A DNA stretch of 60,000 nt. It comes from Tubulanus polymorphus (Eukaryota; Nemertea; Palaeonemertea; Tubulaniformes; Tubulanidae). Location: positions 10,160,850 to 10,220,849 of the forward strand of contig NC_134029.1 of NCBI RefSeq assembly GCF_964204645.1. The letters are read 5' to 3'. The translations under genes and the position numbers were made by a program. Shown here in pieces: positions 1 through 60,000 of the stretch; within the stretch, counting starts at the first letter, position 1; every line of letters starts with the position of its first letter. The notes under the pieces were generated by a model. The model searched no databases. It saw only the letters and a program-made list of their open reading frames with translations, and was not told the DNA's origin.

Positions 1-879
1 CGCAGCATTTCCCTTAAAAATAGGCCTGGCAGGCAAAGAGTTAATAATACTTATCATGTAGATCTGTGAAATGCGCGCTAGTACCTTATTTCTAATTCTG
101 CCACTGTGCCATATCAACAATAGTTCATCAGTTTGTCTTAGATTGTCTTAGTTTGTGGTTAGATTTACATTTTCTAGCTGCATTAAGCTATACAAGCCTT
201 GTTATCCCATGAATTTCCTCTCAAAAGATGTTCACACTCATGAGCAGGGGCATTAGAGGCGTATTGCCACTGCCGCCTCATCTAGTTATCTAGTCATTGA
301 AACAAACAATCATTTCTCAGAGCAATTATGTGGAATATGTATTTTATCAACAGTGAGTCTGCAACATGTACATTTCTTCAGTACAGACTGATATGTACAA
401 TGCGTACATATTACTATGAGTATGAGTGCCTTTATGATCAAACCCCTCAGAAACTGCTGCTACCTCTGCACCAGTATCCGTAACATTCGCATGCAATTTT
501 GAAATTAAGCGAGATGATTACTGCCCAATCTATGAATGACAATTACTTATCTTAATATTTCATTAATGTCATTCACTGATTATGATTAGTTGGGTACGTA
601 AACCCCTCCGAGTGACCAGCAATACATTACAACTTGGATTTTGGATCAGTAAATCTCGATTTTGATCTGATCCTAATAATATTTTTGCCATAGACAGGAT
701 AGGCTAGTGTGTAAAATTTGATGTCTTATCTGGATTTTTCATGAACCAGATTTATTTCATTGGTTCATGTCATTTCATTTCATTTTATTGGTCCTGATTA
801 AGCAGGGTCAGCTTTATTAGTGAATTTGATGAAATGTTGCTACACATTTATATGGATATAATTGAATTCATATTTTTAG
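1..879 (+). other. Probable intron preceding the terminal exon at 880
   Basis: AT-rich DNA without a recognisable gene or repeat. It ends in a splice acceptor (ATTTTTAG, AG at 878-879) in front of the open frame at 880. Earlier exons of that gene would lie upstream of the window. Confidence 0.4.
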
Positions 880-1038
880 GGTCCCGATTCGTACTACGGA
901 ACGAAAGGTCTGCGAAAGGTGACACATGAGTCTATGCTAAGTGGAAAAGTTACGTTTCAATTCACGTATGCAGCGGGAAATAACAACGGAACATCAGTCG
1001 AAGATGGTCAAATTCCAGAAATCATATTCTTCAGTTAA
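880..1038 (+). CDS. Terminal coding exon of an unidentified plus-strand gene (partial)
   Basis: A 52-codon open frame follows a pyrimidine-rich acceptor (TATTTTTAG, exon from 880) and ends at TAA 1036-1038. In phase 0 it begins [14 protein letters not shown] and ends IPEIIFFS. The composition is balanced and protein-like, with GC and codon variety unlike the AT-rich flanks; it has alternating hydrophobic residues (VTFQFTY) that suggest a beta-strand-rich domain edge. There is no internal ATG-led small ORF that explains it better. I do not recognise the family. A polyadenylation signal 550 bases downstream fits a last exon. The exon call is inference from frame, acceptor and composition; the rest of the gene is outside the window. 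Confidence 0.5.
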
Positions 1039-1615
1039 AGCCTGTCTCTCAACGGTATCGTACATGTAACGTAAATTTCGTTCGTGATAGCGTGACTATC
1101 GCCTCTGGTTGATCTTTTCTTTTGTTGAAAATTCGAGTATGAAAAATCAGTCTGCATTTAACTTAGACTTTCTTCATTTGATTTGTGATTAAAGAAGAAA
1201 TGTGTGCGCACAGATTAGAATCTACTATTAGATAACGTTGATCCATTTATCTATTTGAATTTTTCATTTCTTGGAAACTCAAATGCATTAAAATGTTCCA
1301 AACCCTTTAAGTGCTAAGTGACTATAGCTCTTGAAATACATACCATACCCCTCAACTGCAGGCCATTATGCTTAAATCCATTTCTTGTTCATCAACATAA
1401 CCTAGGATTTTTTTATTGGATTTGAAATGAATTGCGGTGAGCATTCGTTGCTGAAATGGGACTACAGGGATCCGTGATTTCCTATTATTCCACGGTATCC
1501 GGTCTTTTCAGCTGTAAACAAATATTAGGCTTTTCGAACATGAGTCCGTGGAATCACAGTGATCATTGTTCAAATCTGCTGAATCGAATCAAATAAAATT
1601 TGTTGCTTCATTGTA
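1039..1615 (+). other. Putative 3' UTR of the gene ending at 1038
   Basis: Non-coding sequence after the stop codon. It contains an AATAAA polyadenylation signal at 1592-1597 followed by a T/G-rich stretch (TTTGTTGCTTCATTGT), the usual arrangement at a cleavage site. A second AATAAA lies near 1785. Confidence 0.4.
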
Positions 1616-2055
1616 CAAAAATATTAATTTGGTACGACAAAATGGATGTTCTGATCATTAATATTGTTTTTGATTGATGAAATCAGGCCGTAATATCAAA
1701 ATTTTCTAGACTAGTTTGTTGTTTTTTTCCCAAAATTTATTGACTTTTATTCGCCCTTACTTCACTGATAAATGATATGCAGAAATAAATTCTTTGGGAG
1801 GGAGGTATGAATATGAGTGCGGTTTCTCATGCCCTTTTCGGATCATCTGTAATCTCATCCATCGACTGTGGCAGTTAGTAGGTAGGTATGTCGCTGAAAT
1901 GTTATTTGAAAGTTGAATATTATATCCAATACACCTGATAAATGTGTTAATATGGTATCAATGCTTAAAAAATATTGTGCATATTACGCTGCATCGGATG
2001 CAAGGTTTAACACTTGCCAAAATATTTGTTCAATATGATTATTAGTTGCCGGGTA
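1616..2055. other. Intergenic DNA, nothing recognised
   Basis: AT-rich, no ORF or repeat that I can support. Confidence 0.4.
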
Positions 2056-2422
2056 TACAGTTAACTCCGCCTAAGTCGGATAAATTTGTACCCGATAATT
2101 TCGACATAGCCGGAATCCGACTTAGAAGACCAATATTTTGCAATATTTTGGAACTCATTTATCAAGGACTATGGTTGCTAATATAAGCTTTATTCACTGT
2201 AAAAACTGTTACATGCAGAAAAAAACATAAACAAAATATAGCTGCAAAGCAGCGATAACGGGTTTTCTGCACAGTCTTTGAATCCTGTTCAATGGTTAAT
2301 ACAGTTTTATAAGAGGAAGCTCGACAAACAGTCAATTAGACCTTCTTGAAACCATGGACAACTGAACCAGATGTCCTATTTGACTCTGGAAAATCGACTG
2401 TTAGGCGATAATTACTCTTTAT

Positions 2423-2700
2423 GATTTTGACAAAGCATTTAATAAGGTACAACATCAGCCATTACTAAACAAGGCTATTAGGAAACAGTATCAATGATAG
2501 GTTGCCGAAATGGCTCAGCATTATCTCTGAACGAAAACTTGTAGCCGAAATCAACGGAACGCTTCATCTTGGATTAAGTCGGTCTAACTAGTCGAGTCAC
2601 GCAAGGTAGTATCCTAAGTCGTCTTCTGTTTAATGTCCTGACAAATGACATACAAAGAATCCAAAATATACCAGACCGAGTAAATTTCCAAAACGACCTT
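2423..2700 (+). pseudogene. Non-LTR retrotransposon reverse transcriptase fragment
   Basis: Short stretches in shifting frames match conserved LINE RT motifs: DFDKAFNKVQH-like (the DLSKAFDxVxH motif), a VTQGSILSRLLFNVL-like (GVPQGSVLGPxLF) block and TNDIQ (the INDI/YADD approach). Stops and frameshifts break it and only about 90 residues survive; the YADD catalytic box is not visible. The same fragment is present inverted in R copy 2, where it is less decayed at the first motif (AFDKAQHQ). Confidence 0.6.
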
Positions 2701-2704
2701 AACA

Positions 2705-3050
2705 CGCTGTTCGACCAAAAAACATAATGATCCGACAAGAAAATCTTGTACGCTTTTTGTTTGAACCAAAACTTATCTTCATCTGAAAGCTATGTTATTG
2801 TTGAAATGAAAAACTTTTTGTCCCGGCAAAAAAATTTGGTTGAGCGAAAACAATTTTTTCGAACGAATGTTTGAATGAAAACAATTCTGTTCGGTTGAAC
2901 GAAATACTTAATACTTTTGGTTCGGAGAAAAAAACTTTTTACAATATACTTGTTCGAACGAAAAACTTAATGTTCTGAAAAGAAAATTCTGATCAAATTC
3001 AAACGATTCTGTTCAATCGAAAGGTCTTTTGAACGAAAAAAAAGATATTT
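2705..3050. repeat. Degenerate TTCG/CGAA-rich array (R copy 1)
   Basis: Irregular repetition of GAACGAAAAACTT / TTCGTTCGAACA type units with long A and T runs, about 340 bp. The matching array in R copy 2 is about 540 bp, so the array has changed in length since the copies separated. Confidence 0.6.
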
Positions 3051-3072
3051 CTGGGGCTCCGCAGTAACTTAA

Positions 3073-3399
3073 AGCCGGACGTAGGTCAGCCTTGCGACGC
3101 GATGCGATCCTCGCGTTGCATCGCAAGTTTCGGTGCAAGTCGGTTGCGATACGATTGTCAGCGACTGTGTGCGACTAGTTTCTGCCAGTCGCAAGAGCGC
3201 GTCGGTTGGTTGTGACAGTCGTGTCTCGTCGCAGAAAGTAGAACACGTGCAACTCCTTGTGACTGGCGTTGCTGAAAGTCGCAACCCGTCGCAAGGGAGC
3301 GTAGGTCGATGAGTCGTTGCGACACAATCGTCGCTGGCGGTCGCAGTGATAGGCGTCGCAGTGAATCACAAGCCGTCGCAAGGCCGACCTACGCCCTGC
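3073..3399. mobile_element. TTAA-flanked MITE 1 (R copy 1)
   Basis: The ends AGCCGGACGTAGGTCAGCCT and, inverted, GCAGGGCGTAGGTCGGCCTT pair over about 28 bp and both abut TTAA (3069-3072, 3400-3403). The interior is packed with GTCGCAA/TTGCGAC words in both orientations, so the whole 327 bp is quasi-palindromic. TTAA duplication points to a piggyBac- or Kolobok-type transposase acting in trans. The reading frames across it are by-products of the repeats. Confidence 0.6.
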
Positions 3400-3766
3400 T
3401 TAAATCATAAGAAATTAATGAAATACCAGTTTCATTTATGATGAAAAAACTCAAATGAAAAGTCTGGCTTATAAAGCTGTCTGCTCAGACGAAATTTTCA
3501 AAAAAACCTTCATTTTTGGCAATAAAATTGATAATTGTGATTGATCGTTGCAAGTCACAGCCAGTTAATCACTATGCATTTTAATAAATCTTGATTCCTC
3601 CTTTACAGTGAACTTAGCTTTAACCTAGTAGAGGCTACTAGCCTATGTAGGCCTATGTATATGCGTAGGCCTAAAATCTGGACAGATTGGTCGTAGGCCT
3701 ATTGAATTACAACCCACCTAAATATCGTAAATTTTGTTTTGAAGTTCAATCCAATGAGTCCGTTAA

Positions 3767-4054
3767 CCCTTTCAGTGCTGACTAATTAATACCCTATAGT
3801 GCTGAAGATAATTTGAAAATTTTGAAAAATTCCACCCTAGTGTGTTGAATAACGGGAATACCACTATAGTGCGTCTACACCGCGGTGCGGTGTATCGTTA
3901 GTTACTGATATTTCACTATGTTTGACTGGTGCTGCCATCTTTCAATAGAGATAATTAGTAATTACTAATTAAATCAATACACTGCAGTGCGGTGTACTAG
4001 CAAAATCCATCACTGATTTGTACACCGCACTGCGGTGTAGACGCACTGAAAGGG
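3767..4054. mobile_element. TTAA-flanked MITE 2, absent from R copy 2
   Basis: A 288-bp insert with terminal CCCTTTCAGTGC / GCACTGAAAGGG and flanking TTAA (3763-3766, 4055-4058). Sub-terminal words of the type GTCTACACCGCAGTGCGGTG occur in both orientations. The corresponding place in R copy 2 (46004-46007) has a single TTAA with the same flanks joined directly, i.e. an empty site. CCC ends with TTAA are characteristic of piggyBac-type MITEs. Confidence 0.75.
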
Positions 4055-5050
4055 TTAATAAACGCAACAATTATACTGTGTTTGTTTAGTAAAGCTCAGT
4101 ACCGGTAGGCCTAAAGCCGCGTAAAACTCGATAAACACTTCAAGCGACACAGCAAACGATCTCCTTTCCCCCACAGCGAACGCTTACTCCGAATGTCAAG
4201 TGTGAGTCCAGCATACGGAAAGGAGTGTGTTATATACTTGTATTTAGTAAATACCTTGTGCATTTGACAATGATCGGCATGTACTGTAGGAAATATAGAG
4301 TATTGATGGTATTGATATAGAGGTTGAAGCCCGCGGCCGAATAAAGTAATATATTTTTTTATTTTGATACCTCGTCGACGTAACAGCTTTTCTCCGCTAT
4401 ATCTCTTCGGCGTGTTTAGTTTAGGCCTACGATTCCCCGGTACACTAAAGATTTAACTTAGTAAATACACGGTTAATTCGGTAAAGAAAAATAGGTATTG
4501 TTAAACTAACTCCTTGATACCCGCAGCCAAATCACTGGTAATAATAAATTAATTTGTACTCGATTTGATTCTCATGATGAGGAGAAACTCGCAGCTGATC
4601 CCCGGAACGACGATGTAGTAACACACGTCGATTCGTCGATTTTTACGGCTCGACAGTGCTTTTAAAATCTAAAGTAGTAAATTTCCAGTGTATAGGTAAT
4701 ATGATTTGATGAGGAAAATGGGCTATTGTTAAAATCACTGTTTGAAGACCGCGACTGAATGTGAAGTCTGCGGCAATAAATTAGTTCATTTATACTTGAA
4801 TTGATAATCGAAGTGACAGTCGGCCTGCGGGTTGATTTTGGGATGACGACTCGAAAAACATGTCACCCCATTGAATGGGGCTAAATTTTCGATGTTTACG
4901 GCCCGACAGCGCTTTTGTAACGATGATTCGTGAAAAAACACGCAGGCTATTTGTAGATCTCAGTGAGCTGAACGATATTATATGGATTGTATATGAAACA
5001 GCGGTAAGGTAACAAAGCCTATGTTCTTTTGGTAAAAATAGTGTGGAAGA

Positions 5051-5070
5051 AAATAATAATAATAATAATC
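5051..5070. repeat. (AAT)n microsatellite
   Basis: About six AAT units, inside R copy 1. Confidence 0.8.
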
Positions 5071-5199
5071 ACGCGGATATCAATAGGGTTTTCTGTGAAA
5101 TAACAGAAAACCCTAATAATCAAATGTGTACTATTTGAATAAGTAACCTCAGTTTTTGGTTGTTTGCGGCTTGTATCATCTGTCTGATGTACGATCGAT

Positions 5200-5385
5200 T
5201 GGCCCTATCTAAATCTGTAGCCTGGGAATCCCCTCATCAGCATTCACATGCCGGGTGCGACCTCGCATGCCAGCAGTCGTTCTGCTGTCAGCGCCATTTA
5301 TCTGGGATTCGAACCCACCCGCGGAATTCATTTACTGTTCGGAACCGTCAGCGCCAGCCCTACGAGCCATTATTGGTCCGGTCAT
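5200..5385 (-). repeat. tRNA-derived SINE-like element
   Basis: On the minus strand a tRNA-like head reads from near 5380 (GGCTCGTAGGGCTGGCGCTG, A-box-like) to a good B box, GGGTTCGAATCCC, at 5304-5317, followed by a non-tRNA body. The acceptor stem does not pair, so this is a SINE or tRNA-like remnant, not a tRNA gene. Confidence 0.45.
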
Positions 5386-5645
5386 AAATTGTCAGAATTC
5401 ACTGGGGGTTAAATAATACTGGTTAGACCAATGGACGTTCAGAATATACGACTTAGGCGCAGTAAGTAACAAAAGCGACTGAGACATTGCTACCAGATAG
5501 GCGATTATCCGACTTGACCGGCTACGGCTTAGGTGAATAGGAAAGCATTACTTAATAAAGGAAACTGAAAATTTTTTTATATTGCATCGAGTTGAGCGGT
5601 TATACGAGTTGGTCGGATCCGACTTAGGCAGAGTTTACTTGTACT

Positions 5646-6066
5646 ACACTATGATGATGTTTGTCAACTTGATTACAAATCGCCTGTAAACATGTCCACT
5701 TTGGTATTGAATAAGATGTACATGTATGTACCGTGTATTTTAGAAAATGTCCCTATACATAATCAGAACTAGTGATGGCACACGCTCTATTTAACGTACA
5801 GCTGGTTTCTTTTTCATTACTGTTTAAACATCAATGGCCGTGCAGTTTTTGGCACACATTCTTGGTGAAAGTTTTGTGGATTATGCAGTAGTCCCTGTCT
5901 GATCTGGAAGTTTAATTCGGATTTTGGTCCTGCAATCGAGATTTTATTTACAGTCCACCTATACATAAGTGTTGATCATGACGTTTAGTCCAGATTCTCG
6001 TAAACCACATGGGTGTCATTGGTCAAAATGATTGGCATTTAACAGTTTACTTAAGTAAGCCGTCTT
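5646..6066. other. Intergenic DNA, nothing recognised
   Basis: AT-rich, no ORF or repeat that I can support. Confidence 0.4.
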
Positions 6067-6068
6067 GT

Positions 6069-6262
6069 GCGGTTAGCTCAGTTGGTTGAGTGGAGGACTG
6101 GGAACCAAGCGGTCCCTGGTTCGAAACCACTTCTAGTTTTGGTTGTCAAGTTGAGGGCTATAGTAACCTATAAAAAGGACTTGGCCCACTACGGTTACAC
6201 CGTTACTCTGTTGGGACATGAAACTACTACTAAACTACGAGCAATTATCTAATTGCTCGTAG
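6069..6262 (+). repeat. tRNA-derived SINE
   Basis: The head has an A box (TTAGCTCAGTTGGTTGAG) and a B box (GGTTCGAAACC, 6119-6129) at tRNA spacing, but the arms of a tRNA acceptor stem do not pair. A unique body follows (GGACTTGGCCCACTACGG), and the element appears to end in a small hairpin with 13-bp arms at 6235-6262. The small open frame across it is not a gene. Confidence 0.65.
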
Positions 6263-6673
6263 TACTAACTAACTAAGAGCTTAATGATCCCGATATGTTC
6301 ATCAGCCTTGAATGGTTATCCAGTTGTCATATACCTTGCTCTCTGCCAAGTGAAATGGGCATGGTGTCCTTTGTCCTTGAACCTTTGGTTTACTTGCGCA
6401 CTCAGAATTTGCCATTTAGATTAAATGTTTGGTTTATGTCAATCTCAATCACTAAACCATGTAATAAGAAAGTTAGAAAGCTAGAAAAGTTACCTTTGTG
6501 TCCAATTTTTTCTTGTTCATTACTTTTCGCCAAGTTTTCTTTGATATATCATTTGTTCTGTGCTCTCAAATTAAAGGACATTCTTATTCATAAAATGGAT
6601 ATTTTATTTTACGCAATAATAGTCATGATCGCTTAAGTGAATTGGATTCAATATCTATATATCTGTATATTAT

Positions 6674-6762
6674 AAAATATAAGTCCCACAATCACAGGAT
6701 CGAAAAGATAATAAAGCATTTTAAAATCTTTTTCAACCCTGTGATTGTGGGACTTATATTTT
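6674..6762. repeat. Perfect 25-bp inverted repeat, 39-nt loop
   Basis: Arms 6674-6698 and 6738-6762 are exact reverse complements (core AAGTCCCACAATCACAGG). Size and shape fit either a tiny MITE or a pre-miRNA-like hairpin; perfect pairing favours a recent fold-back or MITE. Confidence 0.8.
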
Positions 6763-6834
6763 ATTCGTCTCTCGCGATTCATTGTGTAGTTTTATCACGT
6801 TATCTATATATCATGTTTCACAAGCCCCAGCGTA

Positions 6835-6900
6835 GTAGTAGTAGCGACAGCGCCACTGACCGGATCATGTGACGAGACAAAATGGTGGCAGCCATAACCT
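6835..6900 (+). promoter_or_regulatory. Candidate promoter / 5' UTR of the gene starting at 7096
   Basis: A short GC-richer patch contains TCATGTGAC (E-box/CLEAR-like) and a YY1-like AAAATGGTGGCAGCC, both common near TATA-less start sites. It lies 200 bases upstream of a candidate first coding exon. The assignment is inference; there is no TATA box at the expected distance. Confidence 0.25.
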
Positions 6901-7095
6901 TTAGAATAAGTGTATCAAAAGCAAAGATAATATCTCAACCGACGGACATTATTTGATGTCTGTTGTAGGGCAGGTTGATAATCCAATATTCTTTCGTAGC
7001 AGATGAAAATAAAGAATAGGGATTTCAGTAGAAATTCCCTGTTAATCCTATTTCCCATTTTTGTATGCCTTTTGTGCCTGAATGTGTTGTGAAGA

Positions 7096-7150
7096 ATGGC
7101 ACATGAATTAGATAGTTTGAGGCAAAAGAGAACATTATTGTCATCCTCAG
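7096..7150 (+). CDS. Candidate first coding exon, unidentified gene
   Basis: ATG at 7096 in a fair context (GAAGAATGG) opens 18 codons reading MAHELDSLRQKRTLLSSS plus one base, then CAG|GTATAT, a usable 5' splice site (phase 1). The peptide is charged and helical, like the start of a coiled-coil or adaptor protein, in otherwise AT-rich DNA. A promoter-like patch lies just upstream. No downstream exon in matching phase was established; the terminal exon candidate at 18571 is on the same strand and could belong to it. I do not recognise the protein. Confidence 0.35.
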
Positions 7151-8437
7151 GTATATACCGGTATGCATTGTTAATCTTTTATCGATTTCATTAAGTCTTG
7201 TTAATATGTGATGTGTTCAAAATTCATTTCAGTAGAGTCTGCCTAATTTCAGATTAGTAAATCTTTATTCTTATCTATTCTGGATACTTTTTACTTTTTC
7301 ATTGGTCCCGAATAATCAGAATCTAGATAATAGATAATGATTGATAATAATCCGAATGAGGCAGGGTCTACAGTTTTTGGATCTCACTGCTAGGTTATTG
7401 TGTGTCCATTCATCTGCAGAAGATATTTTTTGTTTGTGTCTGCTTTTGTTGTTTTCTTCCTTTTGTTTTCCAATCCCAGCGTAAGTTGAAAGGTTTTTAA
7501 AACCTTTTTGATTAATTTCGCTATCCAAATAATATACATGTGTGACGACTGTCAGAGCAGCTATAAAGTTGACTTTTCGCGGATTATTATGAAAGGGTTA
7601 ACTGCATTCTTACATTTTCTAGTCATTGTAACATTCAAACTATATATCACATTGCTTATTATCCACGAATTCATCCATCACCAATCAGTTAACGATTTCG
7701 CATTATTCGTAAATTGTAAATCAAATATAAAACTTTATTGTTTCAATCAAAAGTAGCGTTTCATTCTTTTTTTATTGGTCATTCCAGAGAATGTATGGTG
7801 ATATCGCAGCGAATTCCACACCTATTGTTTAAGATAGATTCTTGACTCGTGCGTACATTCCAGCAGTGTTTGATATAAACTCGAAACTGTGTAACTGTGG
7901 AGGCTTTTGAGGTTTAAGTGGCATAACCAAAATATTTCGAATTTTTGGTTATCGCTCCACACTGTTTTGCCCTTAGAACTGCACTATAACAACCTCAGAA
8001 AACCAGATGGCGTGACTACGTAATAGTTGGTTCCAGGTTTAACAGCTAGCATATGAACGTTTAACTGGATTTTGGTGTCAACCATGTAGACCTATCAAAT
8101 CGCCATGGAACGTATAAATTCTGTAAATCTGTTATTTGAATTGGAATTGTTAAAAACACCTAAAGGAAGAGTGTAAGAGCGTAAGTTTCATTCTCAGGGA
8201 GTGCTTTTTTAATTTAAAATCTGTAAATAGATAACTTCTACATAAAAATCTCTGTCAGTAACAGCAGCCAGGGGTTGTGGCAGCACCAACAACCACCCCC
8301 CCGCCCCCGAAGGAAAAGGTCCGCAATTTTACTAATCAATGAGGAGATTACTCACTTTTATACGAGCTTCGATGACGGAAAAACGACTTGGCAATCGACG
8401 AAATGCGCCATCAAAATGTCTTATTGTAAAATGATAA
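7151..8437. other. Intron or intergenic DNA, nothing recognised
   Basis: AT-rich, with short chance ORFs only. Confidence 0.35.
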
Positions 8438-8443
8438 TATGCC
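8438..8443. repeat. Target-site duplication TATGCC, left copy
   Basis: The six bases TATGCC directly precede the element and recur directly after it at 12228-12233. A 6-bp duplication is the Polinton/Maverick hallmark. Confidence 0.85.
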
Positions 8444-8450
8444 AGTAAAT

Positions 8451-8586
8451 AGGAATTAGTTGTTCTGTACCAAAGGTCGAACGGTCGAGCTCGTAAAAAA
8501 TAAAAATAAATTCTCGCACGCTCGAATTTATTTTTATTTTTTACTCACTCGACCCCTCAACCTTTGATATAGAACAACTAATTCCT
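8451..8586. repeat. Left terminal palindrome (hairpin-forming)
   Basis: An imperfect inverted repeat of 136 bases: outer arm AGGAATTAGTTGTTCT, inner arm AGAACAACTAATTCCT, a shared AAAAAATAAAAATAAATT block, and an apex near CTCGCACGCTCG. Arm mismatches (for example GGTCGAACGG against CCCCTCAACC) are identical in the right-end copy, so both ends have the same orientation. Confidence 0.85.
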
Positions 8587-8612
8587 ATCTACTCTTAAAA
8601 TATTCATATTTA

Positions 8613-8809
8613 AAAAGTGTGAGTAAAGTGTTAGCATAATAATCTAGATAAATAAGATCAAATATAGATTTTGAATAATAAAAAATCAATTTTAAACATA
8701 AAAAGTGTGAGTAAAGTGCAAACATAAAATGTGTGAGAAAAAGTAACGAGTAATTAACAAGTTGTTAGAATTAAAATCAATTTCAAACATAAAAATTGTG
8801 AGCAAAGTG
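8613..8809 (+). promoter_or_regulatory. Iteron-like repeats in the left TIR
   Basis: Four copies of a motif close to AAAAGTGTGAGTAAAGTG lie at 8613-8630, 8701-8718, about 8726-8744 (variant) and 8792-8809 (variant). They are all in one orientation, between the terminal palindrome and ORF1, and are mirrored in the right TIR. Directly repeated sites beside a terminus suggest binding sites for a replication or transposition protein, or promoter elements for ORF1. Confidence 0.6.
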
Positions 8810-8850
8810 TGAAATAATTCATATTTAAATCATTGAATATTTATATTTGA

Positions 8851-9513
8851 ATGAGTTTTGATAAGTGTTTTGTTATTAAAATGAAGAAAGAAGAAGAACC
8901 CAACTTCAAAATCGAAATAAAAGAAACCAATAAATTATTTTCACAGTTTAACATTAGAAATTATATTTCAGCAACAAATTTAGTGTCCGCAAGACATTAT
9001 AAAATCGATAACATTACTATGATTAATCAAATATCAAATGAAACATATTTAATTACTGAACTAGTAGATACTTTTGATAATGGAATAAAAAATCCTAAGA
9101 TATTTAAAACAGTTTTAAAATTAAAAGGAACTTTAGATGAAAACATAATAAATATTCTTAAAATTCCTTTCAATGAAAGAAAAAGTGATATAATACTTTC
9201 AAAAGATTATAATGATTTGATTAACTTCAGAATTGAAAAAAGAAAATTATATTATTTCAATTTTGATAATAAACAATTTATCTATAATGAAAATTCATCA
9301 AATATTGGAATTCAATGTGAATCAGTTAATAATAATTCTTATAAAGATATTGCAGTTCAATGTAACTTAGATGATGAATTTAGAAAATTCAATCCTAATG
9401 AAAAAGTGTATTGTTATTGTGGTGGCAAATATTTAAAATCACATAAATCAAAGCATTATCAGACAATTAAACATATCAATTATGAAAAGAATAATAATTC
9501 TATATTGAAATAA
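8851..9513 (+). CDS. ORF1 of the Polinton-like element, zinc-finger protein of unknown function
   Basis: An intact 220-codon ORF with an ATG start, rich in K, N, I and E. Residues 1-59 lie in the TIR and are duplicated at the right end. Near the C-terminus are Cys188 and Cys190 (YCYCGGKY) and His202 and His208 (KHYQTIKH), a CxC-X11-H-X5-H treble-clef-like pattern. As far as I recall, similar CxCGG..H..H tails occur in many proteins of Polinton-like viruses, virophages and giant viruses. No enzymatic motif is seen. Upstream iterons may control it. The function is unknown; DNA or RNA binding is a guess from the finger. Confidence 0.65.
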   Translation: MSFDKCFVIKMKKEEEPNFKIEIKETNKLFSQFNIRNYISATNLVSARHYKIDNITMINQISNETYLITELVDTFDNGIKNPKIFKTVLKLKGTLDENIINILKIPFNERKSDIILSKDYNDLINFRIEKRKLYYFNFDNKQFIYNENSSNIGIQCESVNNNSYKDIAVQCNLDDEFRKFNPNEKVYCYCGGKYLKSHKSKHYQTIKHINYEKNNNSILK

Positions 9514-9623
9514 GATTAAGCTGTATGTTTCAAATATCATAACTCAAAAATAATAATTTAACTCTAAATATTCATATTCAAAATAAGATATTTTATAAGC
9601 TGTTTAATTTTTCTCTTAAATAA

Positions 9624-9821
9624 ATGGATGGTTTCATCGCAACTGGGAAAAGTGATTTGAAACATTATCTTGTAGCAGGAGAGTTAATATTAGCTGCATT
9701 ATACTTTTACTATGAGAATATTAGTAAAGATTTGATGAATGAAAATATTAAACTGAGCAATAAATTGAAAAAATTGAATGGAAATAAAAATAATCATAAA
9801 AAAGTTATTGAATCAGATTAG
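9624..9821 (+). CDS. ORF2 of the Polinton-like element, small membrane protein candidate
   Basis: 65 codons from ATG to TAG, 110 bases after ORF1 and on the same strand. Residues 14-30 form a hydrophobic stretch (YLVAGELILAALYFYY) that could span a membrane once; residues 35-60 are polar, with heptad-like I/L spacing, and could form a short coiled coil. Its short length and AT-rich composition leave some risk of a chance ORF, but placement in a run of same-strand ORFs supports it. No family recognised. Confidence 0.4.
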   Translation: MDGFIATGKSDLKHYLVAGELILAALYFYYENISKDLMNENIKLSNKLKKLNGNKNNHKKVIESD

Positions 9822-9910
9822 TGAATTAATTAAATACATAAATTAGTGAAAATATATTAAACTTATTACATCTAATATATAGAAATCAACAGAATATTAA
9901 ATCAATTATT

Positions 9911-10144
9911 ATGCTTACAGGTTTATTTTCTTTTTCGATTTATAGTATTAAGCAGTTGTCAGAATTCTTTGATAGCTGTAAAATTAGATATACAGAATTA
10001 AAAGAAAATATAAATTATATTTCAGATCGAATAAATAATATTAAGTGTTGTGAAGTATGTAATAAAAGATATAAAAATTCAAAGAGTTTAAAAACTCATA
10101 AATATATTCATGAATTGAATGATAAACTGTCTAATTCAAATTGA
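9911..10144 (+). CDS. ORF3 of the Polinton-like element, single C2H2 zinc-finger protein
   Basis: 77 codons, ATG to TGA, 90 bases after ORF2. A hydrophobic N-terminus (LFSFSIYSI) is followed by a helical part and one classical finger: Cys47-X2-Cys50-X12-His63-X3-His67 (CEVCNKRYKNSKSLKTHKYIH). Codon use and AT content match ORF1. One finger alone would bind DNA weakly, so it may dimerise or bind protein (inference). It is a second zinc-binding protein in the same small element. Confidence 0.5.
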   Translation: MLTGLFSFSIYSIKQLSEFFDSCKIRYTELKENINYISDRINNIKCCEVCNKRYKNSKSLKTHKYIHELNDKLSNSN

Positions 10145-10225
10145 GAATAAGACTGTTAAATTAGCTGAAATGTATGAAATATTGTAAAAATATTAGTTAA
10201 TCAAAAAAGGGGGTTGAGGTATCAA

Positions 10226-10280
10226 TGTATTAAATACGTATTAAATACGTATTAATGTATTAAATACGTATTAATGTATC
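10226..10280. repeat. Short tandem repeat ATTAAATACGT
   Basis: Three to four overlapping copies of ATTAAATACGT, with ATTAATGTATTAAATACGT variants, lie between ORF3 and ORF4. The repeat TACGTA is itself palindromic. Confidence 0.7.
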
Positions 10281-10768
10281 CAATAAGGGTAAAAAATATT
10301 TTAAAGCGTAAGGTTTCAGCGAACTCTAACTCTTTTTGAATTTTAACCTATTTTAATAAAAATTTGATATATAAATGTGCTCAAGATTAATTAAAGTTCG
10401 ACACGTATAAAAACATATCCGGGTGATTATTCAGGTATGCATTATTTCATAAAATTTAAGAATACAGATTTTTTACAGAATTGAAAAAAGTTGCTGCTAA
10501 TGATAATTATGATGATAAAAGTGATAACTTTGATGAAATAATTCAATATTACAGTTATGAAGATTTTTCACAGGATGTAATAAATGAAATAAGAAAGGAT
10601 ACAAAAAATAAATATAGAAATATAAGTGAAGACAACTTAAACCAATATATTTATTTAACTTATGAATTGTATGCTAAGAATTTGAATTCTGTTGATGGTT
10701 ATCATACAAAACTATTAGGTGAAGTTGAAGGTAATAGAAAATCACAAGAATTAAAAGATGCATGGCAC

Positions 10769-10858
10769 TGTCACCCTGATATAATTTCATAATCATATAG
10801 ATCTACAATGTCATATCGAACAGTTCATAATATTTCATAGCTCTACTACATATTAATG

Positions 10859-10903
<45 letters not shown>

Positions 10904-11270
10904 TGATATAACTTATGACTATAGTGTCAATATGTGCTTTAAGGTCGTAATCAACATGTGACATTACTTAATTAGCTATAGTCAGTGCTCATCGATAATT
11001 AATTAATGTCTCTCAAACATTTCACTAGGTGTTTGTTTGTGAGTCCTGATGTCTACAACTTGTCTGACCCCTAGTTCTCGCATTATACTCATGATTCTGT
11101 ATATAAAGACTATGTAAAGCTATGATAATCATTCTCATTCCGGGATGCAATAAAGATTGTACATATAAGGTTTAACTGCCTTGTTGTTCCTGATGGATGG
11201 AATCCTGTACCGCTGGTGTAAATGCTAGTTCCCCCAGCCAGCCTGCCGATACAACAACCAGCCGGTTACA
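10769..11270 (+). mobile_element. Solo LTR inside ORF4
   Basis: 502 bp beginning TGTCACC and ending GGTTACA (7-bp ends, one mismatch), flanked by the 4-bp direct repeat GCAC at 10765-10768 and 11271-11274. It contains a TATATAAAG box near 11100 and AATAAA near 11147, in the order of an LTR promoter and polyadenylation site, and an internal (AAT)n. The GC-richer 3' part contrasts with the host element. The internal region is gone, as expected after LTR-LTR recombination. A 4-bp duplication fits Ty3/Gypsy or related elements. Confidence 0.75.
10857..10903. repeat. (AAT)n microsatellite
   Basis: About 15 AAT units inside the solo LTR. Confidence 0.95.
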
Positions 11271-11330
11271 GCACAAATTGTTTTTAGAATTAGAATCAGA
11301 AAAGTAATTCAAAATATGAATATAATACCC

Positions 11331-11627
11331 CTTATGTCTTTATTGTCTTTAGTACTTTTAGTACATAAAGAATAAATCTTTATATTATAAGTAGTTTCAA
11401 AAGTAAAATAGAACTACTAAACTACTAAAGAGATAAAGACATAAATATATATATTACTGTTTCAATAATCATATTTATTCATCTGATGGATTTTAAATAT
11501 TACTGTTTCAATAATAATATTTATTTATCATATATAAAAATTATTTATATATTTATTTTTTTAAGTACTAATAAAATAAAGATATATTCTTTATGTACTA
11601 AAAGTACTAAAGACAATAAAGACACAA
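11331..11627. repeat. Inverted repeat abutting the right TIR
   Basis: Arms 11331-11383 and 11575-11627 (about 53 bp, core GTCTTTAGTACTTTTAGTAC) are near-exact inverses. The right arm stops exactly where the TIR begins at 11628. The loop contains a direct repeat of ATATTACTGTTTCAATAAT. Confidence 0.75.
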
Positions 11628-11805
11628 GATTAATCATAGTAATGTTATCGATTTTATAATGTCTTGCGGACACTAAATTTGTTGCTGAAATATAATTTCT
11701 AATGTTAAACTGTGAAAATAATTTATTGGTTTCTTTTATTTCGATTTTGAAGTTGGGTTCTTCTTCTTTCTTCATTTTAATAACAAAACTTTTATTAAAA
11801 CTCAT
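11545..11805 (-). pseudogene. Truncated duplicate of ORF1 created by the TIR
   Basis: An 86-codon frame whose first 59 residues match ORF1 with two substitutions (D4N, C6S). The remaining residues are read-through of AT-rich inverted-repeat DNA and are hydrophobic. The zinc finger is missing. It may be transcribed from the same TIR promoter but is probably a by-product. Confidence 0.6.
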
Positions 11806-12227
11806 TCAAATATAAATATTCAATGATTTAAATATGAATTATTTCAATCACACTTTGCTCACACTTGTTATGTTTGAAATTGATTTTAATTCTAACAACT
11901 CGTTAATTACTCGTTACTTTTTATCACACATTTTATGTTTGCGCTTTACTCACACTTTACTCACACTTTTTATGTTTAAAATTGATTTTTTATTATTCGA
12001 AATCTATATTTGATCTTACTTATCTAGATTATTATGCTAACACTTTACTCACACTTTTTACATATGAATATTTTAAGAGTAAATAGGAATTAGTTGTTCT
12101 ATATCAAAGGTTGAGGGGTCGAGTGAGTAAAAAATAAAAATAAATTCGAGCGTGCGAGAATTTATTTTTATTTTTTACGAGCTCGACCGTTCGACCTTTG
12201 GTACAGAACAACTAATTCCTATTTACT
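11628..12227 (-). repeat. Right terminal inverted repeat of the Polinton-like element
   Basis: A 600-bp inverse of the left TIR, containing the right terminal palindrome (12085-12220), iterons and the 5' end of ORF1. Read on the minus strand, the duplicated ORF1 start (ATG at 11805) runs 59 codons and then into unrelated sequence, to a stop at 11545. Confidence 0.85.
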
Positions 12228-12233
12228 TATGCC
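12228..12233. repeat. Target-site duplication TATGCC, right copy
   Basis: Direct repeat of 8438-8443. Confidence 0.85.
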
Positions 12234-12694
12234 AATTTCATATTCAGTGTTTTGATGTTTTCTGCAATCAGACTACCAGATATTGAAACCGAATGAGAGC
12301 TGACCTCGCATCGAAACTTCAAAACTGAGCCATCGCCGCTTGTCTTTTCTGACGTGGTTTAGGTCCACTGGTAGTTAATAACGCACGCACCCTCCCCCCC
12401 CACCCCTTGGAGAGCCCTGGGTACGGCCTGCATAGTGACGGTGGCTCTGTAAATACGGTGAAGCATTGGAGTTAATGACAAATGTCTGAAATAACTTCGG
12501 TGACCTTAAAAAGGTGCGAAAAAGGACCTTCTCTTTTTTTAAGAAATTCATATTCCAAAGTTGGGGTTTTAAGTCAGAAACTCGCCTGTTTCGTAAGATC
12601 TGACTTACGCAAGGTTAACTGTGTATACATATATATGATCTTCGAATTTGGCTCAACTCCGTATCCGAGATACTGGGTTGTGAAATCATATTTG

Positions 12695-12910
12695 GAAGCT
12701 CGGCCAATAGAATGACGCATTATAAAAGATACTGCTGCGCATGCTTGTGTGGAGGATGTGACGCGTTTGTATTCCCAAATGTTTTATCCATCAACTTTAT
12801 GAACAACTTCTTCAATGTAATCACGCAATTATAAATATCTCGAACAATTCCAAGACAGCTTTATTATTTTTATCGGCATTCCTACAATCGGAAAAAGCGG
12901 TCATGTAAGT
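12695..12910 (+). promoter_or_regulatory. Candidate Pol II promoter with non-coding first exon
   Basis: CCAAT near 12704, TATAAAAG at 12721-12728 and GCGCATGC just downstream have the spacing of a classical promoter with a start near 12750. About 155 bases later CAT|GTAAGT (GT at 12905) is a strong 5' splice site. Between them no useful ORF is seen, so the exon would be 5' UTR. No cDNA evidence; inference. Confidence 0.3.
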
Positions 12911-14216
12911 TGCCTTCAAAAAGTTAACTTTTCGAAATTCGACTTAATAAGTCGAAATTGTGAAAAAATGTTCTCGTATGTCACCTAGGGGCTTCCGTAA
13001 AAACGCATAGCAACAATCGTTCAAATCACCACCAACGCAATTTCTTTTTGAAGATTATCTACTAAATGGCATTAGACTGAAAACTTGGATTTACTTCCTT
13101 ACGTTGTTGGAACCAGGAAATGAAAATAGAAGTAGGTTGTTGCGTCGGAATTCACCACGGGTGCTACCTTAGTTTCATTTTTCATATACATATATCACCA
13201 ATCGCGTCTCACTACTTGAGTAATACGATCATAAGGGACCCATCGCATTTGTGCCAGCGAGTAAGTCGGGACAGTCACGTGATGAAATTTGACGGCAGAG
13301 ATTGGACCAGTTGAAAAAAATACAAATTGTTTTACGAAATGGTTTTGTGGTTACAAAAACTACGGACAATTTTATTTCCTTTGACTAATCAATGATACAT
13401 GACAATTAACTCGTCAAAGAAAAGCATACTTCTTGGGTGATGAACACATACGCATTTGTAAAAATAATGTTTTAAACTTTAAGGCATCCCTAGAAGCACT
13501 TACATAATCACGTGACTGACCCACTTTCTCATCCAACATGCATTAGAGATACCAGATTCGGGTAATATATGTTTTTATTATTACGATAATTTCAATATAA
13601 TGTCCATACTTTATTCAGATCCAAACAACACGTCTGCCAATCCAAGCAACCATAGAAAATACAATACAATCCTACACATAAGGTACTTTTTAGATGTAAT
13701 TTTACTATGAAAGGGCACATTCAAAGACAAAAAGAAGGGCGCATTTAAGTTGAAAGGGCCTGACCAATGGTTCCTATCTTTTTAATTCTTGTAATATTTG
13801 TAAAATTGTATAATGGGGACGGGGGTTATTGGCCGCTTTAGAGCCCGGAAATCCACCTGAATGCACCAATTAGACAAAATCTTGATATGCATTATGCATT
13901 GTGCGTGAAAAAAAGGATATCACTTTTTGAAGTGCACTTTTTGCTGAGGATTTCGACCCTTTTCAGATGAAAATCCCCTTTCAAAATCCTGGATACGGTT
14001 GTGAAAATTGTAAGCCAATCGTTACAATAGAAATCTATCTAAAAAATTTGCTGTTATTCAGATTCTGAAATGCGTTGAATTCCTATCTTCCTATTTATGC
14101 ATGATGAAATGTATACAATAGGGAAGTTTCCAGTTTCCTGGCGCCATTTTGAGGCGGTCCCACAGGTCCCCGCATTGTTGGACAGATTTTCACATTTTTT
14201 AAATTAAAACCTTTAG
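12911..14216. other. Intron or intergenic DNA, nothing firm
   Basis: No coding exon could be supported. A GAGTAAGT splice-donor-like word at 13259 lacks a convincing exon in front of it. Confidence 0.3.
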
Positions 14217-14705
14217 CGCGATTCATTGTAGTCCATCACTCTTTGACTTCAAAAATTTAAGTCATGTATTGTTAGAAAGGTGACAATTTCTAGAAAATTG
14301 CCATGAAAATAGCGTAATACGCGCATGCAGAAACTCGACGGTCAACCACTCGCGCACGCTTTGCGCTTAACTCAACCGGTGGCCACGCGCGTTTCTATGA
14401 AGATATTTCGGCCAATGTAGTATCAACAAAATCCTCAGATAAAACTCTATCTTCAATGAAAAATTCTACATTGTATCTCAAAACATGAAAAAGTCACAGT
14501 CAATAACACAAAATTACCAATCTTTTTGAGGCGCCTTCCTTAAAGTGACGTATATTTTTAAAACTGTAACTGCATCCGATTGTTGCAGCCGATAAAAATA
14601 AAATAAACACCATCAGAAAATAGAAATTGTCACCTTTCTAACGATACATGACTTAAATTTTTGAGGCAAAAGGGAGATGGACTACAATTACATATGCCGC
14701 TCGCG
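14217..14705. mobile_element. Fold-back/MITE-like element with ~76-bp inverted arms
   Basis: Arms 14217-14292 and about 14621-14705 are inverted copies (shared core AAATTTAAGTCATGTAT) separated by about 330 bp. The outermost bases diverge, so the exact termini and TSD are not clear. The open frame that starts in the right arm at 14677 is not taken as a gene. Confidence 0.6.
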
Positions 14706-17157
14706 CCCTGATGAAGAAACGACCGTTAGAATTCCGTCAAAAATGATGGGAGAATTTTCCCAAAAATCTATGAAAACATTCGTATGTCAAACAGAATTCC
14801 TGAAATCTGAAGATAAATGCATGTTCTTTCGATCCATACCAAGACACAACCACTTCCATGGCCATTCACCGTTATCATTCGCGTGTTACACCTGGAGTGG
14901 TCATTTGTCAAATAGCGAATAGGAAGACAAATTATGAATGCCGATTGAGGCAATGAATAGGGGTATTTATAGTATAGTAGCCAGGATTTTCAATGCCGTT
15001 TTTGCTTTGTTTTTGATTCTCAATGCTTTGTTCTTAGATAACACGTGTAATTACGTGTATTCTTTGGTTCTAAATTGTGTGCGCTGGTTTGTTATTAGGC
15101 TACTATCTGATATACAATATATATGATGACCAGTCGATTTGAACCCTTCCCATTTGAATCGAAAGAATATTGATATACTGCACTTTACTCGTGAAATCTA
15201 GAAACTACCAAAGTGTAATACGCAATACCGAGTATCTATATGCTCTGCATTCAGTATTCAGAGGGATGGGCTGAGATAATTTTCCGATACGTACCGGATA
15301 TAAGATGAACACTGCAACGCTACGCGCAACAGCCTGCTGATCGTTCGCCGTGCGTAGTATTATGATGATCTTCTAAATCCAACCTTGAATACGACTCAAG
15401 ACTCAACTCAATTATAATGGATAAACATTATAGATTGTGAGGATATCAGACCATAACCGAAATGGCCGACACTTTTACCAAAGTAGGCCCTATTTCAGGA
15501 GCTCTCTTAAAATAGAATCTCTTAAAATTCTTCTAGTATATAACACAAAACTTGGGGGCATTTTAAGGAAGCTTCATGTGTCGTCTGTAGAAATGCCCGC
15601 TGGACTCTCCTACTGATCCACCGGGAAGGGGTGGTCAGTAATTTTATGTTCGTAGATAAAGATGCGCCGATAGATGTTTACGTAATATGCATAGAATAAA
15701 TTTAAATTATTTTGACTTATTGCGAAATATATTTCCAGTTGAAAAGCTTTTCCTTTAAGATCTTTAACGTGTGATTCTATTTTCAATAAAATATGCTAGC
15801 GACATCATATAGGACCGCTGACGCCAAAATTCTACCAATTTCGTTTCTAGATCGTCTGTCCGGTCATCTGCCATGCGAAGGTTTGGTTAGTGTTTGAAAC
15901 AACTTAAATTTGAAAGGTTTTGACATGATACTCATGGCACGGTCACAATTGGTACTACGTAGCGTTGGGGGGAGGGGGGGTGCGAAGGTCGCGCATGCAC
16001 CCCCGTTCCAGTTCTGGAGTTCAGCAGGATTTTTCTGGTAGATCATCCCTTGACATCGTTGCTTGTTGTTAACTCATTTTAATCGCAAATATTAAATTTG
16101 TCACAAAATAGGGTTTCCTGTTTGACGAATCACAAAATGTCATTTTGGGAATCAACTATACTAAATAGAACGACGTGGATTTCAAATAAAAAATCAGCTT
16201 TTGTATAACCTAAAATAGCGGGAGATAGAGGGAATTTCTGATTTGAGGCCTGTAATTACAGAGTACGAAATGAATACTAAAAAGACGTGAATTCAAATCA
16301 AACATGTAACGAACATGTAACGAATGATTTATTGTAAAAAATGGAAGAACATGAAAGAAATTGAAGATAATTGGTTCGTCAGGAAGCGGCAGGGAGAGAC
16401 TTGAAATACATGTAGCCTATACAAGCTAAGCACTATAGAAATGCTGGTCAAAGGCAAATTCCGCCAGATACAATGAGGATAAATGCTTAGTCTGTAGCTT
16501 AGGGTATATATGGATGTATAGAAGCCTGTTGGGACAGGGTCAGAGTTAACATGTTTAAGTGTTTTCGAGGGGTTAGGGTTTAAGAGGGTTAGGTTTAGAT
16601 GTCCAGTCTGTAGGGTCAGGGGTTAGAGGTTTACGTGTTTAAAAAACACCATTCTCCAGAAGAAAATAAAAAGCTACTACGAAATAAACGAACACTTAAG
16701 TCGGTTTCATATGTATAGAGAAAGTTGGCTTTTTATTTGAACTAATATAATATTCATCTTGTGTGATCATCATACTGTCCTCCGTATAGACATTATTATA
16801 TATGGATACATTATCTGTCTACACCTACAGCAGTAGCGTAGAAATAATAAGGTGTGCACACCACTGTAAACGATCATGTATTATAATTTTCAATCGTCGT
16901 CATCATCATCATCATACCCTGCCATTTTTTTCGCAAAATACTTGTCTGAAACATGCCATATCACATTTTGTGCTTACAATCCTTTACAGTACCATCGCCA
17001 TCTTAACCACAGGGGACGGATCCAGATGTTTTGAAAGGGGGAAGTTTGAATATTAGGTGCATGAAACGCCATCCTAGCAAAATATGTAAGTGGTATGCAC
17101 AACCATCAAATGAACGAAGCTTATTTTAAATTCTGTTATCAGCATGCTTTTTTCAAC
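14706..17157. other. Non-coding DNA, nothing recognised except weak TTAGGG-like words
   Basis: Short chance ORFs only. At 16555-16630 there are several GGTTAGGG / GGGTTAGG words, too irregular to call a telomeric array. Confidence 0.3.
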
Positions 17158-17229
17158 AGCTAGTTTTGAAATTTAATTTTATGGCTATGCCGGTATCACG
17201 CACCAGATGGCATTGAGGTACCTCTTCTT

Positions 17230-17400
17230 AGTGCTTGGTGGATAAGGCGTTGGACTAATGACCGAGAGGTTGTGGGATCGAATCCTTAGTGAAACCATGT
17301 TATTCAGGCAGTGCTTCCAGACTCACTGACAAAAAGTAGCAAACTGCATATAATACTTCTTACGAATTTATGGGGTAAATAAAACTTATTCATGTCGTCA
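17230..17400 (+). repeat. tRNA-derived SINE
   Basis: GTGGATAAGGCGTTGGAC (A-box region) and GGGATCGAATCC (B box, 17274-17285) sit at tRNA spacing, followed by a body ending in AT-rich tail sequence. The B box is degenerate; acceptor stem arms do not pair. Confidence 0.55.
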
Positions 17401-17670
17401 TCACATACACGCCAAGTGGCGCTGAGCTAATATATCAAGTTATCCCATCATCATACACCTATGGTGCCTAATATCGAAGCGCTTTTAAAACGGCAACTAC
17501 CGGTATCATCCGCATCCTTTGTTTGCGTTTGCTGTGAAATCGAACAATCTCGGTCTTGACAGTTTTCTATATAATCGCCTGATGTCTAATGACAAGTGAT
17601 TTGACAGTTTGAAGATCGTGAAGGTTTTGGGTTCCAAGACAATTGTAGGTCAGTGTCATCTCTAGGGGCA

Positions 17671-17950
17671 AATACATAGGCCAATTTTGAAGGACTTGTC
17701 ACATACCAAAAGGGCACTTGGATGTCCAAGACATCAATATTAAGCACACTCCAGCACCGAGAGGCTAGTTTTGTAGAACTTGCCCAAGTCCCAAAAGAGC
17801 ACTTGGATGTCCAAAAAAGGCAATATTATGTATATTCCCGTAATGAGGGGAACGGTTTTGAGGAAACATCCCAAAAGGGAAATTTTCGAATATAAGGAGC
17901 ACTTCTGCACTGATATGCACCAATCTTCTTCGTTGACAAGATTAAAAAGG
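17671..17950. repeat. Degenerate tandem repeat, ~80-85 bp unit, three copies
   Basis: CCAAAAG(G/A)G recurs at 17706, 17791 and 17871, and GCACTTGGATGTCCAA at 17714 and 17799. The third copy is the most diverged. Confidence 0.6.
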
Positions 17951-18570
17951 GCACTCGCGATTAGATGGATTTGTTCATGTCTGACAGGTCTCTGACCTCA
18001 TGTCTGGTAATGGCACCGCGTGACTTAACTTTTTTACCTCGGCGCCATCTGATGCGTGATGATACCATGAGTATATTTCCTAACTAGCCATTGGAAATTG
18101 CACACACACTCACACACACTTATTAGTTTAAAATCCAAAATTTACTTCGTGAGATTGTGAGATGGTTGTACGATTGTGAATACGTTGCTTAAATACTGCA
18201 ATCAGTTTTTGCTCCGCACAGCATACTGGGAGTATTGTACCGGTACAAATTATCCGATCAGCTATAAATCGCCCTCTGGATCCGCCACTATTCGTATGAT
18301 CAAAGGTCATTGGCAGATTAATTTCTATTTTACAATATAATAATCCTGATACCGAAGCATTTCTCATCATAATTATAGCAAAAGGTATTACATGTAGTTT
18401 CAACAGCTGATTTAGTTTTTTGAAGTTGCTTATAGGGCAACTATATATACAGTATACACTTATACTGAATTGTTAATTGTAAAAATTTCACTCATTGGGG
18501 ACATTTCTTCATTAGTTCTCGTTCAACAAATGCGCATGGTTTCAAACTTCTTACTTGATTTGAGACCAAA

Positions 18571-18744
18571 ATGCAGGAAAAAGAAGACTTTTATTCATTT
18601 CACCTCAAACGTATGCCAGAAGTTGCGAAATTGCTCGTCTTTGCGTGTACAGAAAATTTTCAAAGATTTTCAGAGCAAGAACTCCCAGGACTCCTATGCG
18701 CCTTTAAAAAGTTCTTTTGTGAAAATCAAACACCGCCAAAATAG
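18571..18744 (+). CDS. Candidate terminal coding exon, unidentified gene
   Basis: A 57-codon frame ends at TAG 18742-18744 and reads like folded protein rather than chance: MQEKEDFYSFHLKRMPEVAK, then LLVFACTENF, and a PGLLCAFKKFFCEN amphipathic segment. It can be entered at ATG 18571 or, more likely, through an acceptor (TTCTTACTTGATTTGAG before 18565, or ATGCAG before 18577), all in the same phase. A 123-codon frame over the same bases in another phase starts at TTG and is less protein-like. The family is not recognised. It could close the gene that starts at 7096 or the one driven from 12.7 kb. Confidence 0.4.
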   Translation: MQEKEDFYSFHLKRMPEVAKLLVFACTENFQRFSEQELPGLLCAFKKFFCENQTPPK

Positions 18745-19298
18745 CTGGCTAAAAGCTTGCACTATACAAAATATACATAATAAACTTTTGCCTTCGACGG
18801 ATCTATACCCGAGGAGTCCGCAGCAAAGACCGCGCACGTGAATCGAAACCCATTCTTTTCAGTTCATTCTGTTGGTGCTGTTCAAATGGCTCGTATATCA
18901 GTACATAATCATCAATATTCACAGAAGGTTCTACCCAGTTTGAATCTCTAGTCGATGATGCCAGTTTCAAAATGATCAGTAAGAGATGATAGAGTTTAAA
19001 TCAATCAGTTAATCTCCAATGTACCCAGTTGACGTCGCGAATCACGGCTGAAGACCCAGATACCAGCAGGGCCACGTTAAGCTGTGTTAAGCCCCGCATA
19101 CTAGGAAGAACTGGCGACGCTGGTGACTAGAACTAGCATATATCTTGAATCCCATTACAGTAAGCCTTCCTTGTAATTCTTTAATTAAACCAATTTCAAG
19201 CATATATTAGATAGGAACTAATCTTGAATTCTAGATTTAATGTTTTTAATGTGCCAATGACCTTTAAACATTCATATTATAGAGCATTTAACATGTAT
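18745..19298. other. Possible 3' UTR or intergenic DNA
   Basis: No gene seen. No convincing AATAAA close to the 18744 stop. Confidence 0.3.
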
Positions 19299-19330
19299 TC
19301 ATGGACTCTAAAACGTTTTAGAGTCCATGA
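19299..19330. repeat. Perfect 32-bp palindrome
   Basis: Each 16-base half is TCATGGACTCTAAAAC and its exact inverse, with no spacer. A short (TA)n run follows at about 19346. Confidence 0.9.
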
Positions 19331-19519
19331 TTACATATTATACAATATATATATATATACGCATACAACGCAGATTCAAAAAACCGAAAACTCAAGAACG
19401 ATAGGCCAGTGAACAAAAACATTCATATCTACATTACATCGTTAACTCATTTCGATATAATTTAGGGGTATTAATATGTGATTTACGACTGTTTTACAAA
19501 ACCCAGGTGAACTGTACTT

Positions 19520-22500
19520 TTCATTTCGCTTTATTCAAACATGTATAACTGAACCCCACTTAACACAGATCAATGAGAAGTCCGGATTGAAGGTGCCATT
19601 TTACATACATAGATGGACCCACGTAAATCATATCCAAAGCTTGCAAATGAAAGGGAAAGAACACTGCCTAGTAGGACAGAGTCGAAACATTTTTTCCAAC
19701 TACTGTTAGAAACTGTGATATGTCTGTAGTAATGTTCATATATATACAAATTATTATTGCCTATCCCGAGTTTAGAACACATTTTAAAACGGCTTAAAAT
19801 CAGACCATTACCCTTCCCTAAAAAATATTGCAGAGGGAGCACAAACAGTTTACATGTTCATATAATACCTAAACCTCTTCAGCATCACCCTGCCTCCCTA
19901 ACAGGGATTCAAACCTGATGACAATCATACTGCCACAAAAGATGTCTCAGCCCTGCAATATTCCTATTCACCATGGTCTAATCAGGGGCAGATCTAGGAA
20001 AATTGGAAGGCCAGGGTCCAGAAGAAAAGAAAAGGTATTTCCCGGATTAAGCAGCCATGTCAAATGCCACCACAACTCCCAGTGTTAAGATATCTTCTAA
20101 GAAATAGATCCTAAAAGATGCAAATTACGAGAGGTTGAGCATTACATTTGCAGGTTTCACCGATCTTGACGAAAAGGGCAACCTCGGTGGGAAGGCAGCA
20201 GTCCAGATCCCAGAAACCACCCCGTAGATCTGCTCCTGCTAATCATAAAATGTTTACAGTAACAACGTAATAACAGGGACCTTTTAAATCATGTTGTAAT
20301 CCACCATCCTCCCGTCTGGTCTGGGATTCAACCTTCCATTTTCAATCACAATGTAAAAATTACCGTACGAGGCATTAGAATACACAAGTACACTTTCGAT
20401 CTATTCCTCCACCATCAAACAGAATCTTATTGCACGACCATCACCTTACAGCTTAAAAAAAATTACAAATCCATTTCTATAAGACTGGAAATTTAGGACA
20501 TTTTCAAACTTAGATAACATTCACTTGCCTGGGACAATAATATCAGATATCAGATATAGATACAATATACACTCACAAGGCATATCACATCTCATTCTAT
20601 TAAAGTATACCGGTAGTTTGAATTTTCACTTGAATATTGTGTATAAATGTACGCACGCATCTGATAAATGTATAGCCAAAGATTAACAATGACCTGTTAT
20701 TATGAAAAATTCTGAATTCTGTTAGAAAATAAACTAATAAACACATGCAAAAATAAGTATTTGACAAGCACAAAATGTGATAGATGTATCATACTCAAAT
20801 AACAACGAATATTCTAAATTAGAACTCTTTACGCGCATACCTGCCTATAATTAAAGACTTCTCTTTGAATACAAATCTCACATCTATTTTTTAGTTTATT
20901 GACACCATTAATAGTCAGACAATTTAAAATCTAAACCAAAACAAAGCCCTCGCAACAATGGCGATTCTACTATCATTATTATTCAATATTATCATTGTTC
21001 TCTTTAAGTGTGGTAATCACTACACATCCGATGCGAAAAAAAAAATACAATAATCCTGGCACTTCCCTGTATCATCTGTGCAAAACAGTTATCCATTTAA
21101 GTTTCAAATACCTTCATCATTCATAGCAATAATGTATTAAAAATCAATAATAATGATAGTAATTATATTATAATGAAATAATTAGTAATAATGATGTTCA
21201 TGAAAACTGACCATTTCTGAAAACTGACGGAAATCTAATATACTTGAATCATGCCTGTTAAATGAATGAATTCAATGGCTACATAGACTGACTGAATTTA
21301 CCCTCTTTCTTCAGGTATATGTATATATAGAATATAATATTCCTATCAATCATATATGCTTGTATAAAAAATAAGACCAAACTAAATAACTAGTGATAAT
21401 AATAACAATGAAAATATTAATAATAGTAACAATTGAAAATTTGTTTGCCGATTCCAAACACATTTTACAAATGTCCGTCTGCAGTTTTATCAACTCGAGT
21501 TATTCAATTTTCAATCAAAAGAAATATTGTTTAGCGTGTACAATCGGGCAAACCTCGAAACACTAGCCATAATTATTATATGTAATCATTATAATACCTG
21601 TACGTACTATTTCTGATAGTATGAGTTTGAAACGGATGAAAATACTGGCCAAATAAGAACACATATTTAACAACAAGGATATAACCAGAGACATGTTAAT
21701 AACGAATAGCTACATACGTGTAGGTCATATATGGGATAAAAAGCCCCGATCGAACCGTAAAGCATGTAAAAAGGATTGAATATATGACAGAGTCGATATT
21801 TTGATTCCTTTCAAAGACAAATATAATATCAATTTTTAATCAACAGATTATCTCCATAATGAATTAATTGATATAATTATTTCGATATACTTCAAAAAAA
21901 CATGTACTATCATCACTACAATTCTTTTTTGTGTCCATTTCTCTATGATGAAGATACTCATTTTCCTAGCCTAACTACTCACAGGCAGAACTCACGTAAG
22001 GCAAGCACACATGAAACAATGATTGTTAAAATAGTTGACACTATGTTACAGTATAGTTAAGACCCATAATCTTTTCTGAAGGGCCTTTTCATGGTAATGG
22101 CTTCATCAGTGTCAACAATTGTCTTGAGCTAACTACAGATTGTGGAGGCCAAGGTCAACTTTGTATATGCTGTATCCTATATACAATGTACATTACGTAG
22201 ATTGTGGTCGAAAAAGGAACTCCATGGAACAAACAAATTAATTTGCTACAACCAATAGTTTGCTATATCAAATGGGAATTAAATCATTTGCAAAATTTGA
22301 AACAAAATATAAAGTGAACATAACTGGCTGTGTAAGCGCCGTATTTTGGTGAATTCAGCACCAGCGAAGTAAGGTACTTCATAACTTTGTGTGAACGTGG
22401 CTAGTATCGAGTAAGGTGGAGACGGTTACACATTTTCCAAGTGGCCCATAGACATTTCATTACCTTACATGGAAAACCAATGGTGGGTACATACAGCAGA

Positions 22501-24527
22501 TTGATGATACCCACAAAGATTGCTGTAACGATGTTCCACAGTATTGGAAGATAGTCAGAGATCTCTTCGTGAAAAATCAGGTTTGAAAAATGGCTTCACA
22601 CAAAATGTCGAGCTTTCGATCGAAACCCAGATTAAAGTGATATCAGGCGTTCGTGAGCATTTTTTCCAGATTTAAGTGATGTAGCAAATTTGAAACACTC
22701 ATTAGGTTTGATTCATCACAAGACAACGCAAAGTGTATTTTGATTTTTTTTTTTGATTAAGGTTATATGCCAACAGTAAACATTCATTCACAATGCAGCA
22801 ATGATGGTGCGAACACTTAAATAAATAAGGCTAAAAATCAAGACTAAAATTTCAAATCACAAAAAAAATTGATACACGCATAGTAGCTTCAAATATAGAC
22901 TGAATAACTAAGTGGAATGTAAGGGAATATTTTTTCAGAATTAGGGGCTATGGATAAAAATTAACCCTAATCACAGGCATCGCACTGATTACGCAGCGGG
23001 TACAAAAAAGCTAAATATAATTCATTCTCAATAGCTATGTTGAATTTGAAAAAGACAAACGAAAAAGCTAAGAGCTTCAGACCCCCAATTTTTCTTTCTA
23101 AAATAGCAATATTAAGGGATCGTGTTCAGTTACCATTTTCATCTGCTCACTTAGCAATTACCTTATTTATTAATGAAAATGCATAAAAAATGTGCAGCAC
23201 AAGAATGTCTAACGCACCAAGGTTGTACAATAATACGGCTTTCATATTCAATAAACACAGGTCAACATTTCACCAGCAATTTGAAAGTACTTACTCCACA
23301 AAAATTGAATACAAAGTATCTCATATAAATGGAGAAACTTCAAATTATATTTCATTGATTCCCATCAGCCAAATGTCCAATAAGACTCTTCGGTTTAAGT
23401 GTAAAAATTGTGCGCTTCATTTTTGAGTAAATCCCTCGTCTTTATTCTGCAGTTGTTTTTTTTGTCAAGATAAGGATACGTATGTTTTGATCATTTTTCC
23501 AACTTTTTTGTCTATCTCGTTAAATGTTGATTCATTGTCAATTTGATTGTCCACTTTTCAATCATAGTTAGTTATGAAGACCTAGTTGGTGACCTGATTT
23601 CAACCATTTTTACAAAAGTACTTAATATAATGCGAGAACATGAAACTTGAATAATAATGTTTAACGATTCATACGCTTCGATATAACTGCCAGTCCTTCA
23701 CATACATATATACATGTACATACAGAGTAAGAAGGAACTATATAGCCAGCCTGCCCATCAATTGAACAGGCAAAAATCACCAATGTGCTGATAATAATAA
23801 TCAATGGTAACAAACCTATCGATCCAAATGAAATTGTCAGGTTATCTGGTGGGGGCAGATCATGAGATGTAGATGAAATACATTTTGAATGTTAATTAAT
23901 TCAAAATTAGTGTGTGCACACCTAGCCTGTCTATTTTTTTACACAAGTGTGCCAACGATCCCTACTTAACATTAACGTTTTTTGAGTCTTCTTCGTTCTT
24001 CAAATATACACGAGCCCGGTAAACGCACCTCCAATTCAATTGAGATTGATTAAACACAATGATCTCATTATCATTACAACCTTCCTCTTATTTCACTAAT
24101 ATAATAAAATATTCATAATATAATAGTCATAATAATAATAATGATACTAATTCGTCAGACCTTGGAAGATGAATTGACACAAGCTTTTGTTACGACAACC
24201 AACCAGCACTCTACACAATCCTGGTTCTTCATACATACATATACCTATATATTTACCGGTAATGTATTTGTATACATATATGTATATATGAAGCATAAAT
24301 GATTAAATTTTATATACATAATCCATATTAGATTTGTAACAATGATTTCATAGGATTATTAGAATGTTAAGACTAGACATTCGTAATATTTAATTATTAT
24401 TATATTATTCAGTTATCATCGTTACGATAACATTGTTTTTTCTTAAGTCCAATGACTATTATTTCTTATGATACTACTTTATATCTAATTTATTTATATG
24501 ATACAGTATATACAAAATCCATAGTTC

Positions 24528-24615
<88 letters not shown>

Positions 24616-25136
24616 ATATACGTATGCTGAAGAACATTTACACCAACTGTATATTTCCTTATATATTATTTACATCATCCTCATCCTCATCTTCATCATC
24701 ATCATCACATCGATAAACTGAAAATTTGTACATTTTTACAGACTTTACAATCAATTATAATAATCATTATAATTACAATAATAATAATAGTGGTATAATA
24801 TCAATTATAATAATAATGTTGGTTATTTCAACACAAAGCAGAAGAAACAGCATCAATAAGCATATTTCATCTGACCTTCATTCATCCCCACCATCCTCAT
24901 CCGCAACAAACGCAGCCGTTGCCCAATAAAGGAACTGTGTTACCATGGCAACGAATCATAATTATGTTTTACATTGGAGAGCGAATTGCCTGAACACATA
25001 AGTACTGCCATAGTTGTATAGAATGGGTGCCTTAAAACACCAGCCGCATCGAGGACTCATCAAATGACTACGAACCAGACCGTCGGAGGAAATTTTATAT
25101 TAGAGAAAATTTCATTTCACTACGAAATCTTGGCCT
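19520..25136 (-). other. Long AT-rich region, possible 3' UTR of a minus-strand gene
   Basis: About 5.6 kb with very few repeats and no long ORF. On the minus strand it begins at a strong splice acceptor (TTTTCTTTTCAG, exon from 25136) and ends near an AATAAA (plus TTTATT at about 19531). AT-rich DNA with many ATTTA words and runs of ATT/AAT is what long animal 3' UTRs look like. A decayed SINE-like B box lies near 19905 on the minus strand. Alternative: ordinary intergenic DNA. Confidence 0.3.
24530..24613. repeat. (AT)n microsatellite
   Basis: About 42 uninterrupted AT units. Confidence 0.97.
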
Positions 25137-25328
25137 GAAAAGAAAAAATTAAAAAATGAGCTCATATTTTCCACTGAAAGATGCATTTTGACACTGCAAA
25201 GCAATAAAACATAACTCATCCCCATTAAAATACATTTAGTTGGCTTGTTGGATCATTTAAAATGTTTTTTTTAGATGTTATGGATGGAAATTGTAATGGG
25301 GAAGAGATATTAAATTCCATACCACAAA

Positions 25329-25526
25329 TACAGTCAACACTCAATTATCCGCCACCCGCAGTTTTTCCACCCAAATCATGAATCCCTGAAAAATTTAGTT
25401 CTTTATCAATTACAGTCAACCCCTCATATACCACCCACATCGGTGCAGAACGATTTTGGCGGTATAGAGAGTATGGCGGTATATCGGGGGTTTTACTATG
25501 TATTTGTATATTGGGGGTTGACTGTA
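25329..25526. mobile_element. pogo/Tigger-like MITE(s)
   Basis: TACAGTCAACCCCTCATATA at 25411 and its inverse GGGGGTTGACTGTA ending at 25526 bound a 112-bp TA-flanked MITE. A further TACAGTCAACACTCAATTAT end at 25329 suggests a second, partly overlapping or nested relative. Confidence 0.6.
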
Positions 25527-25784
25527 CATCGCCTCGCAAGCACCCCTGGACATCCCCCAAAATGATCTCCCAAATCTCCCACGCGCAGCTTAGATGATGT
25601 CATTATCAGCCAATCAGATATCCCGTTCTATCTTAGCTCGGGTTTTTCCATCTATAATTCTTCCGTGAAATCTACCTCAGCGATTAAACAACGAACAATC
25701 TGATTGGTGCCGCAAGTTTTTGTGCAGCAAAGCTGCGTATGTACCTGCGCACCTAGTCTACTGCAGCAGGGGTTCATGCCTTGG

Positions 25785-25870
25785 CTTTGTGTAATGATGC
25801 CACCAGGTTCGAATCCTTGCCGTAGGAGGATGCAGCTGTTCCCTGAATATCAATTTAAATTCCTAAGATA
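25785..25870 (+). repeat. Decayed tRNA-like SINE head
   Basis: B box GGTTCGAATCC at 25807-25817, with a poor A box upstream. Confidence 0.3.
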
Positions 25871-25954
25871 TTAACGCTCAATATGAAGAAAAAGAATACT
25901 TGAAATGAACAAGACCTTGTTCAGTGTCAACTTTTAAATTAAACTGTCATTTAT

Positions 25955-26690
25955 TAGAATGACAGTTCTAAAGCCCTTCGCATGGGCGTGAACACAATCT
26001 GAGGCAAAGTCATGGTACAAAAAGCATAGCATAGCTTTCTGGAGTCGCGTAGAAGATGAAGATCTAGCCAATTACAACATCTGAGAACACAATTCAACTG
26101 AGATGAAGTAGGAATATAATTATCAAGATTATGATCTACTGAGTTCACCTACTTGGGAGCTCATCTTACAGAAGACAGTCCAACAGGCCGCGAAGCATTA
26201 GCCAAACTGGTTATTGCTACTAGGCAGTTTTCGAAGATGAAGATCTGGAAGACACAGAACATAAAGAAAAAGTTCAGCTCAACTTATTGAAGGCTTTAGT
26301 AACATCGACTGCCCTTTATGACTGTGACTCATGGACATTCAAGTAACACCTAGAGGGTTGCATAGAAGCTCTTTGAAATGCGTCGTTTTAGGCGCCTACT
26401 CAATATACTGTACGTATGTATCATACCACAAATCAGTCTCTCAGGAATGAAGTGTAGGACTTACAGGGCCACATGAATCTCTCCTAGAAACAGTGGAGGC
26501 CGAAAATGCAATGTGGTTCCATCATGTATCTAGACATCCATCCACACTCCATTGTCCCATACAGTATTGCAGAGAATGGTCGTAGAGAATGGAGTAGACC
26601 TAATGGGGCAGACCTAAGACTCAATGGCTGGCCAACCTAACAACTTGAACAATACTATGTAACACTATGATTAGTGGATAACCAGAAGGG
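25955..26690 (+). pseudogene. Decayed LINE ORF2, C-terminal part
   Basis: Across several frames the plus strand shows the conserved tail of non-LTR retrotransposon ORF2: FTYLGAHLTED, a KKKVQLNLLKALVTSTALYD segment (the usual RLLKSLVLSVLLYG), DSWTFK (CESWTL), IEALEMRRFRRLLNI (IEAFEMRCYRRLLGI) and a final GRKCN/ENG region (RRKLKW...GxRGRGR). Many stops and frameshifts. The RT catalytic core is upstream and lost. The minus-strand ORFs across it are shadows. Confidence 0.7.
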
Positions 26691-26984
26691 ATGGAGGGAT
26701 GTTATTCAAGATATAAAGGTGCCCCATAGGATAGATAGAACATCTACTGGATAGAGAAACAGAGGTAAGAAAGTAGGAAAATATCCAATGAAAATAAAAA
26801 CCGAACTATTCTTAATATTAGCCACATTTGTAAGCCATTACAACGCGAAATATAGCTGGAATGTACCTCAAACCGATTCCTTAATGTGCACAAAGTTTGA
26901 AAAACAAACAAAAAACAGTTGAGAATTGAAGGCTCCATGGCATCAATGAAATTTTTCAACATTCCCTTCTGGTGGCCACATTGG

Positions 26985-28120
26985 GAATCCCAATGACCTT
27001 AATTTCAAAAGGAATGTACCTTAGGCCAATTCCGACATGTATACTGAGTTTGAAATTAGTCAAAAATTGAAGGCTATATCTCACTAACGTTGCTTTTCCA
27101 CATGCTTTCTGTCCCTGGTAGCCACGATTTGATATGCTCATGAAATCTCATGATCCTAGATGAAAAACTTCAGAAGTTATAGAAGGAAACAATTGCACGA
27201 TGAAAGAAGACTTGCCCACAGTGGCATAAACCATTTATCCAATAAAAGTTAAATTAAGCCAATATCCCATAATATTTCTTGGTATTTACAGAAATTTCTT
27301 TTTGATGTTTTAAGGGTTTGCCTCAATCAGTACAAGTGAAAATTTAATTCAATTTCAGTACAGAAAAAATGCATTCACATATTTTCTGATTCTACGGGGA
27401 AATATCACAAGCTATTCCAAAGTAAAGTGACCCCAATGATCTTCAGGATATCTCTTTTTTTTATCTATGTATTATTTATTCAACAATCTGTAGTTATCAT
27501 ATTACCTCAAGCCTTATCAGTTTGGCACTGGTAAGAAGTAAGAAGTAAGAAATAATTTAGGAAATCGTTAGTTGAGATTGACAAAGGAAGACCACGATTC
27601 ATTTAAAAATCCAATTGTCAGTGAAATAACTTATAAATTCTTTTGCGAACATATTTTCAACGGCCAGAAGTTGCTAGATATGGTATAAACTAGCATAATC
27701 CCTTTTGGCCTAAAAATACTCCCTCCCCCAACTCTACCCTAGAAGCTGTGGACCACATATTTGCAACACATCATTATGAAAATCTCCTTCGTTAAGAGGT
27801 TAATCTAAAATTGTATCTTTTTCACATATTCATCATCCCCTGGGGGCCAAATGAAAAAATCTGGTGACCCTGAAAATTTGCACAGAGGTGTACCATTCCA
27901 TCTGCAACATATCTTTATAATGAAATATGTTTCTTGATAATGTTTCTTAATGAAATATGTAATTTGCTTTTTCAAGTATTCAACACCCCCCGGTGACCAC
28001 ATGGAATATCGTCTGACGAAACTTCGCACAAGGGCATGACATTCCATCAACAAAATATCGGCAAAACATTTTCATTGTCAAATCTGCTTCATTTAGACGT
28101 TTATCTCACATCCTCTTTAT
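26985..28120. repeat. Divergent repeat family, several copies
   Basis: 27785-27960 and 27960-28110 are diverged direct copies (TTAGA/TTAATCT...CATATTCATCATCCCC...GGCCAAATG...CATTCCATCTGCAACATAT). A related block lies at 26985-27150 (GGTGGCCACATTGGGAATCC). They follow the LINE remnant and may be its decayed 3' region or an independent satellite. Confidence 0.45.
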
Positions 28121-28219
28121 GGGTTAAGCATCCAAATACGGTAGCCGGTCTACCATCTTGGATCCAACCACGATAAAACGCCCGTGCACAACTAAATAGC
28201 CAAACAAGCATAAACTTAC

Positions 28220-28333
28220 AAGAGAGCCAGTGGTTTGGGAAATGATCCCCGGACAAGATTCTGTCCATGGACAGATGCGGGACGAGCCGACTCCGGCAAC
28301 ACTTCATCGTATGGAAAGATGACATAATAACTA
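28220..28333 (-). CDS. Candidate minus-strand exon, paired with the acceptor at 25136
   Basis: On the minus strand an acceptor-like TTATTATCTAG (ending at 28334) precedes ATG 28325, and the frame runs 35 codons plus one base (MSSFHTMKCCRSRLVPHLSM at the start) to CTCTCTT|GTAAGT, a strong donor. The phase (1) fits the exon entered at 25136, where only six more codons precede a TGA. Basic and Cys-containing; family not recognised. Frame, two splice sites and matching phase support it, but chance agreement of phase is one in three. Confidence 0.3.
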
Positions 28334-28908
28334 GATAATAATCATTTGTGGCCCAATCTAATAATTATGTTTTACGAGAACAACAGGCATCATCCGTTTT
28401 GGCCAATGTTGCCTCTCGTTCCATTTGTGGAGAGTCGCCACAAACTAATAAACGTGATAATTCTGATGAACAAATTTTCACCGTAGCAAGGAATCGAACA
28501 CCGACCCACAATTTCATAGACCAAGACGATAACACTGCGCCACATGCTATTGTAAATAGCTCCATTGATAAACTGTCATTCACTATATTCAATACACCAA
28601 CTGTGCCGCCATTCAATGAAAACCGCAACTGTGATAATACTAAGGTGGTGAAAAAAATTAACTTTTCTGGTGTATATGCTAGTTGTAGACACAAAATCTA
28701 TTAGGTACAAATATACAGTAGGCCTACATGAATACACATACATAAGCGTAATCGCTACGAAGATCTACAATGGCGTGTTGACAGAGGAGTTTTGTGACAA
28801 ATATTTCGACTCCTACGCCGATTATGGCATGATGAAATTTCACTGTAAAAATCTGGCCTAACTATCCGGGCCCTAATAATCTGCTAACAAGTACCTCGGT
28901 GAGATAAA

Positions 28909-30570
28909 CAGTAGAGTACGGATAAGTCGGATAGACTTAACTCGGACATATATGCATATATATGTCAGTCAATTTCTGAAGTCCCGGTCCTTTTGGGTAT
29001 AAGAGAGTACAAAGTCCGATTACATAAGTCAGACACGGATAAAATATCTTGGTCCAATTGAGAAATTATTATTACATTTTCATATGTGCTTCAAATAAAT
29101 AGTTAACCTATACAGTACTACTCGTCTCGTTACCTATTTTCATATATGTCTAATTAGGATTTAAAAAGTTCAAAATATTTCTTAACTGAATATATGCCTC
29201 ACGCATAGATGGCAATCATAAGCATAATCATCATTAATCATTAGTGTCGGTAAAACACAGAATAGACAAGTTACTTTATTGATTCAAGTTTAATATTGCC
29301 AACCATAGACTCTAAAGGCCGGCTTATGTCGACGCCTACCGACGCAACTGGGTCTCGCGCCGATAAGCGGCCTACGAGAGGCCGCTAGTTGCTGCTCTAT
29401 CGGTTCGACATAAGCCAGCCTACTGACTCGTCGCAAGCCGTATCCGGCTAGTTGCCCATGTTCTACTCCGGCCTACGGTAGGCGGACAGTTGCTTTCGAT
29501 GGCAACCGATATAAGCTCATCTGTGACGCGATGGAACTGAGAGCAGGGGTTTCAGCCAATAAAAGACCGCATACAGTACAAATTATGACCGCAAGTTAGC
29601 GTCATTCGTAATGAGTCATTAACTTTCAAATTCAAGTTGTTCAAAACGTAAACCAAACCTTCAGCACAGCAGATGACTGGACCAAGATCTAGAAACTAAA
29701 TTGGTAGAATTATGGTGTGAGCAGCCATCTTTATATGATGTTGCTAGCACTTTGTATTCAAAACAGAATCAGAAAGATAAAGATCTTAAAGAAATACCTT
29801 TCTAATAGAAATAGATTTCCCAATAATTCAAAATAATTCAAATCTATTCTCAAAATGCTTATTACGTGAGCATCTGAGCCGTTGCAGTTGCCAGTAATCG
29901 TAACCGACATAGGCAGGGAAGCAACTGGGAGGATCTTGTATCCCGCTAGTCGGCCTCAGTTGCTGCAAATCAAAGCACAGTCGACATAAGCTGGGCTGCG
30001 ATCGCGGTTGCTCTCAGTTGCGTTGGTAGGAGTCGGTAGGCGTCACGTTGCTTGTCAACATTAACCAGCAAAAGTCAATGGTTGGTCAGTAGTTGTGCAC
30101 AGATGGAATGTACATTTCAAATTCATAGAGAATGCTTTGAGCCGAGTATAAATAACAGGTGTTGATCATCCCCTTTGACCTTCCAATGCAGATGAGTTAG
30201 CTGGAGTATAAGCTGGTTTGACGGTTTGCCAGTTTGACGTGTCGCCATTATTCATATTGAAGCTGACTTGCCATTTTGGCTGGCGGTCGCTTGCGCCCAC
30301 TCACACACATTGTTTAAATAGGATTTTGTATAAATAGGTTTTTCGTTACGTGAATTAATAATTCTAAGGGAAAATGTTCAATTCATTCCTGAAAAATGAC
30401 AATTATTTGGTATCTATCACATTTAAGTATGCATTTCTTTACATGTGCATAATATGCATAACTTCTCATACGAAAAATACAATATTTTTGGAATACGTGT
30501 AACTCGGAATATGCGTAAGTCAGACTAAAAATGATTGTTTTGAGTGATCCAATTTACATGTTCGCTACTG
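28909..30570. mobile_element. Possible Tc1/pogo-like element with nested insert
   Basis: CAGTAG at 28909 and CTACTG at 30565-30570 face each other, and GTCAGAC / AACTCGG words occur near both ends in inverted order. The TIR is weak and the flanking TA is seen only on the right. Confidence 0.3.
29316..30051. mobile_element. GTTGC/GCAAC-rich quasi-palindromic element
   Basis: GACGCCTACCGACGCAACTG near 29330 faces its inverse ending at about 30044 (CGGTAGGCGTC). GTCGACATAAGC, TTGC and GCAAC words repeat in both orientations through both arms. In style (though not in exact sequence) it resembles the TTAA MITE inside R. Confidence 0.5.
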
Positions 30571-32219
30571 TAGATGCCTTAACGCGTCACAGAAAAATTC
30601 AACTTATTATAAAGTTAGTGAATTGCTGAATGAATTAAATTTTTTAGCCTACAGCGCCTGCAGGGACAATTGCAAAGATAGGCTCCTTTTGCAAATGTAT
30701 GGGCTTATTTTGAGTACCACGAAAAGTATAAAATTCTTAGATGGTATTAATCTAAATACTCTTTTTCCGGAGAATTCGAAGAAAAATAACATTTTCTAAT
30801 AACATGGTATTGCAGCCAGGGTACATTAGAAAGTCATAATGAAGATACGGAACTAAAATTGATCAACAGCTTGAATGTCCAGATCAATCAAGAGCGACAA
30901 TTTTAAGCTTTAGTAGATGAAATAGCGTTTTATAAAACAAAACATGTCCAAGTTTATCAGTATTTTCAAAAAATTCTCCAGTAGTCCCAAATTTTCAAAC
31001 CAGAAGACGTTTTAAAAATCAGCATTGAGGTCTTAAAAATCTGTATTAGGTTAAATTACCGGGTACTAGGAGAAAAATTTGTGTTCCCGTTTTCTGACAC
31101 CGTACTAGTGGGCCATCTTCATCTTAGTACAGATGGCGCACTAGCACAGTGTCATATTGAGAGTAGTATAATTTTAGTTGACAATGAGTGACTGAGAGAT
31201 TTAAGAGAAAGGACGATGCAATTTGCCATAAAAACAAATGAATCAGGTGAATAAAAATCCGTAACAATTCTTCTAAAAACGCCGTATTTTCACATGATAT
31301 TCTGGAACAGTTACGGAAAAATAAGAACGGTCGGTAGCTCTGGTACACTACCAGCCGCTACATCTTATCTTCCTTTCAAAAAAACTTATTTTTGTTGATT
31401 AAGAGAATCATCCGATGAGGGCCCAATTATTTTTGTAAGTATTTTGTGACTGTGTGACTAGTCGCTGCAGATTCACCTTTGACAATACATTGTGACGACT
31501 CTCATACAGAGCTTGGTTGCAGGTCCCCAAACCCCTCTATAATGCTGATGCACAAACCAAGTTTCTTCAAATGAAACTAAGCCTGTTCTTATCAACCATG
31601 TTCAGAATGAGGCTTCCACCATTTGCATTATTCTGAGCTTCTGGGGAGGGTATGCACTAACTTACAAACTTGAAATGTTGACCAATTCAATTCAACTTCA
31701 TTTTGTCCAAACCCGATGCGTGAAATGACGATACAATTCAATTCAATTCAATTCAATAAATTTATGGATATTTCGAAATACGAAACATCGTAACACCATT
31801 AATAAAATTTCTATCATTGCAAAAAAAATTGATTAACTGATTTTCGACACTTTTTAAAATTCAAGCCATCAAAATCAATTTTGAAGATTTTTTCAATTCA
31901 AGTGCTTTTCAAGATTTTGAAAGTGCTGAATTCAAGGCTTTTCAAGGCCTTGAATTTCTTTTCGAGAATCACAGATTAAAAACCATGCATGGGGCCCAAT
32001 TCTATTAGACACAGTTTTTCTCCATGTTAAGATTGGTCTCAATGATCATCCAGTTAATTTACAATTTGGATGATACTGATGGCTGCCATTGCGATTTCAT
32101 TGTTTCTGTAAGCGCTGAATTGTCAAAATGGCATAACTCAGTCAGAAATTTTGATGTCACCGCATTAAATATAAGATGCTTGCATACAAAATGTCTAAAA
32201 GTTTTGGTGAATCATTTAT
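30571..32219. other. Non-coding DNA with simple repeats
   Basis: Contains a (CAATT)5 run at about 31731-31756 and, at 31860-31970, a quasi-palindromic patch of CAAGGCCTTGAA-like words, a common low-grade repeat. No gene seen. Confidence 0.4.
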
Positions 32220-32460
32220 CCTAAGGGTGAAGGACGAAGATACCCCCGAATATCTGTCATGTTCATATTCCAAATAATCGAGAATTACAAATCTAGGAGG
32301 ATGTTGATTTCTATACAGAGTTCCGAGGACTTGGGTGTCTTGTTTATCATGGGTTTAGAATAACTGTTTTGGGTAACAGAGGCAAAGTGTCAGGGCGGAT
32401 TTGGATGGCTTGAGCAGTAATAGGCAGGGCGGAAGTGGCTTGGGTGTTAATGGGTTAATA
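32220..32460 (+). repeat. Interspersed repeat, copy 1
   Basis: Shares an ordered set of words with 41280-41515: GTCATGTTCATA.TCCAAATA, TCGAGAAT.ACAA, GATGTTG.TTTCT, CGAGGACTT, TGTCAGGG and a final GTGCTAATG/GTGTTAATG-GGTTAA. Confidence 0.55.
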
Positions 32461-32506
32461 AAAAAAAACTAAATCTTTAAATTTTCTCACTAAATATATC
32501 CAGTAC

Positions 32507-32600
32507 AGTAGACTTCACTCTCATTGGATCTCGAGGGCCCTATCATCGCTAAAGAAGGCAATTTCCGAGGTCCAAAGCTGGATCCATCGAAGAAAGTTCC
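32507..32600. mobile_element. pogo-like element end (solo)
   Basis: TACAGTAGACTTCACTCTCA resembles the outer bases of Tigger/pogo TIRs; no partner end found. Confidence 0.3.
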
Positions 32601-35600
32601 ACTTCACTCAACAAAGCATAAATTCATGCTATCGTCCATATTATATGAGAAATGTGCTGACGAAGTTCACTATGAATATTCTGATCAGCAAAATGCATAA
32701 TAAATCAATTTTCAACTTATTTCTGTTGTACACAACACTTGACACCGTTGAGCCTTTCTAACATTACGAAAAAATCTAAGACAGTACACAGTATACGCTG
32801 CGTTTCTCGGTAGCATTTGACCGTTAATTTCTAGGAAAAGTCAAGAGTTGACCAGATATTAAGTTGAGAATTGGGGAAGTTGGGGAAAATTTTTCTTAAA
32901 AAATCTATATTAAAATTCACCAAATTGAGTGGTTTACCAACGATTTGACCAGTACCGAGCATTTATCAGCACAGTATGGTTATTTTCCCACCTACATAAT
33001 TCTTTTTATATCATTCATTTGATAGGTGGTGGTTTCTGTGCACTCTACTCAGCGGAATCAATAACCACTGGATACCCATTCAGTATACAGCAATGATACT
33101 TCACCGTCTAGATATAACTTGGAAATATCATGAATTCACAATTTCACAATTTTTAATCGAAATCTGGGACAGGTCTTCAGTGACCTTCAGTGACAAAGAA
33201 TTTATTTCCATGAATTATGAACATTCCGTTTAGTAGCGAGCAAGATATATTAGTATTAACTTTTCCAGGGTAAAAATCCAAACCATATCACTCTGAGGTA
33301 TACGAATTTCCGCAGAGGGATTCCGAGCTAGAGATCATTTTTTCAATGCAAATTGATACGTAAATATAAAGAATAGGCCTACTTAAATATCTTTCTGAGG
33401 CGAGTAAATTTCAGAGTTGGCCGATTCCGAGAAAAGTGAGGTCTGATGTATGTCTATCTCTTGGAGTCATCTTTAAAGTCACTGACAAACATACGTACAT
33501 TCCGATCACGAGTTCGGCTTTTCATTTTAAAATGGATTACATTAATCACTCGTCATAAATTTCTTCTGCATGGCTGCCTTTTAGCCATTCGGCACGGCGA
33601 CGATTACATATTCTTTTTAGTATCTTGGCATAAAGGTGAATTTAAAGTTGAGTCCCGCAATCGAGACCTTGAAGGTTTTCGAATGAAATACTTCAATTTA
33701 ATATTGCATAAATTCTCCATGCGCCAGGGATGACAGTCATTTAAATGAACCAGACCAGTACCCAGCTCAATACTCGCGCATATAAACTTGGAACATGCAC
33801 AACAATAATCGCATTCAACAACACTAGCTTGTATTGATCGAGCAAGTATATTGACATTTCTATTACACCAAGAATAACTAGCCCCGTGGCACAATAATTC
33901 TAGGGATTGGTACCTACTCATTCATACTGCTGCGTGAATGAAAGACTATATACGCTTTAATACAAAGCCATTTTTAACTTTTTTACTGTACAGAAAAAAG
34001 CTTGCAGTACTATCCAGTTAATAATCTATTCCTTTCACTGTCTGCGTGGCGTTTCTTCAGTTCTTCAGTACCGGCACTATTTTCAAAAAAGGGATCGGTT
34101 GGTTCTGTGTTAGAAAGGTTTTTAAAAATGAAAGGCCGCTCTAATCGTATTCGGGTCAAAAAGGTTTTATCCAATTATGATCATCGAAATTCATGAAACA
34201 CGCTACGGCACAAGATTTAAACCATATTCAACTGAGTGGTATACTTTAATCATTTAATCCCTATGCATTTACGGTGCGGAAGTACAACACCTGTGTAGTA
34301 TAGGTAAGAAAGTACCAACAGGTGATATGGGAAGATTATGTATAACGGGGGAAGAATTCACCCTGAACCATGAATACACTGAATAACACCACACTAACTA
34401 TTCATAGAAGTAGCCTACGTGTGAGTGAGGAGCAGTTCCGATGCTCTCCTGCCTATCTTTCGTTCCATCTTTCGTTTGTGTGTTCCAGAAGATTATCACC
34501 CCAACCACGATCAATCAATGGAGTCGGCCTATAACTACCAGCAAGAACTTTTATCAAATTAGGATCAGTTGGTCATTTATGATTGAAATCAGTTAAATTC
34601 TTATGGCAATCTATGGCAATAAATTCAAATGTTAAATGGCGATAAATTCAAATTTACAACATTAAAACCAAGCAGCTTAAAGCTATATCCAGCTTGAATA
34701 CTTTTAATTTGATCACTTAAAAGCACTTTCTTCAATTACACTTACATAGAAGGGAGAGAAAAAATAATGACAGCAAACTTAAATTCAAGGGATCAGAGAG
34801 AAATGCCTAAAGTCCCAGTGGGCTAAAAATCTATCAAAAAATGAATTCTGAGGCATCTAACATAAAAATCTTTGGACAGTTACAAAGCCCTGATGTCATA
34901 TCCCCAACAACCAATGGCTGTTCTAGGAAATTTGGAAGGCAGTGGGTCTTAAATATAAGGTATGCTTTATCAAGGAGCAGGAGTCCTTTGCTAGTTGCTG
35001 GAATCACTTGAATATGTGATGAACAGATTGGCGATGCCTGTGCGCGTGAATGGCAAATTTTCAATCAACATCTTGTCTTAGAATTTCAACTTGAAATAAA
35101 GAGGCCCATGGGCCTTGAAGCTTCGGTACTGATGTTATAAACCGAATAAGAGTGCTCTTTGGATTGGCTGATATTGAATAATATCTTCAAGAACCGATAA
35201 TTTTTTTCGCATTTTTCAACTAACATTGACAACTGATGCCGCAGGAACGAAAATTTCAGGTTGGTTTTTTTCCAACGATTCATGCTAAATAAAATTGATT
35301 TGAATTAGATTTGTTTGCTGAATAAAATCTAATTGAATCTTTGAGTTCAAATTGAATTGAATTTTCTCAATCGTTGCTTCATGATTTAATCTCATTTGTT
35401 TAAATATTAGTACTTCATAAAAGTTTGTGAAACTAAAGCCGTACCAACTAGAGCGTGTTACTCGACTAGGACTAAAATCTCTGTGAGATATGGCTTATCG
35501 AGTCAAAATGATGGCCTAGAAAGATCGACAGGTAGAACAATTACAAGGTGCCAATTCAAACCAATGTAGTCGTCCGCATATTGATGACTGGGACCAGAGA

Positions 35601-36000
35601 AGGCAAAAATAGGCCCATGACCACAAGGTTTTTTTTTCCTAAAATAATATTTATTGAAAATACGGAATGTCACCCTCTCGACAAAAATGAATCATGAAGA
35701 GGAAAAGACGTCATGAAATGATTTCCTGGCGCAAAGAATGCCAATAAGGGTAATCGATTTTAAGTACTAAGTATAGGAGCTCACTTCTTTTCAATTCCAG
35801 GGCGACACGATTTTCGAGTCATATTAGTAGCTCAGGTGACTACGTCTACCGAAGCTAAAAAGCCCGACTAGATTCATACATAATTGAACATAACTTGGTT
35901 ACATTCTGTGTTAGCCAGATACAGTGAAAATTTCAGTTACTCAGTTTCAGTTACAGGAAATCCATGGCTCAGAACAACCGTTCACATGGGTACCAAATGG
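32601..36000. other. Non-coding DNA, nothing recognised
   Basis: Overlapping ORFs of 60-105 codons occur on both strands around 33.4-33.9 kb, but none is protein-like. Confidence 0.35.
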
Positions 36001-36039
36001 GCCTGCACCTTGTTAGCCCTGGCCTGAATGAAAATGTTG

Positions 36040-36180
36040 GATCGGGTGAGTGGTTTGCGTGTGAATGCGCTCTCTAATTAGGTATAGGCCAAATTTTACT
36101 CGCGGATTGATCCAGGCCATTTGACCCATGTCAAATCGGCTCCGTGTGATCGCGGCTCTTACAATAGGAGTGCATGGGCA
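36040..36180. repeat. Interspersed MITE fragment, copy 1
   Basis: CCAAATTTTACTCGCGGATT, GGCCATTTGACCCATG and GTGATCGCGGCT match the ordered words at 42675-42760. Confidence 0.4.
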
Positions 36181-36269
36181 GATATTCTAAAATGGTCACA
36201 GCTGCATCACATCATTTGGGAATCGGTTGAAACTCCTTCAGATACATCTGTGACCGCATCCAGAATGAG

Positions 36270-37870
36270 CTAAATGCAGATTTATTTTTCTAATATTTCT
36301 AAAATATCTCGATACAATACAGTCGGTTGTACTTTTTTATCAAGATTCAATTATCTATCGAACCACTGTGCTGAAAAATGCATCCAGTGCGAAGAAACTA
36401 TGGCGGTCCCCCAGGAATTCAACCTTAAATACTTTCAGTCAACCAGCTGCCACTTAGTCACATATCGTAAATATTGTCACCAACTACCCAAAATGCATTA
36501 CATTTCAAAGACAAACTTATACCTTTTCAGTACATATATATATATATATATACTACTGCATTCTGACTTTAGGGTTAATGATACAAGGTTCACAGGTTCC
36601 AAAAATATTAATGGAATTATCCTACAACATTCAATCTAGCTTGTTGTGACATTCAATTAAATCATTTACTATCGAAATAGGGGCGTCTCCAGGGGGACTT
36701 GTGAGTGGTCACATACCACAAATATTGTGCAAGTCCATCAAATTTGCGTGCCATTTTTAATTTCATCAAATAAAGCAACTGAAATTACATTTCTTACATG
36801 ATTACATCAATATAAATAGGCCAATCGTGTCAAAACTAATCTTCATGAATAATGTAAGTAATCTTATGTTCTATAAGTTTTAACGACTATCTAGAAATTG
36901 ACAGGATGGAGACCAAGGTTTCCCCTGGCCAAGATGCCTGCTCGTACATTTCAATGTCGTCTTTCGAGATGACACGTTATTCAAAATTAGCCCAAGATCC
37001 GCCCCCGCAAAATAGACGATCGCCGAGCTCATACCTTTTGTGCAGATTATCGGAACATATTCGTCAGGATTTAACAACAGCGCGTGAAAATATTTCATCC
37101 AATGAAAATGCAGCTCCTCTATGAATAATAATAATAGGAAGTAACGGATCAATTCGTCGAGTAGCATCCTCACCACCATCATTTCTATCATCATCTATGT
37201 GACGAGGATTAACCGATACCGAACGATGACAATGACGGAGTGTGAATCCTGCACAATCCGCTTCCGCAGCACACATAATAACAATGATACAAGCACCATG
37301 AGAAATGACGATAGATATTCCTTGTGATCGACTGAATTAGTTACGCAATATTCATAATTCCTCATCGGTAACTGACTTTTCGGTTGTTTTCTTTTTTTTA
37401 CTTTAAATATTCCATTGTCGACGACGACGATTGTTGGGAAGCACGACCTCTACGATCAGGAGTCTTAGTGTCGCAATAGTTCATAACAAGTGCATTGTTG
37501 CCCTAGATGATAGAATTCTTTTAAAATCACTCTGGAACAAACTATAAAATCTTGGACTGTACATACAGATATAACAATGTTCATCATCAGACGCATTTTC
37601 TAATCACAGTTAATTTTTCAATAATTTCTTTTCATTTCTTGAAATAAAACTCAATGAGTTAAATGGTCAATGGTGCCTTAGAGGTATCAGCGTATACACG
37701 CTATGTATAAACCGCCGAGCCAACCACCAAAGGTTCATATCACAGTAAACCAGGAAAATGCAATAATTTGTACACAATCCTACAGGCTGAACAGCCTCAA
37801 TTCATATTCATATATATAATCCTGTTGGCATTGCACTGGCTAAAACAACAGAAAGAAATGTGTATCTAAT
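36270..37870 (-). other. Probable 3' UTR region of the Sprouty gene
   Basis: Downstream of the Sprouty stop on the minus strand. No minus polyadenylation signal is seen close to the stop; the nearest clear ones are at plus TTTATT around 36281 and 35649. A plus-strand ORF at 36906-37124 has ATG and a plausible acceptor, but nothing else supports it. Confidence 0.35.
36533..36553. repeat. (TA)n microsatellite
   Basis: Ten TA units. Confidence 0.85.
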
Positions 37871-38623
37871 TTATGAACTGGAGCTCTCCGACTCGAGGAG
37901 CAGCCTTTTACTGCTCGTGCTGCGTTCGCGACGACAACGACAGCCCTGGCGGTTGCAGCAATTGTAACAGTCCGTGATCGTGTCGACGAGACACCGAGCC
38001 GGCATATAAAAACATAGACACGGTAAACACAACGACATTAATCCTAAAAACGCCCAACGCGCGCAACAGTGGGGCTTGTTGCAACAAGCGCACGGGTCGT
38101 CGGCACTCGACACGTCAATGTCCTTTTCGGCGTCTTTGAAACAATGATAGAATAAGCACCTGACACAGCACAAACACGTGCACGTGTTAATACATTCTTC
38201 GGCGCTGCAGTGCACTGTCTTATCACAAATCCACGAGTCCGGAAGTTCTTTCGGTTGCGTGCAGCTTTTACACTTGCACTTATGACATTTTTGACAGATG
38301 ATCGAGTCCGAGTGCGAGTCGGATGTCGGCTCCTGCGTTATCGGCGGCGCTTGTTCCTTGAAAACTTTGTCCAGAGATGGATTTTCGTGCTGTATACTAG
38401 TCGGCCGCCCGATCGACACAACCAAGTTATTGTTGCCACACTTTTGAAGATGAGGAGAGTCTACATATTCATTCGTGGCACGCACGGGACGCACTTGCTC
38501 CAAACTCCTCAGGACGGGCGCCTGAGGAGTTGGCCTCACTGAATGAATGGTTGGTCGTGCATACCGCGATGCTGCCGCGGCACTAATGCGCCTTATTTCT
38601 GAGTCCCCATTATCAGAATCCAT
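37871..38623 (-). CDS. spry: Sprouty homologue (receptor tyrosine kinase signalling antagonist)
   Basis: A complete 250-residue protein in one exon. Residues 110-230 form the cysteine-rich Sprouty domain: CQKCHKCKCKSC, then LPDSWICDK, CTCLCCVRCLFYHC, DDPCACCNKPHCCARW, SLCLPCLCFYMP and GCRC. Upstream, residues 46-56 (PVRATNEYVDS) match the conserved NEY motif; phosphorylation of its Tyr (here Tyr53, SPRY2 Tyr55) recruits the c-Cbl TKB domain. Known family role: feedback inhibition of FGF/EGF-Ras-ERK signalling at the plasma membrane, helped by palmitoylation of the Cys-rich domain. At 250 residues it is shorter than SPRY2, mainly because of a short linker at 60-108. A splice acceptor 13 bases before the ATG fits the single-coding-exon layout usual for the family. 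The serine-rich C-terminal tail is unlike vertebrate tails. Confidence 0.95.
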   Translation of the reverse strand: MDSDNGDSEIRRISAAAASRYARPTIHSVRPTPQAPVLRSLEQVRPVRATNEYVDSPHLQKCGNNNLVVSIGRPTSIQHENPSLDKVFKEQAPPITQEPTSDSHSDSIICQKCHKCKCKSCTQPKELPDSWICDKTVHCSAEECINTCTCLCCVRCLFYHCFKDAEKDIDVSSADDPCACCNKPHCCARWAFLGLMSLCLPCLCFYMPARCLVDTITDCYNCCNRQGCRCRRERSTSSKRLLLESESSSS

Positions 38624-38646
38624 GGATGTGACAATACTGCAAATAG
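38624..38646 (-). promoter_or_regulatory. 5' UTR stub and splice acceptor of the Sprouty coding exon
   Basis: On the minus strand CTATTTGCAG (38637-38646) is followed by 13 bases and then the ATG. The coding exon therefore starts at 38636 and at least one non-coding 5' exon lies upstream. Confidence 0.65.
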
Positions 38647-38768
38647 AAGAAAATACATTCGTTAAAAATACAGCGTGTGATTGAGGTGAAAAAAAAAAGA
38701 TATGGATGGATATAAATCATTCCACTTGAGAGCGGAGATCATCAGTAATATCCTCGTGTTAGATTGTG

Positions 38769-38904
38769 CAGGAAACATCTCGCCTCATAGGACATCCAAC
38801 TAACTCGGACAAAAACAAAAATATTTTTCTGACTTCCTAACATATTTTCGGACTTCGCTCATTTTTTACCAATTCAGAGTTAGGCGAGGTTTACTACAGT
38901 ATTT
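38769..38904. mobile_element. pogo-like MITE
   Basis: Right end GTTAGGCGAGGTTTACTACAGTA and a diverged left end (AAACATCTCGCCTCATAGGA) are inverted copies; interior CGGAC words recur. It is related in style to the 2058 and 25411 elements, and lies in the intron/5' flank of Sprouty. Confidence 0.45.
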
Positions 38905-39450
38905 GATCAGTAAGAAGCCCCTGTGTACCATACTTAATATTCGATATGACCATAGAATATATAGGACCTAATATAGTTTACTGAAAATCAAACTAATAAT
39001 CACATAATTTCACAAAGAAAAAAACCTAAAAATTAGTTCATGTTCAAAATGCAAGACTTTGAATTTGATTAGTTTACATTTGGTGTCAACTAAAACGGTT
39101 AATATTTGGCCAATAAATCACAGATTTTTTAATTTCTTCAGTCAGTAAAAATAAAATAAAGAACTATACAATGCAATTGCTTTAACCCGTTGCTATTTCC
39201 AGGCTAAATAAATTGTACCAAGTATACCTCACTATCACTGAAACAATTCTCAACTATGTAGTATGGTGAAGTTTTAATTCACAGTAAAGGCAATCCCACA
39301 TCTATGACAATATGACTACGTGAAATATGCAAATCTAGTCAAAATTTCAACTCTCCCACATGAGAACATGCATACATGTACGAAAACTGACAACATGGTA
39401 TGTTCGTTCATATTTCACTCATCAGACACCTGTAAGCTGGGATTGGTGCG

Positions 39451-39458
39451 CACACACA

Positions 39459-39495
<37 letters not shown>

Positions 39496-39504
39496 ACACA
39501 CACA
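39451..39504. repeat. (CA)n microsatellite
   Basis: About 26 CA units with two single-base interruptions. Confidence 0.95.
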
Positions 39505-40189
39505 GTATTATACATAACAAGCTGGTGCTCGGTAAATATACATCATCGCCATCATCACCATTTACAAACAAAAAGGCTCATTGTACATGATTCGATGTGA
39601 CAAATAATTACGAATCAGAAACAGAGCCGAACTTAATCTGCATGGGTTAGTCCGGACACAACATTTTCTATCCATTAGCTCGTTTCAAAATAGCGAAATC
39701 AAAATCTAAGTCGGACACCAAAATTGAAAATCCACACTGAGCTTTTGTTTTCCCGGATCATGAATTTGAATATATAACCCATAGATTTTCGATAATATCC
39801 ACTAACGATTTCCATACATATCATAAATTATGGTTTTCCGAAAAAATTAACATTTCATAAGCCGGGTTTGATTATTATCATCACTTTTAAGTGAACTGCC
39901 CCTTAAAAACAAAGTCAAGGCTAATCAAAGTAAAAACTACACACATCGAATGCGAAATTTATAGCTTCACCGTGTATTCAGTAGACTCCAGCATCCATCC
40001 AGCTATGCACAGCGTCAGGCTATTTACCTGTAATGCCATTGTATGTGGTCTAGAAGAATATTTCTTCGCTCCCTTTCTCTGAATTAAATGCGCTGTTTAC
40101 CGATCGCGAAATCCCAGATATTCACTCCTTTGGATTCATGGTAATTTAGTAGTATAAGTAATCACAAAAACAGTGAACCACGGATCTAT

Positions 40190-40400
40190 TTGGTTGTGAA
40201 GACTCTGACGTCAGCCCCAGTCTTGTAGTGAGGGGAAGAGCTCTCCTATCCGCTGTGTAATGTATAAAGCTATACAACCACCACCAGCACACACCACCAC
40301 CGCAGTTCAGTACAGGCAGCCATATTGTGCTCTCTCACACAAGCCCTGCTGCTTGCTTGCTTGCTTGTAACAACTACTCAACGCAATGCAAGGCAATTCA
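40190..40400 (-). promoter_or_regulatory. Candidate Sprouty promoter / first exon
   Basis: A GC-richer patch 1.6 kb upstream of the Sprouty coding exon. It contains a perfect CRE, TGACGTCA (40206-40213), a TATA-like GCTTTATACA on the minus strand (about 40262-40275) and CCATATTG (a CArG/YY1-like word). The position suits the 5' end of a gene whose coding exon starts with an acceptor. A donor-like CATTACAG|GTAAAT lies near 40030 on the minus strand. All inference. Confidence 0.35.
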
Positions 40401-41279
40401 TTGATTGAAAAAACAGCATCTCGCATTTTATGGTTTAAAACATCGCCGGTCCATTGAGAGGACTTTTCAGCTACTACTGTCGCTGCTGTCAGCTATCTCT
40501 ATCATATCATTATCGTCATATCTGTATCCACAAAAATGTAGACAATATAATCAAAAATATCCTCCTGGATTGTCAAAGTAAAAATTCGTGCAATTCACAA
40601 GGCTAGCTTTTAATGCTATGGACTATACAAGGCCCCTTATTCACAACTGGCAGCAGTTGCCTTCACAATATCCAGCTGACTGGAATTATGCAGTGATAAT
40701 GTCCACACTTGACATGAGCTCATTCCCAGCTGGCACACCCTAACCTGACACTGTCCTGTTTCTTTTTTTTCTATCACACCTGACCTGAGCTGGCTATGAC
40801 ACTAAATCAATCTAAACCGAAAGATTCTATTCACCGATAGCCACTTATAATGCTAGAATCTAGAAACAATCACTTTCTTCACATAAATATAGTTCTCATG
40901 CAATAAATGATAAACCCTCCCTTTACCGGAGCCATAGCTAGGCATTTAATTATCAATTTTTCATGTTGATGAATTCACCATCTTCGACTGAAATAAATTT
41001 TAATAAATCTTTAATAGATAAATTACAATTAGTATTCAGAGGGCAGTACTCAATGACTGTGATGAAGATCCAGTGAGTTAAATAGAAAATGCAATACGGT
41101 CGACGGGAAAGGTCAAGTTTCAATGAGTATAGAAGGAGCATGAGGAGCACCATACCCATTAACCCATTAGCACTGGGAATTTCACTATGTAGTGTCTATA
41201 ACTCCTCTGAAAATTCAAGGGAAATTCCAAATCTATTAAGATACTGAATCAGCTCATTGCCGTTTATTTTCATGCATTA
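40401..41279. other. Non-coding DNA, nothing recognised
   Basis: No supported gene. Confidence 0.35.
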
Positions 41280-41515
41280 CAAGATCTGATCAGTCATGTT
41301 CATACTCCAAATACTCGAGAATATACAATAGAAGATGTTGTTTTCTGTACGGTATATCGAGGACTTTGATGTGTAGTGTAAGTATCACAAGCTATTGGGT
41401 TCGAATCCCACTATAACCGTTTTTGTGCAGGGTACGAAAAAATTGTCAGGGTGGCTTCGGGCAACTTGAGGAATTATGGCGCGGGCGGATACGAGTGCTA
41501 ATGCCGGGTTAAAAT
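41280..41515 (+). repeat. Interspersed repeat, copy 2, with tRNA-like B box
   Basis: Partner of 32220-32460. This copy also has GGGTTCGAATCCCA (41398-41411), a perfect B box, so the family may be a SINE. Confidence 0.5.
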
Positions 41516-42660
41516 ACTTGTCATTCCAAAATTCTTAACATTCAGGTCTCCTTTCCCCAACGAACATCAGGACCCAGCATCGCATATCATATAGGTCTAG
41601 CATGGGCTATAAATCGGTAGTTGTGGTTATCAGATGCTAAATCAGGCCACACCAATGGTTTGAAAAGATCAAAAAGTACAGCCTTTACGCAAGGTGCCCG
41701 GTCACACTAAGTGAAGTGGTCATCCACATATCAATAAACTTAGTAAATAAATTAATTCCAGAAACTTGCTGTTAAACTCTCAAAATATTTTCAAGATGAT
41801 TGTGATCAACTATCACCACCATTCAGTGTTACACGATAAAATTTTTAGCCAAAATCCAATCACTATTTCTCTTCTGCAAACGCATTCATCGAGACAAGTG
41901 CGTGCTTATTTGTGACCAGTTTTGTATCGGTCATGCATCAGTGATTTTTCAGTAAAGGAAAAAGGAGACTAGTTGTTTATTGCCGAATTTCAAAATGATC
42001 AAAGGTCATAACATATATAATTGACTCAACTAACAATCAAGGTCATCCTCAACAATTCAATACGCAAAGTCCAAATACAAATCCAAACTAAATACAGGAC
42101 AGTACCTACAGCTTATCAGTATTAGTTAGTAACAAAATTTCCTGAAGACTAGTCTTTTTGTTAGTACACACCAGCATATCATTGCACTTCTCTTAATAGG
42201 CTCCTATCAAAATCAGGCATATGACCCAATTATTTGTGATGGGACAATTCACGTCAGATGCTGAGTTTCTGTATTCACAGAAAATATCCAGGTCAACGGT
42301 GGTCCCTATTCTAGCCGGTGTAGTCACTATCACTGATATAATGATGTGCCTTAAGCCCACCACAAATTAAACGATCCCCTTAACGATATGTGGCTGATTT
42401 TTGTCGTAAGCCATAAATGCGCTACGATATCGCGAATGTGTGAATAATGATCCATCAGGGATCTGCATACAGCAGCATCCCGACAACAAATGCGTATACA
42501 TATTTTCTTAGCTCCCACAAACGCAACACATTTAATAGTGATTCATTTTCGGCGTAAATTAATCACCCTGAAAAACAATTCCCATAAATGTGATCTGTGA
42601 ATTTGATTTTTTTTCAGTAGAATGATGAAATTTGATTTGATTAAAATTATTTTTTTGTCA
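41516..42660. other. Non-coding DNA, nothing recognised
   Basis: No supported gene or repeat. Confidence 0.35.
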
Positions 42661-42674
42661 ACACGTTCTCTATT

Positions 42675-42760
42675 TAGGCACTAGCCAAATTCGACTCCGG
42701 CCCGGCCAGCGCCCGTTTGACCCGGGCTTAATTGTCTAGGCGTGATCGCGACTATAAAGG
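42675..42760. repeat. Interspersed MITE fragment, copy 2
   Basis: GCCAAATTCGACTCCGGCC, CCCGTTTGACCCGGGC and GTGATCGCGACT correspond to 36090-36165. Confidence 0.4.
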
Positions 42761-43852
42761 CATTCCATTTCGTGAGAAAACGGTCAGTGGTCAAAATTTC
42801 GATCAAGTAGAAAATTACGAATTCCGCCAAGCAAGATCAGTAAAGCGAAGAGAGTCTTGAAGTCACAAGTATATCGAGGCATAATACACAGACGTTAGAG
42901 GTCTTAATTGAAACAGAGAATCGAAAAGTTTTATTCTATGAAGGGCCTTAACATTGGTTCGCCGCAATTTTTCAGGGAAAAAATTGAGCGCGTGCACGAA
43001 GCACTGCTCAATTTCAATCTACCCGAGAGTCGAGAGGAGTGGATCGCATTCACTTTCTCTCAACTCAATCGAGCAATATCTAGCCAATCAACATGCGGTA
43101 TATCGCGTTTGGGTGAAATATAGGGTGATGTACGCATTTCAACAATGAAATTTAATCAAATTAAATCTTACGCCGAGATAGTTTTCATATCAAAAGCAGA
43201 TCCTTTTCCGAAATTTCTGGTATCAGGCGGGTACGTATCCCATCTGACACCAGGCCCGTTTCGAGGGGGGTTCGGGGTAGCGAATGAAGCCCCTTAAAAT
43301 TTTCATCTAAGTTTCATCTAATTTTTTTGGGAAATTGAAAAGTAATCCTTTGTCCATTCATTTACTCGGGTACCCAGGCATTTTGTATTTACGATCTGTC
43401 CTTTTTCAATAGGAAAGTGCTCCTTTTCATGGTAAAAAGTGCCAATTTTCTTGAAATAGAACTGCCCCTCGGGCCTGGACACCCGGTATGATCAATGGTC
43501 CAGATCACACTGACATCTTTTTTCTAATTGACAATTTTTTTTTCTATTGCAGCCACAGTTATGATTTCGTGTTAAGTTACCACTAGCAGCGATTAGAAAC
43601 TGCGGCAACTCTTGAGCAATCAGTCGCTCGTAGTATCCTGTATGTCCTATCACACATTGAGACGAGTAGCGACTATTTTTTCCCAAACATCGGTATCATA
43701 TATGAATTATCAAAATGGCGATCTTCGAACAGAAGAAACAGGCTGCAACAATCCGTACTCCTATGAATCCAGATACACAGGCAGTCTTGGACTAGGCTGA
43801 TAGATGATCCGAGGTCAACACAACTAAAGTGACTAACTGGTCACTGGCGACC
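42761..43852. other. Non-coding DNA
   Basis: Two overlapping frames around 42908-43148 are open for 64-71 codons, the first only from TTG; neither is convincing. Confidence 0.3.
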
Positions 43853-44044
43853 GGGGGCGGGCGCAGGAAAACCCTGTTAGCCTAACTGTGGTTAGTGGCC
43901 TATCCGTGGTAAGGCTAACCAGCTTGAAATAAGAGGCCACACGAAGACATTGGTTAGCTAACAACATTTTCCTGCGCCCATCTATGCCTAACCACAGTGT
44001 ACTAACCACGGTTAGCACTAACAGGGTTTTCCTGCACTCGCCCC
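43853..44044. mobile_element. MITE with GGGGCG...CGCCCC ends
   Basis: GCGCAGGAAAACCCTGTTAG near the left end faces CTAACAGGGTTTTCCTGCAC at the right end, giving about 27-bp TIRs over 192 bp. Sub-terminal CTAACCACGGTTAG words repeat inside. A GTCACT word lies outside each end but not immediately adjacent, so the TSD is unsure. Confidence 0.6.
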
Positions 44045-44971
44045 AGTCACTCGTGATTATGGTTTCGCAGACCATGAGCCCAAGGAAAGTGACGATATGG
44101 AGATAAATGAAACTGATTTGGTCACTGACTTATAAAATTCATTTCGAAACCAAGAAAATAAGTTTTTCGTAACTTCCTCGAATTTGGTCCAATTTTCTTT
44201 AGAAAATGAATAGCTCCGTCCATACATCAAATCTTTCGAAGGTCATTAGATCACTTTTTCCCTTCAATACAGCAAATGGCGATTACTGATCTTAAGTGAG
44301 ATCAAAAATCTCTTTAAACATATTTTTGGTGTGGTCTGAAGTTTAACTACACAACCATTATATGCTGGTTTTGTTTATTTGTACGATTTTTATGATGGGA
44401 GAGCAGCCCAGCTTGAAGTTTTATTAACACATTATCAGTGGCCTTTTATCATCTGACAATATGTGAATATCCAGTCTAAATGTTCAATGAATCAATAGTA
44501 TCAATTTCAATTGAATGTCTATAGTCTCAGTATCCATCAAAAAGGTCACAACGTAAAAATATCCCTTAATTTAAAGCTTCTAACAGGTGTCTTTCGATAT
44601 ACTTATTAATTCAGCCTAACAGCATAGGCTATAGGCCTAGGTCTATTGAAAATACAACATTTAGCCTGGGCACACACTGGCGAAAGCTTTCCCTAATACA
44701 GCTCACAGAGGTTCAGAAGAGAAAATAGGCTGATTATCTAACAAATTTTACAAGGGGAACCTGGGCAATTGTCTAAAGAGTCTTAGGCTGACCCAACTAA
44801 TGTGAGCGATGTTGCGCTGACCACAAGTGTGACGACAGTACATGTCACCTGACAAAAACCGCTCAATGAAAGAAGACTGTTAATTGTCAATTGCGTAATT
44901 CAGGTCATTGCTTTGGGCAAACATTTTTTGTCAAAAGATGCGGAGGAAACGTTAGGCGATAATGCATATTA
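44045..44971. other. Non-coding DNA, nothing recognised
   Basis: No supported gene. Confidence 0.35.
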
Positions 44972-46369
44972 AGGGTTTTCTGTTACATCACAGAAAACCC
45001 TATTGAGATTCGCGTGATTATTATCATTTTATGTCACACTATTTTCACTAAAAGAACAAAGGCTTTGTTACCTTGCCGCTGTTGGCGATACAATCCGTAT
45101 GATATTGTTCAGCTCACTGAGATCTACAAATACTCGGCGTGTTTTTTCACGAATCATCGTTACAAAAGCCCCATTCAAAGAGCCGACATGTTTTTCTAAG
45201 TCGTCTTTCCGAAATCTACCGCACATTTCTCGTCACGTCGATTATCAATTCAAGCATAAATTAACAAATTTATTACCCAAAGATTGCACATCCAGTCGCG
45301 GTTTTTAAAAACTAATTTTAACAATAGCCCATTTTCCTCATGAAATCATATTACCGATACACAGGAAATTTACTACTTTAGATTTTAAAAGCACTGTCGA
45401 GCCGTAAACATCGACGAATCGACGTGTGTCACTACATCGTCGTTCCGGGGATCAGCTGCGAGTTTCTCCTCATCATGAGAATCAAATCGAGTACAAATTA
45501 ATTTATTACTACCAGTGATTTGGCCGCGGGCTTCAAGCAGTTAGTTTAACAATCCCTATTTTTCTTTACCACATTAACCGTGTATTTATTTGCTAAGATA
45601 AATCATTAGTGTACCGGGGAGTCGTAGGCCTACACGCCGAAGAGATATAGCGGAGAAAAGCTGTTGTGTCGACGAGATATCAAAATAAAAGAATATATTA
45701 CTTTATTTGGCCGCGGGCCTCAACCTCTATATCAATACCATCAATACTCTATATTTCCTACAGTACATACCGATCATTGTCAAATGCACAAGGTATTTAC
45801 TAAATACAAGTATATAACACACTCCTATCCGTATGATGGACTCACACTTGACATTCGGAAAAAGGCTTAAGCATTCGCTGTGGGGGAAAGGAGATCATTC
45901 GCTGTGTTGCTTGAAGTGTTTATCGAGTTTACGCGACCTTAAGGCTTTAGGCCTACCGGGAGCCTTACTGTCACAAACAAACACAGTATAATTGTTGCGT
46001 TTATTAACAGACTCATTGGATTGAACTTCAAAACAAAATTTACGATATTTAGGAGGGTTGTTATTCCATAGGCCTACGACCAATCTGTCCGGATGTTAGG
46101 CCTACACATATACATAGGCCTACATAGGCTAGTAGCCTCTACAAGTAAAAGCTAAGTTCACTGAGGAATCAGAATTATTAAAATGCATGTTAATTATTGA
46201 TTAACTGGTTCTGACTTGCAACGATCAATCACAATTATCAATTTTATTGGCAAAAATGAAAATTTTTTTGAAAATATCGTCTGAGCAGACAGCTTTATAA
46301 GCCAGACTTTTCATTTGAGTTTTTTCATCATAAATGAAACTGGTTTTTCATTAATTCCTAATGACTTAA

Positions 46370-46694
46370 GCCGGGCGTAGGTCGGCCTTGCAACGGCTTG
46401 TGACTCACTGCAATGCCATTCACTGCGACCGCCAGCGACGATTGTGTCGCAACGACTCATCGACCTCACTCCCTTGCGACGGGTTGCGACTGTCAGCAAC
46501 GCCAGTAACAAGGAGTCGCACGTGTTCCACTTTCTGCGACGCCACATGATTGTCACAACCGACCCACGCGCTCTTGCGACTGGCAGAAACTAGTCGCACA
46601 GAGTCGCTGACAATCGTATCACAACCGACTTACACCGAAACTTGCGATGCAACGCGAGGATCACATCTCGTCGCAAGGCCGACCTACGTCCGGC
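46370..46694. mobile_element. TTAA MITE 1 in R copy 2
   Basis: Partner of 3073-3399, inverted with R. One flank is TTAA (46366-46369); the other has mutated to TTTG (46695-46698). Confidence 0.6.
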
Positions 46695-46734
46695 TTTGAG
46701 TTACTGCGGAGCCCCAGAAATATCTTTTTTTTCG

Positions 46735-47275
46735 TTCATAAGACCTTTCGCTTGAAAATTCTTTCGTCGGAACAAAATTTATTTCATTCGAACCAGTAAT
46801 ATTCTTTTCGATTGAACCAATTTGAAAAAATCGTTAGAACAAAGTTGAAGAAATTTTTTTTGTCCAAACGAAAGGTTTTTCGTTCGAACAATCGTTCGAT
46901 CGAACAGAATCATTTTAATTTGAACAGAATTTTCTTGACTGAATTTTCTTGTCAGAACATTAAGTTTTTCGTTCGAACAAGTATATTGTAAAAAGTTTTT
47001 TCTCCGAACCAAAAGTATTAAGTATTTCGTTCAATCGAACAGAATTGTTTTCATTCAAACATTCGTTCGAAAAATTGTTTTCGCTCAACAAAATTTTTTT
47101 GCCGAAACAAAAAGTTTTTCATTTCAACAATAACAAAGCTTTTTATTCGAACACATTTTTTTTGTCAGAATGAAGAAAAATTTAGGTGGTTCAAACAAAA
47201 AGCGTATTGTTCGATCAAACAGAATTGTTTTCATTCGAACAAGATTTTTTTGTCGGAACATTAAGTTTTTTGGTC
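46735..47275. repeat. TTCG/CGAA-rich array (R copy 2)
   Basis: About 540 bp of GTTCGAACAAA/TTTTTCGTTCGAAC-like units, about 200 bp longer than in copy 1. The 77-codon minus-strand ORF across it is a by-product of the repeat. Confidence 0.6.
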
Positions 47276-47289
47276 AAACAGCGTGTTAA

Positions 47290-47575
47290 GGTCGTTTTGG
47301 AAATTTACTCGGTCTGGTATATTTTGGATTACTGTGTATGTCATTTGTCAGGACATTAAACAGACGAGGACTTAGGATACTACCTTGCGTGACGCCACTA
47401 GTTAGACGGACTTATTCCAAGATGAGGCGTTCCATTGATTTCGGCTACAAGTTTTCGTTCAGAGATAACTTCTGAGCCATTTGAATGACCTATCATTGAT
47501 ACTGTTTCCTAATTAATAGCTTGTTTAGTAATGGCTGATGTTGTGCCTTATCAAATGCTTTGTCGAAATCCACCG
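47290..47575 (-). pseudogene. LINE reverse transcriptase fragment in R copy 2
   Basis: Minus-strand counterpart of 2423-2700, with the same motif order and different stops and frameshifts. Homologous flanks show it was duplicated as part of R rather than inserted independently. Confidence 0.6.
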
Positions 47576-47637
47576 CTGAACAGGATTCTAAGACTGTGCA
47601 GAAAACCCGTTATTGCTGCTTTGCAGCTATATTTGAA

Positions 47638-48889
47638 ATTAGAATATAGAAGTTCTTTTTGTTAAAAAACCATACAAAGCTGTCGGGCAGCAAATCTGCC
47701 GCTAAACATGTTTTAGAATGGACCTCTATGCAGTGCTGGGACGCTAGATTTTGGCTGAAGATATGCTCGCCTTCCTAAACTCCAGATCTGCCCCCCGAAT
47801 GGCTTTAACAACAACTTCGAAACACCATTTATGACTAGCACGTAGGCTGTAATTCTAATCTATTTCCCCCATACCCACACACTCCCACACCGTGTTACCA
47901 CTCAAACAAAATACACGTATACGTACGCAGTTACATGAGCCTATCCCATTATAGAATTAAATCAATAACAACTAAGAGCGCGCAGAAAAATTATACACCA
48001 TCTCAAAATGTTTAAAGGCCCCTCCCCACTCAAATATGAACAGCCCCCAGCAAGAATCTGTTGACCATTCAACTATATGAAAATGAAAGTTACATCTTAA
48101 TAATTTAGTCGCGGATTTTAGAATAATGAGCCCAGTTATTTTCCCTGCACGGCATTCAACTTGAATTCCAGGATTATCAGGTTTTCTTTGATCTAACCCC
48201 GTGAGTTGCAAAACGTTTTAATTCTTCGTTTCTCATCATTTTCATCTATTTCCACATAGTTTCTATTTAAATGTCATTCTGGAAACTGAGAACATGCAAG
48301 ACCATGTAACCCTGTCTTTACAAGCCCGGATGCCCACTCAGTGAAATGCTTGTTGATGGAAATTTCAATATTAAACAGTATCAAAACCGACCTTGAAACT
48401 AGAACATGATCACATTCTTATGATTCATTTTCATAGAAACTACACGATTAAGAACCTCTTGCGAAATATACGCAGAAGCTCGAAAAGAATTTTTATGTAA
48501 TAATTCAGGCTAACTAAACAACACCAAATAGGCGAATAGGCTTTATCTGATAACAACAGCTTCTCAATTTTTCACCAACTCAACTGTTAGAACTATTCAT
48601 TTGACGATGACATTTTTGGCTGACCAGTAGCCTGAGCCTTTTCTTCAGCATCAGTTGTTATCAATGCAAACACATTAAATTACTCATATGTAAGAATTTT
48701 TGATTAGTCAATTAGTTTGACCGCCATGAAGAATTCTACTTAAATAACGAACAGTAGCATTACGCAAGAAAAAATGTTTTTCTTTATATTTTTCAGATTC
48801 ATACTAGCAGAGGAGTTATAACTAGTTAATTTGATGTGCCATTTGTGTTCGAGTCATTGATGTGCCATTTCTATAATGCACCGAGGGCC
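47638..48889. other. Non-coding DNA, nothing recognised
   Basis: A 79-codon minus ORF at 47972-48211 has no recognisable feature. Confidence 0.35.
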
Positions 48890-49087
48890 CTAGGGGATCA
48901 AATATAGGTACCCAGATTTTTTGAACGAGGTCTTCACTCCCAAGAGATAGGTTAGTGGTTGCAATGCATTTTGTAGCCTTTGACTAGGTGCTTGTAATGC
49001 TATATCAGTTGACTGGGAAACTGATGGTAAGCCTATAATGCCACCTACTAAACGTGGAACATTTCGATGAAATCCCTCAATACACAT
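48890..49087 (-). pseudogene. Possible PIF/Harbinger transposase fragment
   Basis: A 65-codon minus-strand frame reads NVPRLVGGIIG then DIALQAPSQ, which resembles the FPxVxGxIDGTHIxIxAPS block around the first catalytic Asp of PIF/Harbinger nucleases. The Asp-Gly-Thr-His core is replaced (GLPSVSQSTD). No further transposase motif is found on either side. Chance similarity is possible. Confidence 0.3.
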
Positions 49088-49143
49088 ACCTAATATTAAG
49101 CGACAACCAATAACCTACACAATCAGTTCCAATCCTTACCACT

Positions 49144-49159
49144 GGGGGGGGGGGGGGGG
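49144..49159. repeat. Poly-G run, 16 G
   Basis: An uninterrupted homopolymer; likely length-variable and prone to sequencing error. Confidence 0.9.
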
Positions 49160-49278
49160 TTTGGCGGTGAAAATCTTCTGACAATAGCCGATTCTGATGC
49201 GCTATATAATTACGTTGCGGATCGATGCACACTGAGTTGCTGAGCTGGGATAAATAATAAAATTTTCTGAGTTCTTGA

Positions 49279-49900
49279 GCTCAGGCTCCAATGCGAACTC
49301 TGAAATTACCATGCATTAGTTCACATTGCATTTTGGGTTGTTGAACCCAAGGCTAATAGCTTAATTTTGTCAAAACAACTTTTTCATTTTCAACTTCGTT
49401 CCTTAAATTATGAGGTCATCTTCAAGGACATAAACAGTTTTTAGTGCCTAGTTCTACTGCTAGGTGGCACACTGGGTCCATTCATTGCACTGCACAACTA
49501 AACCCCCAATACTAACATTGTACCGAAGTTTCATCAAGATCGACTGACTATTAACAAAGTAGCTATATAAGACAGAAGACAGAGACCCGGGCTCAGGCTC
49601 AAAATCTATCTCCGAAATCAATATGCGTTAGTTCGCATTGCATTTTGGTTATGTTGTACCTGGGCAATTTCGTCAAGACATATTTTTGAATTTTGGCTCT
49701 ATACTATTTTTGAGTTTTTGGTGCCTAGCTTTGTCGCTAGGTGGCTTACCAAGCCCATTCTTTGCAATGCACAACTAGACCCCATACTAAACATTGTACC
49801 GAAGTTTCATCAATATCAACCTATTAATGGGATTTTAATTAGCATTAAAACCTACCACCTGTTTTGTGCTAGTGTAGCCCATCGGATCAAGCTGTCTGAA
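49279..49900. repeat. Tandem duplication, ~310-bp unit, two copies
   Basis: GCTCAGGCTC begins copies at about 49281 and 49591. Both continue with CATTGCATTTTGG, GTGCCTAG.T...GCTAGGTGGC, CACAACTA.ACCCC and ATTGTACCGAAGTTTCATCA. The copies are about 75-80 % alike by eye. Confidence 0.65.
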
Positions 49901-50733
49901 CTCATCAGCATTAAGTACTTTAGACCTTTTTGAATCCTAACTGTAGCTATATTGTATTTTTTTTCTAATTTTCATTAAGTAATAATACTACATTGCAATC
50001 CGAGATGATTATAATATAACGGACACAGTAACATATCAAAATTGATATCAGCCTGGGCAAAAACAAGCACCAGATGGTGCGTCATCAACATCGTCAGAAA
50101 TGCTTGGATCTTTATTCGGGATTGCTGTGGCGTCAGCTGTATCGGTTTTGTGGGGATCAGCTGAACATTATGGAGATAGGAGTATAAATAGAAAGACTGC
50201 TTTGATAGACTAGATAGAAGAGGTGTCAGCCTATATCCGAACTTGTATTATGCTATTCGAGAGCAAAATCTACCAAGTACATTTCGGCTTTAAAAATCTG
50301 GAACAGGTTTGATCAGTAAGTTGGTCGTAAGCCCGCCGCACAAATTGCGGATGAAAGATGTTTAATCGTTGGCAACTTTCGTTGAAATTGCTGTGCAATG
50401 CGATGGCACATTTGACTACATGTTCACGGCCAGATTACTGACCGCCAGTGGCCCCACCAACAGTTGTTGATGACACTTCACCGGAAAAATGCCTTGTTAT
50501 TTTGGTGAAAGACGAATTTCAGACAGATAATCCGTCCACAAAAATTTTTGAAATGGTATTGTTTTAGGGACAGCCTGTACTAGCGATTTCGATGCCCCGA
50601 TTTGAATATTCTCCAAGCCTAAGACGCTGATCCAGGCCGTATTCCATGTATCCGTGAATGCAGTGGTGAGAAAGTACCCATTTTAACTTAAGACTTTTAC
50701 CAAGAGATTTGTGGACTTTTATAGATGCTGAAT
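49901..50733. other. Non-coding DNA, nothing recognised
   Basis: No supported gene. Confidence 0.35.
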
Positions 50734-51067
50734 CAGTGTTTTCAATAAGAAATTAACAAGCCGGGTCCCTTTGAAGAACAGGAGGGTACCATAATATGTC
50801 ACAGTCCCTGAAACAAAAGCTGGTTTCTTGAAAAAACAGGCGGGTCCTTTACAAACAACAGACGGGTCTGAGACCTGGCTTTAATTGGTAACACTGAATG
50901 TTATGTTCAGTGTTTTCAATAATAGCCAGGTCCCAGACCTGTCTGTTGTTTGTAAAGGACTCGCCTGCTTTTTCAAACCAGCTTTTGTTTCCCGGACTGT
51001 GACATATTATGGGACCTTCCTGTTTTTCAAAGGGACCTGGCTTGTTAATTTCTTATTGAAAACACTG
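50734..51067. mobile_element. Fold-back MITE, ~155-bp arms
   Basis: CAGTGTTTTCAATAAGAAAT at the left end and its exact inverse at the right end bound a near-complete palindrome (arms about 50734-50890 and 50910-51067). The centre holds another copy of the terminal CAGTGTTTTCAATAA (about 50908), so the element looks like two copies of one end joined head to head. ORFs across it are not genes. Confidence 0.8.
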
Positions 51068-51620
51068 ATGTTTGGATAGGGGTTTGATCACCATCTGATT
51101 GTTAGAAAACTCACAATCAATGTGGACCTCATACACACCTCAGGAGATGAGCTTTTGAAATTTGGATTTTCCGCTTTCCTTGTAGAAATGGCTATACATA
51201 ATGTTCAAGTGTATCAAGTTTTGTCGAAATCGGTCGAGATCTTGTTAGTTATTGTTTAGGAGCGTCACCTAGGGGTCAACATACGTATTGGACATCATGT
51301 ACCAAGTTAACCCGATAGACCCCAGAACATCCGCCGACCTTCGACTTGTATCTCGGCAAAAAAACCACTGTACGATACTGCCACCTATAGTTTGAGGTGG
51401 TCAAAGGTCAAACTTTTGACCAATGATTGTCCAAATCTATACAGGAATAGAAAGCCTGTATAATTATCTTCAAAATAACTAATGGTTGAAATGAATCATG
51501 TTCAATAGTTTTCACACTGCATCTACTTAATCTTTATATGCAATCCAATGGGCTTACGTATTAAGTTGCGGCGTCTAATGGGTTAATTCAAAATAGCTTT
51601 CGAGGATAACATAGTCCCCT
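51068..51620. other. Non-coding DNA with old repeat words
   Basis: Phrases such as CAAGTTTTGTCGAAATCGGTC resemble those in the 49.3-49.9 kb tandem repeat. No gene. Confidence 0.3.
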
Positions 51621-51760
51621 GAGCCCGGTTTCACGAAAAAGCGTAGGCCTAACTCAAATTTATGGGGTAATTGCCATTGGTTACTTCATGTTTTCAATAT
51701 ATATAAGGACAACAATTCAAACTTAACTTCAAGCTTAAACTTTTTCGTGAAACCGAACCC
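51621..51760. mobile_element. 140-bp MITE, GAGCCCGGTTTCACGAAAAAG TIR
   Basis: The left end pairs with CTTTTTCGTGAAACCGAACCC at the right end (21 bp, one or two mismatches). The GCCCGGTTTCACGAA start is a very common MITE end in marine invertebrates, as I recall. Confidence 0.75.
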
Positions 51761-53221
51761 TGGTGCCGGTTGTATGAATTTATTAATGCCAAATGCTATG
51801 TTGCACGTGTTTGTACCTAAATACTTTAATTTGTGATTTGAACGATAACGACTATTGAACAACAATCAAAAGACCGATGCTGAAATGAGTTTTTGAAGAT
51901 TTACACAGCCTAACGGTGAGAGTAGAAACTAATTGTCTAGGGCATTGGTTGCCTTTCAGTATCAGGGATATGTGTATCAACTTTTATTTAAATTCAACAT
52001 GTAGACATAATACATGAAAACACGTTTTCCACAGTTTGTAGGGAGTGCTATTAGAGAACCATGAGTTTCCCAGTTATGATACATAACAATATAAATAATA
52101 ATTGAAACGCATCTAGTCAAGTAGAGAATCAATCAGTCAAAACGTTAGTAAATCATAAAACCAGGTAGCTGACGAACTGTGAACTAGAAAGAACTTACAA
52201 GCTTTCAGATGGCAAGACTAGGTCGACTGATGTTATACAGGCATCTGTTACAAGTATTCCCTTTCTTTTTACTCATGTAGCAGGATTTCCTCGGTGCCCA
52301 TGTCGTGATGTCGGTTGACCTAATGATGGCGTCTGAACACCTGTTACATTTTTCCTATACGCTCACAGTTCATCATCTCAAAGTCTAAAAGATGTTTTAC
52401 GAATTGAGTGTGTCACATAGGCCTAATTGCATATAACATGTGAGCGTCGCGTATAAATAAAAGTTTCAATTTTACTTCGAAAAACGAAGTCAATATTTCC
52501 TGTAGTCATCGTCCGACATATAAGAAGCAAGACGTTTTTTCTATGGTTTATTGCAAAATAACCACTCTGAACGCAGATGCATTATCAATAATCCAAGGCA
52601 CTGTAACCCAAGCGCAAAGGTTGCCCCGGGTTCAAATAGGCTAGGCCTACTGCTCGGTCGGCTCCATAGAATTCTCTCTACTAGTCTTAATAAGCCAATC
52701 AGGACGAGTTATTGACTGTATGAATCGCAAAATATCAGCTACCGTGAAGATACGAATAACAAATTTGGGAGGTGTTAAGAAAACTTGCAATACCACCAAG
52801 AAATGAAGGCCTACGGTATTTTATTCTCTGATAACGTGATATGCTCTCCGAGCGACATTTCGATCAACAATTTCATTCAGTATATCTGCTGCGTATATAA
52901 TGCGTCAGTCTGTTCGGTATGGATTTTGCATGAATTGGCATAAATTCGAATTGTTTTCATTCATCAGCTATTATTTACCTAGAATACGCTCGTGTAATAC
53001 TGAAAAACAGCCGCCGCGGTCCATTATGTGGTGCCACCTACTGTGTTTTTGAAGCAAATGAATAGGCGATGACATTATAGCAACAACGTCTCCGGAGCAG
53101 TTTTTCTGCATTACGTAAGCTTGTAGTAGCTATCTTGACCTTGAACTTGAAGATTAGATGTTTAAGGCCCTGATGCGTCTGTTCATCATTCCGAATTTTG
53201 TAGCTTCATTAATTTTAGGCT
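51761..53221. other. Non-coding DNA, nothing firm
   Basis: A minus-strand AAGCTT|GTAAGT donor-like site near 52203 has an open frame in front of it, but no acceptor was established. Confidence 0.3.
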
Positions 53222-53659
53222 GTGGTTATTTAGCCGGATCCGGTCACCGACTTACTGAAGGATATTTTGCCGGATATCGTCTCTAATTGGCTGATTTACT
53301 CCGCGCATGCGCAGAGAGGTGCGCGACTTAGAAAATTCGAAGGAAGTGTGGAGAACAGCGTTAGAGAAAATAGAGCGGATAGAGCGAAACTCGAACCCGG
53401 GCCAGCAAATTACTAGCGCAGCGTCTTCTTCCCACTTGACCACCGAGCTCGCTGAAAACCACCAGAATGTTTTAACTACATATAGCCTCACCTTACCCCT
53501 AACCCTATCCCTAGTTGTGAAACGGTTCCCTCTGGACCCTCTTCTAACCCTCTTGACACTAACCCTAACCCTAATAAAATGATTTTATTGTTATATATGG
53601 CTCCGGCAAAATATGTTTTTTAAGTCCATACCGGTAACCGGATCCAGCCAAATCACCAC
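53222..53659. mobile_element. 438-bp MITE with ~55-bp TIRs containing a SINE and TTAGGG-like repeats
   Basis: Left GTGGTTATTTAGCCGGATCC...ATTTTGCCGGA and right TCCGGCAAAATAT...GGATCCAGCCAAATCACCAC are inverted copies. The interior holds a minus-strand tRNA-like head (A box GCTCGGTGGTCAAGTGGG, B box GGGTTCGAGTTTC, about 53387-53455) and, at 53490-53575, CCCTAACCCTAACC-type words. Confidence 0.6.
53490..53575. repeat. Interstitial telomere-like (CCCTAA) words
   Basis: Five or six CCCTAA/CCCTAT words in 85 bp, imperfect, inside the MITE at 53222-53659. Confidence 0.6.
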
Positions 53660-54089
53660 TTCCTTAATTTCATGCGGCATGTGTTTATGGCAAAGACTTT
53701 AAATAGCCATAAGTTTAGGAGAAGTTTATCGCTGATTAATGAAAACAAAAAATCTTTTCTGGGCTGAACACATTGATAAAGTACAGGTAGATCAAACTGA
53801 TTCCTTAATAAATGAAATTACGTACGGACCGAAAGTGGCATGGGTCGAGAGCACATACATGTGTGTGATCGACAGACAGTACGCAGGTACGCCCAGCCCG
53901 GCCCATGTCGTCTGCGTGACATAAACCCGAATCAGAAATGAGCTGTGGCCGAGGCTACGTAGCAGTAGCAAAATGAGTGCGTGGGCAGGGGTGGGGAGCA
54001 ATTGGACATTGATTAGGCCTCGGTGAAAATGGTGTCTATTTAGAAATCAGAGATCGTGTTTTTAATTAGAAACGATGTGGTACACTCAC

Positions 54090-54134
54090 CATCCAAAGAG
54101 CTGAATCAATTACATCAGAGTAGTATCCGTTCAT
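54090..54134 (-). CDS. Candidate first coding exon, minus strand, unidentified
   Basis: ATG at 54134 opens 15 codons (MNGYYSDVIDSALWM) and stops exactly at ATG|GTGAGTG, a strong donor at 54083-54089. The peptide is acidic and aromatic, like a short alternative N-terminus. TTTATATATATATTG lies just 5' on the minus strand and could serve as a TATA box, although it is very close to the ATG. No second exon was found. Could be chance. Confidence 0.25.
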
Positions 54135-54339
54135 CGAAGCTTTAATTATCAATATATATATAAACTCCTCCGCTGGGTCCTATGGTCTCGGCTAGATGGG
54201 CCGAAAACGGCAATTCTCTTTACGTTTCGACAATTATTAACTGTGTACTGGCCATACTCAGCTACAAACCGTAACGTGACACTGTAAACTACCTCCCGCC
54301 ACGTTTCCGGTAGCATCGAGTCCATTAGGTTTAAATAGG

Positions 54340-54405
54340 GTATTCAGGTTGTAATGGATTCGCCAAATAGCGGTTAGGTTCGAATCCTAACTTATTTCAG
54401 CGGAA
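54340..54405 (+). repeat. tRNA-like B box remnant
   Basis: GGTTAGGTTCGAATCCTAAC has a 6-bp stem and a perfect B box; no A box or acceptor stem fits. Confidence 0.3.
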
Positions 54406-54555
54406 TAAGTAAAAGTCCACTGTTCGTGGTTTAAACGTGATTGTCTGACAGTTTCCGGGTTTATCTTAACTTCATCATCAGAGAAATGAAAGTCACAACA
54501 GTTGTCAGTTAAGATTTTTACTCAAGGCAACGCAGGCGACTGTGCGCCGGAACGG

Positions 54556-54720
54556 GCCCTGGGACCTTATTCACTAACGTTACGCAAGGTTGCGTGATTT
54601 GCGTTGCGAGACCATTTGCGATGAAAATCAGTTTGCGTTGCGTGGTATTCACTTAACTCCTCAGAAAAGTGATTCGCAATTTTTCATGCAACGGGAACCA
54701 GTCCAATTGTAAAACCGCTG
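54556..54720. mobile_element. MITE-like fragment with GCGTTGCG words
   Basis: GGGCCCTGGGACCTTATTCACTAACG followed by inverted and direct GTTGCGTG/ACGCAA words; one end only. Related in style to the 51621 element family. Confidence 0.35.
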
Positions 54721-55001
54721 CAGATTGATTGTGGATTGCAGATATTGCGTCAATATATTATTTTACCGCCTCCATAGCTGGATTCTTGAGGCATGACCCC
54801 ATTGAAAATAATTAGTATTTGATTGGATTTATCATCATCAATCATCATATCTAAATTAACATAGCATCTTAAATATTCATTATCCATGATGGGGCCGGAA
54901 TAGACACGTGTACCTTTCCTTATGATCGCCGGATTTCATGAGTTTTAGAATTCGAAAATACATAAATATTTATTAAAATTCTTTTCTTGATAAAATAATT
55001 T

Positions 55002-55797
55002 TGTAACGATGAAGTCTGCCCCCACCATAGGGCAAATGTATTGGTGAATGAGTCGTAACTAACATATATATCTATATAAAATAACTAATTGACTATTTTA
55101 GATAATTATTCTATATATACTATAGACATTGGATTAACAGATTATCTTTTTTACATTAATCTACAATGTCTGATACGAACCCATGTGATCAGTGCAGGAT
55201 CGTTCAACTGCGTGGTGGATAGAAAATATGTTTCTTTTCGACTTTCTATCTGCCAGAGCAGCTCGTTTAACTGTTGTGATGGATAGAGAAATTAGGTTTC
55301 TTTGCGATTATTTAACCGTTCAGAGCAGGATCTATAATGCAGCGCTTTCTTATAACGTTGATCGGTTGGTTTTCGTTCAATAAACATATTCCAATTATTT
55401 CAAAAGTATTTTTGTGTGTATTATTAACTGGCAAATGAATCTCATTTCTTTCCTTTTCAATTATTCTATTCTTTAATTATTATATTACTTCATGTTTTGG
55501 AAATTGTTTCCGGGTTGTCGAGAACAGGATGTTTATGTAAATATGTCAGTAACCATATAGTGTTCACTCCCCCTTAGCCTATGTAGCGAATCATCATATA
55601 TATTATGTGATGGAATATGTCCATCAGTCGTTTTCTATGTTGTAACTGGAGGGTGCTGCCCTCTCTCTCGAAAATACAGAACAATAGGTGATTGTGTTAA
55701 TATCTTTTGTCCGCCTTTTTACTGGTTTTTGGGCTCTCAGAGTCGATATTTGGAGGAAACTTCTACTGTGGAACAGGCAGAATAGGACCTCGTTACA
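55002..55797 (+). repeat. 5' LTR
   Basis: Begins TGTAACG and ends CGTTACA, a perfect 7-bp inverted pair. It contains AATAAA at 55379-55384 and a 62-65 bp tandem duplication at about 55202-55327 (GTT.AACTG..TG.TGGATAGA.AA and AGAGCAG at corresponding points). The boundary is supported by the adjoining primer-binding site; the TSD cannot be checked without the 3' end. Confidence 0.85.
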
Positions 55798-55799
55798 TC

Positions 55800-55819
55800 T
55801 GGTGGCAGCGTAGTGGGAT
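55800..55819 (+). other. Primer-binding site
   Basis: TGGTGGCAGCGTAGTGGGAT starts two bases after the LTR, with the TGG expected opposite a tRNA CCA end. The tRNA species is not assigned. Confidence 0.7.
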
Positions 55820-56039
55820 TTGATTGTGAAAAAACCAGTTGAAATTGAGTTGAAGCGGTGAACACGTTTTTCTCCGTTTAGTCTGTGTAAATTACTGTTA
55901 CTTTTTGTGTGTACTTAACGTATTTTTTTACCTACTTCGTAAACCCTAGTACATATTTAGTATTTTTAAGTGCCTGTTTCCCCTACATTTATTTGCGGTC
56001 CTGTATTTTCTGTGTCATTTATATAAAAGAATAGTAATT

Positions 56040-57158
56040 ATGTCGGATGTTGAGAATGATGTGTGTGAGCCCTTGGCCTTATCTAGGCCTATGTCACCAA
56101 CGGCCGGAGCTGCACATCATGACCTCCTGGTTAGTGGGGAGGGTAACCTCTCGTTAAAACCAAAACGTGGCCGTCCAACGAAGACAAAAGCCGAAAATTT
56201 GAAAACATCTGAGGATTCCATCCTCCAGCGACTGACTGAAGTGATGGAGAGGGTCGTGACGAGAGATGCACCCACCCCGAAAATGCACAATATTCCGGCA
56301 CCCAAGCCCTATACCATGGGACACAATTTCCGCGTTTGGCTCGAAAGGTTTGACGCGTTCGCTGACCTGGCCCAGATTAGTTCCCGCATCAACGGGGGCG
56401 AACAGCGTAAATCACACCTGATGATGCGACTTGACCATGAGGCATACCAGGCTGTCTCGAACCTACGTCTCGACTCGAGCCTGTCGTATGATGATTTCTG
56501 TCGGCGGCTATCATCCCGTTTCCAACAAACAAAGACTGTGGATGACTTTAAGATGTTGTTGAAAGGGAGGGACCAAAAGACAACTGAATCTGTGGAACGC
56601 TATGCCGACGAGTTAGCAGAGCTGGCAAGGAACGCATACCCTGGCATTGCCTTCGAGCTGCAGGATGAATTGGCCAAAGACCAATTCCTTAAAGGTAATA
56701 GCCTACCCGTCTCAGCGAAGCAGTCAATGTATGCGGCCGAGCCAAGTTCGTTGGCTGCAGCAGTCGCTCAAGCACGGACTCTGGAAACAGCGAGACGGTT
56801 GACTGAGGGCACGACTCATAAACAAAAAGTATCCGTTAACCAGACCCAGCTCGACTCGACTAGCTCAGCCATAACCAAACAACTCGACGAATTGAAGTCG
56901 ATGATGGGAACGCTGATGACTCGAGTAGGCCATTTGGAAGCAGTTGTCTCTGGTAATGGCAATCGTCGACCACCCGCCGATGACAAATGTTGGCGTTGCA
57001 GGGATGCAGACCACCCCAAAAACTTGTGCCCACAAGTTAAATGCTATAATTGCGGGGGGAGTGGTCACTATTCAAGTAACTGCCACCTACCTAAGGGAAA
57101 CCAGGGAAACGAGAAGCGGGGTTTTCAGGGGGGCAGTGGAAACCCCATCAGGAAATAG
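56040..57158 (+). CDS. gag: Gag polyprotein (capsid and nucleocapsid)
   Basis: 372 codons from ATG to TAG. An AT-hook-like PKRGRPTK lies near residue 41. A retrotransposon Gag domain spans about residues 95-250 (FRVWLERFDAFADLA, YDDFCRRLSSRF, ESVERYADELAELARNAYP). Two canonical CCHC zinc knuckles, Cys-X2-Cys-X4-His-X4-Cys, stand at 317-330 and 335-348. Role: forms the cytoplasmic virus-like particle and packages element RNA through the knuckles. The end of the gene contains the frameshift site, so a minority of ribosomes would make Gag-Pol. No disabling mutation seen. Confidence 0.93.
   Translation: MSDVENDVCEPLALSRPMSPTAGAAHHDLLVSGEGNLSLKPKRGRPTKTKAENLKTSEDSILQRLTEVMERVVTRDAPTPKMHNIPAPKPYTMGHNFRVWLERFDAFADLAQISSRINGGEQRKSHLMMRLDHEAYQAVSNLRLDSSLSYDDFCRRLSSRFQQTKTVDDFKMLLKGRDQKTTESVERYADELAELARNAYPGIAFELQDELAKDQFLKGNSLPVSAKQSMYAAEPSSLAAAVAQARTLETARRLTEGTTHKQKVSVNQTQLDSTSSAITKQLDELKSMMGTLMTRVGHLEAVVSGNGNRRPPADDKCWRCRDADHPKNLCPQVKCYNCGGSGHYSSNCHLPKGNQGNEKRGFQGGSGNPIRK
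57095..57110 (+). promoter_or_regulatory. Tandem -1 frameshift heptamers
   Basis: Two G GGA AAC heptamers, in the gag frame as X XXY YYZ, lie at 57095-57101 and 57104-57110, nine bases apart. A TAA in the pol frame at 57092-57094 sits immediately before the first, so pol opens exactly there. The same heptamer is a known -1 slip site in some retroviruses. A downstream stem or pseudoknot was not worked out. Confidence 0.75.
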
Positions 57159-60000
57159 TCCCCCCTGTACCGCTGTATATACCCCCCGCAAGACGTAGGA
57201 AAAATCGGATGAATACGGCAAATGGTCTAACGTGCGATGCAAGTAGAGATGCACCTATTGATGGTTACCATCATACTAGCCCCACCACCGTGAGACCATC
57301 AAACCATATTCAAACGACACCTCAAGATGGATATGTGGTTGCTGGCCCGGCATGTGATTCTAGTGGAGATACACCTACTGATGGTCTGCATCCTACTAGA
57401 ACCATCACTGTTAGACCACCACAACATACCCAAAGTATAGAAGAAAATCGACGTGACCCTTCGGAGAACAGTGAGGCTCCCAGTCCGGCTACGGAAAACA
57501 CTTGTCACAAGTTGCGCGACACCAAGGTTCAAACAACAGGGACAGAACCAGCCCAGACGAGCTTAGTTACAAACATCGGAACAGTGAGGCTCCACGCCTC
57601 GGGCCTTTTCTGTGATGCCGTAGTAAATGACCATTCGAAAGCGGTGGTACTCCTGGACACTGGTGCCTCCTGCACAATCATTAGAGGTTCGGTATGGGAC
57701 TCTAGCAGCCCGACTGGTGAAGCCGCTGCACTGAGGCCAATCGAAGGAATCGTGACAACGGCTACCGGTCAGCCAATGGAGTTACGTGGATTAGCTGATG
57801 TATGTCTGAAAGTTGGAACTGAAGAATTTCATGTCCCCATGATCGTCAGTGAGGATTTGGCACAAGACTGCTTGCTTGGAAGTGATTTCTTCGAGAAATA
57901 TGGCTGCAACATAGATTACCGTAACAAAGTGCTCCGCTTCGGAAGCCTCAGCGAGGTGCCTGTCCGCCAGAGCCCCAAACGCGCGAGCGCTTGCAGGGTG
58001 TTTATCAGTAAGAGCCAAATCATTCCAGCTGGATCCGAGGTGGTGGTAAATGGATACATGAAACGGAGTTATGCTCATAATAATTCGACCTCAGGGATGA
58101 TCAGCAGCTGTGGACGGAATAATTTTTGCACTGGGAAAACACTGGTGGTACCGGAGGCAAACCAGATACCGGTTCGGCTGGCTAACTTCTCGGATGAGGC
58201 TTGTAGAGTCGACAGGGGCCAGACTATTGGTCTATTCTGCCCCCTACAGTCAGTTGACATCATGACTGTCGACGACCATGCTCAAAACCCGTCAACTCCA
58301 AAAATCCAGCTGCAGGGTGATGACAATACTGAATTCAAGGACCTCTTGAGAGAATTGAAAATCGACCAGCTTGAAATCCCCACTGACATGAAAACACAGC
58401 TTGTTGACATCATACGGGAGCTAAAGTCAGTATTCTCGATGGGAGACTTTGACATTGGTCGAACAGATTCGCTTGAATTCGAGATTGACACCGGTGACCA
58501 CCCACCGATAAAACAACATCCCCGTCGGCTACCCCCCGGTAGGAGAGCTTTTGTTGAGGGGACGACCAAGGAGCTTTTAGAACACGACTTGATCCGGCCA
58601 TCCACCAGCCCGTGGTCAAGCCCAATAGTTCTAGCGAAAAAGGCCGACGGTTCCCTGCGTCTATGCTGCGATTACCGCCGACTCAATGACGCAACAGTCA
58701 AAGACGCTCACCCATTAGGTCGAATAGACAGTACCCTAGAGGTTTTATCGGGCGCAACCTGGTTCTCGTCCCTCGATTTAACTAGCGGATACTGGCAGGT
58801 CCCAATAAAGGAATCAGACAAACATAAGACCGCATTCACGACTGAAAACCATCTATTTGAGTGGAATGTCATGCCGTTTGGAGTCTGTAATGCCCCGGCG
58901 TCATTCAGCAGACTGATGGCAATGGTACTGGATGATGTTGCATGGAAAACATGCCTTATCTACCTGGATGATGTAGTAGTGTTTAGTCATGATCTACCAA
59001 CCCATCTGACGCGATTACAAAAGGTATTTCGTTGCTTTCAGAAAGCCGGTCTCAAGCTAAAACCGAGGAAGTGCTCGCTTTTCCAGCGGCGCCTCAAGTT
59101 TTTGGGGCATGTAGTAAGCGAGGCCGGTGTCGAAACCGACGGTGCCAAATGCGATAGAGTCAGGGATTGGCCGACCCCAACGTCAGTTACCGAACTGCGT
59201 AGTTTCGTTGGTCTTGTGACATATTACTCACAATTCATCAAGGATTTCGCCGACTTGACAGCCCCGCTACACCGCCTTACGAGGAAAAATGAACCATTCG
59301 TCTGGACATTCAAGCAACAACTAGCGTTTGACGGACTGAAAGAAAAGCTGACCAGCTCCCCTATCCTGGCATTCCCAGATTTCTCGGAGGGTGCTGGAGA
59401 GTTCATTTTGGACTGTGACGCCTCTAACTGGGCTATCGGAGGGGTGCTGTCACAACTACAACACGATGGTTCTGAGAGAGTGATCGAGTACAGTAGCCGC
59501 ACGCTGAAAGGTGGAGAGGAGAACTATTGTGCCACCAGGCGCGAAATGTTGGCCTTGGTTGACATGATTGATCACTTCCGCCACCATTTACTAGGCAGGA
59601 AATTCAAAGTTCGCACAGACCACGCAGCACTCAAGTGGCTACAAACCTTCAAAAACCCTGAGGGCCAAGTGGCTCGGTGGCTTGAACGCCTGTCGGAATA
59701 TGATTTCGTGATCGAACATCGAGCTGGAAGCAAACATTTGAACGCAGACGCCCTGTCTCGCATCCCTAAGAGACAGAGGAAACATGGGGACTGCCCAACT
59801 TGTGGTGACACTGGTCCATCTATATACCAGGTGACTGCAAAACATCAGGGCGATTTGACAGCGCACTCCACTGGCTTGTCCAGGAACAAAATAATCGAGG
59901 CGCAAGTAAATGACCCCGAAATATCAGAAATTAGGGAGTTCTTGGCCGGAGATGGGGTCAAGGACAAGAAACGGCTACAACGGTGTGGTAGAACAGCGAG
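57095..60000 (+). CDS. pol: Pol polyprotein: protease, reverse transcriptase, RNase H (3' end outside window)
   Basis: Frame -1 relative to gag, open from 57095 to the window end (about 968 codons), without its own ATG near the start. A Thr/Pro-rich linker with an internal duplication is followed by aspartic protease LLDTGAS (Asp at 57656). RT runs from about 58480: SPWSSPIVLAKK, RLCCDYRRLN, SLDLTSGYWQ, MPFGVCNAPA and the catalytic YLDD at 58961-58972. RNase H starts at ILDCDASN (about 59405), with REMLAL, RTDHAAL and LNADALSR marking its acidic residues. The integrase zinc domain should follow beyond 60000. Role: reverse transcription and integration of the element. No stop or frameshift inside. 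Confidence 0.93.

Follow-up and report, generated by a model that had tools for sequence, protein, structure and literature searches.

The window that we analysed is a 60,000-nt stretch of Tubulanus polymorphus DNA (contig NC_134029.1, positions 10,160,850 to 10,220,849). It carries a compact element of 3,784 bp (positions 8444-12227), at the location given in a preliminary description made from the window alone, with junctions that read TATGCC/AGTAAATAGGAATT...AATTCCTATTTACT/TATGCC. The 6-bp target-site duplication (TSD), the AG...CT termini and the long terminal inverted repeats (TIRs) of that description were all found in place (Table 1), and the two TIRs are 95.7% identical over 600 columns. 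GC content is 24.0% in the element versus 37.6% in the window. The outermost 150 nt at either end, which had been missed as a feature, form a hairpin in themselves, and these terminal hairpins covary across the family described below. No Rfam match was found within the element.

Table 1. Features of the compact element, in window coordinates.
Feature	Position	Strand	Remarks
Left TSD	8438..8443	.	TATGCC
Left TIR	8444..9028	+	585 bp; start of ORF1 inside
Left terminal hairpin	8444..8593	.	outer 24 nt paired with inner 24 nt
ORF1	8851..9513	+	220 aa; C-terminal CxCGGKY...H...H zinc-finger-like motif (by eye)
ORF2	9624..9821	+	65 aa; hydrophobic stretch (by eye)
ORF3	9911..10144	+	77 aa from chosen ATG (open frame 100 aa); C2H2-like, below Pfam cut-off
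Short tandem repeats	10219..10285	+	3' of ORF3; present in relatives too
Start of BIG gene	10280..10399	+	5' flank and first codons; 98% identity to L047; frame closed after ~11 codons (by eye)
Zinc-finger-like piece	10469..10792	+	from C-terminal part of a 394-aa protein
(TAA)n-containing segment	10791..11320	.	no match >80 bp in other copies compared
AT-rich inverted repeat	11306..11653	.	arms 102 nt, 81%; inner edge of right TIR
Right TIR	11628..12227	-	600 bp; inverted copy of left end
Repeated start of ORF1	11629..11805	-	first 59 codons, inside right TIR, where inverted left-end copy stops
Right terminal hairpin	12078..12227	.	
Right TSD	12228..12233	.	TATGCC

Three of the four small ORFs reported earlier are good reading frames (220, 65 and 77 aa). 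We rejected the fourth, whose open frame lacks its own start codon: ~107 residues of it match part of a zinc-finger-like protein with 63 matches in the genome, which lies elsewhere near Polinton genes (neighbours read by eye). Because the window copy keeps only the start of a large gene, which we call BIG, together with this scrap of a Polinton-linked gene, we conclude that it derives from a larger compact element, has lost BIG and is not the fullest form; carrying such scraps also makes it a mosaic. The (TAA)n-containing segment is perhaps a later insertion. ORF1 scored 161 matches in the genome, gave no Pfam hit and showed no transposase domain, and none of 345 candidates outside this genome proved to be a relative. 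Loss of ORF conservation between copies had been proposed as grounds for rejecting a gene-bearing element; we found ORF1-3 conserved, with dN/dS of about 0.4, 0.2 and 0.2, respectively. In copies that lack Polinton core genes, the frames of ORF1-3 are mostly open and, on average, under purifying selection.

The window element belongs to a multi-copy family in the 267.8-Mb assembly, in which we delimited 11 copies at both ends (1.6-7.7 kb). An exact 6-bp duplication, different in sequence each time, flanks 10 of these; the remaining copy, L042, has none, so no copy shows a TSD of another length, which had been named as a possible refutation. A duplication of this kind is expected by chance in about 1 in 4096 cases per copy, and the TSDs are thus more than coincidence. 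The ends read AGTA in 21 of 22 cases, the exception being the left end of L042 (ATTA), so that the proposed rule of Polinton-type ends with 6-bp TSDs holds across the family. TIR length ranges from 145 bp up to the whole element: two relatives are palindromes over their whole length, and L042 has a short centre loop. Mosaic copies and one chimera of a Polinton and a compact element also occur. In the largest delimited relative, L047 (7.7 kb), both ends are Polinton-like and the genes of one arm follow the order ORF1-BIG-ORF2-ORF3; beyond BIG we found no large ORF and no Pfam domain in this copy. The order BIG-ORF2-ORF3 recurs at several loci.

A 6-bp TSD with AG ends is typical of Polintons, which measure 15-20 kb, and young Polinton genes are abundant in the same genome. 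In the three Polinton stretches that we read, the terminal hairpin is shared with the compact family and ORF1 is absent; none of the Polintons used for comparison was delimited at both ends. The end of the window element matches Polinton ends at 96% (L043), 95% (L044) and 87% (L045) identity over ~110-160 bp. Overall, the best alignments of compact ends with the Polinton hairpin span ~100-160 bp at 87-96%, which argues for homology and not convergence. Two candidates from this part of the work were rejected: (i) C10:6521402-6536863 as a single clean full-length Polinton; and (ii) parvovirus-like flip/flop hairpins at L043 8716-8864. Both fell for the same reason: the sequence revealed the left end of a further element, oriented as usual. 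That the family is an independent transposon, with ORF1 (or BIG) as its integrase or transposase and Polinton-like ends acquired by convergence or capture, would fit its numerous elements, its own conserved genes and the lack of detected ORF1 relatives outside this genome. We consider it highly improbable, given the homologous ends, the Polinton signature of TSD and termini, and an ORF1 devoid of a transposase domain.

The absence of Polinton core genes, suggested from the window alone, extends to the 11 delimited copies, in which Polinton probes detected only scraps. A PolB piece of L045 found no match, the rve integrase of L043 found nothing, and of the ATPase only the last 15 aa were present, in L034 and L040; in L047, 197 bp from the PolB region remain as a scrap. 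For capsid genes the probes were Polinton-linked genes, none of them formally identified as encoding a capsid protein. One alternative is that the elements are plain non-autonomous Polintons, produced by internal deletion, in which ORF1-3 are left-end remnants carried along, as happens in other transposons with internal deletions. The common hairpin agrees with this, as do a 93-bp block in compact copies that is up to 98% identical to Polinton sequence, the PolB and ATPase scraps and the Polinton-linked piece in the window. So do two loci: L036, where ORF1-3 are followed by Polinton-linked genes, and L050, where BIG adjoins PolB remnants. L024 and L036 had also suggested that ORF1 is an ordinary Polinton gene; the junction search at L024 did not support this, as the one ORF1/Polinton junction tested, which shows an overlap of 14 bp, occurs only once in 41 matches. 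Together with the selection on ORF1-3 in coreless copies, the missing ORF1 in the Polinton stretches and the recurrent BIG-ORF2-ORF3 order, this junction leads us to regard simple deletion as fairly unlikely.

BIG encodes 758 aa, and five intact copies are 99-100% identical. Its predicted fold resembles TATA-binding protein (TBP), weakly matched. TBPs rank first in both comparisons of BIG models with solved structures (for the first model, Foldseek against the PDB returned nothing at E 0.001), and the viral matches include TBP/TFIID-like proteins from large DNA viruses. These results would suit a TBP-like DNA-binding regulator that is not a nickase, in a satellite that uses Polinton replication only. 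Against that reading, which we think rather unlikely, the best viral matches of the second model (unnamed; E 7e-6) rank above the TBPs, an Inoviridae Rep stands at rank 17 (E 8.4e-3), and BIG holds, in order, a Rep_trans-like pattern of a D-x-T-x-D acidic strand, K-x-Y-x-K and R-x-E. The corresponding residues are kept down to 26-28% identity. Among eight BIG homologs, the metal-site D, the Y and both K are present in all; R-x-E is present in seven (P0007 ends before the motif), and the first-strand Asp in six (P0005 and P0006 start later). The pattern, chosen after seeing BIG, recurred in 2 of 20000 shuffles of BIG. PF02486 gave no hit to BIG or its homologs at the limits used, with HMMER filters that drop weak hits, and no relatives of P0008 were found in phage records. 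We infer that BIG is a Rep_trans-type tyrosine nickase and replication initiator. A pattern scan of IMG/VR, which can miss distant relatives, found no relative of BIG, and nothing in this analysis links the element to Polinton-like viruses, a kinship that had been considered.

We favour the reading, with a probability of roughly 0.64, that the element in the window is a single integrated copy from a lineage of compact satellites that exploit the Polintons of the same genome, with a Rep-like BIG and remodelling by fold-back. Polinton ends combined with a different, conserved gene set suggest a parasite of Polintons and not a mere piece of one; such a parasite would depend on a Polinton helper. 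The putative nickase BIG would start replication, most simply at the terminal hairpin, and Polinton integrase would insert the DNA in trans, as the ends and TSD suggest; the element may also make use of Polinton polymerase or capsid. Replication may slip through fold-back and template switching, which would yield inverted duplications of the left end, copies that are palindromic throughout, internally deleted copies and chimeras. The element in the window could be such a derivative, in which ORF1-ORF2-ORF3 were retained, BIG was cut to its start, a scrap of a Polinton-linked gene was acquired and the right end was replaced by the left 0.6 kb in inverted form. More tentatively, at somewhat less than even odds, the family may constitute a eukaryotic replicon in which a Rep_trans-type (TBP-fold) tyrosine nickase starts replication at covarying terminal hairpins, and a gene-bearing Polinton satellite switches between linear, palindromic and chimeric forms. 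The preliminary interpretation, a compact satellite with its own conserved genes, was largely right about the family, but the copy at hand is a mosaic without BIG, a gene not visible from the window alone.

The family combines more than 100 copies within a single genome with genes that are young and intact and with what appears to be a helper in the same nucleus, which makes helper use, hairpin end maintenance and palindrome formation testable. Several groups of eukaryotic DNA viruses have been proposed to descend from Polintons, and the accessible parts of the literature that we searched describe no small gene-bearing parasite of Polintons. The compact elements share with Polintons/Mavericks (polintoviruses, adintoviruses) the 6-bp TSD, AG...CT ends and long TIRs, and with the Polinton stretches of this genome the terminal hairpin. 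They differ in size (1.6-7.7 kb versus 15-20 kb), in having no more than scraps of PolB, integrase and ATPase genes, in their own ORF1, BIG, ORF2 and ORF3, and in arms that extend up to whole-length palindromes. Very-long-TIR transposons such as Galileo/Foldback also have long variable TIRs, but their genes are unrelated, and their ends and TSD differ. Defective adenovirus genomes are palindromic deletion derivatives of a protein-primed linear DNA; these and, reportedly, a kalilo plasmid derivative show the one-end inverted duplication and long palindromes of the compact family, and the short centre loop of L042 resembles such derivatives. Unlike them, compact copies are integrated, numerous and often furnished with open conserved genes.

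BIG resembles Rep_trans proteins (PF02486; RepD/RepDE) and the archaeal Rep-Arvir in its possible TBP-like fold, in the order of its acidic, K-x-Y-x-K and R-x-E strands and in belonging to a replicon with a DNA hairpin. It differs in its eukaryotic genome, its lack of a detectable sequence-profile match and its long extra C-terminal part, and its replicon is a linear integrated element. Rep_trans rolling-circle nickases are described in one paper as apparently restricted to bacteria, plus the archaeal relative; if BIG is one, the enzyme class extends to eukaryotes. Transpovirons, virophages and phage satellites (P4, PLE) are small mobile DNAs with their own genes and a larger virus-like helper. 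The compact element probably shares their way of life, but no relation to them in sequence came to light, and its proposed helper is an endogenous Polinton.

We confirmed the Polinton-like ends proposed for the window copy: its AG...CT termini are flanked by the 6-bp target-site duplication (TSD) TATGCC, and its long terminal inverted repeats (TIRs; 585 and 600 bp) are 95.7% identical. Its GC content is 24.0%, versus 37.6% across the 60-kb window. Three of the four small open reading frames in the preliminary description are credible (220, 65, and 77 aa); the fourth is not among them.

We searched the 267.8-Mb assembly (77 contigs) for relatives. TIR DNA gave at least 89 matches (40 scored of 1629 candidates) and ORF1 at least 161 (150 scored of 679); identity among the listed ORF1 matches other than the window copy is 75-89%, and no stop interrupts the frame in 92 of 150 scored rows. 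Both ends were recognised in nine of the 19 ORF1 loci taken (L024-L042), which together with locus L047 and the window copy gave 11 delimited copies (3784, 3493, 1629, 6079, 2271, 5033, 3656, 5017, 4632, 5940, and 7741 bp). The 6-bp TSD rule held exactly in 10 of these 11, each time with a different sequence (TATGCC, AGCGAT, CACATG, TTCAAC, GATGTT, GCCGGG, TACTAG, CCTACT, AACAAC, and ACTGCC), a count that leaves out L046 and 10 of the 19 loci, where one or both recognisable ends are missing. No 6-bp duplication was found at the two flanks of L042, whose left end (ATTA) is also the exception to the AGTA present at 21 of 22 ends. Near some copies lie ORFs that we take to be GPCR-like, in keeping with an animal genome. 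A second ORF1 group, with 225-227-aa frames 78-80% identical in inverted pairs at most 9 kb apart, may represent larger members.

Features of the window copy and of fetched loci, with coordinates in each sequence
Sequence	Coordinates	Feature	Remark
Window	8444-12227	Compact element	
Window	10469-10792	Match to a zinc-finger-like protein (394 aa), C-terminal part	
Window	10791-11320	TAA microsatellite segment inside element	No match >80 bp in other fetched copies
L033	6637-7325	Repeats common to a Polinton-like stretch and inner parts of palindromic L041 and L042	
L042	1906-7845	Whole-length palindrome without matching TSD	Possibly rearranged or from recombination between copies
L043	3287-5924	LINE-like ORFs in the Polinton stretch, with PolB on one side and integrase on the other	Read by eye

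The suggestion that the element keeps conserved genes of its own is borne out. Taking every copy in the window and fetched loci that covers half the gene or more, the ratio of summed dN to summed dS was 0.41 for ORF1 (29 copies, 22 without a stop), 0.17 for ORF2 (25, 22), and 0.24 for ORF3 (20, 18); these are averages over copies of common ancestry, in which the two arms of an element are not independent. A smaller hand-picked set gave 0.42 for ORF1 (median 0.39, 15 copies), 0.07 for ORF2 (first 39 codons, 8 copies), and 0.20 for ORF3 (10 copies); for ORF2, 0.17 is the fairer value because the hand pick leaned to good matches. Purifying selection may work at the level of source copies and not of every insert. 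Judged by these sequence comparisons, ORF1, ORF2, and ORF3 are real genes. ORF3 occurs at no fewer than 150 places (150 scored of 330 candidates), mostly stop-free by eye, and has a weak C2H2 match under the Pfam cut-off. No ORF1 relative was found in a 5.8-billion-protein set. ORF1 has three different C-termini behind one common body, which looks like tail swapping; in L047, its match to the window stops where PolB-region DNA starts.

Polintons of the same genome are the presumed helper. L045 has the hairpin end of the compact elements at its start and codes for PolB (PF03175, E = 4.7e-9); on L043 lie genes for an rve integrase (PF00665, 1e-7) and a Pox_A32-type ATPase (PF04665, 2e-11). All 150 scored ATPase candidates matched (92-100% identity; 1577 first-look candidates), as did 149 of 149 for a PolB piece (of 1599); these are counts of gene matches, the fetched Polinton stretches L043, L044, and L045 lacking two delimited ends. 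Young Polinton genes are very numerous: a first look gave ~1600-1800 candidates per gene for three of them. As anticipated, the window TIR resembles Polinton ends: its hairpin is 96%, 95%, and 87% identical to those of L043, L044, and L045 over ~110-160 bp. Directly upstream of ORF1, six compact copies have a 93-bp block with 89-98% identity to L045. Some compact copies are mosaics with Polinton scraps: 197 bp of PolB region in L047 and 15 ATPase codons in L034 and L040.

The outer 150 nt of the window end self-fold at -46.7 kcal/mol (z = -14.7), comparable ends giving z = -15.6 (Polinton L045) and -14.0 (L026). Across eight ends, to which two elements contribute two each, the outer and inner 24 nt pair in 98.4% of cells, versus 75.3% in shuffles and 30-49% in slid controls. 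The arms covary: 15 of 24 pairs have changed on both sides (11.4 in shuffles), the number of pair types not exceeding shuffles (276/500). Within each of five end types, 22-24 of the 24 outer-arm positions match the inner arm of that type; against the inner arms of other types the figure is 9-20. Either selection or arm-to-arm copying would keep this pairing. Inverted arms span from 145 bp to the entire element in delimited copies; L034 and L042 are palindromic over their whole length (98.4% and 99.7%), the latter with ~24 unpaired central bases by eye. Their flanks differ between the two sides, which counts against an artefact of palindromic reads. Neighbouring ORF1 copies less than 12 kb apart face inward in 27 of 28 cases.

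ORF1 might instead be an ordinary Polinton gene, as the chimera L024 suggests: ~20 bp past its ORF1 lie genes whose relatives adjoin PolB (by eye). None of 40 other matches to an 840-bp junction query spans the junction (22 ORF1 side only, 18 Polinton side only; 40 scored of 1412 candidates), which at L024 speaks against this reading. The junction, whose two sides overlap by 14 bp, is the expected trace of a template switch at microhomology between coexisting templates. ORF1 is absent from L043, L044, and L045. L036, with Polinton-linked genes past ORF3, likewise hints that ORF1 may be a Polinton gene.

Some relatives carry a further large gene, BIG, a candidate Rep_trans-type (PF02486) nickase whose predicted fold weakly matches TBP-like structures. 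One arm of L047 holds ORF1, BIG (758 aa), ORF2, and ORF3, the other a second, broken BIG. An arm of L049, which runs on into L035 and has lost its outermost end, holds the hairpin, 38 codons from the start of a Polinton zinc-finger gene, and then BIG, ORF2, and ORF3. In L050, BIG lies behind Polinton remnants (PolB and another gene). Among the fetched loci, BIG was found only in these and as a window remnant. Genome-wide it has at least 64 matches (59 scored of 151 candidates), including five full-length stop-free copies at 99-100% identity. ORF3 follows 344-448 bp downstream on the same strand in 12 of 22 BIG pieces reaching residue 734 or beyond, as counted by eye between two match lists, that for ORF3 covering 150 of 330 candidates. 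The window copy retains ~120 bp around the BIG start (98% identity), the rest being gone; this remnant sits after ORF3, so the copy has been both shortened and rearranged. From sequence we conclude that it is a derivative of a BIG-bearing element. The 394-aa zinc-finger-like protein matched in the window is elsewhere encoded close to ATPase and other Polinton-linked genes (neighbours read by eye).

We favour, at a probability of about 0.64, a family of gene-bearing satellites of Polintons, the window copy being a reduced member. Polinton integrase would integrate the compact element in trans, BIG would initiate replication at the terminal hairpin, fold-back copying would maintain the ends, and polymerase and capsid may be borrowed from Polintons. 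More tentatively, the family could be a eukaryotic satellite replicon that lives off Polintons, with a Rep_trans-type nickase (BIG) acting at covarying terminal hairpins. Both readings are weakened slightly by the low rank of Rep structures in the structure comparisons and by a BIG copy that lies beside PolB.

Entries for non-autonomous Polintons probably exist, perhaps in Repbase or in further papers. The literature on non-autonomous or derived Polintons, in the parts available, yielded only the term "Polinton-derived" and no such element; the available parts of PMC11071308, PMC6431247, and PMC12368964 describe no non-autonomous Polinton. New here are the conserved genes that the element has of its own, the occurrence in a eukaryote of an enzyme possibly of Rep_trans type, and the biology of the hairpins and palindromes. 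The proposed fold-back mechanism has an analogy in deletion derivatives of protein-primed linear DNA, such as defective adenovirus genomes. Another is a kalilo plasmid derivative that forms hairpins, according to a title cited in PMC11071308.
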